Origin: Ectothiorhodospira haloalkaliphila ATCC 51935
Lineage (GTDB): Bacteria > Pseudomonadota > Gammaproteobacteria > Ectothiorhodospirales > Ectothiorhodospiraceae
Reading direction: 5' to 3'
NCBI RefSeq assembly: GCF_000633935.1
Contig: NZ_KK214998.1
Location: 1,192,010 to 1,256,009 of the forward strand
DNA: 64,000 nucleotides
This document shows positions 1 to 64,000 of the stretch, piece after piece (the stretch's first letter is position 1; each line of letters begins with the position of its first letter). A program made the position numbers and the translations under genes. Under the pieces are notes generated by a model. It worked only from the letters and a program-made list of their open reading frames with translations. It did no database searches and was not told where the DNA came from.

Positions 1-984
1 TTCCTTGGGGTCGGCCAGCAGATCCTGTTCCAGGGCCCGGTCGGCGGCCTCGTCCTCGCCCCGGGGACGGGTGCCTGCGATGGGGCGCACGGTCACCACG
101 TCGTCCTCCAGACGCACCAGGATCTCCGGCGAGGAGCCGACCACGTGGTGATCGCCCAGGTCCAGGTAGAACATGTAGGGCGAGGGGTTGAGGCTGCGCA
201 GGGCCCGGTAGAGGTCCAGCGGGCGGGCAGTGTAGGGGATGGACAGGCGCTGGGAGAGCACCACCTGCATGACGTCGCCATCGACGATGTAGCGCTTGCA
301 GCGCTCCACCGCCTCCTTGAAACCGGCCTCGGTGAAGCCAGACACGAAATCCGACTCCTGGACCCGGCGTGTGCCTCCGGGCACCCCGGGACTGGCCGAG
401 GCATGGCGCAATTCGGCCTGCAATGCATCCAGTCGGCGCTCGCCCGCCTCCCGCTCGCCGGGACCGGCATGGACCACCAGATACAACCGACCGGCCAGGT
501 TATCGTAGGCCACCACCTCGTCGCAGACCATGAGCAGGATGTCGGGCACCCCCAGCGGGTCGGCCTTGTCGCCGTCGGCCAGGCGCGGCTCGATATAGCC
601 AATGGTGTCGTAACCAAAATAGCCGACGAGGCCACCGCTGAAACGGGGCAGATCTGGCAGATCCGGCACTCGATAGCGGGCCTGGAAGGACTCAAGCCAC
701 TGCAAGGGATCATCCACTCGCAGGGACTCGGTGACCTCACCGCCCTCTTCCACCCGAACCTCCTTGCCCTGCACCCGCACCACCTTGCGGGCCGGCAGAC
801 CAATGAAGGAATAACGCCCCCACTTCTCCCCCCCCTGCACCGATTCCAGCAAACAGGAATAGGGCTTGGCCGCCAGCTTCATGTAGACACTCAAGGGGGT
901 GTCCAGGTCGGCCAGCACCTCCCGCACCAGCGGGATTCGGTTATAGCCCTGGGAAATCAGGTGGTCGAAGTGTTCAGGGGTCAT
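1..984 (-). CDS. trpE: Anthranilate synthase component I (N-terminal 328 residues; continues past the left edge)
   Basis: TrpE makes anthranilate from chorismate, using ammonia from the TrpG subunit, as the first committed step of tryptophan synthesis in the cytoplasm. The visible protein starts MTPEHFDHLISQGYNRIPLV. It carries the N-terminal regulatory region and the beginning of the chorismate-binding domain, reaching the family signature PIAGTRPRG about 20 residues before the edge. Full-length relatives are near 500 residues, so roughly a third is missing. The ATG lies 13 bp beyond the gph stop on the same strand, and the rpe-gph-trpE order is common in gammaproteobacteria, which supports one transcript. 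The related PabB or salicylate synthases are unlikely given this neighbourhood. Confidence 0.93.
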   Translation of the reverse strand, partial: MTPEHFDHLISQGYNRIPLVREVLADLDTPLSVYMKLAAKPYSCLLESVQGGEKWGRYSFIGLPARKVVRVQGKEVRVEEGGEVTESLRVDDPLQWLESFQARYRVPDLPDLPRFSGGLVGYFGYDTIGYIEPRLADGDKADPLGVPDILLMVCDEVVAYDNLAGRLYLVVHAGPGEREAGERRLDALQAELRHASASPGVPGGTRRVQESDFVSGFTEAGFKEAVERCKRYIVDGDVMQVVLSQRLSIPYTARPLDLYRALRSLNPSPYMFYLDLGDHHVVGSSPEILVRLEDDVVTVRPIAGTRPRGEDEAADRALEQDLLADPKE

Positions 985-997
985 CGGGGCTTCGTCA

Positions 998-1678
998 TCA
1001 GGCGGTCCGGGCCATGAGGTCGGGCAGTTCGGTGAGGCTGTCGATCACCGCGTCGGGGCGCTGTTCGCGGATATCGCCGCCATGGTTGTAGCCATAGCTG
1101 ACACAGACGATGGCGAAGCCGGCGGCACGAGCGGCGGTCACGTCGCTGCGTGAATCCCCCACCATCAGGGCATCCTCCGGGTCCACGTCGAACTGCTCTG
1201 CGGCGAACAGCAGCGGGGCCGGGTCCGGCTTCTTCTGCGGCAGGGTGTCGCCGGCCACCACCACCTCGAAATAGCGGTCGATATCCATGGCCCGCAACAA
1301 GGGGGCCGTGAAGCGGGCGGGTTTGTTGGTGACGCAGCCGATGCGCACATCGTCCCGGGCCAGGGCCTCCAGGCCCTCCCGGACGCCGGGGTACAGGTGA
1401 CTGCGCTTGGCGTTGTTCTCCCGGTAGATCTCGGTGAATGCCGCCAGGGCACGTTCATAAAGCGCCGGCTCCGGCTCGCCATCCAGGTTGTTGGTGAGCG
1501 CCCGCTTGACCAGGCGCTCGACGCCGTTGCCCACCCAGTTGCGCACCTTGGCCTCGCCGCGCACCGGCATATCCAGGCGCTCCATCATGCGATCCACGCT
1601 GAAGGCCAGATCAGGCACGCTATCCACCAAGGTGCCGTCCAGGTCGATGAGAATCATTTTGGGGGCTTGAAGGGTCAT
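998..1678 (-). CDS. gph: Phosphoglycolate phosphatase (HAD superfamily)
   Basis: Gph hydrolyses 2-phosphoglycolate to glycolate, clearing the product of RuBisCO oxygenation or of DNA 3'-end repair. This 226-residue protein has all the HAD motifs: DLDGTLVDS with nucleophile Asp12 and Asp14, the TNKP motif II, a motif III lysine in QKKPDP, and motif IV GDSRSD. Size and motifs match the usual 220-250 residue enzyme. A second in-frame ATG at residue 8 is possible. It lies 8 bp after rpe and 13 bp before trpE, consistent with an rpe-gph-trpE operon. If the organism fixes carbon through RuBisCO, which the window does not show, Gph and Rpe would also serve the Calvin cycle. Confidence 0.93.
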   Translation of the reverse strand: MTLQAPKMILIDLDGTLVDSVPDLAFSVDRMMERLDMPVRGEAKVRNWVGNGVERLVKRALTNNLDGEPEPALYERALAAFTEIYRENNAKRSHLYPGVREGLEALARDDVRIGCVTNKPARFTAPLLRAMDIDRYFEVVVAGDTLPQKKPDPAPLLFAAEQFDVDPEDALMVGDSRSDVTAARAAGFAIVCVSYGYNHGGDIREQRPDAVIDSLTELPDLMARTA

Positions 1679-1686
1679 GGTCGCAC

Positions 1687-2376
1687 TCAGGCCTTGGCCA
1701 GTTCCGCGCGCATCTTGTTGATGATGCTGTCGTAATGATGGGGGTCTTCGCTGCGGGCGGCGCCGAAGATGGCCGATCCTGCCACAAAGGTGTCGGCGCC
1801 CGCGGCCTTGATCTCGGCGATGTTGTCGGTCTTGACGCCGCCGTCGATCTCCAGGCGGATGTCCAGACCGGATTCGTCGATGCGGCGGCGGGCCTCACGC
1901 AGCTTGTCCAGGGTGGCGGGGATGAAGCTCTGCCCCCCGAAACCGGGGTTCACGGACATCAGCAGGATCATGTCCACCTTGTCCATCACGTAGTCCAGGT
2001 AGGACAGGGGTGTGGCGGGGTTGAACACCAGACCGGCCTTGCAGCCCTCGGAGCGGATCAACTGCAGGCTGCGATCGATGTGATCGGAGGCCTCCGGGTG
2101 GAAGGTGATGTAATCGGCACCCGCCTTGGCAAAGTCCGGGATGATGCGGTCCACCGGCTTCACCATCAAGTGCACGTCGATGGGGGCGGTGACCCCATGC
2201 TTGCGCAGGGCCTCGCAGACCAGCGGGCCGATGGTGAGGTTGGGGACATAGTGATTGTCCATCACATCGAAGTGGACGATGTCAGCGCCGGCAGCCAGCA
2301 CGTTGGTCACTTCTTCGCCCAGACGGGCGAAGTCGGCGGACAGGATGGACGGTGCGATCAGATCGGCTTGTGCCAT
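1687..2376 (-). CDS. rpe: Ribulose-phosphate 3-epimerase
   Basis: Rpe interconverts ribulose 5-phosphate and xylulose 5-phosphate in the pentose phosphate and Calvin pathways. The 229-residue protein is a TIM barrel with the expected signatures: [13 protein letters not shown] near the start, the metal-site segment [22 protein letters not shown], and the phosphate-binding LEIDGGV. Length matches the family. It is the first gene of the apparent rpe-gph-trpE transcript. The 166 bp upstream, to the end of the methyltransferase gene, contain no recognisable gene. Confidence 0.96.
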
Positions 2377-2542
2377 GGGTCTTGCCTCGTTATAGGTGAT
2401 ACCGGTCTCCGGTCAGGCGCGTCGCAGGGACGATGGTATCGTTCGTTATGTCGGTATGACTTCCTCGGTGGTTTGGGCAATGTACCTTATGGCGCCGGGA
2501 AAATTAACCCGGTCTTATACTCGGGACAGGCATGGTCTCGGC

Positions 2543-3133
2543 TCACTCGGGCTTGCGGGCCATGGCCACGGTGTATTCCCGGCCCTGCTTCACCTTGTCG
2601 TAGTTACCGAAGACTTCCTTGAAGGCACGCTCAATGAAGCGGCGCAGGCCGGTAATGGTGACCACGTAGATGCGCCCCCCCGGATGCAGGTGCTCGAAGG
2701 CATCGTACAGGTAGAGGTAGAGCATCTCCTTGCCTACCTTGGCCGGGAGGTTGGAGGTGACCACGTGAAAGCGGCGATCCCCCGCATGGGAAAAGCCGTT
2801 GCTGAGCACGGCCTCGGCATTGGTGATGCCGTTGAGGGCGGCATTGGTGCGGGTGTACTCCAGGGCCACGAAGTCCTTGTCCACCAGCAGGGTCTGCCCC
2901 TTGGGGGCCAGGCGGGCCAGGGTGAGGCCGATGGGGCCATAACCACAGCCCAGATCAAAGCAGTCGTCGGTCTCCTGGACGTCCATGTGATCCAGCAGCA
3001 GGCGGGTGCCGGCGTCGATGCCGCGGGGGGAGAACAGGCCCCAGGTGGTGCGATACTGCAGGGTATGCCCGCGCAGGGTATCGGAGAAGGCGATGTCCCG
3101 GCGCAGGGACTGGATGTATTCAGCGCGTTCCAA
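2543..3133 (-). CDS. Class I SAM-dependent methyltransferase, RsmC-like small (MTS) domain
   Basis: This 196-residue protein is a single methyltransferase small domain. The SAM-binding motif I is CFDLGCGYGPIG near residues 58-69, followed by LLVDKD (motif II). The catalytic motif IV position reads SNLPAK, where the RNA guanine-N2 methyltransferases RsmC and RlmG have NPPFH. It corresponds to the C-terminal half of RsmC without the N-terminal duplicated domain. The changed motif IV makes the substrate uncertain, so RNA base methylation is only a possibility. It ends 18 bp before purK on the same strand and may be co-transcribed with purEK. Confidence 0.75.
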   Translation of the reverse strand: MERAEYIQSLRRDIAFSDTLRGHTLQYRTTWGLFSPRGIDAGTRLLLDHMDVQETDDCFDLGCGYGPIGLTLARLAPKGQTLLVDKDFVALEYTRTNAALNGITNAEAVLSNGFSHAGDRRFHVVTSNLPAKVGKEMLYLYLYDAFEHLHPGGRIYVVTITGLRRFIERAFKEVFGNYDKVKQGREYTVAMARKPE

Positions 3134-3150
3134 GACCGGCTCCCGGGTAT

Positions 3151-4293
3151 TTAATCGTCGGCCCGTACGGCCGGTAACGCGTCAAACAGACGCTCTGCAT
3201 CAGCGATGGCCTGGTCCTGGTGGGTGTCCAGTACGCAGAAATGTCCCATCTTGCGGCCCGGGCGGGCCTCCTCCTTGCCGTAGAGGTGCAATTTGGCGCG
3301 AGGATGGGACAGCAGCATGCCCCAGTCGGGCTCCCCGTCCGTCCACAGATCCCCCAGCAGGTTGACCATCACCACCGGTGAGAGCAGGTGGGTGTCGCCA
3401 AAGGGCAGACCGCAAAGCGCGCGGACCTGCTGCTCGAACTGGGAGGTGATGCACGCATCCAGGGTGAAGTGGCCACTGTTATGAGGGCGCGGCGCCACCT
3501 CGTTGACCAGCAACTGCCCCTCGGTGGTGATGAAGAATTCCACGGCCATCAGGCCCACATAATCCAGTGCCACGGCCAGGGCGATGGCGGCGTCGCAGGC
3601 CTCGCGGACCGTGGCATCCGGTACCCGGGCAGGGACGATGCTCATGTGCAGGATGCCACCCCGATGGATGTTCTCGGCCACCGGATAACACAGGCACACC
3701 CCATCGCTTCCACGGCTGAGCACCACCGAAATCTCCACGGCCAAGTCCAGCTTGCGCTCCAGCACACAGGGCACACGCCCCAGGCGCTCAAAGGCCCGGC
3801 GGCAGGCCTCGGCGCTGTCCACGGAGACTTGCCCCTTGCCGTCATAGCCCAGGGCGGCACGCTTGAGAATGGCCGGGTCCCCCACCGACTGAAAGGCCGC
3901 TTCCACCTGATCTGCCGATGCCACCACCTCGAAGGGGGCGGTGTCCAGTCCGGCCCGGCGGATCATGTGCTTCTCCCGGGCCCGGTTCTGCGTATGCTCC
4001 AGGGCCGCCGCACCCGGGCGCACGGGAACCCTGTCAGCCAGGTGTCGCAGGGTATCGGCGGGGATGTTCTCGAACTCGGTGGTAATGGCGGCACAACGCT
4101 GCGCCAGTTGATCCAGGGCCCAGCCATCCCCGTAGGCGGCGTGGACATGGTCATCGGCCATACGGCCAGCAGGACTGCCTGAATCAGGGTCCAGCACCAT
4201 CACCCGATAGCCCAGCGTGCGCGCGGCCACGGTGAACATGCGACCCAACTGGCCGCCGCCCAGCATCCCCAGGGTGTGACCGGGCAGGATCAT
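3151..4293 (-). CDS. purK: 5-(carboxyamino)imidazole ribonucleotide synthase (ATP-grasp)
   Basis: PurK carboxylates aminoimidazole ribonucleotide with ATP and bicarbonate to N5-CAIR, the substrate of PurE. The 380-residue protein starts with the dinucleotide-like [11 protein letters not shown] segment. The ATP-grasp domain follows, with [14 protein letters not shown] and the metal-binding segment [15 protein letters not shown]. Length matches the family. Its start overlaps the purE stop by 4 nt (ATGA), implying translational coupling, as in the standard purEK operon. Confidence 0.96.
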
Positions 4294-4790
4294 GACGACG
4301 GCGGCAGTTGCATGGCCAGCACCGTGTCGCGCTGCTCAGCGCGGAAGCGGGCCAGTTGCTCGGCCAGCCCGGGGTGATCGCTCGCCAGCATGGAAACGGC
4401 AAACAACCCGGCGTTGGCGGCCCCCGCCTCGCCGATGGCGAAGGTGGCCACCGGGATGCCCTTGGGCATCTGTACGATGGAGAGCAGGGAATCCTCCCCC
4501 TTCAGGTAGCGGGAAGGCACCGGTACGCCCAGGACCGGCACCGTGGTCTTGGCCGCCAGCATGCCCGGCAGGTGGGCGGCACCGCCGGCACCGGCGATGA
4601 TGCAGCGAAGGCCCCGCGCTGCAGCCTGTTCCGCATACTCGAACAGCAGGTCGGGTGTGCGGTGGGCCGAGACCACGCGGGCCTCGTGAGGCACGCCGAA
4701 GGCGTCCAGCTGATTGACGGCGTGTTGCATGACGGGCCAGTCGCTCTGGCTGCCCATCACCACGCCCACGATAGGGGATTGGTTTGGCAT
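4290..4790 (-). CDS. purE: N5-carboxyaminoimidazole ribonucleotide mutase, class I
   Basis: PurE moves the carboxyl group of N5-CAIR to C4, giving CAIR. The 166-residue reading frame from the ATG at 4790 has [12 protein letters not shown], the catalytic-loop segment SAHRTPD, and [12 protein letters not shown]. This start fits the normal length of about 160-170 residues; an upstream extension of the open frame would add unrelated sequence. It overlaps purK by 4 nt. purC diverges 154 bp away, so three consecutive or neighbouring purine steps share one regulatory region. Confidence 0.96.
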
Positions 4791-4819
4791 CGGCGAAGGG
4801 TAATGGAACCGGGTTGGAG

Positions 4820-4847
4820 TTGAAAGACAAAATTCCAAAGATACAAG
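4820..4847 (+). promoter_or_regulatory. Candidate sigma70 promoter for purC in the purE/purC divergent region
   Basis: TTGAAA (4820-4825) and TACAAG (4842-4847) are separated by 16 bp. They lie in a stretch clearly richer in A+T than its surroundings, between the divergent purE and purC starts. The match to consensus is moderate and no purine-repressor operator was recognised. Confidence 0.4.
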
Positions 4848-4944
4848 ATATTGGCGGGGGTAGCCATGCGGATGCCACCTGCGGGTGCATCCGCTCACGG
4901 CAGGTCGTACACTGCGGGCCTGATCCACTTTGCGCGAAACCTCC

Positions 4945-5841
4945 ATGCCTGCCCTGTTTGAAAGCCAAGTGTCGTCCCTGCCCCTGATCCACAAGGGCAA
5001 GGTGCGTGACATCTACGCCGTGGACGACCATCACATGCTCATCGTCACCACCGACCGCTTGTCGGCCTTCGATGTGATCCTGCCCACGCCCATCCCGGAC
5101 AAGGGCCGCGTGCTGACGCAGATCTCGGCGTTCTGGTTTGACCGCCTCTCCCATGTGGTACCCAACCAGTTGTGCGATCTCACCCTGGCGGATGTGATTC
5201 CCGATGCCGCCGAGCGGGCGCCGCTGGAGGGGCGCAGCGTGGTGGTGAAGCGTCTCAAGGCCCTGCCCGTGGAGGCGGTGGTGCGCGGCTATCTCATCGG
5301 CTCGGGCTGGAAGAGCTACCAGGCCGACGGCACGGTGTGCGGCATCACCCTGCCCCCCGGCCTGACAATGGCCGATCGGCTTCCCGAGCCCATCTATACC
5401 CCGTCCACCAAGGCGGAAGTGGGGGCCCATGACGAAAACGTGGACTACGCCCATACGGAACGCACCCTGGGCCCCGAGGTGGCTGCCCAGGTTCGGGACA
5501 CGGCCCTGACCCTCTACAAGGAGGCTGCCGCTTACGCCCTGGAGCACGGCATCATCATCGCCGATACCAAATTCGAGTTCGGCCTGGATGAGCAGGGCGT
5601 GCTGCACCTGATTGATGAGGCCCTGACGCCCGACTCCTCGCGTTTCTGGCCGGCAGACACCTACGCGCCCGGCATGAGCCCGCCCTCCTTCGACAAGCAG
5701 TATCTGCGCGATTATCTGGAAACCCTGGACTGGGACAAGACTGACCCGGGCCCAGCGCTACCCGAGGAGGTGGTCTCTCAGGTGGCGGCCCGCTATCAGG
5801 AGGCCCTGGAACGGCTGACGGGGCAGACACTGGCGGACTGA
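4945..5841 (+). CDS. purC: Phosphoribosylaminoimidazole-succinocarboxamide (SAICAR) synthase
   Basis: PurC condenses CAIR with aspartate using ATP to give SAICAR. The 298-residue protein has [20 protein letters not shown] at the start, the signature [18 protein letters not shown], and the C-terminal segment IADTKFEFG followed by [17 protein letters not shown]. It belongs to the longer PurC class (about 300 residues) rather than the 237-residue E. coli form. The ATG at 4945 was preferred to an in-frame TTG five codons upstream because the protein then begins at the family start MPALFESQ. It diverges from purEK. Confidence 0.96.
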
Positions 5842-5883
5842 CGTCCAGACGTTGGGCTGGAAAGAACCAGGAGGCATTAACCC

Positions 5884-6576
5884 ATGAGCACTCTCATGTC
5901 CGGCACAGGGCTTTTCATCACCGGCACCGATACCGGCGTGGGCAAGACGGTGGTGGGCTGCGCCATCCTGCGGGCCCTGAGGGCTCGTGGTGTGAACGTG
6001 ATCCCCCGCAAGCCCGTGGAATCGGGCTGCCGGGAAGAAAAGGGGGGCATGTGGCCGGAAGATGGAGCGCGGCTCATGGAAGCCGCTGGAGGCGGCAGCC
6101 TGGAGCAGATCACACCCTGGCGCTTTGCCCATGCCCTGGCCCCGGACCGGGCCGCGCGCCTGGCACGCACCCGGATCATGCTGGATGCACTGGAATCCGC
6201 CTGCCAGCCCACGCCGGGGGAGGCGGGCTTCCGACTGGTGGAAGGGGCTGGCGGCTTCCTGTCACCTCTGGCGGAGGACGGTCTCAATGCCGACCTGGCC
6301 GTGCGCCTGGGCCTGCCAGTGCTGTTGGTGGCCCCCGACCGGTTGGGGGTGCTCAATCACATCCTGCTGACCGCCGAGGCCATCAAGCGCCGTCAGCTAC
6401 ACCTGGCCGGAGTGGTGCTCAACGATTGTGCCGGACCGGGTCCGGAGGGGATGGACAACCGGCAGGATCTGGAGCGCAGGCTGCAGACACCTATCTGGTC
6501 GTTTGCGGCGGTGGAGGACGGGGAATTGCCGTCGGACTTGGATGGACTGGCAGATTGGGTGAAGGCAATCCTATGA
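5884..6576 (+). CDS. bioD: Dethiobiotin synthetase
   Basis: BioD carboxylates 7,8-diaminopelargonate with ATP to form dethiobiotin, the penultimate biotin step. The 230-residue protein has the P-loop GTDTGVGKT with Lys21, the substrate-site segment KPVESGC, and the conserved VEGAGGFLSPL. Length fits. An AGGAGG-like ribosome binding site lies just upstream of the ATG. It is 42 bp after purC on the same strand. No other bio gene is visible, so the rest of the pathway is elsewhere. Confidence 0.94.
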   Translation: MSTLMSGTGLFITGTDTGVGKTVVGCAILRALRARGVNVIPRKPVESGCREEKGGMWPEDGARLMEAAGGGSLEQITPWRFAHALAPDRAARLARTRIMLDALESACQPTPGEAGFRLVEGAGGFLSPLAEDGLNADLAVRLGLPVLLVAPDRLGVLNHILLTAEAIKRRQLHLAGVVLNDCAGPGPEGMDNRQDLERRLQTPIWSFAAVEDGELPSDLDGLADWVKAIL

Positions 6577-6637
6577 CCCCCCATCAACATGTGCGTGAGG
6601 GTCTGCAACGCCCCCCTCGGGCGCGCTGGATCCATGA

Positions 6638-6675
6638 CCCCTCTCCCGCTGGCGGGAGAGGGGCTGGGGTGAGGG
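6638..6675 (+). repeat. 38-nt dispersed palindromic repeat, copy 1
   Basis: A perfect 12-bp inverted repeat (CCCCTCTCCCGC, 6638-6649, with GCGGGAGAGGGG, 6652-6663) has a 2-nt loop and is followed by CTGGGGTGAGGG. The same 38-nt unit occurs inverted at 13664-13701 with 37 of 38 identical positions. Here it lies between the convergent bioD and TorD-like genes, with no T-tract, so its role as a terminator is less clear than for copy 2. Confidence 0.85.
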
Positions 6676-6690
6676 TGGTCACGAGCCCCC

Positions 6691-7221
6691 TCAATGCCGG
6701 GTGTTTCGCTCGCTGAACAGCATCTCCAGGCGCGCCCCCAGGGCGCGGTAGAGCTCCACCTGGGCGTGGGACTGCAGACACCGGGCGAAGGGAGGCACCC
6801 AACCCGAGAGGTGATGCCAGATCACCCGCCAGCCCGCCGGGGCGTTGGATAGATCCTGCTCCAGGTACCAGGCTGCGTAGATGAGCTCCATGGCCAGGGA
6901 ATCGGGCTCGCGCCCCTGCAGGGAGATCCCTGCCTGACGATACAGACGCTCCAGATTCGCCCCTCCGCCCGCCAGAACCTGTGAACTCCAGGCCGACTCC
7001 CGGGCAGGGCAGTCATCTGTCACCAACAGGCGATCGTACTCCCGGCGCAAGGCCGGGAGCCCCAAATGACGAATCTCCATGACCGCGGGTGACAGCCAGG
7101 CCCACCCCCTGGCCATTTCCTCCAGCGCATCAACGGTCTCCTGGGTGGGCGGCGAGAGCAATCCACTCAGTATGCAGAGCTCGTCCACATCCAGTTCATC
7201 ACCGGGCAAGTCGTTCACCAT
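6691..7221 (-). CDS. TorD/DmsD-type chaperone-like protein
   Basis: TorD-family proteins are all-helical cytoplasmic chaperones that bind twin-arginine signals of molybdoenzymes and help insert the cofactor. This protein of about 176 residues shows the family layout: an N-terminal LCILSGLLSPP helix, then REYDRL, and the C-terminal EPDSLAMELIYAAWYLEQ followed by WHHLSGWVPPFARCLQSHAQ. That resembles the family pattern E-P-D-H-L-x-E-L-x-F, then H-L-x-W-x-P-x-F. The ATG at 7221 gives the best family-like start; an upstream ATG at 7263 would add 14 residues. No molybdoenzyme gene is adjacent, so its client is unknown. The assignment rests on pattern similarity alone. Confidence 0.6.
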   Translation of the reverse strand: MVNDLPGDELDVDELCILSGLLSPPTQETVDALEEMARGWAWLSPAVMEIRHLGLPALRREYDRLLVTDDCPARESAWSSQVLAGGGANLERLYRQAGISLQGREPDSLAMELIYAAWYLEQDLSNAPAGWRVIWHHLSGWVPPFARCLQSHAQVELYRALGARLEMLFSERNTRH

Positions 7222-7598
7222 CAGTCGATTTCCATATGGCGGCCACTCGCGGCCGTCAGGCATCAATCAACCTGCGGAACCATGGGTCGGGAGAGGTAGC
7301 CTGCCCCCGCGCCCGATCCTGGCCGCAGGCCACGACTATGCGACCCAGGCCAGCGGGAGGAAAAACGAAACCGCTCCGGATGTTGAGCCGGGTCAAGAAA
7401 GACGCAGCGCACACGCGGGATGGGTGCAGACGAGATGACACGCAGCGGTGGGCACCGGGACCCTCACAGGCGCTGTCAGAGACGACGCCCGTGGCGAAAG
7501 CGCCCCGGGTTCACACCAGATCCCACACGCATGCGTGCACCAGGGAACCACCACGGCAAGGTTGCGATTCCAGGAGGGGGAGACAGACGTATCGGGGA
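7222..7598. other. Gene-free stretch between the TorD-like and coiled-coil genes
   Basis: I see no convincing gene here on either strand. The only structure noticed is a perfect 12-nt palindrome, CACGCATGCGTG, at 7526-7537. It has no T-tract beside it and lies about 60 bp beyond the end of the coiled-coil gene. Promoters for the minus-strand TorD-like gene must lie here, but none was clear. Confidence 0.5.
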
Positions 7599-8339
7599 TC
7601 AGGAAGCTTTGGCGGCCTCAGCAGCCTCTTCCACAGCCTCCAGCATCTGCTCATCCATCTCGGGCAGTTCAGGTGCCTCTTCACCACTGGCCTTGACCTG
7701 CTCGATCAAGGATTCAGACACCTTGCGCAACTCGCGATACTGCTCGGCCAGTTTTGCACTGCTTTCCAGCACTGCCTGTAGCTGGGTGAGTTTTTCGTCG
7801 GCTTCCCGCTTGTCCTTGCGCAAAGTGCTCAGCTGAGCCTCCACCTGCTTGCGGGCGTCCGACTCTTCGTTCTTTTGCTTCTTGAGCTGCTTGAGCTTCT
7901 TGACCACGTTTTCGGGGGTATCGGCCAGCGACTTGTTGATCGCCTTGAGGGCCTTTTCCTTTTCCACCAGAGAGGCCTTGATGGCCTTCATTTCCTTGGT
8001 GTGGGCCACACGCTCGGCGGCCATGTCCTGCTCCCCGCTTTCCAGCTTGGCCTGGGCCTCGGCGCGGGCGGCTTCCGCCTGCTTCTGGGCCTTTTCACTG
8101 GCCTTCACCTTCTTCTCCATGGCGTCGATGGCTTCCTTGGCCTGCTCATTGGTCTGCTTGATCTTGCGGTCTGCTTCGTTACCCTTCTGGATGGCAACAT
8201 CCAGGGCAACCTTGAGTTCGTCGGCACTGCAATCCGGGTCCAGACCCAGGGCGTCTGTTGCGCCCTTCATCAGTACTTGCTTGCTGACCGCAAGTTCCTT
8301 CCAGACTTTCAGCTGTATTTCTGCTTCTGCTTGGTTCAC
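7599..8339 (-). CDS. Uncharacterised coiled-coil protein
   Basis: This 246-residue protein is highly charged. After an N-terminal globular-looking part (about residues 1-50, with LGLDPDCSADELKVAL), nearly all of it is heptad-rich Lys/Glu/Ala helix to about residue 215. A short acidic tail ends EAAEAAKAS. It has no signal peptide or membrane segment, so it is probably cytosolic. The start is GTG at 8339, supported by AGGAG seven to eight bases upstream; the nearby ATG is followed immediately by a stop. I do not recognise the family. The next gene upstream on the same strand also has a charged N-terminal helix, but the 153-bp gap leaves an operon uncertain. Confidence 0.75.
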   Translation of the reverse strand: MNQAEAEIQLKVWKELAVSKQVLMKGATDALGLDPDCSADELKVALDVAIQKGNEADRKIKQTNEQAKEAIDAMEKKVKASEKAQKQAEAARAEAQAKLESGEQDMAAERVAHTKEMKAIKASLVEKEKALKAINKSLADTPENVVKKLKQLKKQKNEESDARKQVEAQLSTLRKDKREADEKLTQLQAVLESSAKLAEQYRELRKVSESLIEQVKASGEEAPELPEMDEQMLEAVEEAAEAAKAS

Positions 8340-8492
8340 ATATCACTCCTGCTAACGCATGTGCATGTCAATTGATGGGTGTCGCCATTCGTGGGCGCGC
8401 ATTCTATCTCATCTGGAAAGCGAATGCTGCACCCGAAGTCAAGCATCGCGGGCCGCCCCTGGGCCGGCCCGCCGACTCCACCCATCGATCGT

Positions 8493-8927
8493 TCAGGCGG
8501 CCCGATAAACGCCGCGACGCGGTGAGTCCAGCTTGCCCTGGCGCTTCAGGTAGCCCAGCGTCTGGCTGATGTTCTTGACGTTCAGGCCGGCTTGTTCCGC
8601 CTGAGCACGAATCTCACCGATGGTCATCTCGCCTTGATTGGACACGATCTGGCACAGCACCTGACTGGGGCCGGCTTCGGAAGCGGCGCGACCAGCACCA
8701 TTGCCACGACCGCTGACACGACCGCCCAGCTTTCTGATTTCCCGATCCAGCGCCGCCAGTTCCTTACGATGCTGCTTCACCAATTCACGGCGCTTCTCAC
8801 GCAGGGCCTCACGCTCCTGACGACGGGCCTCTTCCTTCTCGGCAGCCTCTTGCTCTTCACGCTGGCGCGCCAGCGCAAAGAGTTCTTCAGACGACATCTC
8901 ATGAGGGCTCTTCATCTGCTCGGTCAT
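8493..8927 (-). CDS. Uncharacterised protein: charged N-terminal helix plus winged-helix-like C-terminus
   Basis: The 144-residue protein has an N-terminal helix very rich in Arg/Glu (about residues 14-68), then a Gly/Ala/Arg linker. The C-terminal 60 residues contain VLCQIVSNQGEMTIGEI, a predicted helix containing LNVKNISQTLGYLKRQ, and a final turn GKLDSPRRGVYRA. That end reads like a small winged-helix DNA-binding domain in which the sequence ending LGYLKRQGKL would be the recognition helix and wing. A GAGAGAAG ribosome binding site precedes the ATG. Function unknown; a nucleoid or DNA-associated role is an inference from the fold pattern and the basic linker. Confidence 0.7.
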   Translation of the reverse strand: MTEQMKSPHEMSSEELFALARQREEQEAAEKEEARRQEREALREKRRELVKQHRKELAALDREIRKLGGRVSGRGNGAGRAASEAGPSQVLCQIVSNQGEMTIGEIRAQAEQAGLNVKNISQTLGYLKRQGKLDSPRRGVYRAA

Positions 8928-8967
8928 TCTTCTCTCCAGAATCTTATTGAATACATGTTCAACGCAA

Positions 8968-9000
8968 GCGCCCGGACCATCGGGCCCGGGCGCCTTTTTT
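8968..9000 (+). terminator. Intrinsic-terminator-like hairpin, plus-strand sense
   Basis: An 8-bp stem GCGCCCGG/CCGGGCGC (8968-8975 with 8986-8993) and a 10-nt loop are followed by C and six T residues (8995-9000). The orientation would end transcription on the plus strand, where no upstream gene exists. On the minus strand the same hairpin lies in the leader of the 8493-8927 gene, preceded by six A residues. Confidence 0.6.
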
Positions 9001-9063
9001 CATCCTCGGTCGTCCATGCCTGGCGCCTTGATCACTCCAGACACGCTCCCGTGTGCCGGGCGG

Positions 9064-9092
9064 ATTATGGCATAGAGTGAAAACACTTTCAT
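9064..9092 (-). promoter_or_regulatory. Candidate sigma70 promoter for the winged-helix-like gene
   Basis: On the minus strand, ATGAAA (9092-9087) and CATAAT (9069-9064) are separated by 17 bp, upstream of the gene starting at 8927. This predicts a leader of about 130 nt that contains the 8968-8993 hairpin. Sequence match only. Confidence 0.45.
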
Positions 9093-9336
9093 ATTTTTAT
9101 CATTCCCGAATCACACGGATCTCAAGTTTTGAGAGTGCAACTTTCCAACATTGTTCAACGGCGTTTACACATGCATGCGCCGCTTGCTCTCCTGCCCGCA
9201 TGCCCAGCACCATGGGCCACTGACCTCGCTGCTTGCGGATATGGACATACTGCCAAAGTGACACCCCAGGGATAGACACGCCCACCCAGAATTGATGGTT
9301 GCTTGCTCAGGGAACGCCACATGACCGGGTTACGTA

Positions 9337-9365
9337 TTGCACGAATATCAGCAAACGCTTATTTT
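9337..9365 (+). promoter_or_regulatory. Candidate promoter for the flavoprotein disulfide reductase gene
   Basis: TTGCAC (9337-9342) and TATTTT (9360-9365) are 17 bp apart, about 34 bp before the ATG at 9399. An AAGGAGG ribosome binding site lies between them and the start. Weak consensus match. Confidence 0.35.
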
Positions 9366-9398
9366 GAGTGGTAGACACAAGAAACCAAGGAGGCATCC

Positions 9399-10817
9399 AT
9401 GCCCCAGGATATTCAAACCGACGTCGCCATCATCGGCGCAGGCACCGCCGGCCTGTTCGCCATGAAACAGGTTCGCATGGCCGGCAAGTCGGTGACGATG
9501 ATAGACCCGGGCCCACTGGGCACCACCTGCGCCCGGGTTGGCTGCATGCCCTCGAAGGTTGCGCTGCACGCCGCCCACCTATGGCACCAACGGCAGGAGA
9601 TGGCGGAGTACGGCACCCAGGGCATCGAGCAACTCTCGCTGGACAGGGACAAGGCCTGGGCCCGGGTCAGCGCCATGCGCGACCGATTCGCCGGGAAAAC
9701 AGAGGAGAACGCCCGCAAGGCCATGGGCGAAAACCTGCTGGAGGGACCGGCCCGCTTCGTGGAACCCACCGTGCTTGAAGTGGAACTCCCTGGCGGTGAG
9801 CGCCAGGTGGTGCGCGCCCAGGCCGTGGTCATTGCCAATGGCTCCCGCCCCGTAGTACCCGAGTGGCTCGAGCCCATGAGTGATCGGGTCGTGACCACCG
9901 ACACCCTGTTCGATGTCAAACACATCCCCGACTCGGTGGGCGTGCTGGGCCTCGGCGCCATCGGCCTGGAGATGGGCCTTGCCCTGTCACGCCTCGGGGT
10001 GCGCGTCGTGGGTTCCGACATTGCCAGGCTGCCGGCAGGCATCAGCGACCCGGAACTGGGGCAGCGCGTGATCGAGCAATTCAGTGCGGAGTTTCCCCTG
10101 TGGTTGGGCGAGAGCGCCGAATTGAGCAAGGAGGAAGACGGGATCCTGATGAAGACATCCCAGGGGCAGGAAAAGGTGGACATGATCCTGGCATCCCTGG
10201 GTCGCCGCCCCAACACCGACACCCTCAACCTGGCTGAAGCGGGCTTCGAACTGGACGACAAGGGTCAACTGCGCTTCGATCCCGCCACTCAGCAGGTTCA
10301 GGATTTCCCCGTATTCGTGGCAGGCGACGTGAACGGCCACCGCCCCCTGCAACATGAAGCAGGGGACGAGGGCACCATCGCCGGCTTCAACGCAGCCCGG
10401 GGCATCACCCGTTTTCGCCGCCGGACACCACTGAGTATCGCCTTCACCCATCCGGACATCGCCGTGATCGGTGAGCGCCTGGAAGATATGGACCCCGACG
10501 AGATCGTGACGGGTTCAGCCGATGGCAGCGGCAATGGCCGCTCGGTCATCCTGGGCGCGCAGAGCAATCTGATTCATCTTCATGCCGACGCAAAAACCGG
10601 CCGCTTGCGAGGCGCGTCGCTGATGGCCACACACGGCGAACACCTGGCTCATTTACTGGCCTGGGCCATCCAGCGTGGAGAAACGGCACAGGACCTGCTG
10701 GCGATGCCTTTTTATCATCCCGTGGTGGAAGAAATACTCCCCGATGCACTGCAGGACATCGTCTCCAGGCTCCCGGAAACGCATGATCTGCCCAAAGGAT
10801 TTCGCCGCGAGGAATAA
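9399..10817 (+). CDS. Dihydrolipoamide-dehydrogenase-like FAD disulfide oxidoreductase
   Basis: Class I pyridine-nucleotide disulfide reductases pass electrons between NAD(P)H, FAD and a redox-active disulfide. This 472-residue protein has the FAD fold IIGAGTAGLFAM, the active-site disulfide Cys44-Cys49 in TCARVGCMPSK, the NAD-fold GLGAIGLEMGLAL, the second FAD motif VFVAGDVNG, and the C-terminal catalytic pair His440/Glu445 in YHPVVEE. It matches the Lpd architecture, but no 2-oxoacid dehydrogenase genes are next to it. The CARVGC spacing replaces the CLNVGC usual in Lpd. Its disulfide substrate is therefore not fixed. It is monocistronic, with AAGGAGG just before the ATG. Confidence 0.85.
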   Translation: MPQDIQTDVAIIGAGTAGLFAMKQVRMAGKSVTMIDPGPLGTTCARVGCMPSKVALHAAHLWHQRQEMAEYGTQGIEQLSLDRDKAWARVSAMRDRFAGKTEENARKAMGENLLEGPARFVEPTVLEVELPGGERQVVRAQAVVIANGSRPVVPEWLEPMSDRVVTTDTLFDVKHIPDSVGVLGLGAIGLEMGLALSRLGVRVVGSDIARLPAGISDPELGQRVIEQFSAEFPLWLGESAELSKEEDGILMKTSQGQEKVDMILASLGRRPNTDTLNLAEAGFELDDKGQLRFDPATQQVQDFPVFVAGDVNGHRPLQHEAGDEGTIAGFNAARGITRFRRRTPLSIAFTHPDIAVIGERLEDMDPDEIVTGSADGSGNGRSVILGAQSNLIHLHADAKTGRLRGASLMATHGEHLAHLLAWAIQRGETAQDLLAMPFYHPVVEEILPDALQDIVSRLPETHDLPKGFRREE

Positions 10818-10839
10818 ACAGCGTTTTCACTGAGTTGAC

Positions 10840-10888
10840 GGGGTCTTTCGCGCCCGATGACCGTATTTTGATCGGGCAGGAAGACCCC
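10840..10888 (+). terminator. Two-tier hairpin after the disulfide reductase gene
   Basis: An outer stem GGGGTCTT/AAGACCCC (10840-10847 with 10881-10888) encloses an inner stem GCCCGAT/ATCGGGC (10852-10858 with 10871-10877). A weak T-run (about 10898-10902) follows after 9 nt. It probably separates the flavoprotein gene from the ahcY riboswitch transcript, although the T-tract is not immediately adjacent. Confidence 0.45.
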
Positions 10889-10915
10889 CGGGTGTGATTT
10901 TTCCAGTGATTGCGC

Positions 10916-10998
10916 TATACTTTGCGGCTCTGTCTGAGGAGCGCTGCAACGGATCATCGAATCCGCCAGGCTCAGACACCTCCTAAAACGGCGCTCGC
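10916..10998 (+). promoter_or_regulatory. SAH riboswitch with upstream -10 element, controlling ahcY
   Basis: The SAH riboswitch senses S-adenosylhomocysteine and switches on its recycling. The core GAGGAGCGCTGCAAC and CCAGGCTCAG, hallmarks of this class, are both present. P1 is a perfect 7-bp stem, GTCTGAG (10932-10938) with CTCAGAC (10971-10977). The pseudoknot is also perfect: GAGCGC (10939-10944) with GCGCTC (10991-10996). An AAAACGG segment leads into the pseudoknot, as in known examples. A TATACT -10 hexamer lies at 10916-10921, just before the aptamer, with no good -35. No intrinsic terminator is evident between aptamer and start codon; control could act on the AAGGAG site (11072-11077). 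Confidence 0.9.
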
Positions 10999-11084
10999 TG
11001 TACCCGCGAAAGTGGTCGGCGAGCTGAAAGTCTTGCTCCCGTCCGACCGCTTCGCACTCGCCCAAAGATTTAAGGAGTGTGTTC

Positions 11085-12500
11085 ATGAACGCAGTCGTTG
11101 ATAGCCAGAACCACGATTACGCCGTAGCCGATATCAACCAGGCCGATTTCGGCCGCAAGGAAATCGCCATCGCCGAGACCGAAATGCCCGGTCTGATGGC
11201 CACCCGTGAAGAATACGCCAAGGACCAGCCGCTGAAGGGCGCCCGCATCGCCGGCAGCCTGCACATGACCATTCAGACGGCCGTGCTGATCGAAACCCTG
11301 AAGGCCCTGGGCGCAGACGTGCGCTGGGCTTCCTGCAACATCTTCTCCACCCAGGACCACGCTGCTGCAGCCATCGCCGCCGGCGGCACCCCCGTGTTCG
11401 CCTACAAGGGCGAAACTCTGGAAGAGTACTGGGAGTACTGCCACAAGATCTTCGAATGGTCCGACGGCGGCACCCCCAACATGATCCTGGACGATGGCGG
11501 TGACGCCACCCTGCTGATCCACCTGGGCGCCCGCGCCGAGAAGGATCTGTCCCTGGTGGACAACCCCACCAATGATGAAGAGCGCGTGCTGTTCGCCCAG
11601 ATCAAGGAACGCGTCAAGAGCCAGCCGGGCTGGTACTCCAAGGTCCTGAAGAACATCCAGGGCGTGACCGAAGAAACCACCACGGGCGTGCATCGCCTGT
11701 ACCAGATGGCGAAGGAAGGCTCCCTGCCGTTCCCGGCCATCAACGTGAACGACTCGGTCACCAAGTCCAAGTTCGACAACCTGTATGGCTGCCGTGAGTC
11801 CACCGTGGACGCCATCAAGCGCGCCACCGACGTGATGATCGCCGGCAAGACCGCCGTGGTCTGCGGTTATGGTGACGTGGGCAAGGGTGCTGCCCAGTCC
11901 CTGCGTGCCCTGTCCGCTGAAGTGTGGATCACCGAAATCGACCCGATCTGCGCCCTGCAGGCCGCGATGGAAGGCTACCGCGTGGTCACCATGGACGAAG
12001 CCTGTGACAAGGCCGACATCTACGTGACCGCCACCGGCAACAAGGACGTGATCACCGCCGATCACATGTCCCGCATGAAGGACCAGGCCATCGTCTGCAA
12101 CATCGGTCACTTTGACTCCGAGATCGACGTTGCCGGTCTGCGCAAGTACCAGTGGGAGAACATCAAGCCCCAGGTGGACCACATCATCTTCCCGAAGGGC
12201 AACCGCATCATCCTGCTGGCTGAAGGCCGCCTGGTGAACCTGGGTTGCGGCACGGGCCACCCGAGCTTCGTGATGTCCAACTCCTTCACCAACCAGACCC
12301 TGGCCCAGATCGAGCTTTGGGTGCATGGCGACAAGTACAAGAACGACGTCTACGTGCTGCCCAAGCACCTGGACGAGAAGGTGGCTTCCCTGCACCTGGG
12401 CAAGATCGGCGCCAAGCTGACCAAGCTGACGGAAGACCAGGCCCAGTACCTGGGTCTGCCGGTGGAAGGCCCGTACAAGCCGGAACACTACCGGTACTGA
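11085..12500 (+). CDS. ahcY: Adenosylhomocysteinase (SAH hydrolase)
   Basis: AhcY splits S-adenosylhomocysteine into homocysteine and adenosine, relieving product inhibition of methyltransferases. The 471-residue protein has [29 protein letters not shown], and the NAD-binding [11 protein letters not shown]. It also has [11 protein letters not shown] and the C-terminal signature KPEHYRY. The ATG at 11085 was chosen because AAGGAG sits 7 nt upstream; an in-frame GTG two codons earlier overlaps that site's spacing. It lies directly under an SAH riboswitch and is followed, about 280 bp on, by metF, the next methyl-cycle gene. Confidence 0.97.
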
Positions 12501-12504
12501 TTGC

Positions 12505-12608
12505 GGCGCCGTGGGCTTGGGGGCGCCTTTGTGCACCCCTGGCACGGCACGCGAGCCAGGCAGCGCCCTCCGGGGCGCTGCCACTGGGTGGCCCCGGACT
12601 CCGGGGCC
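12505..12608 (+). terminator. Run of three GC-rich hairpins after ahcY
   Basis: Three stems follow the ahcY stop. GGCGCC/GGCGCC (12505-12510 with 12522-12527) is followed by TTT. A 10-bp stem GGCAGCGCCC/GGGCGCTGCC (12559-12568 with 12573-12582) has a TCCG tetraloop of the stable UNCG type. GGCCCCGG/CCGGGGCC is at 12590-12597 with 12601-12608. The first is the best terminator candidate. None has a long T-tract, so they may instead stabilise the ahcY mRNA 3' end. Confidence 0.5.
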
Positions 12609-12781
12609 TTCCCGTGTCAGCGGCGTTCATAGCGTGCCCGCGCAGCCCTCCCCCGCCCTATTGAATTTCCTTCCCTTGATCGTATTCACCCGGCAAGACC
12701 GGCGTGCCCTGCCCTACCGTACCTACGCCATGGGTCTGCCAACGATCGAATGCCTTCCCGCACCACATGCGAGGACCTGAC

Positions 12782-13645
12782 ATGAAGACCCAGAAACAGC
12801 ACGAACGCACGTTCAGTTTCGAGTTCTTCCCGCCCAAGAACGACGAGGGCGCGAAGAAACTCAAGGACACCTGGACCGAACTGGCCAAGCTGGAGCCCCG
12901 CTTCTTCTCCGTGACCTACGGCGCCGGCGGCTCCACCCAGGCCCGTACCCTGGAAACGGTACTGGACATCCACAAGAACTCCGGTGTGGATGCCGCACCT
13001 CACCTGTCCTGCATCGACTCCACCGCCGAACAGATGCGCGGCATCCTGCAGCTCTACAAGGACAATGGACTACGCCATATCGTGGCTCTGCGTGGCGACC
13101 TGCCCTCGGGCATGCGCGACCCGGGCGAATTCCGCTACGCCAATGAGCTGGTGGAGTTCATTCGCAAGGAAACGGGTGATCATTTCACCCTGGAAGTGGC
13201 GGCCTACCCGGAGTTCCATCCCCAGGCCCCGAACGCCCTGAAGGACCTGCAGAACTTCAAGCGCAAGGTGGATGCCGGCGCGGACTCGGCCATCACCCAG
13301 TATTTCTACTCGGCGGAAGCCTATTTCCGTTTCGTGGAAGATTGCGAGAAGCTGGACATCAACATCCCCATCGTGCCGGGCATCATGCCCATCACCAACT
13401 ACAAGCAACTGGCCCGTTTCTCGGATGCCTGCGGCGCCGAGATCCCTCGCTGGATCCGCAAGCGCCTGGAAGCCTTTGGTGAGGATACGGCATCCATCAA
13501 GGCCTTCGGGGAAGAGGTGGTCACCGAGATGTGCGACCAGCTGCTCAAGGCCGGCGCACCGGGCCTGCACTTCTACACCATGAACCAGGCCGGCCCCATC
13601 AAGGCCATCTGGAAGAACCTGGGGCTGAAGCCCGAGCCTCGGTAA
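12782..13645 (+). CDS. metF: 5,10-methylenetetrahydrofolate reductase
   Basis: MetF is an FAD enzyme that reduces methylene-tetrahydrofolate to methyl-tetrahydrofolate, the methyl donor for methionine synthesis. The 287-residue TIM barrel has FSFEFFPPKND with the catalytic-glutamate region, FFSVTYGAGGS, the segment HIVALRGDLP, and AITQYFYSAEAYFRF. Length is close to that of the E. coli enzyme. The ATG at 12782 is preferred because the protein then starts at the family N-terminus; the longer open frame adds low-quality sequence. With ahcY upstream it forms a methyl-cycle neighbourhood. It ends at a strong hairpin terminator. Confidence 0.96.
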   Translation: MKTQKQHERTFSFEFFPPKNDEGAKKLKDTWTELAKLEPRFFSVTYGAGGSTQARTLETVLDIHKNSGVDAAPHLSCIDSTAEQMRGILQLYKDNGLRHIVALRGDLPSGMRDPGEFRYANELVEFIRKETGDHFTLEVAAYPEFHPQAPNALKDLQNFKRKVDAGADSAITQYFYSAEAYFRFVEDCEKLDINIPIVPGIMPITNYKQLARFSDACGAEIPRWIRKRLEAFGEDTASIKAFGEEVVTEMCDQLLKAGAPGLHFYTMNQAGPIKAIWKNLGLKPEPR

Positions 13646-13663
13646 GATTCGGGGACCACGCGG

Positions 13664-13707
13664 CCCTCACCCCAACCCCTCTCCCGCCAGCGGGAGAGGG
13701 GTTTTTT
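13664..13707 (+). terminator. metF terminator made from the 38-nt palindromic repeat, copy 2
   Basis: CCCCTCTCCCGC (13676-13687) and GCGGGAGAGGGG (13690-13701) form a perfect 12-bp stem with a CA loop, followed immediately by six T residues (13702-13707). It is an intrinsic terminator for metF, between convergent metF and typA. The 38 nt 13664-13701 are the inverted copy of the element at 6638-6675. Confidence 0.9.
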
Positions 13708-13710
13708 GGT

Positions 13711-15528
13711 TCAGCCCGCTGACCGTGCGGCGCGCTTGCGCTCATGCTCCAGCAGCAGCTTCTTGCGCAGGCGAATGGAAGTCGGGGTCACTTCCACCAG
13801 CTCGTCGTCCTCAATGAACTCCAGGGCCTGCTCCAGCGACAGGCGCAGGGGTGGGGTGAGGATGATGTTCTCGTCCGAGCCTGCGGCACGGATGTTGGTG
13901 AGCTGCTTGGCCTTGAGCGGGTTCACCACCAGGTCGTTGTCACGGCTGTGGATGCCGATGATCATGCCCTCGTACACCTCCTCGCCGGGGCCGATGAACA
14001 TGCGACCGCGATCCTGCAGGTTGAACAGCGCAAAACCCAGGGCCTTGCCGGCACCGTTGGCGATCAGCACGCCATTGTTGCGGGGTGCCACCGCACCGGG
14101 GCGGAAGGGGCCGTAGCTGTCGAACACATGGTGCAGGATGCCGGTGCCCGAGGTGGCGGTGAGGAACTCCGTCTGAAAGCCGATCAGGCCACGCGAGGGC
14201 ACGCGATAATCCAGCCGCACCCGGCCCTTGCCATCGGGAATCATGTCCAGCAGCTCGCCTCGGCGACTACCCAGCTTTTCCATGATGGCGCCCTGGTGCT
14301 GCTCTTCCACATCCACGGTAACCATCTCGTAGGGCTCTTCCTTCTCCCCGTCTTTCTCGCGCACGATGACCTCGGGGCGTGACACGCCCAGCTCATAGCC
14401 CTCGCGACGCATGTTCTCGATGAGGATGGACAGGTGCAATTCGCCCCGCCCGGACACGCGGAATTTGTCCGGATCGTCCGTTTCCTCCACCCGCAGGGCC
14501 ACGTTGTGCTTCAACTCCTCCTGCAGGCGGTCACGGATGTTGCGAGAGGTCACGTATTTGCCATCGCGGCCGGCAAACGGAGAGGTGTTCACCTGGAAGG
14601 TCATGTTCACCGTGGGCTCATCCACGATGAGCGCCTTGAGGGGCTCAATGGCGGCCGGGTCGCACAGGGTGTCGGAGATGTAGAGCTCGTCCATGCCCGT
14701 GAAGGAGATGATGTCACCGGCACTGGCCTCGGGCACTTCCACCCGCTCCAGCCCCTTGAAGCCCAGGATCTGCAGCACGCGGCCATTACGGACATTGCTT
14801 TCCCGGTCCATCACCTTCACCGGGGTGTTGGTCTTGATGCGGCCCCGCTTGATGCGGCCGATGCCGATCAGGCCCTGATAGGAGTTGTAGTCCAGGGAGG
14901 ACACCTGCAACTGGAACGGGCCATCCGGATCCACGGACGGCGGCGGCACCTTATCGACGATGGTCTGGAACAGGGGCGTCATGTCGCCTTCGGTCACATC
15001 ATGCTCCAGGCCGGCAAAGCCCTTGAGGGCCGAGCAGTACACCACCGGGAAGTCCAGCTGCTCCTCATCGGCGCCGAGGCGGTCGAACAGGTCGAAAATC
15101 TGGTCCACCACCCAATGGGGCCGGGCGCCGGGGCGATCCACCTTGTTGATCACGACGATGGGCTTGAAGCCCATGGCGAAGGCCTTGGCGGTCACGAAGC
15201 GGGTCTGGGGCATGGGGCCGTCCACCGCGTCCACCAGCAGCAGCACCGAATCCACCATGGAGAGCACACGCTCCACCTCGCCACCGAAATCGGCGTGGCC
15301 GGGGGTGTCCACCACGTTGATGCGGTAGCCCTGCCAGTCCAGGGCGGTGTTCTTGGCCAGGATGGTGATCCCACGCTCCTTTTCCAGGGCATTGGAGTCC
15401 ATCATGCGTTCCACCACCTGGGCGCGCGCATCGAGGGTACCCGACTGCTGCAGCAATTTATCCACGAGGGTGGTCTTGCCGTGATCCACGTGGGCGATGA
15501 TGGCGATATTGCGAAGCTTGTCGGTCAT
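13711..15528 (-). CDS. typA: Translational GTPase TypA/BipA
   Basis: TypA is an EF-G-like ribosomal GTPase involved in stress adaptation and 50S assembly. The 605-residue protein has the P-loop [15 protein letters not shown], the switch segment [18 protein letters not shown], and the NKVD G4 motif. EF-G-like domains II, III and V follow. The characteristic C-terminal TypA region contains [12 protein letters not shown] and ends in a basic tail, [17 protein letters not shown]. Length matches the family. It is monocistronic, converging on metF. Confidence 0.97.
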
Positions 15529-15572
15529 GGGAAGTTCGGCCTTCCGGCGGGGCGGTCATTGCGGGGGTGGAG

Positions 15573-15578
15573 ATTATA
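15573..15578 (-). promoter_or_regulatory. Perfect -10 hexamer upstream of typA
   Basis: The minus strand reads TATAAT at 15578-15573, 45 bp before the typA start. No good -35 is present at the expected spacing (the sequence there is TATCGC), so it may be a weak or activator-dependent promoter. Confidence 0.4.
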
Positions 15579-15670
15579 CTCCCCATTGTCGGGCGGCGAT
15601 ATGCGCGTCATGGCATCGTGGAGATCGACATCCCCGCCGCCCCATCCAAACTGGAATGCGTTTGCCCTTT

Positions 15671-15698
15671 GTACTAACATTGCGTCAATTGCACTAAC
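15671..15698 (+). promoter_or_regulatory. Candidate operator of the first DUF1778/GNAT pair: direct repeats
   Basis: GTACTAAC (15671-15678) and GCACTAAC (15691-15698) differ at one base and are 20 bp apart, about two helical turns. They lie directly before the GGAGG ribosome binding site (15703-15707) of the antitoxin gene. Ribbon-helix-helix antitoxins bind such spaced repeats, so autoregulation is likely. This is an inference from position and spacing. Confidence 0.5.
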
Positions 15699-15713
15699 GC
15701 ACGGAGGTCAACC

Positions 15714-16004
15714 ATGACCGCCTCTACCTCTTCAGCGACGCGTTCCGCCCGATTGGGATTGCGCGCCACGCCCGAGCAGGAAGCCGTACTGCGCCGCGCC
15801 GCCGACGTGGCGCACAAGTCGCTGACAGATTTCATCCTCGACAGCGCCTGTCAGGCCGCCGAGCAAACTCTGCTCGACCAACGCTTGTTCATGGTCTCGG
15901 GAAGCCAGTACCAGGCCCTGATGGATTTGCTGGAACAGCCCGAACAGGCGAACGAAGGACTGCACGACCTGTTCTCACGGAAAGCCCCTTGGGAGAAGGC
16001 GTGA
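15714..16004 (+). CDS. tacA: DUF1778 (TacA-type) antitoxin, copy 1
   Basis: TacA-family antitoxins bind and neutralise GNAT acetyltransferase toxins and repress their own operon. The 96-residue protein starts with a ribbon-helix-helix DNA-binding domain: the strand ARLGLRATPEQEAVL, then RRAADVAHKSLTDFIL. The toxin-binding C-terminal helices include RLFMVSGSQYQALMDLLEQP, typical of DUF1778. It overlaps the toxin gene by 4 nt (GTGA), the usual translational coupling of these pairs. A second, divergent copy lies 650 bp downstream. Confidence 0.9.
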   Translation: MTASTSSATRSARLGLRATPEQEAVLRRAADVAHKSLTDFILDSACQAAEQTLLDQRLFMVSGSQYQALMDLLEQPEQANEGLHDLFSRKAPWEKA

Positions 16005-16498
16005 GCTTGATCGGCCCAGAGCCGCTCGGGGCACACCACCGACTCGAAGGCTTCGATTGCGGCAAAACGACGCTCAATGACTGGCTGGTGCGCCATGCCC
16101 AACAGGCACAAGGCAGCGGCTTGGCCAAGACCTTCGTCGTCAGCGAAGACGACCACGTGGCTGGTTATTTCAGCCTGACCGTCGGCCAGATCGACACGCT
16201 CGATGCGCCGGAGCGCATTCGCAAGGGCATGGGACAGTATCCGATCCCCGTCGTGATCCTTGCCCGTCTGGCCGTCCGCCTGCAGGATCAGGGCCGTGGG
16301 ATCGGCGTCGGACTGTTGCAGGATGCCATCCGCCGCACATTGCTGATTGCCGAGCAGGCCGGCATCCGCGCGATGCTGACCCACCCCATTGGCGAAGATG
16401 CGGCGCGGTTCTACACCCGCTTTGGTTTCATCGACTCGCCGCTGCGTGAGCAGCAACTCTTGCTGCTGCTCAAGGACGCCCGCCAGTGGGTCAAGTGA
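16001..16498 (+). CDS. tacT: GNAT acetyltransferase toxin (TacT type), copy 1
   Basis: TacT-type toxins acetylate the amino acid on charged elongator tRNA, stopping translation. The 165-residue protein has the GNAT fold. The N-terminal segment is FDCGKTTLNDWLVRHAQQAQ, followed by the substrate strand VAGYFSLTVGQID and the acetyl-CoA loop after ILARLAVRLQDQ (GRGIGVGLLQDA). The catalytic-type tyrosine is near the C-terminus in ARFYTRFGF. The start is GTG at 16001, overlapping the antitoxin stop. The family is clear; the target tRNA is not predictable from sequence. Confidence 0.9.
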   Translation: MSLIGPEPLGAHHRLEGFDCGKTTLNDWLVRHAQQAQGSGLAKTFVVSEDDHVAGYFSLTVGQIDTLDAPERIRKGMGQYPIPVVILARLAVRLQDQGRGIGVGLLQDAIRRTLLIAEQAGIRAMLTHPIGEDAARFYTRFGFIDSPLREQQLLLLLKDARQWVK

Positions 16499-16589
16499 TC
16501 CGCACTGGGTCAAGCATCGAAGCCGTCGGCCACCCGGCGCAATTAAGACTCTCATAATCAATAGGTTACGCGCGGACAAATCAAAAGGC

Positions 16590-16620
16590 ATTGTCAGGAC
16601 AATGTCCGGACACCTACAAT
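16590..16620 (+). promoter_or_regulatory. Promoter with two overlapping palindromic operators for the second pair
   Basis: A -35 TTGTCA (16591-16596) and a -10 TACAAT (16615-16620) are 18 bp apart, each matching consensus at 5 of 6 positions. Two palindromes occupy the same DNA: TGTCAGGACA (16592-16601) within a larger ATTGTC-AG-GACAAT, and TGTCCGGACA (16603-16612). An antitoxin bound there would block RNA polymerase directly. The ATG follows 32 bp downstream behind a GGAGGGG site. Confidence 0.65.
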
Positions 16621-16652
16621 TGAGGCATCCAAGATCAGTCCGGAGGGGCACC

Positions 16653-16931
16653 ATGGGCACCCTGAATCTTTCCAAGACTGAACGCATTGACGTTCGTGCG
16701 AGCACGCCAGTCAAGCAACTACTGCAGGAAGCCGCACGCGCCTGCCACAAGAATGTCAGCGAGTTCCTGCTCGACGCGGGCGTGACGGCGGCTGCGCAGA
16801 CACTGGCAGATCGTCGCCAGTTCATACTGGACGATGCGCAGTGGCAGACGTTCCAGGAGGCGTTGGATCGTCCGGTGCAAAGCAAGCCTCGCCTGAAGAA
16901 GTTGCTGCGTGAACCCGGGGCGCTCGGTTGA
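16653..16931 (+). CDS. tacA: DUF1778 (TacA-type) antitoxin, copy 2
   Basis: This 92-residue ribbon-helix-helix protein (LSKTERIDVRASTPVKQLL, then AACHKNVSEFLL-like helices) ends with a short basic tail, KPRLKKLLREPGALG. The middle segment RRQFILDDAQWQTFQEALDR is the DUF1778 toxin-contact region. It is related to copy 1 but far from identical, so the tandem arrangement is old or was acquired twice rather than being a recent duplication. The ATG at 16653 lies after GGAGGGG. It overlaps the toxin start by 4 nt (TTGA). Confidence 0.88.
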   Translation: MGTLNLSKTERIDVRASTPVKQLLQEAARACHKNVSEFLLDAGVTAAAQTLADRRQFILDDAQWQTFQEALDRPVQSKPRLKKLLREPGALG

Positions 16932-17431
16932 GCAATGGCTACGCCCCCGTTCGCAAGTTGGCCGCAACGGATCAGGTCGATGCCTTTGACTGCGGCCAGG
17001 CTGCGCTGAACCAGTTCCTTCAGCGCCACGCGCTCGTCAACCAGAAGGCGAACAGCGCGCAGACCTACGTCTGCTGCCAGGGTGACGTGGTGGTCGGCTT
17101 CTACAGCCTCGCCGTAGGCAGCGTCGATCCAGAAGCGGCACCATCAAGGGTGATGAAGGGGCTGGCACGTCACCCAGTGCCGGTCATGATCCTGGCCCGG
17201 CTAGCAGTGGACAAGGAGCATCAGCACAAGGGCCTGGGCCAAGCTTTGCTCAAGAATGCCCTGCTGCGCACGGCACAGGCCGCCGACATCGCCGGTATCC
17301 GTTGCCTGCTGGTACATACCAAGGATGATGCGGCGCGGTACTGGTACGAATCCTGGGAATTCGAGCCCAGCCCGACCGATCCGTATCACTTATTCCTGAT
17401 GCTCAAGGATCTCAAGAGCTTGTTGAGCTGA
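16928..17431 (+). CDS. tacT: GNAT acetyltransferase toxin (TacT type), copy 2
   Basis: This 167-residue GNAT protein carries FDCGQAALNQFLQRHALVNQ, the core strand VVGFYSLAVGSVD, and the acetyl-CoA-binding segment ILARLAVDKEHQHKGLGQAL. The tyrosine region is ARYWYESWEFE. Organisation and motifs parallel copy 1, with clear divergence. It uses a TTG start coupled to the antitoxin stop. Its last 20 bases overlap, on the other strand, the end of a short reading frame resembling the start of HsdS. Confidence 0.88.
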   Translation: MSNGYAPVRKLAATDQVDAFDCGQAALNQFLQRHALVNQKANSAQTYVCCQGDVVVGFYSLAVGSVDPEAAPSRVMKGLARHPVPVMILARLAVDKEHQHKGLGQALLKNALLRTAQAADIAGIRCLLVHTKDDAARYWYESWEFEPSPTDPYHLFLMLKDLKSLLS

Positions 17432-17516
17432 TGTGGTTCGGCAATGCATCGTCGAGGATGGCCGCCACAGCATTTCGTCCGGAGTCCTTGTACTCGAGAT
17501 ACCTCGGAAAACTCAT
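17412..17516 (-). pseudogene. Stub of a type I restriction specificity (HsdS) gene start
   Basis: A 34-codon frame begins MSFPRYLEYKDSGRNAVAAI. The first 13 residues match the very characteristic HsdS N-terminus (MSFPRYPEYKDSG followed by VEWLG), then the similarity stops abruptly. Its ATG overlaps the hicB stop by 4 nt, so it would be translationally coupled to hicAB. HsdS is the DNA-recognition subunit of type I restriction-modification enzymes, near 400 residues; only the tip remains. Recognition rests on a short motif. Confidence 0.5.
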
Positions 17517-17923
17517 TCGGCATTACCCTCCAGCTCATGCAGCGCGGCTCGGGTCAGGAAGGCCGAGCGGCTCTTGATGCCGTGTAGACTCACATATTGA
17601 TCGATCTGCTTCACCACACGGCCAGGCAGGGTGACGTTGATCTTTTCCGTCTTGCCCAGATAGGGGGTGATATCGATCTCGACCAGCCCCCACCCCCAGC
17701 CGGCGAACTCGGGGTTCTGGCGGTGCTTGGTGATATTCCCGGGCATGGGAATCGCCTTCCCCGCCGTGGCGAGCTCCTCCAGCTGGATATGCGCGACCTC
17801 GACGGCCATCTCGTAGGCCTGTTCAACAGTATCGCCTGCGGTGATCGCACCGGGAATATCCGGGAACACGATGCCAGTGGCAGTGTGTTCGTCACCCCAT
17901 TCAATGGCAATGGGATATTGCAT
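17513..17923 (-). CDS. hicB: HicB-type antitoxin
   Basis: HicB blocks the HicA mRNA interferase and represses the operon. The 136-residue protein has the N-terminal HicB partial RNase H-like fold (YPIAIEWGDEHTATGIVFPD, then GAITAGDTVEQAYEMA). A C-terminal ribbon-helix-helix DNA-binding domain follows (INVTLPGRVVKQIDQYV, then SRSAFLTRAALHEL). It lies 36 bp after hicA on the same strand, in the toxin-first order typical of this family. Its stop overlaps the start of the HsdS-like stub. Confidence 0.93.
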   Translation of the reverse strand: MQYPIAIEWGDEHTATGIVFPDIPGAITAGDTVEQAYEMAVEVAHIQLEELATAGKAIPMPGNITKHRQNPEFAGWGWGLVEIDITPYLGKTEKINVTLPGRVVKQIDQYVSLHGIKSRSAFLTRAALHELEGNAE

Positions 17924-17959
17924 TGCTCTCTCCTGCCGAGGTGAAGTCTGTGTGCAGGG

Positions 17960-18145
17960 CTACTTCAGCCCGGCTTGTTTCCTGATGCTGTTGACGGTGC
18001 CGATGGGGAGATCCTTCTTCGGGTGTGGCACAGGAATCGATCCAGACCTGGTTGGATGCTTGAAGATATGATGGCTCCCCTTTATGCGGTCGAGATACCA
18101 GCCGTCAGCTTCCAGTGCCTTGATCAGGTCTCTGCTCTGCACCAC
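17960..18145 (-). CDS. hicA: HicA-type mRNA interferase toxin
   Basis: HicA is a small double-stranded-RNA-binding-fold toxin that cleaves mRNA. This protein of 60-61 residues has the family core LIKALEADGWYLDRIKGSHH with the catalytic histidine region (His25/His26). It ends with the strand SIPVPHPKKDLPIGTVNSI and KQAGLK. Two consecutive GTG codons could start it; AGGAG gives better spacing to the second. It is first in the hicAB operon and sits between the CRISPR distal end and the GNAT toxin-antitoxin pairs. Confidence 0.94.
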   Translation of the reverse strand: MVQSRDLIKALEADGWYLDRIKGSHHIFKHPTRSGSIPVPHPKKDLPIGTVNSIRKQAGLK

Positions 18146-18172
18146 CTTGCTCCTGCCCCAACACTGCCGTAG

Positions 18173-18201
18173 AACATACCTCTGGGGTTATATTACGTCA
18201 A
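18173..18201 (-). promoter_or_regulatory. Candidate sigma70 promoter for hicAB
   Basis: On the minus strand, TTGACG (18201-18196) and TATGTT (18178-18173) are exactly 17 bp apart, 28 bp upstream of hicA. It is the strongest promoter match in this intergenic region. Confidence 0.6.
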
Positions 18202-18314
18202 CGAAATGTGAATGCCTGCCTCACTCAGACAACTTATCGATCATCCGCTTGACCCGATCGGTGCATGTCTTCAGATCCACAGCGCATGGATAGCTCAGTT
18301 ACCAATGAAGGGGG

Positions 18315-21300
18315 CAAGTCATCCCCGCGCCTGCGGGGAACGGGCGCCCTGAGCGCGGCAATATCAGTATCTGCCCGGTTCATCCCCGCGCCTGCGGGGG
18401 ACGGGCTCCAATCAATACGGCAGCACAATGCGCACACGGTTCATCCCCGCGCCTGCGGGGAACGGCGGATCGCCATGATCGCTGTCTCAATGTCCTTCGG
18501 TTCATCCCCGCGCCTGCGGGGAACGGTCCACCGAGTCCATGCTGACCTCGATGAGCTGCGGTTCATCCCCGCGCCTGCGGGGAACGGACCAGCAGAGCGG
18601 CGCCAGGGGGCTTGAGGATCGGTTCATCCCCGCGCCTGCGGGGAACGGGGGCTATACAAAAAGCTGTATTTACTGCCCAGCGGTTCATCCCCGCGCCTGC
18701 GGGGAACGGTTACCCAGGCGCACCAAGAAGTGCTGGAATGGCGGTTCATCCCCGCGCCTGCGGGGAACGGATGACCGGCCTGGCGATCAAGACGGCGGGA
18801 GACGGTTCATCCCCGCGCCTGCGGGGAACGGACCAAGGCGCGTCGGCTGCTCAAAGAATCCGGCGGTTCATCCCCGCGCCTGCGGGGAACGGATGTCTTG
18901 GCACTGCTCGGGGTCATGCTCGGGCGGTTCATCCCCGCGCCTGCGGGGAACGGCCTGCCATTCCGGTTCTGGGGCATCCTCGAAACGGTTCATCCCCGCG
19001 CCTGCGGGGAACGGCAGTTCCCTGGGAACCACTGTTACCCGCTCCCCGGTTCATCCCCGCGCCTGCGGGGAACGGTGTTACTGCTGGGTGTCGAATCCCT
19101 CGTCCCACGGTTCATCCCCGCGCCTGCGGGGAACGGGGTGAGGCACAGGCGTGCCTTTATGCGCTCGCCGGTTCATCCCCGCGCCTGCGGGGAACGGTGA
19201 TGTGCATTGTCCCGCTTCTTGATTTGCAGCGGTTCATCCCCGCGCCTGCGGGGAACGGAGGTAGGGCATGGCTTGGTCGGTGAAGGTAGACGGTTCATCC
19301 CCGCGCCTGCGGGGAACGGGCTTGTTGCGGGCATCGCTGCTGCCGGGTCGGCGGTTCATCCCCGCGCCTGCGGGGAACGGGGGCAACGCATCGAGGAGCG
19401 CGGAGCGCGTCCCGGTTCATCCCCGCGCCTGCGGGGAACGGCTGTGCATCGCCCTCACTGCTGCATCGAGAGTCGGTTCATCCCCGCGCCTGCGGGGAAC
19501 GGAGTTTTCCACTAAATCCGTTTCGTTTACTGGACGGTTCATCCCCGCGCCTGCGGGGAACGGAGTTTTCCACTAAATCCGTTTCGTTTACTGGACGGTT
19601 CATCCCCGCGCCTGCGGGGAACGGATCGACATCGAGTTTCACCAATCGGGCGCAAGCGGTTCATCCCCGCGCCTGCGGGGAACGGGACTGGGGCGCGCCG
19701 TTTCCATAGAGAACGGACGGTTCATCCCCGCGCCTGCGGGGAACGGATGGGCACTGCTCCAGGGGGGCCGTCCACGCGCGGTTCATCCCCGCGCCTGCGG
19801 GGAACGGCTTCATGTCTTCATCCGTGAGGTCCGGGCGACCGGTTCATCCCCGCGCCTGCGGGGAACGGTCAGGTTCCTGCACTGGTTCGGTCTGTTCCTG
19901 CGGTTCATCCCCGCGCCTGCGGGGAACGGCATACACTGGCAGCGACAACACGCCATCCGCTCGGTTCATCCCCGCGCCTGCGGGGAACGGGGTATCAATG
20001 TGCGGCATAACCTGTCGGGCGACGGTTCATCCCCGCGCCTGCGGGGAACGGCGCATCAGTTCCTTCATGGCGGTGTCGATGGTCGGTTCATCCCCGCGCC
20101 TGCGGGGAACGGTCCACGCAATCAGTCTGATCCAGGGGTTCACACGGTTCATCCCCGCGCCTGCGGGGAACGGCATGGCGGAATCGACCTGACCGATGGG
20201 GAGTGCGGTTCATCCCCGCGCCTGCGGGGAACGGATCAGTAGTTTTCGCATAGCCCATCATCAGAACGGTTCATCCCCGCGCCTGCGGGGAACGGTCGAT
20301 GGCGAAGTGAAATCACCCGCGCTCACACGGTTCATCCCCGCGCCTGCGGGGAACGGTGGTGATGACGTCCCAGTAGGGGCATTTGGCGCGGTTCATCCCC
20401 GCGCCTGCGGGGAACGGGCCCAGCCCATCTCCAGGGCCAGGCGTACCAACGGTTCATCCCCGCGCCTGCGGGGAACGGATCCAGCCCATCAATGATTTCA
20501 CCGGTCTGCGCGGTTCATCCCCGCGCCTGCGGGGAACGGCCAATACAACGTGTCCGGGTCGCCGCCTGACGCGGTTCATCCCCGCGCCTGCGGGGAACGG
20601 AGCTGGCTTTCTTTTGCCAGCCTCAAAACTGACGGTTCATCCCCGCGCCTGCGGGGAACGGATTTCGATATCTTCGGCAAACCATTTGCGGCCCGGTTCA
20701 TCCCCGCGCCTGCGGGGAACGGGATTTACCTCAACACCATCCATCCAGTACGTATGGTTCATCCCCGCGCCTGCGGGGAACGGCCCGTTTCGCCTTTGGT
20801 ATGCGCTGATGAGTACGGTTCATCCCCGCGCCTGCGGGGAACGGGCGAACCCTTGATGGCCCCATGCAAAATACCCTGGTTCATCCCCGCGCCTGCGGGG
20901 AACGGGATGGTCACGTACTCACCTGCGCCCTCCCATTCGGTTCATCCCCGCGCCTGCGGGGAACGGACCCGTGAGGCGGGCCCAGCGGTCGGCCAGGGCG
21001 GTTCATCCCCGCGCCTGCGGGGAACGGGCGTTCTCATCTGGCCGGCGATGTACACCTGACGGTTCATCCCCGCGCCTGCGGGGAACGGAGGGCCAGGGCT
21101 TCCTCATGGGACATGCCCGTCGGTTCATCCCCGCGCCTGCGGGGAACGGCTGATCTATCTGTCGTGGGTCAAACATCGGCACGGTTCATCCCCGCGCCTG
21201 CGGGGAACGGCTCCAGAGCCAGGGTGAAAAGCATCTTATGGGCGGTTCATCCCCGCGCCTGCGGGGAACGGTGCCTCAACCATCGGCAGGGTTACAGGCC

Positions 21301-22125
21301 TGGCGGTTCATCCCCGCGCCTGCGGGGAACGGGAGGGAGTCGGTGGGCTGATCTTCGTACACATCGGTTCATCCCCGCGCCTGCGGGGAACGGAGGGCAT
21401 CGAACAGATCCTCACCATCGAACCCCGGTTCATCCCCGCGCCTGCGGGGAACGGAGGGCATCGAACAGATCCTCACCATCGAACCCCGGTTCATCCCCGC
21501 GCCTGCGGGGAACGGCTTCCCGACGTCGGGTTTTTTCGCCCGGGGTGCGGTTCATCCCCGCGCCTGCGGGGAACGGCGCCAGTGGAAGAAGCTGGCCCGG
21601 CGCCAGGTCGGTTCATCCCCGCGCCTGCGGGGAACGGGCCGCCTTGCCGACAGGCCGGATGGCCTCAGCCGGTTCATCCCCGCGCCTGCGGGGAACGGGT
21701 GGGGATCATGGCACGCCAATCGCTCATGCGCGGTTCATCCCCGCGCCTGCGGGGAACGGCTCTTTATGCCATCGGCCTCATACGCCAATGGCGGTTCATC
21801 CCCGCGCCTGCGGGGAACGGGATTGAAGATGCTGATCGATGCGGAGAAGGCGCGGTTCATCCCCGCGCCTGCGGGGAACGGATGGGAACCAGAAGAAAGA
21901 CGTTGCCGGTTTGCGGTTCATCCCCGCGCCTGCGGGGAACGGAACGGCGACATGGGGCGGGTGGAGGCGCTGGACGGTTCATCCCCGCGCCTGCGGGGAA
22001 CGGCGCAGTAGATACAGCACCCCTCCCCCTCACACCGGTTCATCCCCGCGCCTGCGGGGAACGGTCCAGGCGGTTGCGGATCACTATGCGCACCACCGGT
22101 TCATCCCCGCGCCTGCGGGGAACGG
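18315..22125 (-). CRISPR. Type I-E CRISPR array: 63 repeats of 29 bp and 62 spacers of 32 bp
   Basis: Repeats begin CGGTTCATCCCC on the plus strand and recur with an exact 61-bp period from 18315 to 22125. In the crRNA sense (minus strand) the repeat has the CCCCGC/GCGGGG stem and the 8-nt 5' handle ATGAACCG, which is diagnostic of subtype I-E and sets the transcription direction. The leader and newest spacers are therefore on the right, beside cas2. The oldest end, on the left, shows decay: the first repeat starts CAAGTC instead of CGGTTC, and the second has GGGGGACGG for GGGGAACGG. Two repeats (20755 and 20877) have T for C at their first plus-strand base. Two spacers occur as adjacent identical duplicates (19503/19564 and 21394/21455). 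Confidence 0.99.
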
Positions 22126-22231
22126 TCCAATTGTAGCCACTTGTTTACAAAGAAGAAAATCGTTAGCGGGAATTCCACCAACGATTTTGCTTACTTTTCA
22201 AACAGACCGAATTGTTAAAGATCTCGGCGAA
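22126..22231 (-). promoter_or_regulatory. CRISPR leader
   Basis: This 106-bp A+T-rich segment lies between the first (newest) repeat and the cas2 stop. It holds a 9-bp inverted repeat, AAAATCGTT (22156-22164) with AACGATTTT (22180-22188), spaced by 15 bp. On the minus strand a TACAAT -10-like hexamer lies just before the first repeat. A perfect match to the IHF consensus, AATCAATCAGTTG, lies at 22230-22242 and overlaps the end of cas2. Leaders of type I-E use IHF to bend DNA for spacer insertion, but the known site lies closer to the repeat. Confidence 0.8.
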
Positions 22232-23450
<1,219 letters not shown>

Positions 23451-23474
23451 CTCGGCCTCCTTACCGGGTGACAA

Positions 23475-24167
23475 TCAGGGACGGCGCAACAGCAGCAACC
23501 CGCAGCCAAACGCTTTGGCTCGTCCAATGCCCTGGGCCAGTGTTTCGATCAATCGACCCGGGTCAGAGACCTCCAGCAGGCCTTCATAGTCGACGCTGGA
23601 AAAGCGGATGGATCGACCTTTTTCCTTGGGCAAGGCATGCTGACGATAGGCGCCCACTTCAGGTTCCGCCGGCAACCGAAATCCCCAGGATTCGGCGCGC
23701 TCGGCCAGCCACCCACGCGCGGCATGATCCATCGCCTCAGTGCAGGCCTGGCTGGTCCGAGCCTTGCCAGCCTCAAAGGGGTACTTGGCCGCCATCAAGA
23801 CATCGGCACGCCGCCCCCGCTCACCTGCCGCCGACTTGGCCACGGTAGGGTTGGCCCGCAGGCGAAAAGCGAGTTGATCACCAACTTCCAGTGCCGGCGA
23901 AAACCGCTTGCACTGCGCCTGGAGCAAGCCAGAAACCGGGACCGGCTCGCGATCGGACAGCACATAGAACAACGGCAAACCTCGCGGTGCTCCACCGCCC
24001 TCGGGCTCTTCCATTTCCTGGCGGAACAGGAAGGGCCGTGGGCCTTGGTGATCCGGGAATAACCGCCAGAGCAGTTGATGGGCGGCATAGGCCCCAGCCC
24101 CCATGATTTCGAACAATGTCCCCCGAGAGAGGCCGTTGAGATCGACAACCACACGAGAAAGGTACAT
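23475..24167 (-). CDS. cas6e: Cas6e (CasE), crRNA-processing endoribonuclease
   Basis: Cas6e cuts the array transcript at the base of each repeat stem and stays on the crRNA 3' end in Cascade. The 230-residue protein from the ATG at 24167 starts MYLSRVVVDLNG. It has the catalytic histidine region AAHQLLWRLFPD (His30), the segment RRADVLMAAKYP, and the glycine-rich RNA-binding loop GIGRAKAFGCGLLLL at the C-terminus. Its ATG shares one base with the cas5e stop, so the start is tightly coupled; the longer open frame would add a Gly-rich non-family stretch. Confidence 0.97.
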   Translation of the reverse strand: MYLSRVVVDLNGLSRGTLFEIMGAGAYAAHQLLWRLFPDHQGPRPFLFRQEMEEPEGGGAPRGLPLFYVLSDREPVPVSGLLQAQCKRFSPALEVGDQLAFRLRANPTVAKSAAGERGRRADVLMAAKYPFEAGKARTSQACTEAMDHAARGWLAERAESWGFRLPAEPEVGAYRQHALPKEKGRSIRFSSVDYEGLLEVSDPGRLIETLAQGIGRAKAFGCGLLLLRRP

Positions 24168-24922
24168 CAGCGTTCCTCCCTTGCCCGCACCACACGGCGG
24201 TATTCCACCCGCGGCCCGAACTGCCAACGGCGGCGATTCAATGGCATATCCCAGACCTCGCTGGACTCCACACCCTGGCCATTGCCGTCCAGGGCATCGG
24301 TGGCACCTTCCCAGGCATAGAGCGCGCTTTCCGGCAATCTCAGAGCCCTGCTCTCGTCACCCTCATCCTTTCCGCATAGTGGAGGAAAGCCTGAATCGAG
24401 AACATCTCGCAGCAGGGCGGAGACTTCCCGACGTGGCGCCAGTGGAGCCGCCGGTGGGCACGACTTGCGCCCCAGGTAGAGCGGGAAATGCGGTGCCTTG
24501 AGTGCCTGCTCCAGTTGTTCGAGCGTCAGCTCTGCCTGCGGTGTCAACCAGACGGCAACCGTCCAGAGCCCGTCGCAGCGGTAATCACGGCTGGAGAGGA
24601 TGGTATTGATGACCCTGCGGGGTGCGCTCAATTCGTCCCGCCGGGTGCGGTAGGTCACCTTGGCCTGCGACGCCGGCACCTGCACGGTGTGGTAATCGCG
24701 CATCAAGCTGCCGGGAGAGCGCTGCTTGATGGCGATAGCGAGACTATCGCGCAGTTGGCGCTGACCCTCATCATCATCCCGACGCACCCCCAAAGCTGCG
24801 CCGAGTAGCCCGATGATGGCACTTCGCCCTGGATAAGTGGCTGTAGGGCGTGACTCGCCCACCGCCGCCTCGCCCCAGCTTGCAAGCGGCGCATAGAGCC
24901 GAAAGACCAGATACTCCGTCAT
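24167..24922 (-). CDS. cas5e: Cas5e (CasD), Cascade subunit
   Basis: Cas5e caps the crRNA 5' handle in Cascade. The 251-residue RAMP protein starts TEYLVFRLYAPLASWGEAAV, with the family motif SRPTATYPGRSAIIGLLGAA. It continues with the central strand DYHTVQVPASQAKVTYRTRR and the YRCDGLWTVAVW segment. The ATG at 24922 is supported by AAGGAG 5 nt upstream; a GTG two codons earlier overlaps that site. Order and overlap with cas6e are standard. Confidence 0.97.
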   Translation of the reverse strand: MTEYLVFRLYAPLASWGEAAVGESRPTATYPGRSAIIGLLGAALGVRRDDDEGQRQLRDSLAIAIKQRSPGSLMRDYHTVQVPASQAKVTYRTRRDELSAPRRVINTILSSRDYRCDGLWTVAVWLTPQAELTLEQLEQALKAPHFPLYLGRKSCPPAAPLAPRREVSALLRDVLDSGFPPLCGKDEGDESRALRLPESALYAWEGATDALDGNGQGVESSEVWDMPLNRRRWQFGPRVEYRRVVRAREER

Positions 24923-24931
24923 GACCACTCC

Positions 24932-26005
24932 TTACTGCTCGATGGAGAGAAAATCGATCAGTTCAGGGAGGTTCCCCATGGCCACTTTTCCGGATAGGCA
25001 TGGTTCCCGGTAGTCGGGGTCGGCGGCCACGACGAAGCGCTGCTCGGCACCTGGCCCATAGGCATCGTCGAAGGCCTGCGCCTGGCGCTCCAGACGTGTG
25101 ATGGCATCCAGTGCCTGGTCCTGTCCCGAGATAGGGCGAAGAAAGGCGGCCGAGAGCGAACGCGGCTGCTGGTCGCCCTTTTCGGCCAGCACGTAGCTGG
25201 CGTGAGCGCGGGAGCCAAAACTGTTCTGCTTGCCCTTCGGCGAGGTCTTCACGGCAGCTTCCACCAGGGCCGCAATGGCGCGATCCGACAGGACATCATC
25301 CCCCTTGAGGTTATCTATCAGCTGCCGCCGATCGATACACACATAGCTGTAAAACAGGCCCGCACCAAAACCGGCCTCTCCCACGTGAGCTGCCCCTCGA
25401 TGCTCGTCACCGGCATTCAGATCGTCCACGGCCGTGAAGTAGTCGTCCTCCACCTCGGCGGCATGCACGGTGATCGCGTGGGCGACCTGGCAGGCTGCAT
25501 CGACGTTGAAGGCCGGAGACGCCGCCAGCATGCGGCCAAACAGTGCAATATCCACGGCAGACGGCTTATGGCGGAGCAGGTCGAGATCCTCCTGCTCCGG
25601 CGCGCGATTCTCATCGGCCAGTTTTTCGACCAGGGCATCGACGGCGGCCTGCTCCTCGGGGCCAACGTGGACCAGCTGGCTGGTTTCCAGTTCGCCCTTG
25701 GCCACATCACCGAAGACCTTGGCGATGTCCGTTGCCCAGGCGCGGGCGTCTTTCTCCTTAACGCCCTTTTCCTGCAGGCGCTTTTCCGCCTCGATACCCA
25801 CGCGCTTGGTGCGCATGCCACGATGCTGCCCTACCGCCTCCTCGAATACTGCCGAGGTGCGCCAGGTGCGCTTCAGGCTCTGAGATGACACTCGCAGTCG
25901 CTTGGCACCGCCCATGATGGCGGTCTTGGGTCGCCCCAGGTCGTCACGGTTGAGGTTCGCCGGCGGATAGGCGGTCAACAGATGCAGTTGGATGAAGTGG
26001 CTCAT
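24932..26005 (-). CDS. cas7e: Cas7e (CasC), Cascade backbone subunit
   Basis: Six Cas7e copies form the backbone holding the crRNA spacer. The 357-residue RAMP protein starts FIQLHLLTAYPPANLNRDD and shows the I-E segment KTAIMGGAKRLRVSSQSLKR. It has the glycine-rich GLFYSYVCIDRRQLIDNL and the later motif KGKQNSFGSRAHASYVLAEK. Length and order match the family. It starts 28 bp after the cse2 stop. Confidence 0.98.
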   Translation of the reverse strand: MSHFIQLHLLTAYPPANLNRDDLGRPKTAIMGGAKRLRVSSQSLKRTWRTSAVFEEAVGQHRGMRTKRVGIEAEKRLQEKGVKEKDARAWATDIAKVFGDVAKGELETSQLVHVGPEEQAAVDALVEKLADENRAPEQEDLDLLRHKPSAVDIALFGRMLAASPAFNVDAACQVAHAITVHAAEVEDDYFTAVDDLNAGDEHRGAAHVGEAGFGAGLFYSYVCIDRRQLIDNLKGDDVLSDRAIAALVEAAVKTSPKGKQNSFGSRAHASYVLAEKGDQQPRSLSAAFLRPISGQDQALDAITRLERQAQAFDDAYGPGAEQRFVVAADPDYREPCLSGKVAMGNLPELIDFLSIEQ

Positions 26006-26032
26006 TACTTGGCTCCCTGTGTGGTGAACGGA

Positions 26033-26689
26033 TCACTCGTTGTCTTGTCGATAGCCGGCCGTGGCGCCGAAATAGTCATTGGCCCACACAAACCCCAGAC
26101 GCCGGGTAGGTTGGGGCGATGCTCCGCCCTGATATTCACGCCACCAGAGCGCGATGTTGTCGGCGAGATGCACAATGCTGACACCACGCTTGTCGATCAG
26201 CGCCAGGGCACGGCGCAGGCGTTGCACCAGTTCCTCCGGCGTGCCCGCGGTTATCAGTTGCTGGAAGCGCAGCTCGCTCATGCACGGCTTTCCGGTTTCG
26301 CGCTTCTGCCGACCGAGACCGGCGCCAAGAGGCATCCTGGGCTGTTCCTCGCGAAGCTCAGCCACGACCAGGGCGATACAGGTCCAGACCTGCAAGCGCT
26401 GATCACGCAGGTGGTCTGGCTGTTCGTCCTGTGCCGGCAACCAGCGCCACAGGTGGCGGAACGCCTCTGTGAGCATGGCCGCCTCAATGGTGTCGCAACG
26501 TCGCAATGCCGCCCGCATCCCTTTGGGCCAGGGAGGGGCGTCGGTATGGGCCTTCAACGCCTCGGCGGAAAGCGTCAAGCGTTGCCACCAGCGCCGCAAG
26601 GCATCGGCTTCTCGACGTTCGATGGCATACAGCCGCTCGGGCACGCGTGGTGGCGCCTCTGCTGGGGGTGCGAGTTCCGTTTCACTCAT
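26033..26689 (-). CDS. casB: Cse2 (CasB), Cascade small subunit
   Basis: Two Cse2 subunits line the Cascade belly and stabilise the R-loop. The 218-residue, Arg/Ala-rich helical protein has LRRCDTIEAAMLTEAFRHLW, the conserved MSELRFQQLITAGTPEELVQ, and the helix ALALIDKRGVSIVHLADNIA followed by LWWREYQGG. The ATG overlaps the cse1 stop by 4 nt (ATGA). It is slightly longer than the E. coli protein because of the N-terminal proline-rich 20 residues and the tail after WANDYFGA. Confidence 0.96.
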   Translation of the reverse strand: MSETELAPPAEAPPRVPERLYAIERREADALRRWWQRLTLSAEALKAHTDAPPWPKGMRAALRRCDTIEAAMLTEAFRHLWRWLPAQDEQPDHLRDQRLQVWTCIALVVAELREEQPRMPLGAGLGRQKRETGKPCMSELRFQQLITAGTPEELVQRLRRALALIDKRGVSIVHLADNIALWWREYQGGASPQPTRRLGFVWANDYFGATAGYRQDNE

Positions 26690-28368
26690 GACACACTCTC
26701 TTCGGTAGTTGCCGGCTTGGCGCTCAAGACGAAGCCACCGGTCTCGGCAAATTGACGAATGACCTTGCTGCCCTTGCTGCGCCCGGCCAGAAAACTCAGC
26801 AACTGACGCCTTGCCGCCGTTGCCCGCTGCAGGTCGACGGCTTCCAGCGCACCACTCAGCGCTTGCTCCTCGAATAGGGCCAAGGCTTCATGTTTCAGCG
26901 TGAAGTACCACGCCTCAGCCACCCCGGAAGGCAGGCGCGGGGTGTCATCGACCTCCGTCAGTGCCTGCTGGAAAGCGTGCAATGCATGAAAGAAGGCACC
27001 CTGGGTGGTGTCATAGAACTGCAGGTCGATATGGCTCATATCGCCCTTGGCATCGGAAGGGCGGGCGAACCAGGCATTCTTGACCTGGGTGCGCACCATC
27101 CAGGCCACCTGGCGAGCCAATTCAGTGTACTGTTGCACCCAGCTACGCAGTCTTTCCTGCTGGGCGGGGGGCACGGCCACCAGCGGCATCTCGACGCTGT
27201 ACCAGCCGCGCGGCTTCATGTTGTCCATGTCGTGGCCGAACGCCCACAAGCGGGCATGCTTGAGCAGGGCGGCGATCTCTTCGCCGAAGCGGCGCTCTTC
27301 GTCGACGACCGGCACCTTGCCTGCGATGTAATCCTGCACCACCAGAGCCGGTAGCGCGCCGCTGGTATCGGCATCGTGCAATACCAGGTTCGACCAGTGC
27401 TGATAACCCAAGCCGCCCGGCTGCCCCTTGGTGGACAGAGGGGGCTCTGAAGGTTTCTTGGGATCACGGCGGTAAGGGGTCAGCGGGTGCAGCCAGGGCC
27501 CGTCGTAGTTGGTGCCTTGCTTCTTGGCGCGGATCTGACGTACGGCGCGTGTGGTTTCCCGTCCGCAGATGTCGCAGCGACACGACGCATCCTCGAACAA
27601 TAACCGGAAGCGACGGGGCATCGACCAGTAGGGATGCAGCGGATGCATGCCATCGGGCAACACTTCCGTGCCTTTCTTGTCGCTGACCCGTGTCGGTGCC
27701 ATCCACAGAAACAAGGTGTCGTCATCGGCGCGTGGCACCTTCCATGTCTGCCCGGATCGCGTCAGCGCCTTGGGCGTCAGCACGTTCAACCACAGGCGAG
27801 ACCACAGGCTGGCATCGGGCAATTCGGGCAGCACCAGCGTCGTCAGCGGCCCGCCTCCCCTCAGGCCGACGCGAATGCCTGCCCCACCGGCCGGTGCATT
27901 GATTTGCATGGTGAACAACGCCAACGCCGAGCAGTCTTCGCACATCGCATCGACACGCCCGCGCTTCACGAAGAAGTCGGTATTGTTCTTGACGCCGTTC
28001 GCCCCGGGGGAGTCGATCAACAGGCCGCTGACTGTGGTTTCCTTGACGTCCTTGAGTGGATCGAGGTCCTGCATGAACCGCGCTCTCTCGCCATCCAGCT
28101 CGAAGGCTGTGTTGAAAGGCGCAAAGACCCTTTCCAATTCAGCGATACTCGGCGGCTCGATAAAACGATCCAGCCACTCGCCGTGATCCTGCGGTGGCAG
28201 CGCGGTCTGCAAGAGGCCGATCAGGAACTGATGGGCGGCCCCCTGGAAATCGGCCCGGTGCAAAGCGAGATCAATCACCTCCGGGTCGGCCACCGCGCTG
28301 GGCGCACGGTAGGTGGTGGTTCCATCCCGAGTACGAAAAGGCAGCCAACATGCCGTCAATAGATTCAT
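26686..28368 (-). CDS. casA: Cse1 (CasA), Cascade large subunit
   Basis: Cse1 recognises the PAM and recruits Cas3. From the ATG at 28368 it is 560 residues and starts NLLTACWLPFRTRDG. It retains the zinc site of this family: CEDC (Cys143/Cys146) and CDIC (Cys265/Cys268). The C-terminal four-helix bundle follows. AAGGA six nt before this ATG favours it over an ATG nine codons upstream with no ribosome site. It is first in the Cascade operon, 179 bp after cas3, with its own candidate promoter. Confidence 0.97.
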   Translation of the reverse strand: MNLLTACWLPFRTRDGTTTYRAPSAVADPEVIDLALHRADFQGAAHQFLIGLLQTALPPQDHGEWLDRFIEPPSIAELERVFAPFNTAFELDGERARFMQDLDPLKDVKETTVSGLLIDSPGANGVKNNTDFFVKRGRVDAMCEDCSALALFTMQINAPAGGAGIRVGLRGGGPLTTLVLPELPDASLWSRLWLNVLTPKALTRSGQTWKVPRADDDTLFLWMAPTRVSDKKGTEVLPDGMHPLHPYWSMPRRFRLLFEDASCRCDICGRETTRAVRQIRAKKQGTNYDGPWLHPLTPYRRDPKKPSEPPLSTKGQPGGLGYQHWSNLVLHDADTSGALPALVVQDYIAGKVPVVDEERRFGEEIAALLKHARLWAFGHDMDNMKPRGWYSVEMPLVAVPPAQQERLRSWVQQYTELARQVAWMVRTQVKNAWFARPSDAKGDMSHIDLQFYDTTQGAFFHALHAFQQALTEVDDTPRLPSGVAEAWYFTLKHEALALFEEQALSGALEAVDLQRATAARRQLLSFLAGRSKGSKVIRQFAETGGFVLSAKPATTEESVS

Positions 28369-28437
28369 CGCCGTTCCTTGCTCCTCAAAAGACATGAAGG
28401 TTCATATCAATTCTTCAAGCAATAAAAATCAGAGTCA

Positions 28438-28466
28438 GGTTTAACCCACCTGGAGGATCCTGTCAA
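28438..28466 (-). promoter_or_regulatory. Candidate promoter of the cse1-cas2 operon
   Basis: The minus strand has a perfect -35 TTGACA (28466-28461), then 17 bp, then TAAACC (28443-28438); a 16-bp spacing gives TTAAAC instead. The -10 is weak. The predicted leader to the cse1 ATG is about 60 nt. It lies about 50 bp downstream of hairpin-rich DNA that contains the solitary CRISPR-repeat-like element. Confidence 0.5.
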
Positions 28467-28489
28467 CCTGAGCGATAATGAATCCCGCG

Positions 28490-28564
28490 TTCACCGCCTT
28501 CGCGGTGATGGACCGGTTCAAAGCAACTCTTTGGCTCGTTCCCCGCGTCAGCGGGGATTCCCGT
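28490..28564. repeat. Solitary CRISPR-repeat-like hairpin plus two further hairpins between cas3 and cse1
   Basis: Plus-strand 28536-28564 reads GTTCCCCGC (28538-28546), GTCA, GCGGGGAT (28551-28558). That keeps the whole stem region of the array repeat (crRNA strand GTTCCCCGC-4 nt-GCGGGGAT), but in the opposite orientation to the array. Its centre includes the cas3 stop codon. Nearby are CAAAG-AACTC-type pairing (a 5-bp stem at 28519-28533), a 7-bp stem TCACCGC/GCGGTGA at 28491-28508, and CGGTTCA (28514-28520). The last is identical to the first seven bases of the array repeats on the plus strand. No second repeat one unit away was found. Confidence 0.65.
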
Positions 28565-31232
28565 CCTTTGAAAACACCACGCCCCATCCACCGTCATAGG
28601 TGCAAGCAGTATCGGCTTCGACCAGCCACGGCTGGGTAAAGCTCAGCGCCTTGGATTGCTCTTGAAGGGCCTCCCACCGGGGCTGGCAGTCGCAGGGCAA
28701 GCCCGCCAGTTTTTCAGCCTGGCTCTGGCGCAGCTTGACCTGGCTGAGCATGTCGGCGTGACGCTGCCCCTCTGCCCAGAGCGTCAGCTCGCCATCTTCA
28801 CGATGCTTGAGCAAAACAACGTTGACCGTCGGCTCATCGACCAGGCGCGTCCCGATCTCCTGCTCCTCCTGCCATTGATCAAATTCCGGATGACGAAGGT
28901 AGCCCTGCTCCAGCGACAGGGCGTTAAAACCCGCCATCGAGACCGCATGGCGCCTCATGCCATGCTGCTCGAAACGCGCATCCAGCAGACCATCCGGCAC
29001 CAGGTCCGCAACCGACCCATAGACGCTCTCGATCAGGGTCCGCGCCTCCTCGGGCATACGGATTGCCCCGAGCTCGCGCAACACGCGCTGCGTCAGCCAC
29101 AATAGAGAGGTATCGCGATAGACCGCCTGAGTGCCCGGCAAGGTACGCTTCAGCCACTGGGCATCCGGCGTGTCGCTCCATTCCGGTGCAAGAATGGCGA
29201 GCAAGGGTTGACGACGCGGGCCACGTGTATGGCGCTGAAGACGCCCGGCCCGCTGAATCAGCAGGTCGATCGGTGCGAGATCACTGACCATGTAGTCAAC
29301 ATCACAATCCAGTGATTCCTGGAAGACCTGCGTACTGATCAGCACCTGGCCGCGTCGCTGATCAGGGTTGGATGCCTTGCCCAGCCGCCCGATCACATCC
29401 GACTCAATTCGCTGACGGTCTGTCATCGCGAAACGGCTGTGGAAGAGCAAGCAGCGCTCTGGGTCAGGATGGCTCGCGCGCAGTTGCTCGAAGGCCCGAA
29501 TGGCGTCATCCACGGTGTTGCGTACCCAGGCAACGCACTCCCCTGCCTCCACCGCCGCCATCACCGTCTCGAACGCCTGCTCCTCGGTTGTCAGCCAATG
29601 GACACCCACCTCGCGCGCCACCTCGGGACGCGTGGACAGCGGGACTTCCCGCACCGAGTCATGATCGATCCGGGTCAACAGCGGGAACGCCTGTTCCCGC
29701 ATCGAGGCCGGGGGCTGCCCCAACCCCTGGCGCCACGCCACAGCCAGCTCCTCGCGCATGCCGTGCGGCAGGGTGGCCGTAAGCAGGATGGCACTCCCGC
29801 CCTGACGGGCGTGATGGGTCAGCAACTGCTGCAAAAGGGTCTGCATGTAATGGTCATAGGCATGCACCTCATCAACAATCAGCACCTTGCGCGCCAGGCC
29901 ATAGAGGCGGAGCGACTGATGCCGAAACGGCAACAGCCCCATCAGTGCCTGATCGATGGTGCCGACCCCCACATCGGCCAACAGAGACTTCTTGCGCGAA
30001 TCGGCCAACCAGCGATTGCAATATGTCGTCGCCGTGATGTCATCGGCGGCGTAATCCTGGTCTTCAGGCTGCTCGGAAGCCACGGAATTCACGAAGGTAT
30101 CGTTCAGATCGCGGGCGCCATGAGCCAGCACGAAGGAAGGGCGAGACTTCGCGGCATAGAAACGTTGATGCAGGTTCCCCAGTCGCTGGTACATGGCATT
30201 GGAGGTCGCCATGGTCGGCAGGGCGAAGTACAACCCCTCGCCATGTCCCGCCGCGAGAAGACGCTGGGCAAGAATGCAGGCCGCCTCTGTCTTGCCGGAA
30301 CCAGTCACATCCTCAAGGATGAAGAGCTGGGGACCGTCCCCGATAGTCAGGGTTTCTGCTTTGCGCTGCAGTGGGGTTGGCGTCACCGACTCGCCGCCGA
30401 ACCAATGGGACAGGCCGGTATAGGCCACCGGCTTGGGAGGATCGGCAAAGCCGGACTGTTGGAGCGATAGCTGAGCGCGTTTGAGGGCCAGTGGCCAGTA
30501 ATCATCCAGTGCCATCTCATCCTGGCGATACTCGAAATGATCTCGATTCGAGCCCAGCCAGTCGCTTAACGTGGCCCAACCAGCGATGGTCCAACTCAGT
30601 GCGAGAAAGGCTTCCCGCCATTCCGGTGAGACAAGGTGCTGAACCGGCCAGTCGGGATCGAGCAGTGTGGCCCAGTCCGCGACAAACTGTCGCGCAGCCT
30701 CACAATCTGATGCACTGTAGTCATCACCGAAGAAGTCTGCCAGCTCAAGCCGACCCGCCCCGACGGGCTGGCCGTGATGTCCGAACATCGGTGCCAGCAC
30801 GGCGCGAAGGGTCTCGCTGAGTTGCTGGCGTGTCTTGCGGTGGAGGTCGCAGTCCGGCCAACGCAGCGTGCCGTCCCGCAGCCACTCGATCCAGGACGCC
30901 TGCCACAGCAATGCGCCCAGACGATCGTGTCGTTCGGTATAGGCCAGTCGCTCTATCGGAGGCACCAGTTCGCCGCCTTGCGGCCGCGCCACACCCTGAA
31001 AGGCTCGCGCAAACTTACCTAGATCATGCAGCCCCAAGAGAAACACCAGGACTCGACGCAGCCTTTCAGACGGCAAATCGAGCCGCGCCGCCAGCAACCG
31101 GGTCAGTGGTCGCCCGGGAGCCAACAAAAGCCAGCCCACGGCTGCCACATCCAGACTGTGATAGGGCAGAAGATGGCAGCTATCGCCGCCGTCCGCCGGT
31201 TGTGCCTTTCCCCAGTAGAGGTAATACGACAT
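28548..31232 (-). CDS. cas3: Cas3 helicase-nuclease, type I-E
   Basis: Cas3 is recruited by Cascade to unwind and degrade invader DNA. The 894-residue protein has an N-terminal HD nuclease domain with the metal ligands His20/His25 region (CHLLPYHSLD) and His69-Asp70 in LLGLHDLGKF. The SF2 helicase follows: Walker A TGSGKTEA at about 310-317, the DEVH box at 454-457, and the TATLP motif III at about 486-490. The C-terminal domain is complete. It is intact and the most upstream cas gene. Its stop codon lies inside a CRISPR-repeat-like hairpin. Confidence 0.98.
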   Translation of the reverse strand: MSYYLYWGKAQPADGGDSCHLLPYHSLDVAAVGWLLLAPGRPLTRLLAARLDLPSERLRRVLVFLLGLHDLGKFARAFQGVARPQGGELVPPIERLAYTERHDRLGALLWQASWIEWLRDGTLRWPDCDLHRKTRQQLSETLRAVLAPMFGHHGQPVGAGRLELADFFGDDYSASDCEAARQFVADWATLLDPDWPVQHLVSPEWREAFLALSWTIAGWATLSDWLGSNRDHFEYRQDEMALDDYWPLALKRAQLSLQQSGFADPPKPVAYTGLSHWFGGESVTPTPLQRKAETLTIGDGPQLFILEDVTGSGKTEAACILAQRLLAAGHGEGLYFALPTMATSNAMYQRLGNLHQRFYAAKSRPSFVLAHGARDLNDTFVNSVASEQPEDQDYAADDITATTYCNRWLADSRKKSLLADVGVGTIDQALMGLLPFRHQSLRLYGLARKVLIVDEVHAYDHYMQTLLQQLLTHHARQGGSAILLTATLPHGMREELAVAWRQGLGQPPASMREQAFPLLTRIDHDSVREVPLSTRPEVAREVGVHWLTTEEQAFETVMAAVEAGECVAWVRNTVDDAIRAFEQLRASHPDPERCLLFHSRFAMTDRQRIESDVIGRLGKASNPDQRRGQVLISTQVFQESLDCDVDYMVSDLAPIDLLIQRAGRLQRHTRGPRRQPLLAILAPEWSDTPDAQWLKRTLPGTQAVYRDTSLLWLTQRVLRELGAIRMPEEARTLIESVYGSVADLVPDGLLDARFEQHGMRRHAVSMAGFNALSLEQGYLRHPEFDQWQEEQEIGTRLVDEPTVNVVLLKHREDGELTLWAEGQRHADMLSQVKLRQSQAEKLAGLPCDCQPRWEALQEQSKALSFTQPWLVEADTACTYDGGWGVVFSKDGNPR

Positions 31233-31388
31233 TCCTGTCTCTCCGAATGGCAGTCACGCCCTTCAATCCAAAGCCCAACTTGCAATGCAATTGCCGGCAT
31301 CAGGCATCATACTGACTAAAATAAGGCTTTGCTCAGGAATCAGGCAATGGCCGCTCTTGAATGGGAAGCAGCTGAGAGGATTCGACAG

Positions 31389-31748
31389 ATGAAAACCCGA
31401 TATGAGGACATCGCCGCCTACGACACCAAGGATGGTTCGGAGATCCGTGAACTCATGCATCCCCGGCTGCACGGTGACGGGGCACAGAGCCTGGCGGAGG
31501 CGTTGGTGCACGTAGGTGCTTGCACCACCCTGCATCGCCACCCGATCACGGAGGAGATCTATCACTTCACTCAGGGCGAGGGGATGATGCAGATGGGGCA
31601 GGAGGAATTTCCAGTGACTACCGGTGACACCGTGCGTATCGAGCCGGGCACCGCCCACCGGGTGCGCAACACCGGCAACATTCCCATGCGCATCCTCTGC
31701 GCCTGTACGCCGGCCTATAGCCACGAGGATACGGAACTGCTGGAGTAA
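31389..31748 (+). CDS. Small cupin-domain protein
   Basis: The 119-residue protein is a single cupin barrel. Motif 1 is intact (GACTTLHRHPITEEIYHFTQ, with metal ligands His-x-His, Glu and the final Gly). Motif 2 is GDTVRIEPGTAHRVRNTGN with the fourth ligand His. Such stand-alone cupins bind a metal and act as isomerases, dioxygenases or sensors; the substrate cannot be read from the sequence. GAGGA eight bases before the ATG at 31389 supports this start; an upstream ATG at 31347 is possible. It diverges from cas3 and marks the right border of the defence island. Confidence 0.85.
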   Translation: MKTRYEDIAAYDTKDGSEIRELMHPRLHGDGAQSLAEALVHVGACTTLHRHPITEEIYHFTQGEGMMQMGQEEFPVTTGDTVRIEPGTAHRVRNTGNIPMRILCACTPAYSHEDTELLE

Positions 31749-31753
31749 AACGG

Positions 31754-32005
31754 CTACGCCGGCCGATCGTTCTCCGGCGGCATCTGCAGATGAAAGCCCT
31801 GGTTTTTCAGATTGGCGAGCACCTGCGAGGGATCTTCCCGAGCCAGTCGGCGATCAGGACTGAGAACGAACTCCAGTGCGAACTCCGGCGTGCCAAAAAC
31901 ATTCAGCAAGGCTTGAGGGATGTTGGAGAAATCGTCCTTGGCGGGCAGATAGACGTAGGTGTCCTGCCGCCGCGAGCTGCGATAAACGTAGCACTGCATC
32001 ATCAT
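31754..32005 (-). CDS. ycgL: YcgL-domain protein
   Basis: This 83-residue protein matches the YcgL family across its length: MQCYVYRSSRRQDTYVYLPA, then NIPQALLNVFGTPEFALEFV, and the ending NQGFHLQMPP. YcgL is a small conserved gammaproteobacterial protein of unknown function. The start has three consecutive ATG codons; the first overlaps the stop of the upstream membrane-protein gene by 4 nt, so the two are translationally coupled. It converges on the cupin gene. Confidence 0.92.
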   Translation of the reverse strand: MMMQCYVYRSSRRQDTYVYLPAKDDFSNIPQALLNVFGTPEFALEFVLSPDRRLAREDPSQVLANLKNQGFHLQMPPENDRPA

Positions 32006-32769
32006 TCCTCAGTGGTTTGCAGTTCTTCAAAGATCACTTCGGGTTCCGGCAACTCTTCCACGGGATCGGGACGGGGCTGTACCCGCGGCGAAGCACCCTC
32101 CACATCCCAGACTTCCATGCGCCGTACATCGTCGCGACGATATTCAAAGGCCACATGACCGCCCTGCACCACCTGCTGGACAAATAGCGAGCGGCCGGTC
32201 ACGGCAATGAGATTGCCCTCGCGCACCGCGCCTCCAGCCAGGGTGAGGCGCACACGCTCACCCTCCAGTTCACCCCATTCGGCAGCGATGGCCTCCCGGT
32301 AGGCACGCTGCACACGCTGGCCATCCGGAGCCAGCCGAAAACTCTCCGCTGGTGGCAGTGGTCGGGCCGTGGAGGGACCAAAGGGGTCGAACTCAATGAT
32401 CTCCAGGGGCTCGCCGGTCTCTTCCTCGATCTGTCGCACCAGGGCCTGGTTGGGCAATTCCTCATCCCAGGGGCGGGTCACCGGCATCTGAATATCCAGG
32501 CCGATGTCATGCTGGGCCAGTTTTTCCTCAACGGTGCGGTCTGCACCGCCATACAGGGCGGCAGCCACCACCACCAGGCCCATCAAGCTGACGATGAAGC
32601 CCAGCCGGGCCCGCCGCCAGTGCAACAGCACGAAGGCCAGCGAGACGCCGGGCACCAGGTTGATCACCCCCCAGAGGAATTCCCGGCGAAACCCGGCCAC
32701 CACCACGAGGGCGTAGCCCAGAAGCGTGAGCGCTGCGCCTAACAGCAGGGCACCATCCTCCACTGTCAT
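32002..32769 (-). CDS. Uncharacterised membrane protein with soluble C-terminal domain
   Basis: The 255-residue protein has three predicted membrane helices in its first 75 residues (GALLLGAALTLLGYALVVVA, FLWGVINLVPGVSLAFVLL, and LGFIVSLMGLVVVAAALYGG). A polar C-terminal domain of about 180 residues follows. It includes a basic, strand-rich part (RVRLTLAGGAVREGNLIAVT, then SLFVQQVVQGGHVAFEYRRD) and an acidic tail. I do not recognise the family. It is coupled to ycgL by ATGA. The small strand-rich segment could be an SH3-like or LSm-like fold, but that is a guess. Confidence 0.8.
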   Translation of the reverse strand: MTVEDGALLLGAALTLLGYALVVVAGFRREFLWGVINLVPGVSLAFVLLHWRRARLGFIVSLMGLVVVAAALYGGADRTVEEKLAQHDIGLDIQMPVTRPWDEELPNQALVRQIEEETGEPLEIIEFDPFGPSTARPLPPAESFRLAPDGQRVQRAYREAIAAEWGELEGERVRLTLAGGAVREGNLIAVTGRSLFVQQVVQGGHVAFEYRRDDVRRMEVWDVEGASPRVQPRPDPVEELPEPEVIFEELQTTEE

Positions 32770-32902
32770 GTACCTACCCTCATGATGGCCGGGGAATTGA
32801 CAAGGCCCAGAGTATAGCGCGACTGCGTTGCAGTCCGCTCACGCCGGGGTTAGCCTCTCAAACTCAAGAAAACAGTCATTGCAACCTCAAGGAGAGAGGC
32901 CC

Positions 32903-33418
32903 ATGCCCAGGGAACATGGCATCACACTCGTGGAACTGCTGGTCACACTCGCGGTGGCCGTCATACTCGCCACCATCGCGCTGCCCGGCTTTGCCGGCCT
33001 GCTGCAGGAGCAGCGGCTGATCACCGCCACCAACGATTTCATGGCAAGCCTGCGCCTGGCCCGGTCCGAAGCCGTGCAACGGGGCGAAGGTGTGCTGATC
33101 TGCCCCTCGGCGGATGGCAGCCACTGCCAGGAAGATGGTTATACGGTGGGCTGGATCGTGCGTGTGGCGCCTGAGTATCCGGCAGACATTTCCGAACCTG
33201 GCGAGGTATTACGGGTGTACGGTGGTCCACCGGCTGCCGTGAGCATCGAGGCGAACGGCACCATGAGCCGGTACATAGCCTATCGGCCGGACGGGCAAAC
33301 CCGGCAGATCAACGGTGGCTTGCAGATGGGCACGGTGTCCTTGTGTCACGGCGACAAGGGGCGGCGGATCATCATCAGTCGCACCGGCCGGGCTCGGGTT
33401 GAAGGTGTGGAATGCTGA
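32903..33418 (+). CDS. GspH/FimT-type minor pseudopilin
   Basis: A type IV pilin-like protein of 171 residues. After the short leader MPREHG the prepilin-peptidase site is followed by ITLVELLVTLAVAVILATIA with Glu5, then the GspH/FimT domain (LRLARSEAVQRGEGVLICPS) and a C-terminal cysteine (GVEC). Minor pilins of this class prime type IV pilus or secretion pseudopilus assembly. No other pilus gene is adjacent, and the gsp operon has its own gspH, so this is probably a type IV pilus component. An AAGGAGAGAGG ribosome site precedes the ATG at 32903. Confidence 0.87.
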   Translation: MPREHGITLVELLVTLAVAVILATIALPGFAGLLQEQRLITATNDFMASLRLARSEAVQRGEGVLICPSADGSHCQEDGYTVGWIVRVAPEYPADISEPGEVLRVYGGPPAAVSIEANGTMSRYIAYRPDGQTRQINGGLQMGTVSLCHGDKGRRIIISRTGRARVEGVEC

Positions 33419-33441
33419 GAGGGGCCATGCCCGCCGCCACT

Positions 33442-33596
33442 CGCGGCCGGGGGCCGCTCCCACGGGAGTTATCCTGAGGCCAGGAGTCGGGAGCCATGGC
33501 ACGCCCCCATGTGGGAGCGGGCCTGCCCGCGAATGGGGTTGGCGGCGGGGTTGGGTGCTGTACCCGCCGCCATTCGCGGCCGGGGGCCGCTCCCAC
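33442..33596. repeat. Cluster of three REP-like palindromic units
   Basis: Three copies of the GTGGGAGCGG-type REP unit lie between the pseudopilin and HiPIP genes. Two are inverted (33442-33463 and 33570-33596, ending GCCGCTCCCAC) and one is forward (33511-33536, GTGGGAGCGGGCCTGCCCGC). The same family occurs at 46447-46519. Forward/reverse pairing is typical of REPIN elements mobilised by RAYT transposases; no such gene is in the window. Confidence 0.85.
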
Positions 33597-33620
33597 CCGC
33601 GGGGCTTTGTTGGCTGTGAA

Positions 33621-33944
33621 TCAGCCCACCCAGGCGCTGCACCAGCCGCCGGCGGCCACCAGCTTGCCAGGGAAGACGGCGCAGGGACCCCAGTCCTCGG
33701 CGGTGGGGTCGGTCCAAAGATCACAGTTATCACAGACCTGACCCTCCTCATAGGAGGGGTGGTCGGCATTGGCGGCATCGTGGACATAGTCCAGGGCCTG
33801 CGCCTCGGCGGAGTCCTCATCCAGACGCTCCATGGCCTTGGCTTGGGTGCTCCAGCCCAGGCCGGCCACAGGCACGGCCAGCAGGCCATAGGCGCCAAAC
33901 TTCAGGAAACCACGGCGGCTCACGGTGTGGTCACGATCTTTCAT
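33621..33944 (-). CDS. High-potential iron-sulfur protein (HiPIP) with Tat signal
   Basis: HiPIPs are periplasmic one-electron carriers with a [4Fe-4S] 3+/2+ cluster, serving the photosynthetic reaction centre or respiratory oxidases in purple and related bacteria. The 107-residue precursor has a twin-arginine signal (SRRGFLKF, residues 9-16), a hydrophobic stretch and cleavage near AKA (about residue 37). The four cluster cysteines are in the HiPIP spacing: Cys71 and Cys74 (CDNC), Cys88 (GPCAVFPG) and Cys102 (GGWCSAW). A GGAGGAGAG site precedes the ATG. The tatABC genes in this window would export it. It is a strong lineage marker. Confidence 0.95.
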   Translation of the reverse strand: MKDRDHTVSRRGFLKFGAYGLLAVPVAGLGWSTQAKAMERLDEDSAEAQALDYVHDAANADHPSYEEGQVCDNCDLWTDPTAEDWGPCAVFPGKLVAAGGWCSAWVG

Positions 33945-34190
33945 GTCTCTCCTCCTGCACAATGCTTGAGTTGATGAACCTGAAAATCGATGCCCGCCCG
34001 GGCGTGTGGCCTGTGAGTCCTCGGTCATCCTGTGTCGCATCTCCCTGCGCGACCACGGTGTGTCGCTGGACGTGACAATCGAAGTCACCCTATCGAATCG
34101 GGTATTTCGCTGCAACTCGCGCCCGATGGGGATATCCCTCCCCTCACCTGCGTTATCATGGCCCCCGCATAAAGACCTGAAGAATTCCCC

Positions 34191-36071
34191 ATGACAGACT
34201 GGACCACGGAATCCGCCCGCCAGACCTACAATATCGATCACTGGAATGGCGGCTATTTCCATATCAATGACCAGGGGCGGGTAGTCGTCAGGCCGCCGGC
34301 CCATGCCGGACACCCCGGCGTGGACCTGTACGACCTGGTGGCCCGGGTGAAGCCCATGAACATCGACGTGCCGGTGCTGGTGCGTTTCCCCGACATCCTC
34401 ACCGACCGGGTGGAACGTCTCACCCAGGCCTTCCGGCAGGCCTTCGAGGAGAGCGAGTATCCCGGGCGCTACACCGCCGTCTATCCCATCAAGGTGAACC
34501 AGCAGCGCAGCGTGGTGGAACGCATCCTCACCTATGGTGTGGACAAGGTGGGCCTGGAGGCGGGCAGCAAGCCGGAACTGATGGCGGTGCTGGCCCTGTC
34601 GCGCCCGGGCGGCGTGATCGTGTGCAATGGCTACAAGGACCGGGAATACCTGCGCCTGGCCATGATCGGCCAGATGCTGGGGCATCGGGTGTACATCGTC
34701 ATCGAAAAGCCCTCGGAACTGAAGGGCGTGATCGCCGCCGCCCGTGACCTGGGCGTGAAGCCCTGCCTGGGGATGCGCGTGCGCCTGGCCTCGGTGGGCA
34801 AGGGCAAGTGGCAGAACACCGGGGGCGAGAAAGCCAAGTTCGGTCTCTCCTCGGCCCAGGCCCTGCATCTTCTGGAGCAACTGCGGGCCCACGACATGCT
34901 GGACTGCATGCAACTGCTGCATTTCCACATGGGCTCTCAGATCGCCAACATCCGCGACATTCAGGCCGGCATGTTCGAGGCCTCGCGCTTCTTTGCCGAG
35001 CTGCACCGTCTGGGCGCCCCCATTCAGGTGGTGGACGTGGGCGGTGGACTGGGCGTGGACTACGAGGGCACCCGCTCGCGCAACCTGTGCTCCATCAACT
35101 ACAGCCTGCAGGATTACGCCAGCAGCGTGGTACGCATCCTGGCCAACACCTGTCGAGAGTATGACCTGCCCCATCCGGAGATCTTCACCGAGTCGGGCCG
35201 GGCCACCACGGCGCACCATGCGGTGCTCATCACCGATGTGATCGACACTGAGCGCCCCCCGGTGGCCGCCGACATCCAGCCCCCGGACGAGGATGCCCCG
35301 GCGGTGCTACTGGACATGTGGCGCCTGTTCGAGCAGGCCGACGACAATGCGCCCACCGAGGTCTTCCACAACATGCTGGACTGGCTGGGGGAGGTGCGCT
35401 CCATGTTCACCCACGGCCTGCTGGATCTGGAGCACCGGGCCCTGGCCGAGCAGATCTACTTCGCCACCTGCCGGCGCCTGCTGGCGACCAGAGCGGACCG
35501 CCTGCCCCGGGACATCGGCGATGAACTCAATGAAAAGCTGTCGGACAAGTATTTCTGCAACTTCTCCGTGTTCCAGTCCATCCCTGATGCCTGGGCCATC
35601 GACCAGATCTTCCCCATCATGCCCCTGCACCGGCTGGACGAACGGCCCACCCGGCGGGCCGTGCTGCAGGACCTGACCTGCGACTCCGACGGTCATGTGG
35701 ATCGCTACGTGGACGGCGAGACCACCGCGCCCAGCCTGCCGCTGCATGAACTGCGCGAGCATGAGCATTATCTGCTGGGCATCTTCATGGTGGGGGCGTA
35801 TCAGGAGATCCTGGGGGATCTGCACAACCTGTTCGGCGACACCGACGCCATCAACGTGGTGCTCAAGGACGACGGGGGCTACGAGGTGGTGGAGCCGGAA
35901 CAGGGGGACACGGTGGCCGAGCTGCTGCGCTACGTGCACTACGACACGGAACTGCTGGCGGGGGCCTACCGGCAGAAGGTGGTGGATTCCGGCCTGGATC
36001 GTGCCCGCCAGGAGCAGATCCTGGGCGAGCTGGATCATGGCCTGTCGGGATATACCTACCTGGAGGAATGA
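34191..36071 (+). CDS. speA: Biosynthetic arginine decarboxylase
   Basis: SpeA is a PLP enzyme making agmatine from arginine, the first step of polyamine synthesis by this route. The 626-residue protein starts with YNIDHWNGGYFHINDQGRVV. It carries the PLP lysine in YPIKVNQQRSV, the segment MQLLHFHMGSQIANIRDIQ, the glycine-rich VVDVGGGLGVDYEGT, and the C-terminal decarboxylase barrel. Length and architecture match the alanine-racemase-fold (SpeA) class rather than the inducible AdiA class. No agmatinase is adjacent. It ends 17 bp before a 10-bp hairpin. Confidence 0.96.
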   Translation: MTDWTTESARQTYNIDHWNGGYFHINDQGRVVVRPPAHAGHPGVDLYDLVARVKPMNIDVPVLVRFPDILTDRVERLTQAFRQAFEESEYPGRYTAVYPIKVNQQRSVVERILTYGVDKVGLEAGSKPELMAVLALSRPGGVIVCNGYKDREYLRLAMIGQMLGHRVYIVIEKPSELKGVIAAARDLGVKPCLGMRVRLASVGKGKWQNTGGEKAKFGLSSAQALHLLEQLRAHDMLDCMQLLHFHMGSQIANIRDIQAGMFEASRFFAELHRLGAPIQVVDVGGGLGVDYEGTRSRNLCSINYSLQDYASSVVRILANTCREYDLPHPEIFTESGRATTAHHAVLITDVIDTERPPVAADIQPPDEDAPAVLLDMWRLFEQADDNAPTEVFHNMLDWLGEVRSMFTHGLLDLEHRALAEQIYFATCRRLLATRADRLPRDIGDELNEKLSDKYFCNFSVFQSIPDAWAIDQIFPIMPLHRLDERPTRRAVLQDLTCDSDGHVDRYVDGETTAPSLPLHELREHEHYLLGIFMVGAYQEILGDLHNLFGDTDAINVVLKDDGGYEVVEPEQGDTVAELLRYVHYDTELLAGAYRQKVVDSGLDRARQEQILGELDHGLSGYTYLEE

Positions 36072-36087
36072 GGTGCCGCAAACAGAG

Positions 36088-36111
36088 GCGGGCCGTCGAG
36101 TGACGGCCCGC
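36088..36111 (+). terminator. Hairpin after speA
   Basis: GCGGGCCGTC (36088-36097) and GACGGCCCGC (36102-36111) form a perfect 10-bp stem with a GAGT loop, between convergent genes. There is no T-tract on either side, so it may act as a roadblock or mRNA-end stabiliser rather than a classical terminator. Confidence 0.5.
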
Positions 36112-36143
36112 ATGGGGGGTATGCTCACGGCGCGAGGATCAGA

Positions 36144-36710
36144 TCACTCCGGATCCGCGGGCGGCATTTCCAGGCCACCGTCCCCGTCATCATCGGGGGG
36201 TGTGCCCATGCCACCGCCCGGGGGTGCGGGGGGGTCACCCATGCCCCCACCGGGCTGACCACCCGGCGCCGGCGGCGGTGCGCCCGCGCCACCACCAGCC
36301 GGCGGCTCGGGCGGTTGCCCCATGCCTCCGCCGGGCTGCCCGCCCGGGGGCGGAGCGGCACCACCCGGAGGTGCCCCGGCACCGTCACCCGGCGGCGGGG
36401 GCTCGGCACCCCGTGGAGGCGGAGCGGCGCCGCCGCCGGGGGGCGGGGCAGGCTGTGTGCCCCCGGGTGGGGGAGCGGCCTCACCACCCGGGGGAGGCAC
36501 TGGTTGCCCGCCACCGGGCGGAGGGGCCGCCCCACCGGGGGGCTCCATGCCACCCCCTGGGGGCGGGCTGTCCGCACCCGGGGTGCCAAAGCCACCACCC
36601 GGCGGCTGCCGTTCCATCGCGTCACGATCCGAGGGTTCGAAACCCTGTCCGGCCATCACTGCCAACGGCACCACCGCCAGCAGGGCCAGACCTTTCGCTG
36701 AATGTTTCAT
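36144..36710 (-). CDS. Exported Pro/Gly-rich low-complexity protein
   Basis: The 188-residue protein has a clear signal peptide (KHSAKGLALLAVVPLAVMAG). Almost everything after about residue 36 is built from PPPGGG/PPPGGA-type units, ending in an acidic tail (DDDGDGGLEMPPADPE). The repeats are not identical at DNA level, so the pattern is maintained at protein level. A periplasmic or surface-linked disordered polymer is the natural reading; function unknown. The next gene upstream encodes another exported protein (DUF4168-like), 25 bp away on the same strand, so they are probably co-expressed. Confidence 0.75.
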   Translation of the reverse strand: MKHSAKGLALLAVVPLAVMAGQGFEPSDRDAMERQPPGGGFGTPGADSPPPGGGMEPPGGAAPPPGGGQPVPPPGGEAAPPPGGTQPAPPPGGGAAPPPRGAEPPPPGDGAGAPPGGAAPPPGGQPGGGMGQPPEPPAGGGAGAPPPAPGGQPGGGMGDPPAPPGGGMGTPPDDDGDGGLEMPPADPE

Positions 36711-36735
36711 GGCTGACCTCCCAACGTCGCGGTGA

Positions 36736-37155
36736 TTACTGGCGTTCCTCGGCCATCTGGACCACCTGGTCCAGCAATTCCGGGTCGTTCTGTAGCGCCA
36801 TGGCCACTTCGTTGTATTCCTCCACGTTCATGCCGGTGGCCTCAACGGCCTCCACCATCTCCTGCTGAGCTTCCTGATGCAGGGCCTGGGCCTGCTCGGC
36901 GTCCGCAGCATTTTCCAGGCGCTGGGCGAACTCATCGTTCACCTTCTGCACCTCCACGAAGGCATCCACGAACTCATCGATGGTGTCATCGGACAGATCC
37001 ACATCTGCCCCGGGCATGGCACCCTGGTGCTCCGGCGGCGAGGCATCCTGGGCGCCCCCACCCTGCTGGCCACCCCAGTCCTGGGCTGCAGCAGTGCCGC
37101 CGAGGGCAAACAGGGTGGCGAGGGCGCAGGTCAGTGCTGTCTTGCGAAATTCCAT
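36736..37155 (-). CDS. Exported DUF4168-like protein
   Basis: From the ATG at 37155 (GGAGG upstream) this is a 139-residue protein. It has a signal peptide (MEFRKTALTCALATLFALGG, ending near AAA-QD) and a Gly/Gln-rich linker. The C-terminal helical domain has DDTIDEFVDAFVEVQKVNDE, then AVEATGMNVEEYNEVAMALQ and NDPELLDQVVQM. That pattern matches DUF4168, a small periplasmic domain of unknown function. It is paired with the Pro/Gly-rich gene downstream. Confidence 0.75.
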   Translation of the reverse strand: MEFRKTALTCALATLFALGGTAAAQDWGGQQGGGAQDASPPEHQGAMPGADVDLSDDTIDEFVDAFVEVQKVNDEFAQRLENAADAEQAQALHQEAQQEMVEAVEATGMNVEEYNEVAMALQNDPELLDQVVQMAEERQ

Positions 37156-37409
37156 AGGGTCCTCCAGAGGAACATGATCAGAATGTGGAGGAGCTATAGC
37201 ACGGGCCATGCCAATGGCCCGAAAAAGACAGGAAAAACTATTCAGAACAACACATTAAGAAAGCATCATGGCTCGACGGACTGCCTCACCCCCTGGGTGA
37301 ATCTGTATCAAAAAAACACATGGGCCAGAACGTCGGTATCACATTGGCATGAGAGCCCAGAGCCCTGGCCAGGGCAGGCCCTCCCGGTTCCCTTTGCAGG
37401 GGGCGGCGG

Positions 37410-38153
37410 TTAATCCCCTTGCGGGATATCCGGCGCCCGGCGTCGGAGCCTGTCGGCCCCCGCCTCATCCCCGCGCGCTTCCAGCACATCAGCCATCAGC
37501 AAGAGGGCCTGCCCCTGGGCACGAGTGGCACGAAAATGCTCGTTCACATATTCCGCCCTGGCCATGGCCTGCTGGTGGTCCCCCTGCTCAAAACGGGCGC
37601 GGGCAATCCGTAACTCCGCCTGAGCCAGCCCCTCCCGCAACTCCATCAGATGCGGTGCCACTTCATCACGATAGCCGGACTCCGGAAACTGCCGCACCAG
37701 ATCACGGAACAACGCAAACGCCTCCCGAGCGGCGGCCGAATCCTGGTCCGGGTCCGGCACCTGTCCCCCCTCATGCAGGGCCTGCCAGGCGGCAAACCGG
37801 GAAAGACCCGCCAGATAGTAGCCATAGTCGGCATGAGGATGATCCCCAAACGCCCTCAGGAAAGCCATGCTCTGCTCCCAGGCGGCATCGAAGGCGCCGT
37901 CCGACAGGCACAGATACGCCACCTCGAGCCGGGCATCGGCCATCACCGCCGCCCGGGCTGCCTGGTGATCCGCAAGACCCTCCAGTGCCTGGGTCGCAGC
38001 CTCACAGTCCTGCTCGTTCAGGGCACGCTCCAGAGGCGAGTAATCCACCTCGCCGGGCTCGCCCCGGGGCACGCTGGCGCAACCGGTCAGCACCAGGCTC
38101 ATCACAAGCAGGGCGACAAAGGGAAGGAAGAGATTCGGGAGTGATGATTTCAT
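37410..38153 (-). CDS. BamD-like TPR lipoprotein
   Basis: The 247-residue protein has a lipoprotein signal ending in the lipobox LTGC (about residue 25) and tetratricopeptide-like helices. The segments DYGYYLAGLSRFAAW, AFALFRDLVRQFPESGYRDE, and GDHQQAMARAEYVNEHF follow the BamD/ComL pattern (GL, then a FQxLxxRFPxSxY-like stretch, then the next TPR). Genuine BamD of the outer-membrane assembly complex is usually alone, with the LxGC lipobox at the start, and this could be it. The divergent N-terminal half suggests instead a paralogue. The outer-membrane periplasmic face is the likely location. Confidence 0.65.
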   Translation of the reverse strand: MKSSLPNLFLPFVALLVMSLVLTGCASVPRGEPGEVDYSPLERALNEQDCEAATQALEGLADHQAARAAVMADARLEVAYLCLSDGAFDAAWEQSMAFLRAFGDHPHADYGYYLAGLSRFAAWQALHEGGQVPDPDQDSAAAREAFALFRDLVRQFPESGYRDEVAPHLMELREGLAQAELRIARARFEQGDHQQAMARAEYVNEHFRATRAQGQALLLMADVLEARGDEAGADRLRRRAPDIPQGD

Positions 38154-38503
38154 GGGATCAGGGGAGCATCAGCCAGGCCGGCGACACCTTAGCATGCCAT
38201 GGCGACAGGAACAGTACTGATTGGGCATAGGCTGGCACTGGAACTCTGTGCCCTTGCCTGGCTGACAACACTGCGGTATTCCACAGTAGTGATCACATGA
38301 CTCGAGAGGTGGCAGATTTCTCGCGCGCGGCATCCATCTCGGATGACGTGCGTACCGCACCTACGCGTCAACTGTTTGCCTGGGAATGCATTCGACTTTC
38401 GGGCTCTTCCGGCAAGCCTTGAGGGAGATCACGGGTCCAGTCCCTTGTGGGCTCCGATGCCTCCGCCGTCAACCACGCGTCGGTCGTCACCACCCAAAAC
38501 ACG
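38154..38503. other. 350-bp stretch without a convincing gene
   Basis: This lies between the CNT permease and the BamD-like gene, both on the minus strand. The only open frame of note is 41 codons on the plus strand (38297-38422), which resembles nothing I recognise. No terminator with a T-tract was found after the permease gene. Confidence 0.5.
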
Positions 38504-39763
38504 TCAACCGTTCCACGGCGTGAGCAACCCCACCACGGCCCCGGTCATCAGCGTGGCCAGCGTCCCGGCCACCAGGGCGCGCATCCCCAGTGCCACCACC
38601 TCGTCGCGGCGCTCGGGCGCCATCGCCCCCAGACCACCGATGAGAATCCCCAGGCTGCCCAGGTTGGCAAATCCGCTCAGCGCGTAGATCAGGATGAGTT
38701 CGGAACGCGGGGAAAGCACGTGGGAATCCAGCTGCGCCAGCTGCAGGAACGCCAGCATCTCGTTCAGGATGGTCTTGATGCCAAGCAGTGAGCCAGCCAC
38801 CTGAGCCTCGGGCCAGGGAATGCCCATGAGCCATGCCAACGGCGCCATGACCCAGCCCAGCAGACGCTCCAGACTCAGGTCGGCGCCTCCCATTGCGGGC
38901 AGCAGACCCAGCAGGCCGTTGGCCAGGGCCACCAGAGCGATCAGCACCACCAGCAGGGCCACGATCTGCAGCAAAAGCTCCAGGCCCCGCAGGGTCCCGC
39001 GGGTGATGGCATCCATGGCCCCGGCGGCCCGGTCCAGCCCCTCGTCCAACGCCCCCTGAGTAGCCGGGCCGGTGGGTGGCACCATCACCGTCGCGATCAG
39101 CAGCGCGGCGGGCAGGCTGATGACCGAGGCGATGATCAGGTGTCCCAGTGCATCGTCCAGCACATGACCGATGAAGGTGGCGTAGAGAACCAGCATGGTG
39201 CCCGCCAGGGTGGCCATGCCCACAGTCATCAGGGCAAACAGCTCACTGCGGGTCATGCGCGCCAGATAGGGGCGCACCAGGAGCGGGGATTCCACCATGC
39301 CCAGAAAGACATTGGCCGCCGTCCCCACCCCCAGGGCGCCGCCGATGCCAAAGCTGCGCTCCAGCATCCGTGAGGCACCGCGAATGATCAGCGGCAACAC
39401 GCGCCAGTGGAACAGCAGGGCCGACAGGGCGCTCATGACCAGGATCAGCGGCAAGGCCTGGAAGGCGAAGACGAAGGCCTGCCCTGCCCCTTCGGCCTCA
39501 AAGGGCAGCTCGGCGCCGCCCAGGTAGCCAAAGACAAAGGCCGTTCCCGCCTCCGTGGCCTCGCTCAGGGCGATGACCAGTTCGTTGGCCCAGAGGAACA
39601 GGTGGCGTCCTCCCGGCACCCATAGCAGCAGCGCCGCGAGGCCGAACTGCAGTCCAAGACCCGCCGCCACTGCCCGCCATGGCATGCGCCTTCGATCTTC
39701 GCTGAGTAACCAGGCGATACCGATGAACACCGCCAGCCCCGCGATTCCCTGCACCATCAGCAC
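38504..39763 (-). CDS. Concentrative nucleoside transporter (NupC/CNT family)
   Basis: CNT carriers import nucleosides with protons or sodium. The 419-residue inner-membrane protein has about ten hydrophobic segments and both family signatures: GIKTILNEMLAFLQL (the G-x-K-x3-N-E-x3 motif) and SGFANLGSLGILIGGLGAMA followed by PERR. The N-terminal part has the CNT start LSEDRRRMPWRAVAAGLGLQ. AGGAG lies 7 nt before a GTG at 39763, so that start is preferred over the ATG two codons later. Substrate range and coupling ion are not decided by the sequence. Confidence 0.92.
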   Translation of the reverse strand: MLMVQGIAGLAVFIGIAWLLSEDRRRMPWRAVAAGLGLQFGLAALLLWVPGGRHLFLWANELVIALSEATEAGTAFVFGYLGGAELPFEAEGAGQAFVFAFQALPLILVMSALSALLFHWRVLPLIIRGASRMLERSFGIGGALGVGTAANVFLGMVESPLLVRPYLARMTRSELFALMTVGMATLAGTMLVLYATFIGHVLDDALGHLIIASVISLPAALLIATVMVPPTGPATQGALDEGLDRAAGAMDAITRGTLRGLELLLQIVALLVVLIALVALANGLLGLLPAMGGADLSLERLLGWVMAPLAWLMGIPWPEAQVAGSLLGIKTILNEMLAFLQLAQLDSHVLSPRSELILIYALSGFANLGSLGILIGGLGAMAPERRDEVVALGMRALVAGTLATLMTGAVVGLLTPWNG

Positions 39764-39831
39764 CGTTGCGCTCCTACAGGATCAAATGCGTGGAGGATAA
39801 CGCGCGGGTGATATGGGGAAAACCCGAGCCA

Positions 39832-39975
39832 TCAGCCTGCACTGAACAGCCGCTGGTCCCACCACACCGGCTGAGGAAGCTCGGTCTCTATCTGACCGAA
39901 CTCGGGGTGCTCCGGGTTGATCAACACGTTGCGCTCGACGCGCACGACAGAGGAAGGGACTAACAGGACCGCAGA
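39832..39975 (-). pseudogene. C-terminal remnant of a RES-domain toxin
   Basis: The minus strand encodes 47 residues ending at a TGA: SAVLLVPSSVVRVERNVLIN, then PEHPEFGQIETELPQPVWWD and QRLFSAG. This fits the RES-family (NAD+ phosphorylase toxin) C-terminus, with its SAVLxVPSAVVxxExNxLxNP core and final W/F-D-x-R-L-F. Upstream sequence is in another frame (LQWWAALEREAAEHMASGR), so the gene is broken by a frameshift or deletion. No antitoxin of the Xre type remains. Confidence 0.6.
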
Positions 39976-40102
39976 GCGTTGGTCTTCAACCTACCGGACG
40001 CCATATGCTCGGCAGCCTCGCGCTCCAGCGCGGCCCACCATTGCAGGGTGAGGCGGTTAGACGCACACTAGGCGCAACATTAGCGCGTGTAAGGTGCATG
40101 CC

Positions 40103-40309
40103 ATGAGTAAGCAACGTGTAAATGTCGCCCTGAGCAGTGAAGCCCTGGATACGCTCAGGAGCATCGCTGAACAGCGTGGCTTAACGCTGTCTGAGGTGTT
40201 GCGCCAGGCAATCGGCCACGAAAAGTTTCTCTCGGATGAGATTCGCGCCGGCAATCGGGTAATCATTGAGAGCAAGGACTCGCGCGACAGGCGTGAGTTG
40301 ATGATCTGA
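40103..40309 (+). CDS. Small ribbon-helix-helix (CopG-like) protein
   Basis: The 68-residue protein starts with a ribbon-helix-helix domain: strand QRVNVALSSEALDTLRSIAE and helix GLTLSEVLRQAIGHEKFL. A polar C-terminal tail (SDEIRAGNRVIIESKDSRDR) resembles the toxin-binding end of antitoxins. No toxin gene follows; the MFS gene starts 126 bp later. It is either an orphan antitoxin or a small regulator. The ATG at 40103 is chosen over a GTG three codons upstream because it follows AAGG at usable spacing. Confidence 0.75.
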   Translation: MSKQRVNVALSSEALDTLRSIAEQRGLTLSEVLRQAIGHEKFLSDEIRAGNRVIIESKDSRDRRELMI

Positions 40310-40434
40310 TCGACCCGACCCTCACCTCGAGCATTCGGCCGCCCTTCGCGAAAGCCACCCAACCACTGGCCTGACAACCCGCTTGCCCTGTATCTTGTGG
40401 GACTTTCCCGAGCCCACGAGATGCCTAGCCTCAG

Positions 40435-41838
40435 ATGACCCAGACCACCGCATCCGAACCCCCGCACAGTGCCCACCGGATCGGGCCCATCTACCTGGCG
40501 CCCGGGGTCATGCCGTTTCATGGCTGGACCTTCTTCTACGCGGGGTTCGTGTCCATCGGCCTGATCGTGTTCATCACCATCGGGCAGACCTACATCCTCA
40601 ATGAACACCTGAACATCCCCATCGAGGAGCAGGGCACCCTCAGCGGTGACCTGGTGTTCTGGACCGAGGTGGTGGCGCTGCTGCTGTTCATACCGGCGGG
40701 GATCCTCATCGACAAGATCGGACGAAGGCCCGTCTACATCGCTGGCTTCATGCTGATTGCCGCCTGCTACGTGCTGTATCCCATGGCGGGCTCGGCGGAT
40801 GACCTGTTCATCTATCGCATCTTCTACGCCATGGGCATCGTGGCCATCGCCGGGGCGCTGTCCACCGTGCTGGCCGACTACCCGGCGGAACGGTCGCGGG
40901 GCAAGCTGGTGGCCATCATCGGCATGCTCAACGGATTGGGGATCGTCATCATCGGGCAGATGTTCGGTGCATTTCCGGACATCTTCACGCGCATGGGGGT
41001 GAGCGGCACCGACGCCGGCCTGTACACCTTCCTCATGGTGGCGGCCCTGGCGGCGATATCGGCCGTGGTGATCGGTTTCGGGCTCAAACCGGGGGTGCCC
41101 CCCAGTCGGGAGCCCCAGCCGCCGGTGCGGGAACTGCTGGTCACCGGCTTTGCACAGGCACGCAATCCCCGCATCCTGCTCTCCTACGGGGCCGCGTTCA
41201 TCGCCCGTGGGGATCAGTCCATCAACGCCACCTTCGTGGTGCTGTGGGGCACCACCGTGGGTATCGGCATGGGGATGAGCTCGGGCGAGGCGGTGATGCA
41301 GGGAACCATCATCTTCATCGTCACCCAGGTGGCGGCCCTGGTGTCGGCGCCTTTCCTGGGGCCCATCATCGACCGTCTCAACCGGGTGACGGCCCTGGGT
41401 GTTTGCATGGCCATCGCCGCGGCGGGGAATCTGGCCATGCTCTTCCTGGTGAACCCCCTGGCCACCCATGCCTACGCCTTCTTCATCCTGATGGGCATTG
41501 GCCAGATGGCCGTGTTCCTGGGGGCCCAGTCACTGATCGGTCAGGAGGCACCCAAGCCCAAACGGGGTTCGGTGCTGGCGGCTTTCAATATCAGTGGCGC
41601 ACTGGGCATCCTGCTGATCGTGCTCATCGGCGGCCGGTTGTTCGACCAGATCGACCCGCGGGCGCCGTTCATCCTGGTGGGCCTGATCAACTTCCTGCTG
41701 ATCTTTGCCAGCCTGTGGGTGCGCATCAAGGCACCGGGCAGGACCATCAGCCAGGTGGAACTGGATCGGGATACGGGCCTGGGCCCGGAGGACGATCCCT
41801 GGATTGATCCCACGCATCGGCCGGGTGGCGGCAAATAG
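40435..41838 (+). CDS. Major facilitator superfamily transporter
   Basis: The 467-residue protein has about twelve membrane helices in two bundles. The MFS loop 2-3 motif appears as AGILIDKIGRRPVYIAGF. The C-terminal half has the equivalent LGPIIDRLNRVTALG. The helices include WTFFYAGFVSIGLIVFITIG at the start. The substrate cannot be inferred: no catalytic or binding enzyme is linked. The long polar tail (QVELDRDTGLGPEDDPWIDP) is cytoplasmic. Confidence 0.87.
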   Translation: MTQTTASEPPHSAHRIGPIYLAPGVMPFHGWTFFYAGFVSIGLIVFITIGQTYILNEHLNIPIEEQGTLSGDLVFWTEVVALLLFIPAGILIDKIGRRPVYIAGFMLIAACYVLYPMAGSADDLFIYRIFYAMGIVAIAGALSTVLADYPAERSRGKLVAIIGMLNGLGIVIIGQMFGAFPDIFTRMGVSGTDAGLYTFLMVAALAAISAVVIGFGLKPGVPPSREPQPPVRELLVTGFAQARNPRILLSYGAAFIARGDQSINATFVVLWGTTVGIGMGMSSGEAVMQGTIIFIVTQVAALVSAPFLGPIIDRLNRVTALGVCMAIAAAGNLAMLFLVNPLATHAYAFFILMGIGQMAVFLGAQSLIGQEAPKPKRGSVLAAFNISGALGILLIVLIGGRLFDQIDPRAPFILVGLINFLLIFASLWVRIKAPGRTISQVELDRDTGLGPEDDPWIDPTHRPGGGK

Positions 41839-41923
41839 GATCGACCGCGGGATGATGGGGGTGGTCCGTGACATCACCGATTCACCGGGCGACCCCGAGT
41901 GGGTCACCGGCATCGGTCATCCC

Positions 41924-42703
41924 TCATAGCCGCCCGCTCAGGTTGAGCGGGATGCGCCCTTCGCTGTCCTCACGCCCCATGAGGCTCAGGGCCTGACCCA
42001 GTCCGGGTTCGGCCTGTTCCCGTGCACCCAGCCGGCCCTGGATCTGCCAAGGGCCCACCGGGCTCAGGCGAGCGGTGGCCTCCAGGAACAGCGGGCCTCC
42101 ATGGTCACGGGCCACGGCCCGGAGCCAGCCATCATCATCGGCGCTCAACTCGGCGCGCAGGTCGCCCAGGGGGATGGCCTGGGGCAGCCCCGAGGCGGCC
42201 CCCAGCCAGCCCAGGGTGCCTTCGGCACGGGTGAAGCCTGCCTCGTGATGGATGTGCACCACCGGCACGTCGGCCAGGATGCGCCCCTCGACGATCACCG
42301 GAAAATCCAGAAAGGCATCGGCCAGGTAGGCCGCCGGCAGGTCTGCCCGCAGATTTTCCAGACGAATCCCGTTGGGCCGAAGGCCCAGTTGCGCGCTGCC
42401 CCCACTGCCGGGCCGGGCGAACTGGATGTGAGTGCGTAACTCGCCCCGCAGCAGTGGCCAGGGAGACACCTGCCACGCCAGCCCCTGAAACGCCAGCGCA
42501 TCCCAGCGCAGTTGCTGGGCCTCACCGGACCACACGGAACCGGATAGCCCCTCCACGGCAAGATCCGGTGGCAACCAGCCACGGTCACGGGCGACATCGT
42601 GGGCCAGGGTGGCGGGCAATGTGGCCAGGAGGAAGGCAAGGTAGGCGATCAGGCCCGCCAGGATGTAGTGCCAGATCTTGAAGTTGGGTGACTTGAGGGA
42701 CAC
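41924..42703 (-). CDS. gspN: Type II secretion system protein GspN
   Basis: GspN is an accessory inner-membrane protein found at the end of some gsp operons. The 259-residue protein has one N-terminal membrane helix (KIWHYILAGLIAYLAFLLAT), then a periplasmic beta-rich domain beginning GLSGSVWSGEAQQLRWD, typical of GspN. It is the last gene of gspCDEFGHIJKLMN, 64 bp after gspM. Confidence 0.85.
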   Translation of the reverse strand: MSLKSPNFKIWHYILAGLIAYLAFLLATLPATLAHDVARDRGWLPPDLAVEGLSGSVWSGEAQQLRWDALAFQGLAWQVSPWPLLRGELRTHIQFARPGSGGSAQLGLRPNGIRLENLRADLPAAYLADAFLDFPVIVEGRILADVPVVHIHHEAGFTRAEGTLGWLGAASGLPQAIPLGDLRAELSADDDGWLRAVARDHGGPLFLEATARLSPVGPWQIQGRLGAREQAEPGLGQALSLMGREDSEGRIPLNLSGRL

Positions 42704-42767
42704 TTGACCAGGAGACTCTTTCGGTTGAATGGATGCCCGGATTCGGCTGAGCCCGGAGCTTGTAGTG

Positions 42768-43253
42768 TCAGCTTTCCAGCACCAGGCGCACGTTCACCCG
42801 CCCGCCGGCCGACTGTCGGTCCACCACCAGACTGCTCACCTGGATGCCGTACTGGCGACGCAGCTCGTCCAGCCACAGGAGCATGTCATCGAAGGGGGTG
42901 TTCTCCATCCACACACGCACCGTGTTTCCACCCTCCGGCTGCACCCGCCGCAGGGTGCCCGCCAGGGGACCGGACTGGGCGGTGGCGTCGATGATGCCCA
43001 GCAGGGACTGCCCACCCATGTCGGCGGGGGCCGCCTGGGTCTGGCCGCGGGCGCTGCGGATCTGACCGGCAGCCTGTTCCATCCAGGCCAGATCGGCCTG
43101 CAGGCGGGCCACGTCCTGCTCCATGGAGTTCACCCGATCACTCAGCGGCAGCCAGACCAGCCAGTAGGGCAAGGCCGCGCAGAGGAAGAGACCACCCACA
43201 ACAAGGATGCGCCGATCACGCACCGACTGTTCACGCCACCATGCCTTGATCAT
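42768..43253 (-). CDS. gspM: Type II secretion system protein GspM
   Basis: GspM is a bitopic inner-membrane protein that stabilises GspL in the assembly platform. The 161-residue protein has a short cytoplasmic start (WWREQSVRDRRILVVG), one membrane helix (GGLFLCAALPYWLVWLPLS), a coiled-coil stretch (RVNSMEQDVARLQADLAWME) and a ferredoxin-like periplasmic domain ending VRLVLES. It overlaps gspL by 4 nt (ATGA). Confidence 0.92.
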   Translation of the reverse strand: MIKAWWREQSVRDRRILVVGGLFLCAALPYWLVWLPLSDRVNSMEQDVARLQADLAWMEQAAGQIRSARGQTQAAPADMGGQSLLGIIDATAQSGPLAGTLRRVQPEGGNTVRVWMENTPFDDMLLWLDELRRQYGIQVSSLVVDRQSAGGRVNVRLVLES

Positions 43254-44491
43254 GATCCCGAACTCCTGATCAGGATACGGCTCTCCACCCGGTCATCCCG
43301 GGCGCTGGCCGACTGTATATCCACGGACCAGCCCGCTTCCTGCTCCAGTTGCTGCTTGAGACGGTCCAGGCCCTGAAGGTCAGCCAGGTGCAGGTCCAGA
43401 TCCAGCCTGCCCGCCTGGTAACGCAGGCCCTGGATGCTCAGGCCTTTCTCATTGGCCAGCGCCGGGGCGGCCCGCGTGAGCAGGGCCTGCAGGTCCGAGC
43501 CTGATCCGTCTGGCCCCGATGACAGGCCCCTGAGGGCCGTTTCCATCTGGCGCCTGGGATCGACAATACGCCCGCCCGGGAAGGTCTGCTGATACACCTC
43601 CACCATGCGTTCTTCCAGGGCGGCCTGTTCGGCCCGCAGGGTCTGAAGGTTCCAGCCCAGGCCAACGAACTGGATCACCACCCAGGCCAGCAGCACGCCG
43701 GCAGCGATCCGCCAGGGCCGCCACAGATGATCCAGGGAATCCCTGGGGCTGTAAGGTCCACAGAGCAGGTTGAGCGGAGGGCGGGAGGGCCAGCGTGAGG
43801 CCAGGTGTTCCATCAGCGTCGAAGGTGCCTCGAGGAATGTGATCTCCATGTCATCGGGGTTGCCCAGGGCCCGCAGGTCATCGTCCTCGGCCCGGACGGG
43901 GCCATGGCGCAGCACCTTCAACCGCCTCGGGCGCTCTTCCTCCAAGGCCTCCTGCAGACGCCGACGCAGCAGGAAGGCGGCGTTGTCCCGCTCCATGGTC
44001 GCCCCCATGCCCTCCCCCGTGGACAGCCAGGCCCCGTCACCTTCCAGCCACAGTATCCAGGCATCCTCCTCGACGGGCAGCAGGGCGGTCTCCGGGACCA
44101 CCTGGCCCGGCTGGATGCCGGCTTCGCCCAAGGCATCCATCCAGGCCGTCATGTCGGCGTGGGCGACCACCGCCACCGTCAGGCTGCCATCGTCATGCCG
44201 GGCACCGGGAACGAAATGCAGGGTCTCCACGTCATCGGCCAGCTGATCTTCCAGGGCATAGGGCAATGCGCGGCGCAGCGCCCGGGCATTGCGGGTGGGG
44301 ATCCGGACACGGGTGATCAGGATCCGCGCCCCGGGGGCGAGTATCCGGCACTCGGCATCCGGCGCCTTGGCCCGCAGCGCGTCGGGCGTGTCGGGAGGCA
44401 GGAGCGTGAGGCTGCCATCAGCCGCCTGGATCAGGCCCTGCCAGGTGCCGGCTTCCGGGTCGGGTTTGAGGATCAGGTGACGCTGGGTCAA
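43250..44491 (-). CDS. gspL: Type II secretion system protein GspL
   Basis: GspL anchors the GspE ATPase to the inner membrane. The 413-residue protein has an actin-like cytoplasmic domain (to about residue 265, including RRALPYALEDQLADDVETLH and the DNAAFLLRRRL region), then a membrane helix WRIAAGVLLAWVVIQFVGLG. A periplasmic ferredoxin-like domain with a coiled coil completes it. Length is normal. It overlaps gspM by 4 nt and follows gspK by 69 bp. Confidence 0.93.
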   Translation of the reverse strand: MTQRHLILKPDPEAGTWQGLIQAADGSLTLLPPDTPDALRAKAPDAECRILAPGARILITRVRIPTRNARALRRALPYALEDQLADDVETLHFVPGARHDDGSLTVAVVAHADMTAWMDALGEAGIQPGQVVPETALLPVEEDAWILWLEGDGAWLSTGEGMGATMERDNAAFLLRRRLQEALEEERPRRLKVLRHGPVRAEDDDLRALGNPDDMEITFLEAPSTLMEHLASRWPSRPPLNLLCGPYSPRDSLDHLWRPWRIAAGVLLAWVVIQFVGLGWNLQTLRAEQAALEERMVEVYQQTFPGGRIVDPRRQMETALRGLSSGPDGSGSDLQALLTRAAPALANEKGLSIQGLRYQAGRLDLDLHLADLQGLDRLKQQLEQEAGWSVDIQSASARDDRVESRILIRSSGS

Positions 44492-44560
44492 GGGGTCGGG
44501 CTCCTGGGGTATGTCTTATGGTCATTCAGGTGGGCGGGGCGTGGCAAGGGCTTGAACAGC

Positions 44561-45394
44561 TCATGGGCCACAGGGGATCTGTTCGCGCAGGATCACGCGC
44601 TGATCGGCGATGTCCAGCAGACTGCACAGAACGAATCGGCGGCCCAGCAGTTCGGTGCGAACCGCCAGGCGATAGTATCGGGAGGTGAATTCAGCATCTT
44701 CATCCTCCTGCCCCGCCTCGAAGGCCTCCAGCAGGATCTCGGGGGCCTCGACGGGATGGATCCGGGTACCCGATTCCGGCAGGGCGGTCACATAGGGCGC
44801 CACCTCCCGCCAGACCTCGTCCGTCATATCCAGCACCAGCCGCAGCTCCGTGGGACTGAGCATGGGCTGATTGCCACTCAGGTAAGGGGGATCCAGGGCC
44901 GGATAACCCGGATCGTCGGTCTCCGGGTCCAGCCAGTCCCGGATGCGACGGGTGAGCCCATCACTGTCCAGGGTGACACCGGTGGCCTCCATGGAAATGG
45001 CATCCAGCAGTTGCACGAAACCCTGGTGAACCGCTTCATCCTCGGTGGCCAGGTTGTTCAGGTTGAAGCGGCAGTGCATGTCCTCGAGCCACACGGTGAG
45101 ATCGGCATCCTCCAGGACCACAGGGATAGGTGGCGAGAGACATCCATCCCAGGGGAGATCGACGTCATTGTCCCGATGCACCTCGCCCAGCAGGGCCAGG
45201 GCGTAGGCCTCGGCCCCCAGGGAGAGCTGGTAGGCCTGGTCGTGGGTGAACACATTGGTGGTGCGGCGGATATCCATATGCTGTCGGGTGGCCATGGACA
45301 CCGCGGCGATGGTGGCCAGCGCCACCACCAGCAGGGCCGTGAGCAGCGCCACGCCCCGCTGTCTGGCCGCTGATGGACGCGTTCCCCTCATCAA
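44561..45394 (-). CDS. gspK: Type II secretion minor pseudopilin GspK
   Basis: GspK caps the pseudopilus tip with GspI and GspJ. The 277-residue protein has a basic leader and cleavage site (RQRGVALLTALLVVALATIA) without the Glu5 of the other pseudopilins, as is normal for GspK. The large domain contains DMHCRFNLNNLA and RIRDWLDPETDDPG (helical SAM-like insert). The length is a little below the usual 300 or more. It overlaps gspJ by 4 nt. Confidence 0.93.
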   Translation of the reverse strand: MMRGTRPSAARQRGVALLTALLVVALATIAAVSMATRQHMDIRRTTNVFTHDQAYQLSLGAEAYALALLGEVHRDNDVDLPWDGCLSPPIPVVLEDADLTVWLEDMHCRFNLNNLATEDEAVHQGFVQLLDAISMEATGVTLDSDGLTRRIRDWLDPETDDPGYPALDPPYLSGNQPMLSPTELRLVLDMTDEVWREVAPYVTALPESGTRIHPVEAPEILLEAFEAGQEDEDAEFTSRYYRLAVRTELLGRRFVLCSLLDIADQRVILREQIPCGP

Positions 45395-46032
45395 CGCACC
45401 GCAAACAGCCGGGAGACCCGGCCCATGCCGTCCAGATCCAGGATCACTTCCACTGCCAGGGGCAGAGAGGCGTGCCCCCCGTCCAGGCCGGCGGGGGGCC
45501 AGTAGTCCAGGGCCGCGGTGCCGGCGCCATCCCGGTAATGAAACCGCACCTCCCAGTCCCGCAGGGCGGCCGCATCGTCCCGGCTCAGCAGGGGCATGCG
45601 CCCGGTGGGCTCCTCGTGGCCACCATCCAGGGCCGACCAGTACAGGCGGTAAAGGGTGCCCTGCTCCATCTCCCAGGCCACCCGCTGCAGGCTGCTGCGT
45701 CCCGTGCCACTGCGGGCACCCGCGCGGATCAGCTCCAGACGGGGGGGCTCGCGCAGCCCCGAAAAACGCAAGGGCGGCCGAAAATCCCCATAGCCATCCC
45801 GGGCGGGCCGCTGGGCAATCTGTTCCAGATCACGCCCCATGAGTGTGAAGGCCAGTTGCACCTGCCCCAGGCGCTCGGCGGAGGCCGCCGTCATGGCCTG
45901 GGCGTCCAGCACGGTACGCAGGCCGCCATAGGCCATCACCGACACCAGGGCAAAGATGCCCAGGGTGACCACCAGCTCCATGAGGGTGAAGCCCTGTTGA
46001 GCAGCCCCGGATCTGCAGATTGCCGGCTTCAT
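45391..46032 (-). CDS. gspJ: Type II secretion minor pseudopilin GspJ
   Basis: The 213-residue prepilin has a 14-residue leader and the processing site G-FTLMELVVTLGIFALVSVM with Glu5. The GspJ domain includes YGGLRTVLDAQAMTAASAER, RDLEQIAQRPARDGYGD and the segment RVAWEMEQGTLYRLYWSALD. It forms the tip complex with GspI and GspK. Its start overlaps the gspI stop and its stop overlaps the gspK start, each by ATGA. Confidence 0.94.
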   Translation of the reverse strand: MKPAICRSGAAQQGFTLMELVVTLGIFALVSVMAYGGLRTVLDAQAMTAASAERLGQVQLAFTLMGRDLEQIAQRPARDGYGDFRPPLRFSGLREPPRLELIRAGARSGTGRSSLQRVAWEMEQGTLYRLYWSALDGGHEEPTGRMPLLSRDDAAALRDWEVRFHYRDGAGTAALDYWPPAGLDGGHASLPLAVEVILDLDGMGRVSRLFAVR

Positions 46033-46571
46033 GGATTCAGGAACCCCGCAAGCCGGGCCAGGTAGGGGGCATCCGGATCATCCTGGTCGCGTACGGTCAC
46101 CTGGATGCGCGGCACGGCCCCGAGGCTGTAGCCGGCCACGTCCAGATCCCGGGGCTGGATCTCCACCTCCCAGTACCATTCCCGCTCGGCCATGATCATC
46201 GCGCCGCGTCGGGTGCCCCGGGCGGGCTCCTCCATGCCGGCGCGGTAGCGGGCCATCACGTTGCTGGCCACCCAGTGGGCGTGGGTGCGGTCACGCAGAT
46301 AGGCGGCATTGCGGGCGTTTTCGCTGGCCACCTTGATGACCGCGCCCATGGCCACGGCCAGGATGGTCACCGCCACCAGCACCTCCAGGAGGGTGAAGCC
46401 CGATTGCCGGCGTGATCCGGCGGGAACCCCTGCAGAAAAACACCCTGTGGGAGCGGCCCTTGGCCGCGAATGGCCAGAGCGAAGAGACGGCACCCTTCGC
46501 GGCCAAGGGCCGCTCCCACAAGGGCTCCCATGGGGGTTGCCGAAAAGGCTTCCGGTGGATGGGCGTATCAT
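46029..46571 (-). CDS. gspI: Type II secretion minor pseudopilin GspI with an unusually long leader
   Basis: The mature part starts at G-FTLLEVLVAVTILAVAMGAV (Glu5 present) and has the GspI domain: NARNAAYLRDRTHAHWVASN, then EREWYWEVEIQPRDL. It nucleates the pseudopilus tip. The ATG at 46571 overlaps the gspH stop by 4 nt, exactly like its neighbours, so it is probably the real start. That gives a 58-residue leader instead of the 9-14 residues of GspG, GspH and GspJ here. Leader residues about 18-42 are encoded by a REP doublet (46447-46519). A GTG inside the leader is an alternative start but would also include REP sequence. Confidence 0.88.
   Translation of the reverse strand: MIRPSTGSLFGNPHGSPCGSGPWPRRVPSLRSGHSRPRAAPTGCFSAGVPAGSRRQSGFTLLEVLVAVTILAVAMGAVIKVASENARNAAYLRDRTHAHWVASNVMARYRAGMEEPARGTRRGAMIMAEREWYWEVEIQPRDLDVAGYSLGAVPRIQVTVRDQDDPDAPYLARLAGFLNP
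46447..46519. repeat. REPIN-like REP doublet inside the gspI leader codons
   Basis: A forward unit GTGGGAGCGGCCCTTGGCCG (from 46447) and an inverted unit ending GGCCGCTCCCAC (46496-46519) flank about 20 bp. They belong to the same family as the cluster at 33442-33596. The frame of gspI stays open through both units. Confidence 0.85.
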
Positions 46572-47104
46572 CGCCAGTCTTCCGGTCGGGTCATACGGAT
46601 GCGGCCATTGGGCTGGCCCTCGATGATGAAATAAGGGCGACGGGATCGGTCGGCATGCAGATGCAGTTCAAAGGGGGTGATTTCCCCGGTAATGCCCAGG
46701 TAGACATGGGGCGCCGGATTGTCCAGGGTGCGATCCAGGCTCACGGCGATGCCCTCCAGACGCAGTTCCAGCTCCAGACCCAGGTCTTCCAGATTGCGCT
46801 CGCGCAGTTGGCGGTCGCCCTCCAGGGGCAACCATTCATAGGTGCGCTCCCCCACCTCAAACTCCCGCAGAAAGGTGTAGCCGTGGCGGGAGAAGCCCGC
46901 CGCCGTCTCCTCGGCGGTGAGGATCCCCTCATCCCGGGCCAGCTCCATCAAGGCCACGATGCGACGTGCCTCCTGCTCGATCATGCGATCACGCCCCCCA
47001 TCACCCACGGCGATGACGGCAAAGGTGAACATGATGCCGATGATGAACAGCACCACCACCAGTTCCAGCAGGGTGAAGCCCCTGCTGTGCCGGGTGTCAG
47101 TCAC
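46568..47104 (-). CDS. gspH: Type II secretion minor pseudopilin GspH
   Basis: The 178-residue prepilin has a 9-residue leader and the site G-FTLLELVVVLFIIGIMFTF with Glu5. The GspH domain has EQEARRIVALMELARDEGIL and GFSRHGYTFLREFEVGERTY. It connects the tip complex to the GspG body. It overlaps gspG by 8 nt and gspI by 4 nt. Confidence 0.94.
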   Translation of the reverse strand: MTDTRHSRGFTLLELVVVLFIIGIMFTFAVIAVGDGGRDRMIEQEARRIVALMELARDEGILTAEETAAGFSRHGYTFLREFEVGERTYEWLPLEGDRQLRERNLEDLGLELELRLEGIAVSLDRTLDNPAPHVYLGITGEITPFELHLHADRSRRPYFIIEGQPNGRIRMTRPEDWR

Positions 47105-47531
47105 CCCAGTTGCCGATCTCGGCGTTCATGCCTTCGCCACCTGGACGCCCGTCGGCGCCGAAGCTGTAGAGATCGAAATCCCCCCGGGAGCCGGGATGCA
47201 GATATTGGTACTCGTTGCCCCACGGGTCTCGGGGCAGACGGTCGATATAGCCGCCCTGGCGCCAGTTTCGGGCCTCGGGCTGACCCGAGGGACGCTGCAC
47301 CAGCGCCTGCAGCCCCTGATCCGTGCTGGGGTAGGTGAAGTTGTCCAGCCGGTACAGGTTCAGGGCGCTTTCCAGGGCGCGGATATCATTCTGGGCCTTG
47401 GTGATGCGGGCATCGTCCGGGCGGTCCATGACGCGGGGAACCACGATGGCGGCCAGGATGCCCAGGATGACCACCACCACCATGACCTCGATGAGGGTGA
47501 AGCCTTGTTGGGGGTGTCTGCGAAATCTCAT
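47097..47531 (-). CDS. gspG: Type II secretion major pseudopilin GspG
   Basis: GspG is the main subunit of the pseudopilus that pushes substrates out. The 144-residue precursor has a 10-residue leader and G-FTLIEVMVVVVILGILAAI with Glu5. The calcium-site domain contains RLDNFTYPSTDQGLQALV, RDPWGNEYQYLHPG and FDLYSFGADGRPGGEGMNAE. Length is typical. It follows gspF by 43 bp. Confidence 0.97.
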   Translation of the reverse strand: MRFRRHPQQGFTLIEVMVVVVILGILAAIVVPRVMDRPDDARITKAQNDIRALESALNLYRLDNFTYPSTDQGLQALVQRPSGQPEARNWRQGGYIDRLPRDPWGNEYQYLHPGSRGDFDLYSFGADGRPGGEGMNAEIGNWGD

Positions 47532-47574
47532 GGATGCAACTCTCCGTGCTTGATGAGGAATGAGGGCCGGTCCA

Positions 47575-48789
47575 TCAGGTGACCAGCTGATTGAGTTCGA
47601 AGATTGGCAGCAGGATGGCCAGGACGATGATGAGTACCACCACGGCCATCACCAGGATCAGCAAAGGCTCCAGCACCCCCATGATCACGGCGATGCGGGT
47701 CTCCAGTTCCCGCTCCTGGTTGGCGGCCGCCCGGTCCAGCATGTCGTCCAGGGCGCCGCTGGCCTCACCGCTGCGGATGAGGTGGACGGTCATGGGGGGG
47801 AAGTAGCCGGTGCGCTCCAGGGCCACACCGATGCCCGAACCCTCGCGCACCCGCTGGGCCACGGTTTCCACCGCCGCACGCATGGGGCGATTGGCCATCA
47901 CCTGGGCGGCGATGCGCAGGGCCTCCAGCACGGTCACGCCGCTGGAGGACAAAATGGCCAGGGTTCGGGCAAAGCGCGCGGTGTTGATGCCCCGGGTGAG
48001 CCGGCCCACCAGCGGCAGTCGCAACAGCAGGGCATGCCAGGCATGCAGGGGGCGGGGACGCCGCAGCAGGCGCTCCACCAGCAGGGCCCCGAGAGCCAGA
48101 CCGCCCAGCAGATACAGCCCATAGTCCCTCAGGCCATCGCTGACGGCAATCAGCGTGCGGGTGAGCCAGGGCAGTTCCTGGCCGATGCCCACGAACACCT
48201 GTACCACCTCGGGCACCACGTAGGTGAGCAGGGCCACGGTCACCAGCAGGGCCATGGTGGTGAGGATGGCCGGATAGAACAGGGCCAGCTGGATCTTCTG
48301 GCGCATCTGCTGGCGGTTTTCGGTGTAGTCGGCCAGGCGGTCCAGGACCACGTCCAGGTGACCGGACTGCTCGCCAGCGGAGACGGTGGTGCGGTAGATG
48401 TCCGGAAACACATGGGGAAAATCCCCGAGCCCCCGCGCCAGAGTGTGACCCTCCATCACGCGTGTGCGCACCGCCATGAGCATGCTGCGGATGCGCGCCT
48501 TCTCGCTCTGACGCGCCACGGTGCCCAGGGCCTCTTCCAGAGGCAGCCCCGAACGCACCAGGGTCGCCAGCTGACGGGTGACCAGGGACAGATCCATGGC
48601 ACTGATGCCGCGGGAAATACCCGGTAGTTGAAGGCGCCGCTTCTCGCGCTGCTGCACCGCCTCCACGGACAGGGGCGTGAACCCCTTTTCCCGCAGTTGC
48701 TGCCGAACCTGGCGGGGGGTGTCCCCCTCCAGCACGCCCCGTGCCTGGCGGCCCGTGGGTTTGAGGGCGGTGTATTCGAAGGCGGGCAT
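47575..48789 (-). CDS. gspF: Type II secretion inner-membrane protein GspF
   Basis: GspF is the polytopic platform protein contacting GspE. The 404-residue protein has the two repeated T2SF domains. The first includes SLVTRQLATLVRSGLPLEEA and the second FARTLAILSSSGVTVLEAL. Membrane helices lie at about 170-190 and 215-235, with a C-terminal one (EPLLILVMAVVVLIIVLAIL). It starts 5 bp after the gspE stop. Confidence 0.97.
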   Translation of the reverse strand: MPAFEYTALKPTGRQARGVLEGDTPRQVRQQLREKGFTPLSVEAVQQREKRRLQLPGISRGISAMDLSLVTRQLATLVRSGLPLEEALGTVARQSEKARIRSMLMAVRTRVMEGHTLARGLGDFPHVFPDIYRTTVSAGEQSGHLDVVLDRLADYTENRQQMRQKIQLALFYPAILTTMALLVTVALLTYVVPEVVQVFVGIGQELPWLTRTLIAVSDGLRDYGLYLLGGLALGALLVERLLRRPRPLHAWHALLLRLPLVGRLTRGINTARFARTLAILSSSGVTVLEALRIAAQVMANRPMRAAVETVAQRVREGSGIGVALERTGYFPPMTVHLIRSGEASGALDDMLDRAAANQERELETRIAVIMGVLEPLLILVMAVVVLIIVLAILLPIFELNQLVT

Positions 48790-48794
48790 GGGAT

Positions 48795-50339
48795 TCAGTC
48801 TTCCTTGGTTACGCGCAGCACTTCTTCCACGGTGGTGTCCCCGGCCAGGATGCGCCGCACCCCATCCTGACGGATGCTGGGACCATGCTGGCGGGCATGG
48901 CGCTCCATGGCCTGCTCACCGGCCCCGTCGTGGATCAGGGTGCGCAAGGCATCGTCCACCTCCACCAGCTCATAGATCCCGGTACGCCCGCGGTAGCCCA
49001 GTTGATTGCACTCGGGGCAGCCGGTGGCACGGTACAGGGTAGGCCGCTCCCCTTGGGTCAGCCCCAGTAGGCGGCAGTCGGTCTCGCTGGCTTGATAGGG
49101 CTGGCGGCAATGGGGGCAGAGCAGCCGCACCAGGCGCTGGGCCAGCAAGCCCACCAGGGTGGAGGACAGCAGGAAGGGTTCCACCCCCATGTCCCGCAGG
49201 CGCGTAATGGCCCCTACGGCGGTGTTGGTGTGCAGGGTGGAAAACACCAGGTGACCGGTGAGACTGGCCTGCACGGCGATGTGCACCGTGTCCACATCGC
49301 GGATCTCTCCCACCATGACCACGTCCGGGTCCTGGCGCAGGATGGCCCTGAGGCCGCGCGCAAAGGTCATATCCACCTTGCTGTTGATCTGCGTCTGACC
49401 CACACCGTCCAGGTAATACTCGATGGGGTCCTCCACGGTGAGGATATTGCGCTTGCGGTCGTTGAGCTGGGTGAGCGCCGCGTATAGCGTGGTGGTCTTG
49501 CCCGAGCCGGTGGGCCCGGTCACCAGGATGATCCCGTGGGGGCGAGCGATCACCCGCTGCATGGCCTCCAGGGAGTGCGGGTCCATGCCCAGATGGGTGA
49601 GGTTCAGGCGCCCAGCCTGCTTGTCCAGGAGGCGCAGCACCACCCGCTCCCCATGGCCACACGGCAGGGTGGACACACGCACGTCCACGGCCCGGCCCGC
49701 CACCTTGAGAGAGATGCGGCCATCCTGTGGCAGCCGCTTCTCGGCGATGTCCAGGCGGGCCATGACCTTGATGCGGGAGATGATCAGCGGCGCCAGCATG
49801 CGGGGTGGCTCCAGGACCTCACGCAACACCCCATCCACCCGGAAGCGCACCGTCAGGCGGGCCTCGAAGGGTTCGATGTGGATATCCGAGGCATTCTCCT
49901 TGATGGCCTCGGTGAGCAGGGCATTGATCAGGCGGATGATGGGGGCGTCATCTTCCGTTTCCAGCAGATCCTCGGGCTCGGCCAGGCTCTGGGCCACGCT
50001 GTCCAGGTCGTCTTCCTCGCCCATGCCCTCCATCAGCTGCATGGCATCGTTGGCACTGCTCTCGTAGCGCGCCCGCAGGATGGCCTCGAAGCGGTCGGCG
50101 GGGGTCGGCTCAAGCTTCAGGGGCCGCCCCAGGTGGCGGCGCAGTTCCGCCAGGCTCTGACTGCTCACATCCTCGCGGCAGACCACACGAACGGCGGCCC
50201 CTTCCTCGTCCATGACCACCACCCCGTGGCGACGGGCAAAACCGAAGCTGACGCCCCGAATCTCCGGAGCCGACTCCGTTTCCGGCGGGGCGTCCGGCAT
50301 AAGTTCGCCGGGGATCTCCAGTTCGTGACGGGCGTTCAT
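48795..50339 (-). CDS. gspE: Type II secretion ATPase GspE
   Basis: GspE is the cytoplasmic hexameric ATPase that powers pseudopilus assembly. The 514-residue protein has N-terminal GspL-binding domains, Walker A GPTGSGKTTTLYAAL, the Asp box, and Walker B RDPDVVMVGEIRD. The tetracysteine zinc motif is CPHC with CPEC (in RLLCPHCRQPY and ATGCPECNQLGYRGR). All are intact. Its ATG overlaps the gspD stop by 4 nt. Confidence 0.97.
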   Translation of the reverse strand: MNARHELEIPGELMPDAPPETESAPEIRGVSFGFARRHGVVVMDEEGAAVRVVCREDVSSQSLAELRRHLGRPLKLEPTPADRFEAILRARYESSANDAMQLMEGMGEEDDLDSVAQSLAEPEDLLETEDDAPIIRLINALLTEAIKENASDIHIEPFEARLTVRFRVDGVLREVLEPPRMLAPLIISRIKVMARLDIAEKRLPQDGRISLKVAGRAVDVRVSTLPCGHGERVVLRLLDKQAGRLNLTHLGMDPHSLEAMQRVIARPHGIILVTGPTGSGKTTTLYAALTQLNDRKRNILTVEDPIEYYLDGVGQTQINSKVDMTFARGLRAILRQDPDVVMVGEIRDVDTVHIAVQASLTGHLVFSTLHTNTAVGAITRLRDMGVEPFLLSSTLVGLLAQRLVRLLCPHCRQPYQASETDCRLLGLTQGERPTLYRATGCPECNQLGYRGRTGIYELVEVDDALRTLIHDGAGEQAMERHARQHGPSIRQDGVRRILAGDTTVEEVLRVTKED

Positions 50340-52378
50340 CGGCGTGAAGGCGGTGGCTGGATCGACAGGCCCGCGGCCCGGGCCTGGCTGCTGGCCTCGA
50401 AGGGGGGTGGCAGGTGCAGGAGTTCATCCCATTCAGGCAGAACGGGCACGGCATCATCGCCCATCATCAACACCCCCAACTCCCGTGAGTAGAGCTGCTC
50501 GGCGCGCATGTGATTGTATTTGCTGGCGGTCAGCCCCGCCTGGGTGGCCCGGTCACGGACGATCACGGGGCGCAGGAAGACCATGAGGTTACGCTTTTCC
50601 TTGCGTGAGGACTCGTAGCGGAACAGCCGCCCCAGCCCTGGGATGCTGCCCAGCCCCGGCACCCTGCTCTCGCTCTGCACCAGCACGTCGTCGATGAGGC
50701 CGCCCAGCACCACCATGTCGCCATCGTCCACCATGACACTGGTGCGCAGGCTGCGGGTATTGGTGATGAGATCAGCGGCGTCCAGACTGGCAACCGTGGG
50801 CGCCACCTGGGAGACCTCCTGCTCGATCTGCAGCTTGACGGCATTGCCCTCGTTGATCTGCGGCTTCACCATGAGCTTCACACCCACGTCCTGGCGCTGA
50901 ATGGTATCGAAGGCCTGCCCGGACTGCTCGATGGCACGCCCTGAACGGAAGGGCACATTCTGACCGACGATGATCTCCGCCTCTTCGTTATCCATGGTGA
51001 GCAGGCTGGGGGTGGAGAGGATGTTGCTGGCCGAATCACTGGCCAGGGCATTGATCAGGGCTGCGATGGTGGTGCGGCCCGAGTAGCCAATGCCCCCCAG
51101 CGCCAGCCCGCTGCCAAAATTCACATTGGAAAGATCGCCTGATTGCAGCCCGCCGGCCAGACCGATCAGGCTGGGACTGGCCCCCTGAAAGTTCAGGATG
51201 CCGATGCCATCGCGCTCGGAGCCCACGGCCCATTGCACGCCCAGTTCCCGCGCACGCTCCGTGGACACCTCGGCAATGACGGCCTCCACCAGGACCTGGG
51301 CACGGCGCACATCCAGTTGCCGGATGACGGCACGCATGTCCCGGATGATATCCGGCGGGGCGTTGATCACCACGGCATTGGTGCTTTCATGGGAATGGAC
51401 GTGAATGCTGGGGGCCTGATCTGCGGCACCGCCGGAGAGGAAGGAACCGGCCAGGCCGGAGAGGACATCGGCCACATCCGCGGCATTGGCATAGCGCAGG
51501 TACACCACCTGGGTGTTGCCCCCTTCCACGGGGATATCCAGATGGGAGATCACCGCGCGGATGGCCACCCGACGCTTGGGCTCACCGCCCAGCAGGATGC
51601 TGTTGGTGCGCTCATCGGCGATCACCCGCACCTGGGCCGAGGAACGCTGACGACCCTCGGCCGACTCCATGGTGGTGACGATGCGCGCCACCTCGGTGGC
51701 CGAGGCGTGCTCCAGGGGGATCACCTCCATGTCCTCGCGGCTTTCCTGGTCGATGCGGCCAATGATCTCCACCAGGCGGTTGACGTTGCTGGCGGTATCG
51801 GAGACCACCAGTGTATTGGATTCCGGCGACGCCGCCAGATGGCCGCTTTGCGGGACCAGGGGGCGCAGGATGGGGACCAGTTGCGCAGCATCCACGTGGT
51901 TGACCGTGATCACGCGGGTCACGTAGTCACCTCCACGGGCCTCCCTCGGGCCGGAGATGGTCGGAACCTCACCTTGCTTGGCGATGGCGTCGGGTACCAG
52001 GCGGACCACGCCGTCGGACTCAATGGCGGCAAACCCATGCACCCGCAACACCGAGAGAAAGATGTCGTACAACTCCGAGCGATCCACCGGACGACCCGAC
52101 ACCAGGGTGACACGTCCACGCACCCGGGGATCGACGATGAAGTTGGTACCGGTCTCCTCGGAGACGTAATCGATCACCGCGTTGATGTCCACGTCGCGGA
52201 AGTTGAGGGTGGCCTCCGAATTGTCACCGGCCAGTGCCAGCAGGGGCGCCACGCCCAGGCAGAGCAGCAAAAGACCCATCAGGGAGAGGCGGGCGCGGCG
52301 TATTGTCGTCGCGGGCCATGGCCGAAAATCAATTAGCACGTTGCGTCCTCTTGTCCGATGTCGGGATGGCGTGGGCAT
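50336..52378 (-). CDS. gspD: Type II secretion secretin GspD
   Basis: GspD forms the outer-membrane channel. The 680-residue precursor has an N-terminal signal (hydrophobic core LSLMGLLLLCLGVAPLLALA after a basic stretch), N0-N3 domains (ATLNFRDVDINAVIDYVSEE starts N0), and the secretin domain with QDVGVKLMVKPQINEGNAVK. The final signature MVDDGDMVVLGGLIDD is followed by a C-terminal S-domain-like tail. Start choice is uncertain because a GTG lies 13 codons into the leader. It overlaps gspE by 4 nt. Confidence 0.96.
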   Translation of the reverse strand: MPTPSRHRTRGRNVLIDFRPWPATTIRRARLSLMGLLLLCLGVAPLLALAGDNSEATLNFRDVDINAVIDYVSEETGTNFIVDPRVRGRVTLVSGRPVDRSELYDIFLSVLRVHGFAAIESDGVVRLVPDAIAKQGEVPTISGPREARGGDYVTRVITVNHVDAAQLVPILRPLVPQSGHLAASPESNTLVVSDTASNVNRLVEIIGRIDQESREDMEVIPLEHASATEVARIVTTMESAEGRQRSSAQVRVIADERTNSILLGGEPKRRVAIRAVISHLDIPVEGGNTQVVYLRYANAADVADVLSGLAGSFLSGGAADQAPSIHVHSHESTNAVVINAPPDIIRDMRAVIRQLDVRRAQVLVEAVIAEVSTERARELGVQWAVGSERDGIGILNFQGASPSLIGLAGGLQSGDLSNVNFGSGLALGGIGYSGRTTIAALINALASDSASNILSTPSLLTMDNEEAEIIVGQNVPFRSGRAIEQSGQAFDTIQRQDVGVKLMVKPQINEGNAVKLQIEQEVSQVAPTVASLDAADLITNTRSLRTSVMVDDGDMVVLGGLIDDVLVQSESRVPGLGSIPGLGRLFRYESSRKEKRNLMVFLRPVIVRDRATQAGLTASKYNHMRAEQLYSRELGVLMMGDDAVPVLPEWDELLHLPPPFEASSQARAAGLSIQPPPSRR

Positions 52379-52409
52379 GGGTCCGGGTCGGTTGTCTCAT
52401 GGGCCACCT

Positions 52410-53339
52410 TCATGAACCCAGGGGCAGTGTCACCGTCATCACCCGCCCCTGCCGTTCCACTTCCAGGGTGACCTCACGTGCCTCGGACAGTTGCCCGGCC
52501 AGGGCCTGTGGATCATCGATACTCCCCACGGCCACGCCATTGATGGCGGTGACCACGTCCCCCGGCCTCAACCCGGCCTGACGGAACAGGGCCGCATCGC
52601 GCCGGGGAGCGATGGAAAAGCCCTTGATGCTGCCCTGCTCCATTACCGGGCGGATGCGTACCGCCTCCATGAAGCGGTTGGGATTCTCCAGCCAGTTGTC
52701 ACGGCGTGCGGCAAGATCCGCTGCCAGCCCCGCGTCCACGGGCGCCCTGCCATCGGATGATTCGATCTGTGAGACCGTGGGCCTTGAGGCGCCTCGCTGC
52801 ACCGCAGCCTCCCCCATCTGCTCCCGGGGCAGTCGCAGCATCTCGAAACGGCCTTGGCGGGAGAGGATCACCCGGTCCGCAAAGACCTGTTCCAGGGTGG
52901 CATTGCCAGGCAGGGAGGCACCCACCAGATAATGTCTTTCATCCGTGCCCTCTCCGGAAATAAGGGCCACACCCAGGCCGGGATCAGCAAAGGCGATCAC
53001 ACCCTTGAGGCTCAAGCGCAGGCGGGTTTCCGGGGCTTCGGTGGGAACAGGCGGCGACTCCACGGTGCGCTCGGCCTCACCAAACAGACTCAGCCGGGCC
53101 ACACGCTCCAGACCATCATCCCGGCGCTCCTGAGTGATGATCGGAGGCGACTCCGGGCGGGCAGACGCAGCAGCCGACAGGGGTGCCGATGAGGGAGCCA
53201 CCATGTCCCAGGTCACGCGAGCCAGGGACCAGGCCAACAGGATCACCAGTGCCAGCGTCACCCAGGGCGCAAGGCGGGTCAGATCATTCGGCTTGGGCCT
53301 GAAGCGCCCCGGGCCAGCAAGGCTGGACACACTGAACAT
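52410..53339 (-). CDS. gspC: Type II secretion protein GspC with PDZ domain
   Basis: GspC links the inner-membrane platform to the secretin. The 309-residue protein has a short cytoplasmic start, one membrane helix (APWVTLALVILLAWSLARVT), a homology region (LRLSLKGVIAFADPGLGVAL, then YLVGASLPGNATLEQVFADR), and a C-terminal PDZ domain (AALFRQAGLRPGDVVTAING, then REVTLEVERQG). The PDZ form is normal for Pseudomonas-like and Vibrio-like systems. It is first in the operon, 31 bp before gspD. Confidence 0.95.
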   Translation of the reverse strand: MFSVSSLAGPGRFRPKPNDLTRLAPWVTLALVILLAWSLARVTWDMVAPSSAPLSAAASARPESPPIITQERRDDGLERVARLSLFGEAERTVESPPVPTEAPETRLRLSLKGVIAFADPGLGVALISGEGTDERHYLVGASLPGNATLEQVFADRVILSRQGRFEMLRLPREQMGEAAVQRGASRPTVSQIESSDGRAPVDAGLAADLAARRDNWLENPNRFMEAVRIRPVMEQGSIKGFSIAPRRDAALFRQAGLRPGDVVTAINGVAVGSIDDPQALAGQLSEAREVTLEVERQGRVMTVTLPLGS

Positions 53340-53362
53340 GGAGAGTGACCGTGTGAAAGAGA

Positions 53363-53406
53363 GGGTCTTGAAGACCCGATGCTATCACGCGCTTACGCAT
53401 TGGCAA
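53363..53406 (-). promoter_or_regulatory. Candidate gsp operon promoter with palindrome at the start site
   Basis: On the minus strand, TTGCCA (53406-53401), 16 bp, and TAGCAT (53384-53379) precede gspC by about 40 bp. A perfect 15-nt palindrome GGGTCTTGAAGACCC (53363-53377) covers the predicted transcription start, placing it where a repressor would bind. Sequence evidence only. Confidence 0.5.
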
Positions 53407-53496
53407 TACGCATCGAGGTCCGTCACAACGTTGAACTTGAGCTTTGGTTTATACTCTGCCAACGGTCAAAGTCTGATGACATCAGAAGGCAGGCAC

Positions 53497-54084
53497 ATGG
53501 ACATCAGGAGGAAGGGAGAACGGCGGCGCTATGACTCACGCCCCTCCTACCCATTCAGGGACAGCCAGGGGGTGTGGGTGACCCGCAACCGGCGTCGCCA
53601 GCTGGATCGGCGCGCCAGCAACGGCGACAAGCCGCTGGGGAGTTCCGAGCCTTCCAGTGCATCTGCGCGCCCGAGGGCAGCGGTGACCATGCTGGACACG
53701 GCCCAGGGTTCATCCCCGGCCCTGCGCAACCTCAAGGGGCGCAGCCTCCTGCTGCACTACCGGGATGTGGTGATCAACCTCTACGAGGGCAGGGATGACT
53801 TCCTGCTGGGCCGGCGCAGCAGTTGCGACCTGGTGGTCCCTCAGGATCACGTCTCCCGGGAGCATGCCCGCATCGTCCACCGGGATGGGGGTTTTGTGCT
53901 CATTGAACAAAGCCTCAACGGCACTTACCTGCAGGAGCCCTCCGGGGAAGGGCGCCTGATTCATCAGGAGACCGTGGCCCTCAAGGGCTCGGGCTATCTC
54001 AGCCTGGGTCGGCCACTCTCGGATAACACCGAAAACCTGGTGTATTTCTATTGCCGCGAGGCCAGCTCACCGACGCAGGACTGA
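53497..54084 (+). CDS. FHA-domain protein
   Basis: FHA domains bind phosphothreonine. The 195-residue protein has an Arg-rich N-terminus (GERRRYDSRPSYPF, RNRRRQLDRR), a Ser/Pro linker, and a C-terminal FHA domain with all key residues: LLGRRSSCDLVVP, SREHARIVHRDGG (Ser-Arg-x-x-His) and SLNGTYL. No kinase is adjacent. It diverges from the gsp operon, which may mean shared regulation. AAGG seven bases before the ATG at 53497 favours it over one seven codons upstream. A TATACT -10-like hexamer lies at 53450-53455. Confidence 0.85.
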   Translation: MDIRRKGERRRYDSRPSYPFRDSQGVWVTRNRRRQLDRRASNGDKPLGSSEPSSASARPRAAVTMLDTAQGSSPALRNLKGRSLLLHYRDVVINLYEGRDDFLLGRRSSCDLVVPQDHVSREHARIVHRDGGFVLIEQSLNGTYLQEPSGEGRLIHQETVALKGSGYLSLGRPLSDNTENLVYFYCREASSPTQD

Positions 54085-54153
54085 GCTTTGGCTTGGGGGC
54101 TTATAACGCATCTTCCATCATTGGGGGTGTCTCCCCGCCGTGATGCATGAGCG

Positions 54154-55701
54154 TTAACCGGGCACCGATTCCAGCAGCAGGGATCGCCCCGTCATCTGCT
54201 CCGGCTGCTCCAGCCCCATCAGTTGCAGCACCGTGGGGGCAATCGAGCTCAGCCCGGCACCGGTCATCAGTCGCCAGCGCTCCTTATCGATGATCATGCA
54301 GGGCACCGGGTACATGCTGTGCTGGGTGTGGGGTTCGCCGGTCACCGGATCGATCAGTTCCTCGCAGTTGCCATGGTCGGCGGTCACGATGGCCGAATAC
54401 CCCTGGGCAATGGCCGCGTCCAGCACCCGGCCCACCTGAGTATCCACGGCCTCCACGGCCGCCACCACCGCCTCGTACACCGCCGTGTGGCCCACCATGT
54501 CGCCATTGGCGAAGTTCACCAACACAAAGTCGTACTGACCGCTCTCCAGGGCCTTGATGGTGGCGTCGGCCACTTCCGGCGCACTCATCTCCGGTTTCAG
54601 GTCGTAGGTGGCCACCTGAGGCGACGGGATCATGACGTGGTCCTCACCCTCGGCCGGTTCCTCCACACCCCCATTGAAGAAGAAGGTGACGTGAGCGTAT
54701 TTCTCGGTCTCGGCGCAGTGGAACTGCTTGAGACCCTGACGGCTGATGATCTGGGCCAGGGTGAGCTCCGGGCGCTCAGGCGGGAAGGCCACGGGCAGAT
54801 CGAACTGGGCATCGTACAGGGTAAGACAGGTCACCGTGACGGGCTGGAAGCTTCCCCGCTCGAAGTGCTCGAATCCGGCCTGGCTCAGGGCCGCCGTGAG
54901 CTGACGCGGCCGGTCGTTGCGGAAGTTGAAGAACACCACCGAATCACCCTCCTTGATGGTGCCCTGCTTCTGGATCACCCGCGGCTTGATGAATTCGTCG
55001 GTCTCGCCGGCCTCGTGGGCACCGTTCAGGGCGGCGCGGGCATTGGATGCCTTCACGCCCTTGCCATGCACCATGGCATCGAAGGCCAGCTGAACACGGT
55101 CCCAGCGCTTGTCACGATCCATGGCGTAATAGCGACCGCTGACCGTGGCGATGCTGCCGCCCACCTCCTTGAGCACGGCTTCCAGTTCCGGCAGGTAGTT
55201 GGGGGAGGCCTTGGGAGCGGTGTCACGGCCATCGGTGATCATGTGCACCATGGGCTTGACGCCGTGCTGGCCGCATAGCCGAATCAGGGCATGCAGATGC
55301 CGGGTATGACTGTGCACGCCACCATCGGACACCAGGCCCACCAGATGCAGGGGTCGACCAGCGGATTTGGCGGCCTTTGCTGCCGCCACCAGGGCGTCGT
55401 TCTCCGCGAAGCTGCCATCCTCGATGGCATCATCAATTCGCACCAGATCCTGACGGATCACGCTGCCGCAACCCAGTGTCAGGTGCCCTACCTCGGAGTT
55501 GCCCATCTGTCCGTCCGGCAGCCCCACGGCACGGCCTGCCGTCTCGATCACCGTATGGGCATTCCGGGCGAGAAAGCCGTCCAGGCGCGGGGTGTTGGCA
55601 TCATGGAAGGCGTTGTTGAGTTTACCGGGATTGACCCCGACGCCGTCCATGATGATCAACAGGGTGGGACGACGGGGGGTGTTCGGGGATGACTGCGACA
55701 T
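54154..55701 (-). CDS. gpmI: Phosphoglycerate mutase, cofactor-independent
   Basis: GpmI interconverts 3- and 2-phosphoglycerate with two manganese ions. The 515-residue protein has TLLIIMDGVGVN with the metal Asp, MGNSEVGHLTLGCGSVIRQD with the catalytic serine, the segment DGRDTAPKASPNYL, and VTADHGNCEEL near the C-terminus. Length matches the family. It starts directly at the tatC stop (no gap), so it is probably read from the his-tat transcript. Confidence 0.97.
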   Translation of the reverse strand: MSQSSPNTPRRPTLLIIMDGVGVNPGKLNNAFHDANTPRLDGFLARNAHTVIETAGRAVGLPDGQMGNSEVGHLTLGCGSVIRQDLVRIDDAIEDGSFAENDALVAAAKAAKSAGRPLHLVGLVSDGGVHSHTRHLHALIRLCGQHGVKPMVHMITDGRDTAPKASPNYLPELEAVLKEVGGSIATVSGRYYAMDRDKRWDRVQLAFDAMVHGKGVKASNARAALNGAHEAGETDEFIKPRVIQKQGTIKEGDSVVFFNFRNDRPRQLTAALSQAGFEHFERGSFQPVTVTCLTLYDAQFDLPVAFPPERPELTLAQIISRQGLKQFHCAETEKYAHVTFFFNGGVEEPAEGEDHVMIPSPQVATYDLKPEMSAPEVADATIKALESGQYDFVLVNFANGDMVGHTAVYEAVVAAVEAVDTQVGRVLDAAIAQGYSAIVTADHGNCEELIDPVTGEPHTQHSMYPVPCMIIDKERWRLMTGAGLSSIAPTVLQLMGLEQPEQMTGRSLLLESVPG

Positions 55702-56574
55702 TCAGGTGTCCTGTCGTTGACGATTGCGACGTTCCTCGGCCTCGGCACGGTCGAGTTCTTCATCCATATCGGACTCGGACAGGGGACCATCGGTTGCATC
55801 GCCGGGATCCCTGTCCTCGGCCTCGGCCTTCTTCTTGATCATGATGCGGGAGAGGATGATACCGATCTCGAACAGCACCCACATGGGCAGCGCCAGCAGG
55901 GTCTGGGAGATGATGTCCGGCGGTGTGAGCACCATGCCGACAATGAACACGCCCACGATCACATAGGGGCGCTTGGCCGCCAGTTGCTGGGGCGTGGTCA
56001 ACCCCATGGCCACCAGCAGGATGGTGGCGATGGGCACCTCGAAGGCGATGCCAAAGGCCAGGAACAGCAGGATGATGAAATCCAGATAACGGGAGATGTC
56101 CGTCATCACCGCCACGCCTTCCGGGGCGGATGCGGTGAAGAAGGCAAAGATCAGCGGGAAGACCACGAAGTAAGCGAAGGCCATCCCCAGGTAGAACAGC
56201 AGGGTGCTGGACACCAGCAGCGGCACCGCCAGGCGCTTTTCGTGCTTGTACAGGCCCGGCGCGATGAAGGCCCAGGCCTGATAGAGCAGGAAGGGCACCG
56301 AGATGACGATGGCCAGCATCAGCACCAGCTTGAAGGGGATCAGGAAGGGTGCGGCCACCTCGATGGCGATCATGCTGGCGCCTTCCGGCAGGTGGGCCAT
56401 CAGCGGCCCGGCCAGATAGGTGTAGATGGTGTTGGCGAACGGGAACAGGGCCAGGAACACCACCAGGATGCACAGCACGCTGCGCAGCAGTCGCGTGCGC
56501 AGCTCGAACAGGTGGGACAGCAGGGTGCCCTCCCCCTCCTCGCCGGGTTGGGCGGATTCAGACTTTTGATTCAT
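55702..56574 (-). CDS. tatC: Sec-independent translocase TatC
   Basis: TatC is the receptor for twin-arginine signals. The 290-residue protein has six membrane helices: the first segment LLSHLFELRTRLLRSVLCIL contains the conserved HLxELRxRL, and PFLLYQAWAFIAPGLYKHEK is the loop 2 signature. The last motif is RPYVIVGVFIVGMVLTPPD. A long acidic-basic C-terminal tail (about 50 residues) is extra. It overlaps the tatB end by 17 bp. Confidence 0.97.
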   Translation of the reverse strand: MNQKSESAQPGEEGEGTLLSHLFELRTRLLRSVLCILVVFLALFPFANTIYTYLAGPLMAHLPEGASMIAIEVAAPFLIPFKLVLMLAIVISVPFLLYQAWAFIAPGLYKHEKRLAVPLLVSSTLLFYLGMAFAYFVVFPLIFAFFTASAPEGVAVMTDISRYLDFIILLFLAFGIAFEVPIATILLVAMGLTTPQQLAAKRPYVIVGVFIVGMVLTPPDIISQTLLALPMWVLFEIGIILSRIMIKKKAEAEDRDPGDATDGPLSESDMDEELDRAEAEERRNRQRQDT

Positions 56575-56992
56575 CTTGGGACTTCGCCGGCTTGTCTGGA
56601 TCGTTTCCGTTGCGGGATGCGTTACCCTCTGCCCTGGCCTTGATCTGGTCGGCGGGCTTGGGGAAGTCTCCGCTGCCGTCTTCCTTGATCTCTTCCTCCA
56701 TGGACTTGACCTTGTGCTGGGTCTTGTCCACTTCGCGGCGCAGGTCCTGCTCGGTATCTTCCATCATGGTCTTGAGGCGATTGATTTCCTTTTCCTGGTC
56801 CTGAAGCATCGCCTTGAGTTCGTCGGTGCGCAGTTCCTGTTCGATATCCGAACGCACGCTGCTGACGAAGCGTTTGATCTTGCCCACCCAGCGCCCGATC
56901 TCGCGGGCCAGCTTGGGCAGGCGCTCCGGACCCACGACCAGGAGTGCCACCAGGGCGATGATGATCAGTTCCCAGAATCCGAAATCGAACAT
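56558..56992 (-). CDS. tatB: Sec-independent translocase TatB
   Basis: TatB joins TatC in the Tat receptor. The 144-residue protein has the N-terminal helix MFDFGFWELIIIALVALLVV with the conserved Glu8, and GPERLPKLAREIGRWVG. A long amphipathic/coiled-coil region then leads to a disordered tail. Its stop lies inside the tatC start region (17-bp overlap). Confidence 0.96.
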   Translation of the reverse strand: MFDFGFWELIIIALVALLVVGPERLPKLAREIGRWVGKIKRFVSSVRSDIEQELRTDELKAMLQDQEKEINRLKTMMEDTEQDLRREVDKTQHKVKSMEEEIKEDGSGDFPKPADQIKARAEGNASRNGNDPDKPAKSQDESKV

Positions 56993-57058
56993 GCGCGCGC
57001 GTCAACCGACGTTTGAGGGTGGCCGTGGGGCGCCCCGCGGGGCGGCCCGGGAGCTGTT

Positions 57059-57337
57059 TCAGGACTGGCGTTCACCTTCCTTGGGCTTTTCTTCGGTCGC
57101 CTGGGAGTCGAATACGCGGCCGCCCTGGTCTTCCAGGGGCTTGCCTTCTTCGGGCTCGCCCGGTTTGCCGGCGGTGGTGTCGCCCTCGGTTTCACCGTCC
57201 TTCACGGACTGCCGGAAGTTCTTGATGGCGCTGCCCAGATCGCCGCCCATGTTGCGCAGCTTCTTGGTGCCGAACAGCAGGACCACGATGACCAGAATGA
57301 TGAGCAATTGCCAGATGCTGATGCCGCCAAAACCCAT
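57059..57337 (-). CDS. tatA: Sec-independent translocase TatA
   Basis: TatA oligomers form the Tat pore. The 92-residue protein has [20 protein letters not shown], the hinge [20 protein letters not shown], and a charged tail. It lies 66 bp before tatB and 96 bp after hisE, as in Pseudomonas, where hisIE and tatABC are also joined. Confidence 0.96.
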
Positions 57338-57433
57338 GTGTTGCCTCCTGATGACTTTGAGGATGCCTGAATCCAGGCGCCGATATGCCGGTTATACCAG
57401 AAACCACCCCTTCAGGTCGCCCATCCTATGGGC

Positions 57434-57757
57434 TTAGCCCTGGCGGCTGGCCTTTTCCTCAAGGCCCGAGAGGCCGAAGCGGCGTTCCAGTTCCGCCAGC
57501 ACCTGCTGTGGGCCGAGGCCCTGGTGGGCCAGCAGGACCAGGCTGTGGAACCACAGGTCGGCCATCTCGTGGACCAGTTGATCCGGCTCGCCATTCTTGG
57601 CGGCCACCACGGTCTCCGTGGCCTCCTCGCCCACCTTTTTGAGGATGCTGTCCAGCCCCTTGGCGTACAGGCTGGCCACGTAGGAGCTGGAGGCATCGGC
57701 ACCCTTGCGCGACTCCAGCACCTGGGCCAGTTGCTCCAGCACACGATCATCACTCAT
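57434..57757 (-). CDS. hisE: Phosphoribosyl-ATP pyrophosphatase
   Basis: HisE removes pyrophosphate from phosphoribosyl-ATP, step 2 of histidine synthesis. The 107-residue protein starts [20 protein letters not shown] and has the MazG-like core [20 protein letters not shown] with its Glu metal ligands, then [14 protein letters not shown]. It starts at the ATG 57757 and overlaps hisI by 8 nt. Confidence 0.96.
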
Positions 57758-58154
57758 GGGACTTGCCTCCCCCGTAGATGGCGTCGGGGTCCTTGAGCAC
57801 CGGGTCCACGTCCACCCATTGGCCGTCCCGGTACTGGTTGAAGAAGCAGTGATGCCGGCCGGTGTGGCAGGCGATGCCGCCCTTTTGCTCCACGCTGAGC
57901 AGCAAGGCGTCGTAATCGCAGTCCAGGCGGATGTCATGCACCACCTGCACATGCCCGGAGCTCTCGCCCTTGTGCCACAGTCGGCCCCGGGAGCGGGACC
58001 AATAAACGGCCTCGCGCTTTTCCAGGGTCTGCGCCAGGGCCTCGCGATTCATCCAGGCCATCATGAGGATCTGGCCGGTGCCCTTTTCCTGAGCGATGAC
58101 CGGGATCAGGCCCTGGTCGTTCCAGCGGACGATGTCTAGGGGATTCTGTGTCAT
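57750..58154 (-). CDS. hisI: Phosphoribosyl-AMP cyclohydrolase
   Basis: HisI opens the adenine ring of phosphoribosyl-AMP, step 3. The 134-residue protein has [32 protein letters not shown], the metal cluster [15 protein letters not shown] (Asp78, Asp80, Asp82 with Cys79), and [11 protein letters not shown] (Cys96 and Cys103). It is separate from HisE here, unlike the fused enterobacterial HisIE. A 104-bp gap separates it from hisF. Confidence 0.97.
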
Positions 58155-58258
58155 GAGTCCTGAGCCATCGGGGCTGAAGGCCCCAGGTTACTGAGTGTCT
58201 TGGGGGGGGTTGAGGGGCAAACCCGTGCAAGCTGCCCGCCGCTGCCCCTCATCCCCGG

Positions 58259-59029
<771 letters not shown>

Positions 59030-59044
59030 CGGCTTGCGCCCTCC

Positions 59045-59785
59045 TCAGCCGCTGGCATGCTGATCCACCAGAGCCTGGGCCTCGGAGAGTTTCACGCCGC
59101 CCTCATACAGGGCACGCCCCACGATGACGCCGTCGATCCCCTCGTGGGCCACTTCACACAGGCGGCGGATGTCCTCGATGGACGTGACGCCGCCGGAGGC
59201 AAACACGGGCACCTTGACCGAGCGGGCCAGACTCACCGTGGAGTCGACATTCACGCCCTGCATCATGCCGTCCCGGGAGATGTCGGTGAAGATGATGCCG
59301 GCCACGCCATCCTGCTCGAAGTGCTGGGCCATATCCTCCACATCGTGATGTGAGAGCTTGGACCAGCCGTCGATGGCCACCTTGCCGTTGCGTGCGTCCA
59401 GGCCGACGATGATGCGGCCGGGGAATTCCAGGCAGAGGTCGTTGACGAAGTGGGGCGCACTGACCGCCTTGGTGCCGATGATCACCCACTGCACGCCGGC
59501 ATCCAGATAGACCTGCACGGTGTCGTCATCGCGGATGCCGCCGCCCACCTGCACCGGGAGGTCCGGGAAGCGGTTGACGATCTCGCTGATGATGTCCGCA
59601 TTGCGGGGCTTGCCGGCAATGGCCCCGTCCAGATCCACCAGGTGCAGGCGTCGGGCGCCCTCGTCCACCCAGCGGGCAGCCATGTCCACCGGGTTCTCGG
59701 AAAATACCGTGGAGTCATCCATGCGCCCCTGGCGCAGGCGCACGCACTTGCCTTCTTTCAGGTCGATGGCCGGAATCACCAGCAT
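59045..59785 (-). CDS. hisA: ProFAR isomerase
   Basis: HisA isomerises ProFAR to PRFAR. The 246-residue barrel starts [19 protein letters not shown] with Asp8, and has the second catalytic Asp130 in [12 protein letters not shown]. The ATG at 59785 has better ribosome-site spacing than a GTG two codons upstream. It lies 24 bp after hisH. Confidence 0.97.
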
Positions 59786-59809
59786 GATCACAATCCCCTG
59801 GGTTGGTCT

Positions 59810-60457
59810 CTAAACGCCGCCGGTCCAATGCATGAAGTTCTTCAGCAGGGTCAGACCCGGGGCGGCACTTTTTTCCGGGTGACACTGGATGGCAAAGATA
59901 TGGTCCTGGGCCACGGCCGACGCAAACGGCAGGCCGTACTGCGTGGTGCCAGCCACCACCTGATAACTGGCGGGCACCACGTGATAGCTGTGCACAAAAT
60001 AGAAGCGGCTGTCCTGATCGATGCCTTCCCACAAGGGATGGGCACGGGTCTGGTGAACCTGATTCCAGCCCATGTGCGGGATCTTGAGACGCTGGCCCTG
60101 CGCGTCCACCTGATGATCCTCGAAACGGCGCACGCCACCGGCGATCAGCCCCAGACAATCGGTGCCGCCATTTTCGTCGCTTCGGTCCATGAGCACCTGC
60201 AGGCCCATGCAGATACCCAGGAAGGGTCGCGTGGTCGCTGCCTCGGTGAGCACGGGGATGAGTTTCCGATCCCGCAGCGCCGCCATGCAATCCCGGGCTG
60301 CCCCCTGGCCGGGGAAGACCACCCGGTCTGCCTCGAGGATGTCATCGGCGCCTTCCACCAGACGCACCCGGGTATCGGCGGGGGCCACATGTTCCAGGGC
60401 CTTGACCACGGAACGCAGGTTGCCCATGCCGTAATCGACCACTGCGATAAATTTCAT
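59810..60457 (-). CDS. hisH: Imidazole glycerol phosphate synthase glutaminase subunit
   Basis: HisH is a class I glutamine amidotransferase supplying ammonia to HisF. The 215-residue protein has the oxyanion segment VVFPGQGAARDCM, nucleophile Cys83 in FLGICMGLQVL, and the His193/Glu195 pair in QCHPEKSAAP. The catalytic triad is complete. It is 35 bp after hisB. Confidence 0.97.
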   Translation of the reverse strand: MKFIAVVDYGMGNLRSVVKALEHVAPADTRVRLVEGADDILEADRVVFPGQGAARDCMAALRDRKLIPVLTEAATTRPFLGICMGLQVLMDRSDENGGTDCLGLIAGGVRRFEDHQVDAQGQRLKIPHMGWNQVHQTRAHPLWEGIDQDSRFYFVHSYHVVPASYQVVAGTTQYGLPFASAVAQDHIFAIQCHPEKSAAPGLTLLKNFMHWTGGV

Positions 60458-60492
60458 GGGATCAGGATCTTCAGCAAGGTCTTGGGAAAGAT

Positions 60493-61086
60493 TTACAGGC
60501 TGCCCTTGGTGGAGGGTGTCACCCCCTGCATGCGGGGATCCGGTTCGGCGGCCATGCGAATGGCACGCCCAAACGCCTTGAACAGGGTCTCGGCCACGTG
60601 GTGGGCGTTGTGCCCCCGCAAGCTGTCCAGGTGCAGGGTGACACGGGCATGGTTCACAAAGCCGTGGAAAAACTCTTCGAACAGGTCCACATCGAAGTCA
60701 CCGATGCGGGCACGGGGGTACTCCACGTGATACTCCAGGCCCGGGCGACCGGAAAAGTCCACCACCACCCGCGACAAGGCCTCATCCAGCGGCACATAGG
60801 CGTGGCCGTAGCGACGGATGCCCTGCTTGTCCCCCAGGGCCTCGGCAAAGGCCTGACCCAGGGTGATGCCCACATCTTCGACAGTGTGGTGGGCGTCGAT
60901 GTGCAGGTCCCCCTCGGCCTGGATGCTCAGGTCCAGGCAGCCATGGCGGGCCACCTGATCCAGCATATGGTCCAGGAAGGGAACGCCCGTGGCGAACTCG
61001 CCGCGGCCCTGACCGTCCAGGTTCAGGCGCACGTCGACGCGGGTTTCCAGGGTATCTCGCTTGATCTGAGCTGTGCGGGGATTCAT
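60493..61086 (-). CDS. hisB: Imidazoleglycerol-phosphate dehydratase
   Basis: HisB (single-function form) dehydrates IGP. The 197-residue protein has the manganese-binding histidine clusters: [28 protein letters not shown], and [15 protein letters not shown], plus [14 protein letters not shown]. The HisN-type phosphatase part of enterobacterial HisB is absent. It is the first gene of hisBHAFIE on this strand and diverges from fnr. Confidence 0.97.
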
Positions 61087-61265
61087 GGCTAAGACAGACC
61101 GATGGGTAAAGCGGCATCCTAACACAGCCGGCGCCAACACAGTGGGGAACAAATTCGCATCTTGCTTGTCTTGGGCACCCACCTTCGGTAAGGTGCCAAA
61201 AAAGTGCAATATTGACTTCGGTTGTGTTCAGGCGGTCATTGCACCGCGGGAGTGGTTGAACCGAC

Positions 61266-62054
61266 ATGTCGGCCCCGAAGATTCTTGACCTCGGCAGTCT
61301 CAAGCAGGCCTGCAAGAGTTGCAGCCTCCATGACCTTTGTCTGCCGCTTGGAGTGGGAGATGAGGAGCTCCAGATGCTGGAGCGAATCATCAACCGCCGC
61401 CGCCCACTGCAACGCAAGGATCACCTGTACCGACCGGGTGACCGATTGCACTCCATCTACGCAGTGCGCTCCGGCACGGTGAAGACCTACACCCTCACCG
61501 ACGATGGCCAGGAACAGATCACGGGCTTTCACCTGCCCGGCGAGTTGCTGGGGCTGGATGCCATCAGTGACGGCGTGCACCCCTGCGCCGCCCGGGCCCT
61601 GGAAACCACCAGCATCTGCGAGATCCCCTTCGATCGCCTGGAGGAACTCTCCGTGCGCATCCCGGGGCTGCAGCACCAGCTGTTCCGCATCATGAGTCGC
61701 GAGATCCAGACCGACGAGCAATTCATGATGCTGCTGGGCAAGAAGGCCTCCGACGCCCGCCTGGCAGCTTTCCTCCTGAGCCTGTCCACCCGCCTGGGCA
61801 TGCGCGGCTTCTCCCGCACCGAATTCAACCTCACCATGTCCCGCAACGACATTGCCAATTACCTTGGCCTGGCGGTGGAGACCGTGAGCCGGCTGTTCAC
61901 CCGGTTCCAGAGTGCCGGCCTGATCGAGGTGAACCGCAAGCTGATCACCATTTTCGACCTGGAAGGCCTGCAGGTGGTGGCCGGCGCCCAGCCCGTGGAA
62001 GAACTCCGGAACTGCCCGGGCCAGTGCGAGGGCGATCAGCCCCAGGGAAACTGA
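61266..62054 (+). CDS. fnr: FNR/ANR-type oxygen-sensing regulator
   Basis: FNR senses oxygen with a [4Fe-4S] cluster and activates anaerobic genes. The 262-residue Crp-family protein has the N-terminal cluster cysteines in KSCSLHDLC (Cys16, Cys19, Cys25) and the distant Cys118 in TSICEIPFDRL. That is the full FNR set in FNR spacing. The cyclic-nucleotide-like barrel and dimer helix are followed by a helix-turn-helix with LAVETVSRLFTRFQSAGL, whose recognition helix (E-x2-S-R) reads TTGAT. It diverges from hisB. A perfect TTGAT-N4-ATCAA site lies 1.5 kb downstream at 63577-63590. Confidence 0.95.
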   Translation: MSAPKILDLGSLKQACKSCSLHDLCLPLGVGDEELQMLERIINRRRPLQRKDHLYRPGDRLHSIYAVRSGTVKTYTLTDDGQEQITGFHLPGELLGLDAISDGVHPCAARALETTSICEIPFDRLEELSVRIPGLQHQLFRIMSREIQTDEQFMMLLGKKASDARLAAFLLSLSTRLGMRGFSRTEFNLTMSRNDIANYLGLAVETVSRLFTRFQSAGLIEVNRKLITIFDLEGLQVVAGAQPVEELRNCPGQCEGDQPQGN

Positions 62055-62100
62055 AGGCTTTCTCGCTTCCGGGAGATCAAGCCCCCGCTTGTTGACGCGG

Positions 62101-63480
62101 CTACTGGCTCTCCACCTGCAGCCCGTGCAGCCTCAGGCGGGCGCGCAGCGTATTGCGTGACATGCCCAACTCCTCGGCCACCCGACTTCGGTTGCCCGCG
62201 AAGGCCTCCAGCAGGGATTGCAATGCGAGCCCCTCCACTTCCTCCAGCATTTCCCTCACCCGCCCACCCGCAATGGCACGCTGAATCAGCGCTGCCAGGG
62301 CCGTTTCGGAGCAGGTATCGTCGCCTCCTTGCGTATGGGTCCCAGGGAACAGTGGAAGATGGTCGATGCGACCTACCCGGGTACGTACCGCGGCCTGATA
62401 GACGATGTTCTTTAGCTCCCTCACGTTCCCGGGCCAGTGATAGGCCACCGCCTCCGCCTGAGCCTGCTCGGAGATGTCGGTAATATGGAGACCCAACTTC
62501 AGGTTGGCGTCCGACACAAAGGCGCGCAGCAGGGCCCGAACATCGTCGGTCCGTTCGCGCAGGGCCGGGATGTGGATGGGTAACTGAGAAAGCCGATAAT
62601 AGAGATCTCGGCGGAATCGCCCAGCCTCCACGTCCTGCTCCAGATCGCGGTTGGTGGCGGCAATGACGCGTACATCGGCGGCCCGGGGCTCGGAGTCGCC
62701 CAGACGATGGAACTGCCGGTCCTCCAGGAAGCGCAACAACTTGGCCTGAAAGGCCATGGGCATGTCGCCCACCTCATCCAGCAGCAGCGTGCCCCCGTGG
62801 GCCGACTCGATCCGGCCCACACCATCCGCAATCGCGTTGGTATAGGCTCCACGGGCATAACCGAACATCTCCGCCTCCAGCAGCCCTTCGGGTATCGCGG
62901 TGCAGTTGATGGCCACATAGGGCCGATGGGCCCGGACGGAATGACGATGTATGCAATGGGCGGAAACCTCCTTGCCCACCCCCGTTTCTCCCGTGAGAAG
63001 CACGTTGAGATCGTTGGAGGCGGCAACACCCAGTTGCTTGTAAACACTGAGGATCTGCGAAGACGTGCCGAGTATCGCCGGGCAATCCTCCCGCAGCACG
63101 TCCGCGTCGGTGCTGTCCAGGCAGCTCATGCGGGCTTCGCCGATGGCCTTCCTGAGTTGGTCGCGGCAAAGAGGTTCGGTCAGCACATCCAGGGCGCCCA
63201 GTCGGGCGGCGAGGATCACCTGTTCGGGCGCAAGCCCATCCCCCACCAGAATGGTCGGCTGGGCCCTGCTGGATTCCATGACGGCTTCAAGACGTGGCAA
63301 CCCCGGAGCCTCTGCCCCGCTCTCCCGAACGAGTGCCACTGAGGCGCGCTCCGCAGCAACCACGTCTTCCGGGCGCGCATGGTTGAACACAAGGCCCTGT
63401 TCACGCAACCAGCGCTCCAGTTTCCTGCACTCGTGGCCGTGCCAACCGATCAGCATGACATTGCCGGTCATGGTATCCAT
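62101..63480 (-). CDS. Sigma54-type enhancer-binding regulator with degenerate receiver and altered GAFTGA loop
   Basis: From the ATG at 63480 (AGGAGGAG just upstream) this 459-residue protein has a receiver-like N-terminus (about residues 7-115) without a recognisable phospho-acceptor Asp. An AAA+ domain follows, with Walker A TGETGVGKE (163-171) and Walker B TLLLDEVGDM (231-240). A C-terminal Fis-type helix-turn-helix has NRSRVAEELGMSRNTLRAR. The sigma54-contact loop reads GAYTNA (211-216) where the family has GAFTGA. Activation of sigma54 is therefore uncertain. A perfect FNR box about 100 bp upstream suggests control by the adjacent fnr. The target genes are not known. Confidence 0.85.
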   Translation of the reverse strand: MDTMTGNVMLIGWHGHECRKLERWLREQGLVFNHARPEDVVAAERASVALVRESGAEAPGLPRLEAVMESSRAQPTILVGDGLAPEQVILAARLGALDVLTEPLCRDQLRKAIGEARMSCLDSTDADVLREDCPAILGTSSQILSVYKQLGVAASNDLNVLLTGETGVGKEVSAHCIHRHSVRAHRPYVAINCTAIPEGLLEAEMFGYARGAYTNAIADGVGRIESAHGGTLLLDEVGDMPMAFQAKLLRFLEDRQFHRLGDSEPRAADVRVIAATNRDLEQDVEAGRFRRDLYYRLSQLPIHIPALRERTDDVRALLRAFVSDANLKLGLHITDISEQAQAEAVAYHWPGNVRELKNIVYQAAVRTRVGRIDHLPLFPGTHTQGGDDTCSETALAALIQRAIAGGRVREMLEEVEGLALQSLLEAFAGNRSRVAEELGMSRNTLRARLRLHGLQVESQ

Positions 63481-63576
63481 CGCTCTCCTCCTGGCCCCGC
63501 CATGTCTGCTGACTACCGCATGGCTTATGTTTGTGCCTTTACGGTATAAGCATGAGGATCGCACCGATAAGACACA

Positions 63577-63590
63577 TTGATTATTATCAA
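63577..63590 (-). promoter_or_regulatory. Perfect FNR box upstream of the enhancer-binding regulator gene
   Basis: TTGAT-TATT-ATCAA is a flawless 14-nt match to the FNR/ANR consensus. It lies between the regulator gene (start 63480) and the 3' end of the cytochrome gene, both on the minus strand, so the regulator is the obvious target. A TATACC -10-like hexamer on that strand (63548-63543) is 38 bp from the box centre, a few base pairs more than in classic class II FNR promoters. Confidence 0.75.
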
Positions 63591-63662
63591 TGGAAATACC
63601 TGTATAGCCAGAGTGGCTTTAGGGGTCAAGCGCCGATTGCATCCAGGCTGGGCGTCTCGAGC

Positions 63663-63701
63663 AAAAAAGAGCCCCCTGGCGCATTACGGGCGAGGGGGCT
63701 C
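63663..63701 (-). terminator. Intrinsic terminator of the multihaem cytochrome gene
   Basis: A 9-bp stem, GAGCCCCCT (63669-63677) with AGGGGGCTC (63693-63701), is followed on the minus strand by six T residues (63668-63663). It ends transcription of the gene at the right edge. Confidence 0.9.
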
Positions 63702-63742
63702 AGGAGACCCCTCATGGGGCCTGGAGGATCGCTCAGCCGGCC

Positions 63743-64000
63743 TTAGCGGGGGCGCACGTCATGTACCCGGCTGATATCGGCCTCACCGCCCGGGCCATGA
63801 CAATTGGCGCAGCCCTCCTGCATGGGGTCCGGGTTGTCCAGGGTGGCCGTGACGGAGCCACCGCGCTGCAGGATATGGTCACGCAGCCAGGCTTCGTCGG
63901 TATGACAGGAGGTGCAGACCGAGGCGATGGGACTGAACCGTTCGTGCTGGTGGATATCCGTCACGTTGTTGTCGGCACCGAACTGATCGGTTCCAGCGTT
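63743..64000 (-). CDS. Multihaem c-type cytochrome, C-terminal end (OmcA/MtrC-like)
   Basis: The last 85 residues of a longer protein are visible, cut by the right edge. They contain two haem-binding motifs, CTSCH and CANCH. The second is in GCANCHGPGGEADISRVHDV, which resembles the closing segment of OmcA/MtrC-family decahaem cytochromes (C-x2-CHGPG, then an acidic ADI/V-x-VH turn). Such proteins carry electrons across or on the outside of the outer membrane. Only two haem motifs are in view, so the true haem number and family are open. It has a strong terminator and sits beside FNR-linked regulators. Confidence 0.75.
   Translation of the reverse strand, partial: NAGTDQFGADNNVTDIHQHERFSPIASVCTSCHTDEAWLRDHILQRGGSVTATLDNPDPMQEGCANCHGPGGEADISRVHDVRPR

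What the first reader, a model, noticed from the sequence alone, without database searches (positions are those of the whole stretch)
46029..46571. REP doublet inserted into the leader peptide of GspI without breaking the frame
The gspH/gspI ATGA overlap fixes the start at 46571, yet the prepilin site is 58 residues in, against 9-14 for the other pseudopilins in the operon. A forward/inverted REP pair (46447-46519) encodes about 25 of the extra residues. Insertion of a REPIN into coding DNA of a conserved machine, tolerated because leaders are removed, is unusual.
Basis: partly seen in the sequence, partly recalled or inferred. Interest (0 to 1): 0.6.

Follow-up and report, generated by a model that had tools for sequence, protein, structure and literature searches.

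The report
Mobile DNA hairpin inside a secretion gene
In a purple sulfur bacterium a short mobile DNA hairpin sits in frame inside the start of a secretion-machine gene, so its sequence is probably translated as part of a leader that the cell cuts off; the same kind of repeat lies in frame inside several other genes of this bacterium, a phenomenon known from a few other bacteria.

Summary
gspI (46571-46029, minus strand) starts in an ATGA overlap with gspH. A REP doublet (REPIN, 46447-46519) lies inside its leader. The leader has 57 residues before the cleavage Gly, against 12, 11 or 7 in seven related Ectothiorhodospira genomes without the element. E. marina DSM 241 carries the element at the same place (61 residues).

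In both carriers the only in-frame ATG/GTG/TTG upstream of the element is the 46571 ATG; the first one after it lies beyond the cleavage site. One in-frame GTG in the window's spacer is missing in E. marina.

The REPIN spacer is inverted between the two species, with the frame open both ways.

It is not unique. REPs of this family lie in frame in ccoI, a Nuo/Hyf-like gene, a glycosyltransferase gene and ftsY of the same genome, and probably in a lipoprotein leader. For the first three, alignments show inserts that most relatives lack. So "tolerated because leaders are removed" is only part of the story. In-frame intragenic REPs are already in print (PMC3733652): a new member of a known kind. 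Translation itself was not measured.

The parts
46029..46571 (-). gspI, minor pseudopilin GspI, 180 aa, ATG start in an ATGA overlap with gspH
46398..46571 (-). extended prepilin leader, 57 residues plus cleavage Gly58
   Evidence: N_methyl / GFxxxE motif at 54-79
46447..46519 (-). REPIN: two 23-nt REP cores in inverted orientation with a 27-nt spacer, 73 nt, open in 6 of 6 frames
46497..46519 (-). 5' REP arm (read GSGPWPR)
46470..46496 (-). REPIN spacer; its reverse complement matches the E. marina spacer at 22 of 27 positions
46447..46469 (-). 3' REP arm (read SRPRAAP)
46491..46493 (-). GTG in the spacer, the only other in-frame ATG/GTG/TTG upstream of the cleavage site; not in E. marina
46568..47104 (-). 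gspH, upstream overlapping gene

Best explanation
A REPIN of the abundant REP family of Ectothiorhodospira, presumably mobilised by a REP-associated tyrosine transposase (RAYT), entered the leader region of gspI. It survives because the whole insert (REPIN plus flanks) keeps the frame, the REP core has no stop in any of six frames, and the extra peptide is hydrophilic and positively charged and sits in the cytoplasmic leader that the prepilin peptidase removes, so mature GspI is unchanged. Shown by sequence: the element, the open frame, the shared insertion in E. marina, the short leader elsewhere, the absence of an internal ATG/GTG/TTG start in E. marina, and the inverted spacer. Inferred: translation, cleavage, RAYT as mobiliser, and recombination between the arms as the cause of the spacer flip. 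The same tolerance, apparently without cleavage, holds for REPs in loops or linkers of other proteins of this genome.
For: gspI is found in 9 of 10 genus genomes; 2 of 9 carry the REPIN (window genome and G003) and 7 of 9 do not, with leaders of 12 (G009), 11 (G004, G005) or 7 residues (G001, G002, G007, G008). In both carriers the only in-frame ATG/GTG/TTG upstream of the element is the ATG, and the first after it is 21 codons on, past the cleavage Gly. The ATG is conserved with a strong Shine-Dalgarno match in G003 and G009 (-9.5 each; -3.5 in the window genome). Mature GspI looks constrained (G000 against G003, NG86 dN 0.030, dS 0.281); the leader is looser (dN 0.094, dS 0.287; 44 codons, spacer left out). 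The 12-nt length difference keeps the frame. The leader has 8 K/R and 0 D/E in the window genome, 10 and 1 in G003, and in the window genome no hydrophobic 19-residue window. A RAYT (NF047646, E 5.6e-38) with REP-like sites on both sides is in the genome. In-frame REPs occur in further genes.
Against: No proteomic or ribosome data. In the window genome a GTG in the spacer could start a 31-residue leader, although its Shine-Dalgarno match (-2.9) abuts the codon and lies in the stem. Non-canonical starts cannot be excluded: both carriers have an ATA codon. The leader exceeds the printed ranges I saw (6-26 aa, PMC4471445; 6-51, PMC6916266). The REPs beside the RAYT are of a sister type (stem GGGC...GCCC or CCGG...CCGG), not the gspI type. 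G009 is not a clean empty site: its leader holds 14 of 15 nt of a REP end (1 in 3000 shuffles), so it may be a loss rather than the ancestral state. In-frame tolerance is not universal: in G009 the ftsY frame runs through its REP but is lost further on in the same low-complexity region.
Confidence: 0.85

Rival explanations
1. The REP lies in an untranslated spacer: gspI really starts inside or after it, and the 46571 ATG is not used.
For: Common elsewhere: PMC3733652 (section 15 read) holds that many NH2-terminal REPs may be extragenic because translation starts further down. The window genome has one GTG in the spacer and a weaker Shine-Dalgarno match at the ATG than its relatives.
Against: No ATG/GTG/TTG between the element and the cleavage Gly in either carrier; the GTG is absent in G003; the ATG is conserved in G003 and G009; the overlap ATG is the only in-frame ATG/GTG/TTG upstream of the element.
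Confidence: 0.08
2. The hairpin was kept because it regulates gspI (mRNA processing, or slowed translation tuning GspI against GspH), not merely tolerated.
For: Very stable hairpin beginning about 50 nt after the start codon (z -6.5). The two arms are identical between the carriers over 35 and 27 nt, whereas gspI+gspJ DNA is 88% identical.
Against: Only 2 of 9 genomes have it; the arm identity is equally explained by recombination between arms, which the flipped spacer also suggests; no Rfam family reached its gathering score; no expression data.
Confidence: 0.1
3. gspI is a decaying pseudogene and the open frame is luck.
For: Oversized leader.
Against: Mature protein conserved (115 of 123 residues) with low dN/dS, and an apparently intact set of pseudopilin genes in the window.
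Confidence: 0.02

Closest known systems
Intragenic GTAG REPs (Di Nocera et al. 2013, PMC3733652)
   Same: REPs and REP dimers in frame inside ORFs, often 20-30 aa, including Thioalkalivibrio uvrA (same family as Ectothiorhodospira by recalled taxonomy); flexible loops proposed as tolerant sites
   Different: That paper leaves many NH2-terminal cases open as likely downstream starts; here start-codon content argues that the N-terminal case is translated, and the spacer is inverted between two species. Ectothiorhodospira has 0 occurrences in its main text; its supplements were not seen.
Rickettsia palindromic elements (RPE)
   Same: Palindromic repeats inserted in frame in protein genes (described in PMC2229807 and PMC3733652, passages read)
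   Different: Different sequence and lineage (recalled); the passages read claim no RAYT link
REPINs of Pseudomonas fluorescens SBW25 (PMC3116915)
   Same: Inverted REP doublet with spacer, hairpin, RAYT in the genome
   Different: There, primarily extragenic: 14 overlapping genes among the 1,067 occurrences of the top 16-mers (passage read)
Type IV prepilin class III leaders
   Same: Hydrophilic leader ending in Gly before GFTLLE
   Different: 57/61 residues against 6-26 (PMC4471445, passages) or 6-51 (PMC6916266, passages)

Membership tests
REPIN | two REPs in inverted orientation with a short spacer | tested here: met
REPIN | REP core repeated many times in the genome | tested here: met
   77 places at up to 1 mismatch, 0 in the control pattern
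REPIN | RAYT flanked by REPs in the genome | tested here: met
   NF047646 E 5.6e-38; 13 REP-like sites (up to 3 substitutions), 5 on one side and 8 on the other, of a sister REP type; 0 in the 8 other Y1_Tnp loci scanned in the same call
REPIN | mobilised by that RAYT | not testable with these tools
   needs cleavage or transposition assays
REPIN | GTAG-type head | tested here: inconclusive
   head is GTGG; PMC3733652 reports GTGG as a variant in one family (passage)
In-frame intragenic REP | open frame through the element joining conserved coding sequence | tested here: met
In-frame intragenic REP | homologue without the element | tested here: met
   7 of 9 genus genomes with gspI; the closest, G009, has a possible REP scar
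In-frame intragenic REP | REP-encoded residues present in the protein | not testable with these tools
   needs proteomics
GspI | T2SS protein I domain and prepilin motif within a gsp operon | tested here: met

The most novel reading that the evidence does not exclude
In Ectothiorhodospira REPs act as recurrent in-frame peptide donors: the core is stop-free in all six frames and is found read in all six across genes of one genome (one of them, VGAALGR, only in the probable lipoprotein case), and recombination between the arms of an intragenic REPIN can flip its spacer and swap a stretch of the encoded peptide without breaking the frame, possibly as a reversible switch.
Probability: 0.12. Interest if true: 0.7.

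Novelty: new member of a known kind. Interest (0 to 1): 0.42.

Why it matters
N-terminal REPs in genes are usually suspected of being mis-annotated starts. Here two species share the insertion and one has no ATG/GTG/TTG that could serve as an internal start, so one N-terminal case can be argued from sequence alone and tested with a single peptide. It adds a natural series of filled, partly filled and empty sites in one genus for asking where proteins accept mobile-element peptides, and it bears on how long a prepilin leader may be.

Tried and rejected
Internal start after the REP: rejected on codon content. Insert as part of a larger repeated unit: an exact pattern for the right flank occurs once in G000, once in G003 and not in G009, which speaks against a dispersed repeat; the left flank and inexact copies were not searched. 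Rfam over 46300-46700: 7 weak matches, all far below gathering scores. G009 as a pristine empty site: doubtful, because of a 14/15 REP-end match in gspI (1 of 3000 shuffles) and the REP head GTGGGAGCGGC in its lipoprotein gene where the window genome has a REPIN. Codon-bias census: 65, 51 and 52 clusters (77, 66 and 54 REPs) in stretches of G000, G003 and G009 fetched around listed REPs; for G003 one search counted 69 places and listed 62 by my count. The script itself called only two window-genome clusters internal (L062, L084); the other in-gene cases rest on family matches and, except ftsY, on alignments or side-by-side N-termini. Candidates with a start codon within 7 codons after the REP and no alignment support (L048, L061:1501, L065:1501, L145, L172, L184:1201, L199, L208) were treated as upstream, not in-gene; L188, L195 and L211 were not followed. 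The first training gene of the codon model was out of frame (a slip; the model was re-trained on 33 ORFs in the same call).

Full report
What is there. The minus-strand ORF 46571-46029 is gspI by family models (TIGR01707 E 2e-19; PF02501), between gspH and gspJ, with an ATGA overlap. Inside its leader lie two 23-nt REP cores in inverted orientation (46497-46519 and 46447-46469) around a 27-nt spacer. The frame runs through all of it; the prepilin Gly is residue 58. The core pattern has 77 matches in the genome at up to 1 mismatch and 0 for the reversed control.

Who has it. In the genus, gspI was found in 9 of 10 genomes. Two of the 9 carry the REPIN: the window genome and G003. Leaders before the Gly are 57 and 61 residues in these, 12 in G009, 11 in G004 and G005, and 7 in G001, G002, G007 and G008 (counted from the nearest plausible start, a TTG in G005). 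G003 matches E. marina DSM 241, and G001, G007 and G008 match E. lacustris and E. shaposhnikovii, by equal contig lengths.

Is it translated? In both carriers the only in-frame ATG/GTG/TTG between the preceding stop and the element is the overlap ATG; after the element the first is 21 codons on, inside the mature hydrophobic stretch. The window genome has one GTG in the spacer; G003 has none, only an ATA. The ATG has a Shine-Dalgarno energy of -9.5 in G003 and G009 and -3.5 in the window genome; the spacer GTG has -2.9 directly abutting. So in G003 GspI cannot be made from an ATG, GTG or TTG start without translating the whole REPIN. That is a sequence argument; no protein was seen.

How it has changed. 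Aligned directly, the two spacers score -7; with one reverse-complemented they score 17 (22 of 27 identical), against a maximum of 2 in 5000 shuffles. The flanks are shared and not inverted, so the interior most likely flipped in one lineage, and the frame is open both ways. The arms are identical over 35 and 27 nt, while gspI plus gspJ DNA is 956 of 1085 identical; at 8% divergence 62 unchanged nt would have probability 0.006. That figure is rough: the 8% is my choice, near the 0.919 identity of mature gspI, and the tracts were extended to their first mismatch. Recombination between the arms would explain both facts. G003 also has one more 12-nt unit just before the first arm, which keeps the frame. 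NG86: mature gspI dN 0.030, dS 0.281; leader without spacer dN 0.094, dS 0.287, on 44 codons only. The REP core is open in 6 of 6 frames, the window REPIN in 6, the G003 one in 5; 17 doublets of the window genome had 84 of 102 frames open (4.9 per doublet) against a mean of 3.9 when their letters are shuffled.

Not alone. A census of the stretches around REPs found further in-frame cases. CcoI-type ATPase (PF00122, PF00403): doublet in the window genome and G003, a single REP in G009, none in the 4 others aligned. Nuo/Hyf-like subunit (PF00361): a 24-residue insert in the window genome only, of 8 sequences aligned, one of them a paralogue. Glycosyltransferase: REP inserts in the window genome and G009, none in the 6 others aligned, of which the G003 one is only 51% identical and may be a paralogue. 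FtsY: two REPs in the low-complexity N-terminal part in the window genome and two in G003 at 1 mismatch. A result against easy tolerance: in G009 the ftsY N-terminal frame is open through its REP but ends further on in the same region, and the rest of the protein lies in another frame, which may be a real break or a sequencing error. A C39/TPR lipoprotein probably has a REPIN ahead of its signal core, but GTG codons within the REPIN leave its start open. Counting these, 6 of 65 clusters in the window genome lie in five conserved genes, and 7 with the lipoprotein (for the clusters; most of the other clusters were judged only by codon bias). The frames read are GSGPWPR and SRPRAAP (gspI), AAEGRSH and WERPSAA (ccoI), SRPGAAP (Nuo/Hyf-like), RGRGPLP (glycosyltransferase), WERPPAA (ftsY) and VGAALGR (lipoprotein), so all six frames are used if the lipoprotein start is right, five otherwise.

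Mobiliser. The genome has a 160-aa RAYT (NF047646, E 5.6e-38) with 13 REP-like sites at up to 3 substitutions, 5 on one side and 8 on the other; 8 other Y1_Tnp loci of the genus scanned in the same call had 0. Those sites have other stems than the gspI REP, so which RAYT moved it is open.

Known or new. PMC3733652 (passages and section 15 read) reports REPs and dimers within ORFs, including Thioalkalivibrio uvrA, and warns that many NH2-terminal ones may be extragenic. PMC2229807 (passages) reviews in-frame RPE and other small elements. PMC3116915 (passages) finds REPs mainly extragenic. Leader ranges in print are 6-26 (PMC4471445, passages) and 6-51 residues (PMC6916266, passages). A search for Ectothiorhodospira with 'repetitive extragenic palindromic' gave 0 papers. 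A search on REPIN, inversion and spacer gave 3 papers: PMC3733652, read in part, and two seen only in the listing, neither titled on spacer inversion. The verdict is a new member of a known kind, with the flipped spacer as its most unusual trait.

Function. I think the insertion is tolerated rather than selected. The leader is hydrophilic, with 8 K/R and no D/E, which fits a cytoplasmic leader. The hairpin (z -6.5) starts about 50 nt after the start codon and could tune expression, but nothing here shows that.

Noticed in passing
L062:1501-1593 (G000), L094 (G003), L095 (G009): In-frame REP doublet in a CcoI-type P-type ATPase gene; G009 has a single REP there; G003 carries a further 65-residue in-frame insert (with PLTPTPLPAGERG) that looks like another palindromic element.
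   Followed up: partly
L084:1501-1523; L065:4981-5003: Single REPs in frame inside a Nuo/Hyf-like subunit gene and a glycosyltransferase gene, absent from most relatives aligned.
   Followed up: yes
L061:3247-3269 and 3589-3611; L184:3030-3052: Two REPs in the low-complexity N-terminal region of FtsY in the window genome, both read KPWERPPAAKPEP; in G009 the ftsY frame breaks downstream of its REP.
   Followed up: partly
L057:1501-1585; L214: REPIN at the N-terminus of a C39/TPR lipoprotein gene; in G009 only the REP head GTGGGAGCGGC remains at that place.
   Followed up: partly
e.g. L051:1501-1736, L058:1501-1742, L175:1201-1436: About 20 units of 220-250 nt bounded by inverted REPs, with nested palindromes around a core near GCCTACAGGGATGTATTCACGGCGTCCC, in three genomes (21 units listed, one of different make-up); no Rfam match above its gathering score inside the units of the four loci searched.
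   Followed up: partly
L092:1831-3281: RAYT gene with REP-like arrays on both sides, of a REP type differing from the gspI one.
   Followed up: partly
L051:6122-6375: Cobalamin riboswitch (RF00174, 92.1 bits, above gathering) close to a REP at 6463.
   Followed up: no
window 33441-33596: REP triplet elsewhere in the window.
   Followed up: no
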